This document shows, piece after piece, positions 1 to 9,908 of a DNA stretch of 9,908 nt. Made by a program: the position numbers and the translations under genes. Each line of letters begins with the position of its first letter. The first letter of the stretch is position 1. Under the pieces are notes generated by a model. That model was not told the DNA's origin and searched no databases. It was given only the letters and a program-made list of their open reading frames with translations. This DNA comes from a bacterium (GTDB lineage Bacteria; JAJRZV01), in contig JAJRZV010000008.1 of the NCBI GenBank assembly GCA_024275095.1, forward strand, positions 1 through 9,908, read 5' to 3'.

Positions 1-1
1 A

Positions 2-331
2 CGGGACAGCAACGGCCCGGGAGTTCAGGTTGCTGATTCAGATCTCAAATACCCTTACCAGTCATGCAGGTTCGTAATCACAGGCAACACGTTTAAAAAT
101 CTTTACTGGGCACTTTACGTGGATAGTTATGGGGTGTGCCCTCTTCCTGCCACCAGCGTTATTGTCTTCGAGAACAATACCATCGAAAACACCAGCTATC
201 CGGGAGACAACCAGGAATATATCAACGGTACCTACAATAATGGAGAAATACTCTGCCTTGAATGGCCGTGTGGCGAACATGTTGCATGTGTCGGTGACGA
301 GTTTGATACAAGTCAGAAATTGTGCGAGTAA
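2..331 (+). CDS. C-terminal part of a beta-helix-like protein (5' end outside window)
   Basis: An open frame runs from the window edge to tandem stops TAA TAA at 329-334, giving the last 109 residues of a longer protein. The readable part has short Asn-rich turns after hydrophobic strands (FVITGNTF near the start of the fragment, IVFENNTIENT in the middle). This is the style of parallel right-handed beta-helix (PbH1) repeats found in surface or secreted carbohydrate-active and adhesin-like proteins. The tail is rich in Asn, Gly and Tyr and has several Cys (LCLEWPCGEHVACVG). No catalytic motif can be seen in this piece, so no enzymatic role is assigned. A GTG at 119 could serve as a start but sits mid-repeat and has no ribosome binding site, so the true start is taken to lie upstream of the window. 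Being extracellular, and hence a possible T2SS client, is only a guess from its fold style and neighbours. Confidence 0.7.
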   Translation, partial: RDSNGPGVQVADSDLKYPYQSCRFVITGNTFKNLYWALYVDSYGVCPLPATSVIVFENNTIENTSYPGDNQEYINGTYNNGEILCLEWPCGEHVACVGDEFDTSQKLCE

Positions 332-384
332 TAAGCACCACGTTTATTTCGTCAGCTCGATAGGCATCCAAATATTTTTCGGTC

Positions 385-413
385 TTGACTTACATGTGAA
401 TCATGTGTATAAA
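385..413 (+). promoter_or_regulatory. Sigma-70-type promoter P1 for the CBS-domain gene
   Basis: TTGACT (385-390) and TATAAA (408-413) are each 5 of 6 matches to consensus and are separated by exactly 17 bases. Transcription would start near 420 and leave a leader of about 100 bases before the ATG at 520. The spacer contains a perfect dyad, ACATG (392-396), five bases, CATGT (402-406), placed where a bound regulator would block polymerase. Confidence 0.6.
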
Positions 414-430
414 TTGCAGTATATGGCAAC

Positions 431-450
431 GTACTTCATGACGCAAGTAC
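431..450 (+). promoter_or_regulatory. Hairpin in the P1 leader of the CBS-domain gene
   Basis: GTACTT (431-436) and AAGTAC (445-450) are perfect inverted repeats around an 8-base loop. The element lies downstream of P1 and just upstream of P2. No T-run follows, so it is not a terminator. It could be an RNA hairpin in the P1 transcript or a DNA-binding dyad upstream of P2. Confidence 0.35.
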
Positions 451-459
451 AAAAAGATC

Positions 460-488
460 TTGACGCAGTGCGTAAGAACGCATAAAAT
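460..488 (+). promoter_or_regulatory. Sigma-70-type promoter P2 for the CBS-domain gene
   Basis: TTGACG (460-465) and TAAAAT (483-488) are each 5 of 6 matches with a 17-base spacer. The start would fall near 495, about 25 bases before the ATG. Its spacer also contains a perfect dyad, TGCGT (469-473), AAGA, ACGCA (478-482), which abuts the -10 box. Confidence 0.6.
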
Positions 489-519
489 TAAACTGGAAGC
501 TAAAACATGAGGTGAAACA

Positions 520-945
520 ATGAAAGTCTCTGACGTAATGAAAAAAGATGTTATAACCATCCGCGAAGAGGCAAGCGTGGGAGAAGCCCTTGCCCTCATG
601 GAGACCCATAAAATACGTCATCTTGTAGTCGTTGACTCTTCCGGTAAACTCACAGGGGTTATATCTGACAGAGACATTAAGTTCTCTCTCCCCACACGGA
701 AAACCCTGGAAGATCCTAAAAAACGCAAATTCTTTCTCTCGGCCATAAAAGTATCTGAATGCATGGTGCCAGACCCGCTTACACTTCAACCTGATACCGG
801 CATCAAGAAGGCTGCTGAACTTGTGCGTTCATGTAAAATCGGCTGCATTCCAGTGGTGGAAAATGATCAGCTTGTGGGAATTATTACGACATCCGACCTT
901 ATTGATTGTCTTATAAGCCTGATTGACGGGAAAGAAGCTGCTTGA
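520..945 (+). CDS. Two-CBS-domain protein
   Basis: A complete 141-residue protein consisting of little but a tandem CBS (Bateman) pair. The first domain covers about residues 1-58 (MKVSDVMKKDVITI start, then the IRHLVVVD core and the GVISDRDI end). The second covers about 77-136 (VSECMVPDPLTL, IGCIPVVEND, GIITTSDL). CBS pairs bind adenosine nucleotides such as AMP, ATP or S-adenosylmethionine in a cleft and act as energy or ligand sensors. Stand-alone copies usually regulate a partner, and the partner cannot be told from sequence. There is no signal peptide or membrane segment, so it should be cytosolic. The ATG at 520 is supported by GAGGTGA at 509-515. Two promoters with dyads in their spacers precede it, suggesting regulated expression. 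Its stop lies 16 bases from the stop of convergent gspK. The domain call is firm; the physiological role is unknown. Confidence 0.92.
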   Translation: MKVSDVMKKDVITIREEASVGEALALMETHKIRHLVVVDSSGKLTGVISDRDIKFSLPTRKTLEDPKKRKFFLSAIKVSECMVPDPLTLQPDTGIKKAAELVRSCKIGCIPVVENDQLVGIITTSDLIDCLISLIDGKEAA

Positions 946-966
946 AAAAGCTCATTTTATTTTATT
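940..966 (+). terminator. Weak candidate terminator between convergent CBS gene and gspK
   Basis: GCTT (940-943), a GAAA tetraloop (944-947) and AAGC (948-951) form a 4-bp hairpin overlapping the CBS stop codon. It is followed by a T-rich stretch at 955-966. The stem is short, so this is a tentative call. On the minus strand the same stem has no T-run after it, so no gspK terminator is evident here. Confidence 0.25.
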
Positions 967-2032
967 CTACACGCCAGTAAAGAATAGTGCTATCCCCTTG
1001 TGCATCGCGTTCCAGCACAACCCGGATGGTACACGAGTATCCCTCCACCAGAGCTGATACCTTTGCGCTGAAGTAATTTGAGTGCACTCCCACTATTTCC
1101 GAAAGGAAACTTTTATCCTGACGGGTGAGATTCAATCCCAGGTCCTCATCCAGATACCTGATGAACTCACCGGGGCGCATGAACGGTTCCTCCTGCCTCC
1201 GGTTGATGATGTCCTGCGCAACCTCTTCATCGATCCCTTCCAGAAGTGACATCAAAACTTCTGCGGGAGCGGTGTTTACATTGATGGTGTAACCACCAAC
1301 GGGTTGAATGCGTGGATATACGGTCAAATACGGAGAGTACATGGGATCGTTGCGAGCTTCCTGCGTGCCCCCTGCGGTAAGTTTGAGAAACGTGGTATCG
1401 TCTATATCCTTAATCAATAGAAGTTCTGTAATGGTGTCCATGGGGGCATTTTTTGCTTCGTATCCATGTTCAAGAAAAAGGTAGTAGTCGCTTTCGGCGA
1501 TTCCTTCAGAGTCTTCATCTATCCAGTCAATAATGTTATCCACAATCCTGGGTTCAATACCCATGATCTCGAAGAAACGTTTCACCAGTGCCACACGCGG
1601 GTGTTCCCGCATTCCTCCTGAAAACCGCAAGCCTCTCCCGTCACCGCCCACAAGCATGTTCAGGTTGATTTTGGAAGTTTCATCTACGATGACACCACCA
1701 ACTGTACCTCTTATCCCATCAGAAGATTCCATGGGAATAGGAATTTCAGACGCGTGAGACCAGACCTCTTCGTTTGGGTCAAGCTCAGAAGTGATAAAAT
1801 CAACACGTCTTCCCTGCTCACGGTCTTCATCAGAATCGTTCTTCAAAAGGGCACGTGCAGCTTCGACACCAGCCAGTGCCATGTAATAGGCCTTGCGCTG
1901 CATTTTTATAGTTTCCACCCATGTACGACCAAGATTAATATCAATGCTGTTGAAAGCTATGAGGGCACCAAGAAAGGTGATTATTCCCGTCACGATAACC
2001 AGTGCAAATGCTCTCTGGCCTTTCTTTTTCAC
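962..2032 (-). CDS. gspK: GspK, T2SS minor pseudopilin of the pseudopilus tip
   Basis: A 356-residue protein, matching the unusually large size of GspK among pseudopilins. A short basic leader (MKKKGQRA) precedes a hydrophobic helix at about 9-28. Then come the typical YYMALAGVEAAR stretch (49-60), VDETSKINLN (116-125), the acidic DWIDEDSEGIAESDYY loop (169-184) that in known GspK helps bind calcium, and NVNTAPAEVL (251-260) leading into a helix-hairpin-helix-like segment. GspK caps the GspH-I-J-K tip complex of the pseudopilus in the periplasm. As is usual for GspK, mature position 5 is not Glu. The prepilin-peptidase site is Ala-Phe rather than Gly-Phe, which is unusual. The start is GTG at 2032, overlapping the gspJ stop as GTGA, with AGGTGGAG about 10 bases upstream. 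It is the last gene of the cluster; gspL and gspM, which often follow, are absent. Confidence 0.93.
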   Translation of the reverse strand: MKKKGQRAFALVIVTGIITFLGALIAFNSIDINLGRTWVETIKMQRKAYYMALAGVEAARALLKNDSDEDREQGRRVDFITSELDPNEEVWSHASEIPIPMESSDGIRGTVGGVIVDETSKINLNMLVGGDGRGLRFSGGMREHPRVALVKRFFEIMGIEPRIVDNIIDWIDEDSEGIAESDYYLFLEHGYEAKNAPMDTITELLLIKDIDDTTFLKLTAGGTQEARNDPMYSPYLTVYPRIQPVGGYTINVNTAPAEVLMSLLEGIDEEVAQDIINRRQEEPFMRPGEFIRYLDEDLGLNLTRQDKSFLSEIVGVHSNYFSAKVSALVEGYSCTIRVVLERDAQGDSTILYWRVE

Positions 2033-2748
2033 CGTCGCAATGCTCCACCTGACCTGTACTGAGCTTCATACCCGACTTTTCTCTCAGCAAGCCTGAGAAT
2101 AACCACCTTCTCGAGAGTAAAAAATGAAGGGTTCTCTTCAGAACCTTCTCGGTCCCATACGGAAAGTACAATTTCTACTGCTTGAGGGAGCTTATAATTC
2201 TCTCTGGAATCCCACCGATCCAACCACTCGCGACCATCAAAATATCTTATATTAATAGAACGAATATCATCGAGTATGCGAACCCGGTATCCGCCGTGAG
2301 CATGTTCCCTGTCGGGAAGCTGATCAACGCGTTTCCACAAAGCGAGGCGGTCGTTTTCATAATCAGCTTCCCAGTAATAGGAAATCTCAGCCATCTCACT
2401 GATGTCTGCATCCCCTGAACCTGTTAAAAGATAATCTGCTGCCAGCGTCCAGAAAGTCAGGTGATCTGCGTCCCTGCCAAATACAGTATCATCCTCGCCG
2501 ATAAAAACCGTTACAGGTTCTGCATTAGATCCTCCCCGATAGGTCGCGGCAAGAAATGCACTTTCAAGTTCGCGTCCCATGATCTCCAGTACTCGCGCAA
2601 CGCGTGCATAGCGGGTGCTTACACTTACAGCACGCCTGCCAGCATTTACCGAAGAGATAAAAGTGGAATACACCACAGTCACCAGCACTCCCAGCAGTAC
2701 CACTGCGAGTAAAAGCTCAATTATGGTAAAAGCACGAGGGCACTTCAC
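2029..2748 (-). CDS. gspJ: GspJ, T2SS minor pseudopilin
   Basis: A 239-residue protein with a six-residue leader (MKCPRA) followed by FTIIELLLAVVLLGVLVTVV, the methylated N-terminal helix of type IV pilin-like proteins, with the conserved Glu at mature position 5. The rest is a periplasmic beta-rich domain of the GspJ type. It includes the LESAFLAA segment shortly after the helix and RVRILDDIRSINIRYFDG in the second half. GspJ joins GspI and GspK in the complex at the pseudopilus tip. The residue before the cleavage site is Ala instead of the near-universal Gly. The start is GTG at 2748, overlapping the gspI stop as GTGA. No good Shine-Dalgarno precedes it, so translation is probably coupled to gspI. 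Length is slightly above the usual 200-230 residues. Confidence 0.92.
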   Translation of the reverse strand: MKCPRAFTIIELLLAVVLLGVLVTVVYSTFISSVNAGRRAVSVSTRYARVARVLEIMGRELESAFLAATYRGGSNAEPVTVFIGEDDTVFGRDADHLTFWTLAADYLLTGSGDADISEMAEISYYWEADYENDRLALWKRVDQLPDREHAHGGYRVRILDDIRSINIRYFDGREWLDRWDSRENYKLPQAVEIVLSVWDREGSEENPSFFTLEKVVILRLAERKVGYEAQYRSGGALRR

Positions 2749-3155
2749 CGACTCTGGCTCTCTGGCTTTACTTGGAGGTATGTAAGAAGAGAGTATGTTT
2801 TATCATCCCACTGGACTGTCACCTCAGGCATTTTCAGTTCTCCTGTAATCTCCACCGGGAGGTAAACAACACCTGATTCAGAAACATTTACTGTGAAACG
2901 CTGCTTCATATCACTGAGTCCGGTATCTTCTACCGGTGGACGCTCAAAATCGCTGTATTTTGACTCCAGTTCAAGAAATACCAGCTCCGTGTCAGCAAAA
3001 ACTGTGGCATAGGTATAATCTCTGATGAGCCCGGCAATGCGGATCTGATGAATCACAAACGAAATAAGGGTCACAAACACTGTGCCGACAATGGCGAGAG
3101 CTGCAACAACTTCAATTAGTGTAAAACCCTTACTCGTCTTCATAGAGAAACACAT
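2745..3155 (-). CDS. gspI: GspI, T2SS minor pseudopilin
   Basis: The chosen start gives 136 residues: leader MCFSMKTSKG, then FTLIEVVAALAIVG with Gly at -1, Phe at +1 and Glu at +5 of the prepilin-peptidase site, and a single hydrophobic helix. The remaining periplasmic domain is small, as in other GspI proteins, which nucleate the pseudopilus tip with GspJ and GspK. The ATG at 3155 is preferred because GAGGGTGA lies about six bases upstream. The GTG at 3164 has that purine-rich run immediately against it. The ATG at 3143 would give a tidy six-residue leader (MKTSKG) but has no ribosome binding site. The gene overlaps gspH by 26 bases and gspJ by 4. Confidence 0.85.
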   Translation of the reverse strand: MCFSMKTSKGFTLIEVVAALAIVGTVFVTLISFVIHQIRIAGLIRDYTYATVFADTELVFLELESKYSDFERPPVEDTGLSDMKQRFTVNVSESGVVYLPVEITGELKMPEVTVQWDDKTYSLLTYLQVKPESQSR

Positions 3156-3693
3156 TAACTTCACCCTCGATAATTTCTACTTCACTGCTAAAGGGGTTTA
3201 AAAACACCGAAACAACACTTTCACCCTTCTCAAGCTTTACGAGAATCGGCAAGCAGCGTCCTCCCGGGAAAACCTGAATGTAGAGTTCTCCACTGGAAAA
3301 CTCCTCCGGGCCGACGGTAACAGACTTGATACTCACCAGTGAACCGATCTCCTTCTTTTTGTCAGTTTTTTTCCATTCACATGTACCATCACCAACAGGT
3401 TCGCACTCTTCAATGACAAAAACACCCTCCTCTATGTCTATATAAATACGAAGCAGGTGGCTCGTGGTATAACTTTCAGCCAGCACCCCTCTCATAAAGG
3501 CGCTGAGATCACGGGCTTCTTTTTTAAGACCCTCAATGGTAAAAAATGGTATTGCGGGAAAAACCAGCGCTGCCAGAAGCCCGATCAATAGCAATACAAC
3601 CGAAAGTTCTACGAGCGTAAATCCTCTTTCAGGATTTTTACGAAAACAAGAAATAAAACCCTTGCTGCTATTCTGCCGATATGTCTCTGGCAT
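3130..3693 (-). CDS. gspH: GspH, T2SS minor pseudopilin
   Basis: A 187-residue type IV pilin-like protein. PERG is followed by FTLVELSVVLLLIGLLAALV, with Gly -1, Phe +1 and Glu +5. Then comes a globular periplasmic domain with the GspH-like opening LKKEARDLSAFMRGVLAES, where hydrophobic and basic residues alternate. GspH is thought to link the GspI-J-K tip to the GspG shaft. The leader before the cleavage site is 24 residues, much longer than the 6-10 of its neighbours, and no ATG, GTG or TTG lies closer to the site, so the ATG at 3693 is the only standard start. It sits inside the end of gspG (26-base overlap), with GGAGAA about 11 bases upstream. Identification as GspH rather than another pseudopilin rests on order (G-H-I-J-K) and size. 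Confidence 0.85.
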   Translation of the reverse strand: MPETYRQNSSKGFISCFRKNPERGFTLVELSVVLLLIGLLAALVFPAIPFFTIEGLKKEARDLSAFMRGVLAESYTTSHLLRIYIDIEEGVFVIEECEPVGDGTCEWKKTDKKKEIGSLVSIKSVTVGPEEFSSGELYIQVFPGGRCLPILVKLEKGESVVSVFLNPFSSEVEIIEGEVNVFLYEDE

Positions 3694-4099
3694 CTATATC
3701 AGCGTTCTCCCCTTCTCCCCCAACTTCTCCATCTGCTCCAAGACACATGAGGGTGTATTCCTGTCCATCCGATGTGTAGTAATAATCATTGCCCCAGGGA
3801 TCTTTTGGCACTTTTTTGGAGGTGAGATATGGCTTCCAGTTCTTAGGTATTCTACCGGACGTGGGTTTCTCAACAAGCGCTTTCAAACCCTGCTCTGTGG
3901 TTGGATAAAACCCATTGTCCAATTTGTAAAGCTCAAGAGCCTGGGATAGATTCTTTAACTGGGCCTTGCATGTTTCAATTTTCGAGCGAGAGAGGTATCG
4001 CATTACATTAACAGACACAATTGTAGCCAGCAACCCGATGATGATGACCACCACCATAATTTCAATCAGCGTGAAGCCTCGCTCCCTGTGTTTTCTCAT
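3668..4099 (-). CDS. gspG: GspG, T2SS major pseudopilin
   Basis: A 143-residue protein with leader MRKHRERG, then FTLIEIMVVVIIIGLLATIV with Glu at mature position 5. Next are the helix ending in LSQALELYKLDNGFYPTTEQ, the ALVEKP turn, the KDPWGNDYYY strand and the C-terminal LGADG and GGEGENADI loops. In characterised GspG proteins this loop region binds calcium and stabilises the fold, and the ligand-bearing residues are present. GspG is cleaved and methylated by the prepilin peptidase, then polymerises into the periplasmic pseudopilus driven by GspE and GspF. The start is set at ATG 4099 because GGGAGGTGA ends five bases before it. The in-frame GTG at 4108 lies inside that ribosome binding site. 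The gene begins 19 bases after gspF. Confidence 0.95.
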   Translation of the reverse strand: MRKHRERGFTLIEIMVVVIIIGLLATIVSVNVMRYLSRSKIETCKAQLKNLSQALELYKLDNGFYPTTEQGLKALVEKPTSGRIPKNWKPYLTSKKVPKDPWGNDYYYTSDGQEYTLMCLGADGEVGGEGENADIDARDISAE

Positions 4100-4118
4100 T
4101 TGTATCACCTCCCTGATG
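4100..4118 (-). promoter_or_regulatory. Ribosome binding site that fixes the gspG start
   Basis: The gap between gspF and gspG, read on the minus strand, contains GGGAGGTGA followed by five bases and the ATG at 4099. It is among the strongest ribosome binding sites in the cluster. That fits the need for many more copies of the major pseudopilin than of GspE, GspF or the minor pseudopilins. Confidence 0.75.
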
Positions 4119-5354
4119 TCACTTGATAAACTGCTGCATCTGAAGAAGAGGTAAAAGGACTGAAAGGATTATAAACAGCACAAGCCCGGCCATCAACACA
4201 ACTACAAGCGGTTCCAGAATGGAGATAAACGCATTTGTGGCCGTTTCTATTTCCTGGTCGAAAATTTCCGAAACCCGGAACAACATTTCTTCGAGTTCAC
4301 CGCTCCTCTCCCCTGCTGAAATCATGTGAATCACCACAGGGGGGAACACACCCGAATTCTTTAATGGTTCGGAAAGTGTTGTCCCTCGTGCAATACTTTC
4401 TTTTGTCTCATCTATCACTTCCTTGATGACCTCATTTCCAATAACACCACGCGCGATTTCAAGAGCTTTTACTATGCTTACGCCTCCCTTTAAAAGCGTT
4501 CCCAGCGTGCGCGCAAACCGGGAAGTCACAGCCAGTCTCACAAAACGACCAATAATGGGGAGCTTCAACTTTAAAGCATCTATGCGCCTGCGCCCGGCAG
4601 GTCTTCGGCTGTAAAAATAATATCCAATGTACACACCAACAGCAGCAACAATAAACAGAGGCCAGTAATTCACTGTGATATTGCTTACTCCAACAATAGC
4701 CCGTGTATAGAAAGGCAAACTATGGCCCAGATCTGCGAAAATTTTTGAAACACGCGGGATAACAAATCCTACAAGGATTACAAGCACTCCTATCATAACT
4801 GTGAAAACAATTGATGGATAAATAGCGATTGTAATCATCTTACTTCTGAACCTCACAACGTCCTCCAGATAATCCGCCAGCATGAAGAGAATGCCTTCGA
4901 GTGTACCGGAAGCCTCACCTGCTCCAACCATACTCACGTACAGATCTGAAAAAGCCCGCCTGTGAGAGGCCATGGCCTCTGCAAGGCTCGCTCCCTCCAT
5001 TACCCTGTCACGAATATCTGCGATAATCCTCTTAAAGTGGGGATTTTCGAATTGTTCAAGAAGAGCAGTGAGAGCCTCTACAACAGGAAGGCCCGCCCTG
5101 AGAAGCGTGGCAAATTCCCGTGTAAAAGCCGCTACATCCCTCAGTGATATGCGTGCAAAAAAAAGCTGTAGTCTTCCCACTACAGAAGATATACGTTTGA
5201 AACCTCCAGAGGGTAATACGCCCTCCTCTATACGAGTGACATACACACCTTCCTTCTTCAGTCTGTTATACGCCTCACGCGAGGTCTCTGCGTCCACGTA
5301 TCCTTTTACAACTTTTCCCTGGGTGTTATAACCCTTGTAATAGAAAACGGGCAT
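4119..5354 (-). CDS. gspF: GspF, T2SS inner-membrane platform protein
   Basis: A 411-residue protein, close to the usual 400-405. The N-terminal part (YYKGYNTQGKVVKGYVDAET) is typical of the family. Two copies of the T2SF domain follow, at about 72-195 (AFTREFATLLRAGLPVVEAL, GAGEASGTLEGIL) and 275-398 (FARTLGTLLKGGVSIVKALE, SAGERSGELEEML). Hydrophobic segments lie near 173-199, 230-248 and 379-404, giving the standard three-helix topology. GspF sits in the inner membrane, contacts the GspE ATPase and is thought to couple its movement to pseudopilin insertion. PilC of type IV pili is the close paralogue; the pseudopilin and GspK neighbours decide for GspF. The ATG at 5354 comes six bases after the gspE stop. 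No clear ribosome binding site is seen, so coupling to gspE translation is likely, which makes the upstream nonsense codon relevant. Confidence 0.95.
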   Translation of the reverse strand: MPVFYYKGYNTQGKVVKGYVDAETSREAYNRLKKEGVYVTRIEEGVLPSGGFKRISSVVGRLQLFFARISLRDVAAFTREFATLLRAGLPVVEALTALLEQFENPHFKRIIADIRDRVMEGASLAEAMASHRRAFSDLYVSMVGAGEASGTLEGILFMLADYLEDVVRFRSKMITIAIYPSIVFTVMIGVLVILVGFVIPRVSKIFADLGHSLPFYTRAIVGVSNITVNYWPLFIVAAVGVYIGYYFYSRRPAGRRRIDALKLKLPIIGRFVRLAVTSRFARTLGTLLKGGVSIVKALEIARGVIGNEVIKEVIDETKESIARGTTLSEPLKNSGVFPPVVIHMISAGERSGELEEMLFRVSEIFDQEIETATNAFISILEPLVVVLMAGLVLFIILSVLLPLLQMQQFIK

Positions 5355-5360
5355 GTATCT

Positions 5361-5642
5361 TCAGTCCAGTTCTTCCTGAGTCACCCTCATCACCTCTTCA
5401 ACCGTGGTTATACCGTCCTGGACCTTCCTCGCACCATCATCCCGCAGTGTCAACATTCCTTTTTCCGTGGCTCTCTTTTTAATAGAAGAAGAGTCTACAC
5501 CTCTGGTGATGAGGTTGCGGATATCGTCATCTATTACAAGCATTTCAAATATTCCGGTTCTGCCCTTGTAACCAGTGTGAAAACACATGTCACAACCCTT
5601 ACCTTTGTACAGGGTAATATCACTGGTTTCGGGCAATCCCAG
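5361..5642 (-). CDS. gspE: C-terminal end of GspE, separated from the main part by an in-frame TAA
   Basis: Directly after the TAA at 5645-5643 the same frame continues for 93 codons (LGLPETSDITLY, then the rest) to a TGA at 5361-5363. It holds the second half of the GspE zinc motif (GCDMCFHTGYKGRTGIFEML) and the terminal helices (RATEKGMLTLRDDGARKV, TTVEEVMRVTQEE). The order and spacing are exactly those of an intact GspE. The only near-cognate restart is TTG at 5636 (91 residues), which has no proper Shine-Dalgarno, so independent translation looks unlikely. Without the upstream part this piece has no ATPase activity of its own. It is best read as the end of one gspE gene that is either inactivated, read through, or intact in reality with a sequence error here. 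Confidence 0.8.
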   Translation of the reverse strand: MGLPETSDITLYKGKGCDMCFHTGYKGRTGIFEMLVIDDDIRNLITRGVDSSSIKKRATEKGMLTLRDDGARKVQDGITTVEEVMRVTQEELD

Positions 5643-7076
5643 TTATTTAATTTCCCACACTTCGGGTTTATAGGGCTCTTTGCAATTAGAACAAACAACT
5701 CTCACGAGACGCTGAGCAATAACGGCGATAAGCGAAGATGAAACGAGGAAGGGTTCTATACCCATATCTATCAAACGTGTAATGGCCCCGGGAGCATCGT
5801 TTGTGTGGAGTGTGCTGAGCACCAGGTGACCCGTGAGAGAAGCATGAATGGCGATTTCCGCTGTCTCCAGATCCCTGATCTCCCCTACCATGATGACATC
5901 CGGATCCTGTCTGAGTATGGCACGCAGTCCACTTGCAAAGGTCAATCCAATTTTAGGGTTTACGTGAATTTGACCAATACCGGGAAGCTGGTACTCAACG
6001 GGGTCTTCAATCGTGATGATGTTTTTTTCTTCTGTATTGATGCGAGAGAGACATGCATACAGGGTGGTCGTCTTACCGGATCCTGTGGGACCTGTAACGA
6101 GAATAATTCCGTGTGGTCTAATAATGAGCCGCTTTAAAAGTTCAAGTCGTTCTCCCGTGAGTCCAATATCCTCAAGACCCAAAAGCACACTGGAACGATC
6201 AAGAAGTCGCATCACCACACGCTCACCAAAAGTTGTGGGGATAGTTGACACACGAATATCAATGTCCTTGCCAGCCAGTTTGAGTCGAATGCGTCCGTCC
6301 TGAGGAAGGCGTTTCTCAGCAATGTTGAGTCCAGCCATCACTTTAATGCGTGATGAAATGCTGGGATGCAATCGTCGAGGCAGACGGTGGACTTCGTGTA
6401 AAACACCATCAACGCGAAAACGAATGGATAGGTCACTTTCAAACACTTCTATGTGTATATCACTGGCACCCTCGCGTACGGCCTTGAAGAACAATGAATT
6501 TACGAAGCGAATAATGGGTGCTTCATCTGTTGCCTCGAGCAGGTCCTTGGGCTCCTCCAGTTCTGCCACGCCTTCTCCATTGGTGAGATCCTCCACAACG
6601 TCTTCACGACTACCGATCTCTTCCTCGTATACGTGATTAATAACCCGAATGATTTCTTCTTCAGAAGAAACCACCACATCCACCGGTGCTTCGAGAAGTG
6701 CACTCACGTCATCAGAAGCAACATCAAGGGGCTCAGCTGTTGCCACAATAACAGTACTGTCTTTTTTCTCTATTGGTACCAGCAGGTGTTTTCTCGCAAA
6801 AGAAATAGGAATTTTACCCACAAGGTTCCTATCTATCTTCTTTAAATCAAAACGGTCAACAAATGGTAAACCAAGCTGTACGGCCAGCGCTTTTTTTAAC
6901 TGGGAGTCTGTGATTATACCTTTTGCTTTAAGAATTTCACCAAGGCGTCCACCTTTTTCCTGCTGCTCCTCAAGGGCAGCTCGAATGTCCTCGGGAGATG
7001 CGAAACCTTCCCTGATAAGAATTTGCCCTATCAATTCCTCTGCAAAAGTCGCTTTGCTTGTAGACACATCAGCCAT
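5643..7076 (-). CDS. gspE: GspE, T2SS assembly ATPase (main part, ended early by in-frame TAA)
   Basis: 477 residues before the stop, about 570 in the expected full protein. The N-terminal region (about 10-150) has the MshEN/GspE N-terminal style, with GRLGEILKAKGIITDSQLKKAL and LGLPFVD. The ATPase core follows with GASDIHIE (203-210), Walker A GPTGSGKT (329-336), Asp box ITIEDPVEY (354-362), Walker B region DPDVIMVGEIRD (391-402) and His box TGHLVLSTLHTND (415-427). Cys462 and Cys465 open the four-cysteine zinc motif, whose second pair lies beyond the stop. GspE is a cytosolic hexamer that docks on the inner membrane and powers pseudopilus assembly through GspF. All catalytic motifs are present; only half the zinc subdomain and the terminal helices are cut off. 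The ATG at 7076 has a weak ribosome binding site. It is the first gene of the T2SS block. Confidence 0.92.
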   Translation of the reverse strand: MADVSTSKATFAEELIGQILIREGFASPEDIRAALEEQQEKGGRLGEILKAKGIITDSQLKKALAVQLGLPFVDRFDLKKIDRNLVGKIPISFARKHLLVPIEKKDSTVIVATAEPLDVASDDVSALLEAPVDVVVSSEEEIIRVINHVYEEEIGSREDVVEDLTNGEGVAELEEPKDLLEATDEAPIIRFVNSLFFKAVREGASDIHIEVFESDLSIRFRVDGVLHEVHRLPRRLHPSISSRIKVMAGLNIAEKRLPQDGRIRLKLAGKDIDIRVSTIPTTFGERVVMRLLDRSSVLLGLEDIGLTGERLELLKRLIIRPHGIILVTGPTGSGKTTTLYACLSRINTEEKNIITIEDPVEYQLPGIGQIHVNPKIGLTFASGLRAILRQDPDVIMVGEIRDLETAEIAIHASLTGHLVLSTLHTNDAPGAITRLIDMGIEPFLVSSSLIAVIAQRLVRVVCSNCKEPYKPEVWEIK

Positions 7077-7105
7077 AGATTTATATTATCTCACACCAGA
7101 TTTGG

Positions 7106-7154
7106 AGTGAACAGTGAACGGTATCTCTGAACTATCCCTAAAACTTATATGAAC
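7106..7154 (-). repeat. Four GTTCA repeats upstream of gspE
   Basis: Read on the minus strand, GTTCA occurs at 7154-7150, 7132-7128, 7119-7115 and 7112-7108. The last two are part of an exact tandem of GTTCACT (7119-7106). The first sits between the -35 and -10 of the candidate gspE promoter and the others lie just downstream. They could be sites for a regulator, or chance in an AT-rich gap. Confidence 0.35.
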
Positions 7155-7173
7155 ACTCCCCATTTATAAACAA
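7144..7173 (-). promoter_or_regulatory. Candidate promoter for gspE and the T2SS block
   Basis: On the minus strand TTGTTT (7173-7168) and TATAAG (7149-7144) are 18 bases apart. The -10 matches consensus at 5 of 6 positions but the -35 at only 3 of 6. It lies in the 171-base gap between panD and gspE, which has no convincing hairpin terminator, so the T2SS genes may also receive readthrough from the pan genes. Confidence 0.3.
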
Positions 7174-7247
7174 ACCTTTTTAGTCGCACATGTTCCTTAA
7201 CAAATTACGAACAAAGATTGAAAATGTTACATGTTAAACTAATTCCT

Positions 7248-7631
7248 TTAAACAGCCAGGGCCTCGGGAGGAACGTTAATAGCTTCCTTAACTCGATTCT
7301 TCTCATCCACAATGACAATTCGGGGTTTGTGTTCAATGCGTTCCTCTTCTGAATATACAGCATAGCTTGCAATAATAATGAGGTCACCACGTGCAACCTT
7401 CCGTGCAGCAGCACCGTTCAGCACAATTTCGCCGCTCCCTCTTTTACCCTTAATCACGTAAGTTTCGAAACGCTCCCCATTGGTGATGTTGTAAATCTGC
7501 ACCAGCTCATACTCCACAAGATCAGCTGCCTCCATGAGATTTTCATCAATGGTAATACTTCCTACATAGTGAAGGTCCGCTCCCGTTACCGTGGCCCTGT
7601 GAATTTTCGATTTGAGCAGCGTTCTCTGCAT
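7248..7631 (-). CDS. panD: PanD, aspartate 1-decarboxylase proenzyme
   Basis: 127 residues, the normal size for bacterial PanD. The enzyme converts L-aspartate to beta-alanine and CO2, supplying one half of pantothenate. It is a pyruvoyl enzyme that self-cleaves between Gly24 and Ser25, both present in HYVGSITID (21-29), with Ser25 becoming the pyruvoyl group. Lys9, Arg54, Tyr58 and Asn72, followed by GAAA (73-76), match the residues known for substrate binding and processing in the Escherichia coli enzyme. The fold needs a tetramer in the cytosol; in enterobacteria a PanM-type activator assists, and none is seen here. The ATG at 7631 is preceded by GAGGAGGTG, a very good ribosome binding site. 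The gene lies 127 bases after panC, the gap holding a GC-rich hairpin, and is probably the last gene of panBCD. Confidence 0.97.
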
Positions 7632-7686
7632 TGTGACACCTCCTCATTATTTTATATTTCCCACCCGCCCTATCCCTGATTCTTTT

Positions 7687-7711
7687 CGGCGCGCAATCAG
7701 CACGCGCGCCG
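7687..7711 (-). promoter_or_regulatory. GC-rich hairpin between panC and panD
   Basis: CGGCGCGC (7687-7694) and GCGCGCCG (7704-7711) are perfect 8-base inverted repeats around a 9-base loop. On the minus strand it is followed by GAAAAGAATC-like purine-rich sequence, not a T-run, so it does not look like an intrinsic terminator. It could stabilise or process the panBC part of the mRNA, or lower panD expression. The GC-only stem stands out in an otherwise AT-rich gap. Confidence 0.5.
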
Positions 7712-7758
7712 TGTGCGCTGAATTTTATATTTCTTAAAGTGTACATCAGCACTTTCCC

Positions 7759-8622
7759 TCACCCTTTCCCTGCATTAAGAATTGCGTGGTCTATAAGTCT
7801 CGCCTTTCCCACCTTTACCGCGAGAGCCAGCATCACTTGTCCCTGAATAGAGTCAACGTCCTGAAACGTCTCAGGATCAACGAGACGCACGTAATCAATT
7901 TCAGTATGTGGATAACTCTTGATAAACGCCTTTACCGCCTCAACAATCTTGTCTGCATCTGTTTCTCCCTGTTCCACCAGCTGGCGCGCCTTTTCCAGTG
8001 ACCTTACCAGCGAAAGTGCTGACTTTCTCTCTTCCTCACTGAGGTACACATTTCTGGAACTCATGGCCAGACCATCGGATTCCCTGACTGTCGGCACACC
8101 CACAATTTCCACATCCATGTTGAGGTCCCTGACCATGCGTTCGATAACCTTGAGCTGCTGGTAATCCTTTTCTCCAAAAACAGCTATATGGGGCTTCACA
8201 ATGTTAAACAGTTTCGCAACAACTGTGGTCACACCACGGAAATGCCCGGGCCTTGATGCACCGCACAGGTATCGGGTTATTTCTGTTACTTCCACGTATG
8301 TCTGAAAACCCTCGGGATACATCTCTTCATCTGAGGGAGCGAATATGATATCCACACCCACACCCGCCGCCATTGTTACATCGCGTTCAAAGTCCCGTGG
8401 GTAATCTCTGAAATCTTCTTTTGGACCAAATTGAATAGGATTTACGTAAATGCTCACCACAACCACGTCTCCAAGCTCCCGGGCCTTGCGCATAAGGGTC
8501 AGGTGACCTTCGTGGAAATATCCCATTGTGGGAACAAATGCGATGCGGTGGCCTTTCTCTCGCAAGCGTTCGCTTTCGACCTTCATTTCTGTCACACTTT
8601 TGATAATTCGTACATCAGTCAT
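7759..8622 (-). CDS. panC: PanC, pantothenate synthetase
   Basis: 287 residues, the usual family length. The enzyme joins pantoate and beta-alanine using ATP, through a pantoyl-adenylate intermediate, to give pantothenate. Motifs seen are [10 protein letters not shown] (31-40), with the HxGH nucleotide-binding signature His37 and His40; [12 protein letters not shown] (60-71); [10 protein letters not shown] (126-135); FGEKDYQQL (149-157); and the KMSKS-like MSSRN (187-191). Aromatic Tyr35-Phe36 replaces the more common Ala-Leu of this loop and looks like normal variation. It is cytosolic and normally dimeric. The ATG at 8622 overlaps the panB stop by 8 bases, with GAGGAG about 10 bases upstream, so panB and panC are translationally linked. 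Confidence 0.97.
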
Positions 8623-9421
8623 GATACACGTGCTCCTCAGAAGGAAAAGTGCCTGAACGTACCTCCTCTATAAATCTGGTCACACTTTCTTTCACGGCTG
8701 AAGCCATATCAAAATATTTTTTGACAAACCGGGGCACCTTTTCCGTGAAACCCAGCAAGTCATGAAGAACCAGCACCTGACCATCACAGCATGCCCCGGC
8801 ACCGATGCCAATGGTGGGAATGTTGACGCTGGATGTAACAGCCTTCGCTGTCTCCTCGGGCACTCCTTCCAGTACCACCGAAAACACACCCGCTTCCTCC
8901 AGAGCTTTTGCTTCCTGAACCAGATGCCTCCGCGCTTCCTCACCACGCCCCTGAATGCGATAGCCACCAAAGGATTTCACCCACTGTGGAGTAAGCCCCA
9001 GATGACCCATTACAGGAATACCAAAACTTACCATGCGAGATACGGCTTCCAGCACAGGGCCGCCACCTTCGACCTTCACTGCATCAGCCCCTGCTTTAAT
9101 AAGGGCCACCGCACTTTTTACAGCTTGTTCCACCGAAGGTTGAAACGAACCAAAAGGCATATCTCCCACGATCAGTGCACGTTTTACAACTCTGGCCACA
9201 GCACGGGTATGATGCACCATGTCATCCAGAGTAACAGGCAGGGTGTTTTCATATCCAAGAATGACATTGCCAAGTGAATCCCCGACAAGAATGACATCTA
9301 TTCCTGAAGCATCGAGCAGAGAAGCAAAAGCTGCATCATACGCGGTAAGGCATACAATTTTTTCACCGGATTTGCGAGCGATAATATCTTTTACCGTAAT
9401 TTTTTTGCACTCATGTCCCAT
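8615..9421 (-). CDS. panB: PanB, 3-methyl-2-oxobutanoate hydroxymethyltransferase
   Basis: 268 residues, the family norm. The enzyme transfers a hydroxymethyl group from 5,10-methylenetetrahydrofolate to ketoisovalerate to make ketopantoate, the first committed step to pantothenate. Visible motifs are LTAYDAAFA (25-33), VGDSLGNV with metal ligand Asp48 (46-53), VGDMPFGSF with metal ligand Asp87 (85-93), Lys116 and Glu118 in [14 protein letters not shown] (139-146) and the catalytic Glu185 in VLEGVP. The GIGAG(x)3DGQVLV region begins near 205. It is a cytosolic decamer in known cases. No panE (ketopantoate reductase) is in the window. The ATG at 9421 is directly preceded by six T residues of a terminator-like hairpin, and its Shine-Dalgarno GGAGG is in that hairpin's 3' arm, so expression of the operon is likely controlled at this point. 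Confidence 0.97.
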
Positions 9422-9450
9422 AAAAAACCTCCGGCGGACCCAGCCGGAGG
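9422..9450 (-). terminator. Attenuator hairpin in the panB leader, covering the Shine-Dalgarno
   Basis: On the minus strand CCTCCGGC (9450-9443) pairs perfectly with GCCGGAGG (9435-9428) around a 7-base loop and is followed by six T (9427-9422). The next base is the A of the panB ATG. The 3' arm contains GGAGG (9432-9428), the panB ribosome binding site. The hairpin would both stop transcription and hide the ribosome binding site. Confidence 0.85.
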
Positions 9451-9513
9451 CAACGATATTCCTCGTTACGTCTCCGTCCAGGTCCAGCCTCTACATCCAG
9501 ATCCCGGCGGATC
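9445..9513 (-). promoter_or_regulatory. panB leader with aptamer-like stem and anti-terminator (possible pan-motif riboswitch)
   Basis: An upstream stem pairs 9511-9500 with 9485-9473. Four pairs (UCCG/CGGA) are followed by a single bulged A at 9477, five more pairs (CCGGG with CCUGG, one of them G-U), an A-A mismatch involving A9483, and two closing pairs, with a 14-base loop. Its closing strand CGGA is also the start of an anti-terminator: CGGAG (9476-9472) pairs with CTCCG (9449-9445), with an inner stem GTAACGA (9469-9463) against TCGTTGC (9456-9450) and loop GGAATA. The anti-terminator uses the 5' arm of the terminator. Thus the stem favours termination and the anti-terminator favours expression. 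A named RNA element, the pan motif, is known upstream of panB in Firmicutes, Chloroflexi and deltaproteobacteria and is described as a hairpin with two bulged A residues. This leader resembles that description, but I cannot align it to the family model. Confidence 0.6.
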
Positions 9514-9522
9514 ACTAACAAA

Positions 9523-9552
9523 ACAATACCATTTACTTAGCAAACTTGTCAA
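9523..9552 (-). promoter_or_regulatory. Promoter for panB-panC-panD
   Basis: A perfect -35 TTGACA (9552-9547), 18 bases, and an extended -10 (TGG directly before TATTGT at 9528-9523). Transcription would start near 9516, giving a leader of about 95 bases that holds the attenuator structures. A second perfect TTGACA lies 13 bases further upstream (9565-9560) but has no good -10 at a usable distance. Confidence 0.6.
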
Positions 9553-9563
9553 CGCAACGTGTC

Positions 9564-9600
9564 AAAAAACTCTCCCGGGTTCATCTCCAAAAGCCCGGAA
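9564..9600 (-). terminator. Candidate terminator of the small rubredoxin-like gene
   Basis: On the minus strand TTCCGGG (9600-9594) pairs with CCCGGGA (9579-9573), 7 pairs including one G-U, around a 14-base loop. A run of six T follows at 9569-9564, after four intervening bases. It lies about 70 bases beyond the stop of the gene at 9669-9836 and just before the pan promoter, whose upstream TTGACA overlaps the T-run. Confidence 0.5.
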
Positions 9601-9668
9601 CTTTATTCCTGTACTTGTAAATTTGGATTAAATTTTTATTCTTCTGCCTGAAGGTCTTCGCGTTATTA

Positions 9669-9836
9669 CTACTTCTTGCAGCTTCGCTTTTTCTTCGTGT
9701 TACATGAGGACTTTTTCCCTGCTCCAGCACCTCCTGCCTTCTCAAACGAACCTGAAGCTCCACACTCCGGACACTTTCTGGTTTTGCATCTGGAATCTTT
9801 AATAAATCCACACTTAGAACATTTCCACTCTGCCAT
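9669..9836 (-). CDS. Small rubredoxin-like zinc-ribbon protein (RCKP-type family)
   Basis: A 55-residue protein starting MAEWKCSKCGF. Cys6 and Cys9 (CSKC) and Cys22 and Cys25 (CPEC) form two CxxC knuckles, as in rubredoxin-like metal-binding ribbons. RCKTRKCPECGASGSFEK (16-33) resembles the small RCKP-type rubredoxin-like proteins common in sulfate-reducing and related bacteria, with Thr in place of the Pro. After a Gly-Ala-rich linker (34-40) comes a very basic tail with two further Cys (Cys45, Cys53) and many Lys. It should be cytosolic and bind iron or zinc; the actual function of this family is not established to my knowledge. The start is secure, with AAGGAGGAGA (9850-9841) before the ATG. 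It ends in TAG at 9671-9669. It is separated from panB by 247 bases holding a terminator, a promoter and the panB leader, so it is an independent unit. Confidence 0.88.
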   Translation of the reverse strand: MAEWKCSKCGFIKDSRCKTRKCPECGASGSFEKAGGAGAGKKSSCNTKKKRSCKK

Positions 9837-9869
9837 TTTTTCTCCTCCTTTAATTTCTTTAACTTTTAA

Positions 9870-9897
9870 ATTTTACTCAAGTAATAATCATTTGCAA
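9870..9897 (-). promoter_or_regulatory. Promoter for the small rubredoxin-like gene
   Basis: On the minus strand TTGCAA (9897-9892), a 16-base spacer and TAAAAT (9875-9870; 5 of 6 match). The start would be near 9863, about 25 bases before the ATG and just ahead of the strong ribosome binding site. The surrounding sequence is very AT-rich, as expected for a well-used promoter. Confidence 0.5.
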
Positions 9898-9908
9898 AAT
9901 TGGTGTCA

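Follow-up and report, generated by a model that had tools for sequence, protein, structure and literature searches.

A single pan-motif hairpin as the probable basis of a feedback attenuator in a bacterial panB leader

The 9,908-nt stretch of bacterial DNA analysed here (the window) carries genes of pantothenate synthesis on its minus strand, and it raises the question of whether the short leader before panB is a regulatory switch and, if so, in which direction that switch would act. The genes and the promoter-like site ahead of them are as follows.

8615..9421, minus strand: panB, ketopantoate hydroxymethyltransferase (Pfam PF02548, E 1.8e-110)
7759..8622, minus strand: panC, pantoate-beta-alanine ligase (Pfam PF02569, E 1.2e-110)
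7248..7631, minus strand: panD, aspartate decarboxylase (Pfam PF02261, E 1.3e-53)
9523..9552, minus strand: predicted sigma-70-type promoter, TTGACA 9552-9547, 18-nt spacer, TATTGT 9528-9523 (consensus scan)

An earlier note on this DNA had placed three competing pairings, and with them a candidate riboswitch or attenuator, between a promoter and the panB ATG at 9421, and the consensus scan does find promoter-like TTGACA and TATTGT hexamers there (9552-9523), with a TG preceding TATTGT on the minus strand. From this promoter-like site we infer that panB transcription begins near 9516; the predicted start lies upstream of 9500, and the pan hairpin described below begins 90 nt before the ATG. 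Further upstream of the panB promoter, positions 9567-9600 hold a palindromic element (CCGGG ... CCCGG) followed by a T-rich stretch, which probably terminates the upstream gene; another contig of the same genome, C48, has these 34 bases at its extreme end. Beyond it, at about 9670-9840, the minus strand encodes a small rubredoxin-like protein (MAEWKCSKCGFIKDSRCKTRKCPECGA...).

The first element of the leader is a hairpin of the pan-motif type, and its 3' strand has a second pairing partner downstream.

9473..9511, minus strand: single pan-motif hairpin with bulged A9477 and A9502 and loop 9496-9488 (fold; covariance model made without the window; covariation in 51 relatives)
9472..9485, minus strand: shared strand GGACCUGGACGGAG, the 3' strand of the pan hairpin and the 5' strand of the antiterminator (alternative folds, cognate pairing test)

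The hairpin is built, in order, of 3 bp (UCCG/CGGA in the fold), the bulged A9477, 5 bp (CCGGG/CCUGG), the bulged A9502 and a UC/GA stem (UCUGG/CUGGA). It spans 42 nt at a calculated -17.7 kcal/mol, and 2 of 200 dinucleotide shuffles were equally stable. The stem previously drawn here, 9511-9500 with 9485-9473, stands together with its bulged A9477, but its register above A9477 was off by one. The A9502-A9483 mismatch of that register is ruled out by the minimum-energy fold and by the relatives; in the corrected register A9502 is bulged, U9501 pairs with A9483 and C9500 pairs with G9484.

The assignment to the pan motif did not come from the Rfam covariance model, which had been proposed as the check. 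Searched against the window, RF01749 (gathering threshold 36.2 bits) gave no match at E up to 10 with either gathering or permissive thresholds, because that model describes two tandem hairpins joined over 92 positions; the Rfam scan of the window returned chance matches only, such as NsiR1, which fits the terminator. RF01749 likewise recovers only 5 of 40 single-hairpin loci. A seed model (R1) made from 11 hairpins, the window's included, matched 12 of the first 59 genomes, against 2 for RF01749, and 52 of all 386 genomes on which it was run (E <= 0.01). When a covariance model (R2) was built from 51 hairpins with that of the window left out, it scored the window hairpin at 22.3 bits (E 4e-5 in the window) and ranked it as the best match in its own 2.45-Mb genome (E 0.0098), where R2 finds one copy and no second pan hairpin. 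The window holds no tandem first hairpin, for which there would be no space between the pan hairpin and the adjoining promoter. Most, not all, pan RNAs are tandem according to the main text of Weinberg et al. 2010 (PMC2864571), so on that wording the tandem arrangement is not strictly required. The window hairpin is a single-hairpin form of the pan motif, and defining the element by one hairpin reveals it in many more families than RF01749 does.

Across 114 loci, a structural scan found the same hairpin layout upstream of panB in unrelated bacteria, among them Paenibacillus, Cytobacillus, other Bacillales, Desulforudis and a Dehalococcoidia MAG. Of 61 single-hairpin places, comprising the R1 hits and some named loci, 57 are followed on their own strand by panB, panC or panD, 54 of them within 350 nt. 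The other four are L145, where the hairpin precedes a PanE/ApbA ketopantoate reductase gene, L162, where the contig end cuts off the start of panB, and L157 and L160, both of which look like false matches. Vitamin B5 genes in dozens of bacterial families are preceded by the same arrangement. The earlier note had called for compensatory changes in the panB leaders of relatives, and the hairpin does covary: in the 51 sequences (window excluded) standard pairs fill 96.6% of the pair cells, and both partners have changed in 7 of the 11 hairpin pairs, a result that none of 500 shuffles gave. Pairing falls below 50% once the partner is shifted by one base. This covariation rests on distant families.

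The fold z-scores reach moderate values (-2.8 to -3.8) when the window is considered by itself, which would fit a G+C-rich leader without regulatory function that happens to contain a common terminator and a few stems. The hit by a model that had never included the window, the association with pan genes and the covariation all speak against such a coincidence, and we regard it as very improbable indeed.

Several observations on the relatives deserve mention in their own right. Three loci (L069, L081, L147) have pan hairpins before genes of a Rossmann-like protein (PF10727), which may be an alternative ketopantoate reductase. At L121, L124, L125, L127, L128, L134, L135, L137-L141, L144, L146, L149, L150 and L165 an upstream deoxynucleoside kinase gene (identified as PF01712 in L124) runs with its 3' end into the pan hairpin. 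The hairpin 5' strand CCGCTTGGATCC encodes the conserved kinase C-terminus P-L-G-S there, before or near the stop codon, so that the RNA element doubles as coding sequence, and a ribosome terminating at the kinase stop could disturb the pan hairpin. A variant layout with A-GC/GC in place of A-UC/GA (GUG CCGGG A GC ... GC CCUGG A CAC) occurs in L076, L082, L091 and L093, about 150-180 nt upstream of a panB match and after a promoter-like site, in Nitrospinota and related MAGs; it reaches only 13-16 bits with R1.

Between the pan hairpin and the panB ATG lie the parts that would convert its state into an outcome for transcription.

9450..9469, minus strand: inner 7-bp stem of the antiterminator, 9469-9463 with 9456-9450, loop GGAAUA (fold)
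9436..9449, minus strand: CUCCGGCUGGGUCC, the antiterminator 3' strand and also the terminator 5' arm plus loop
9427..9451, minus strand: terminator hairpin, also Shine-Dalgarno sequestor, 9450-9443 with 9435-9428, dG -17.6 kcal/mol
9428..9432, minus strand: GGAGG, the panB Shine-Dalgarno sequence, inside the terminator 3' arm and 6 nt before the ATG (sequence)
9422..9427, minus strand: U6 tract of the terminator, which also separates the Shine-Dalgarno sequence from the ATG (sequence)

The terminator is the one already proposed, 9450-9443 with 9435-9428 and T6 at 9427-9422, and the consensus scan recovers it. Positions 8800-9908 contain five terminator-like sites against 1.1 in shuffles, and the one in the panB leader is by far the most G+C-rich. 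The antiterminator had been recognized in its CGGAG 9476-9472/CUCCG 9449-9445 pairing and inner 7-bp stem, both of which hold, but its extent had been drawn too short, as GGACCUGG (9485-9478) goes on to pair with CUGGGUCC (9443-9436). The full structure has 13 bp across an A9477/G9444 mismatch in addition to the 7-bp inner stem and uses almost the whole 3' strand of the pan hairpin; 34 of 5000 shuffled partner regions paired as well as the real one.

Calculated energies place these folds close to one another. Nascent RNA reaching 9443-9440 is balanced, with -27.2 kcal/mol for the ON fold and -27.1 with the full pan hairpin, and for the transcript 9516-9407 the ON fold is the more stable by 3.4 kcal/mol (-44.7 vs -41.3), as expected of a switch that needs a factor for OFF. 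A transcript beginning at 9530, inside the promoter, favours OFF, so the start site matters to the predicted balance. Most relatives have OFF winning at equilibrium under a strict definition of ON, namely a terminator 3' arm that is wholly unpaired, which under-counts ON folds that borrow a few 3'-arm bases; switching in these relatives would then be kinetic. The outcome of the switch is accordingly not fixed by equilibrium energies alone.

The competing pairing can be followed in other families. A scored intrinsic terminator lies between pan hairpin and gene in 39 of 61 leaders; the scan found none in the remaining 22, so some members may act on translation or by another route. We paired the pan lower 3' arm and its flank in silico with the terminator 5' arm and loop in 30 leaders, thinned to about one per family and without tree correction, and own partners averaged -9.71 kcal/mol against -7.84 for swapped ones (0 of 50,000 permutations). 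The whole 3' strand gave -18.4 for own and -15.8 for swapped partners (0/20,000). As a control, the 12 nt before the hairpin had no preference for their own terminator arm (704/5000), and the segment 6-18 nt after the hit had a weaker one (11/5000). Clear antiterminators can be written out for L111 (CAGAGGGAU with AUCCUUCUG), L140 (ACGGGGA with UCCCCGU), L156 (ACAGGAAG with CUUCCUGU) and L143 (GGACCAA with UUGGUCC). The conserved GAaGG that follows the Rfam hairpin would on this evidence be best read as part of the antiterminator strand, a reading that L107 and L111 extend to the classical tandem leaders of Bacillales. That antiterminator and terminator exclude each other, as the earlier note had proposed, is borne out by the alternative folds and by the cognate pairing across families, and pan hairpin, antiterminator and terminator together appear from their sequences to form a conserved switch.

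We consider it likely, with a probability of roughly three in four, that this leader works as a feedback attenuator with a single pan-motif hairpin at its core. The earlier reading of the leader as an attenuator of the pan-motif type gains support from the model hit obtained without the window, from covariation and from the within-leader terminator pairing across families. Pan-type architecture, covariation, genomic association, exclusive pairings and the co-variation of antiterminator and hairpin were all computed; where transcription starts, which way control runs, the additional block of translation and what is bound are inferred. RNA polymerase would begin near 9516, and the pan hairpin would form first. 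If nothing holds the hairpin, its 3' strand GGACCUGGACGGAG would be captured by the downstream CUCCGGCUGGGUCC, and since the latter is the terminator 5' arm plus loop, the terminator could not form; transcription would go on and GGAGG would be free for ribosomes (ON). If a factor gripped the hairpin at its bulged A9477 and A9502, the 3' strand would stay locked, the terminator would fold and transcription would stop just before the panB ATG (OFF). The most plausible candidates for such a factor are a metabolite of the pantothenate/CoA pathway, whether its end product or an intermediate, and a protein that reports this metabolite. The anatomy thus implies that stabilising the pan hairpin should turn the pan genes off. 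The opposite sign, with a factor favouring the antiterminator and the operon ON, appears improbable to us: a factor might bind the long antiterminator hairpin itself, but what different families conserve is the pan hairpin and its pair of bulged A residues, holding that hairpin excludes the antiterminator, and end-product shut-off is what is expected of a biosynthetic operon.

The terminator of the window carries a second potential function, an overlap absent from the earlier note. As its 3' arm is the panB Shine-Dalgarno sequence, the OFF state should block translation too: the OFF hairpin would both terminate transcription and hide the Shine-Dalgarno sequence in any read-through RNA, and the ON fold would largely free GGAGG. 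The same compact layout, with GGAGG in a terminator arm, occurs in L116, L119, L120, L126 and L147. The position of GGAGG in the 3' arm, 6 nt before the ATG, would also suit a hairpin (9451-9427) that acts on translation only, termination being incidental. We think this unlikely, as a U6 tract directly follows the hairpin and as the terminator of many relatives lies 40-190 nt before the gene, where it cannot hide a Shine-Dalgarno sequence and the antiterminator pairing is still kept.

As to what would hold the hairpin in the proposed attenuator, we suggest tentatively, at somewhat less than even odds, that the single pan hairpin is the minimal aptamer (about 40 nt, two bulged A residues) of the missing pantothenate/CoA-pathway riboswitch, binding a metabolite directly and switching transcription and translation off across dozens of bacterial families. 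It is a serious possibility, if short of an even chance, that the same switch is instead bound by a protein, either a pantothenate-pathway enzyme or a dedicated regulator, and is a protein-controlled attenuator. The element is a simple interrupted hairpin, which would suit a protein, and Weinberg et al., in their main text, suspected that the partner is a dimeric protein, given the tandem arrangement of most copies then known (PMC2864571). However, most copies found here are single: the scan saw a tandem partner in 12 of 59 leaders, some of them doubtful, and no first hairpin in about 47, which weakens the argument from a dimeric protein.

Since its description in 2010 the pan motif has remained an orphan. 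Pan elements upstream of panB operons are listed in two transcriptome papers, neither of which offers a mechanism (PMC5670726, PMC4342826), and reviews from 2022 report no CoA riboswitch and make CoA a conspicuous gap among riboswitch ligands (PMC9971707, PMC10043782). The searchable literature, which for the 2010 paper comprises its main text, gives no ligand for a pan or CoA riboswitch and no mechanism, in agreement with the earlier remark that the ligand was not established. The conservation of the antiterminator predicts that control is of the OFF type, and the leader of compact members, this one included, measures about 95 nt. Together with the wider family range, this makes the choice between metabolite and protein testable with one short RNA.

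Compared with the pan motif RF01749, the window hairpin shares a stem with two bulged A residues in the same places, the conserved GGAUC ... GGAC and GAC signatures and a position upstream of panB/panC/panD genes. For the pan motif, Weinberg et al. 2010 (PMC2864571) describe in their main text neither the antiterminator nor the terminator nor the overlap with the Shine-Dalgarno sequence. In layout the window hairpin matches one half of Rfam's drawing of the motif (CuG CCUgG A UCc ... gGA CcGGG A CaG AaGG); the window has one hairpin and no reportable RF01749 score, whereas the model has a tandem pair. The expression platform of an OFF riboswitch forms its terminator when the aptamer is stabilised. 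The leader resembles OFF riboswitches that terminate transcription in this order of events, and also in that the 3' strand of the sensor stem is common to aptamer and antiterminator, but its putative aptamer, a single interrupted hairpin, is far simpler than most validated riboswitch aptamers.
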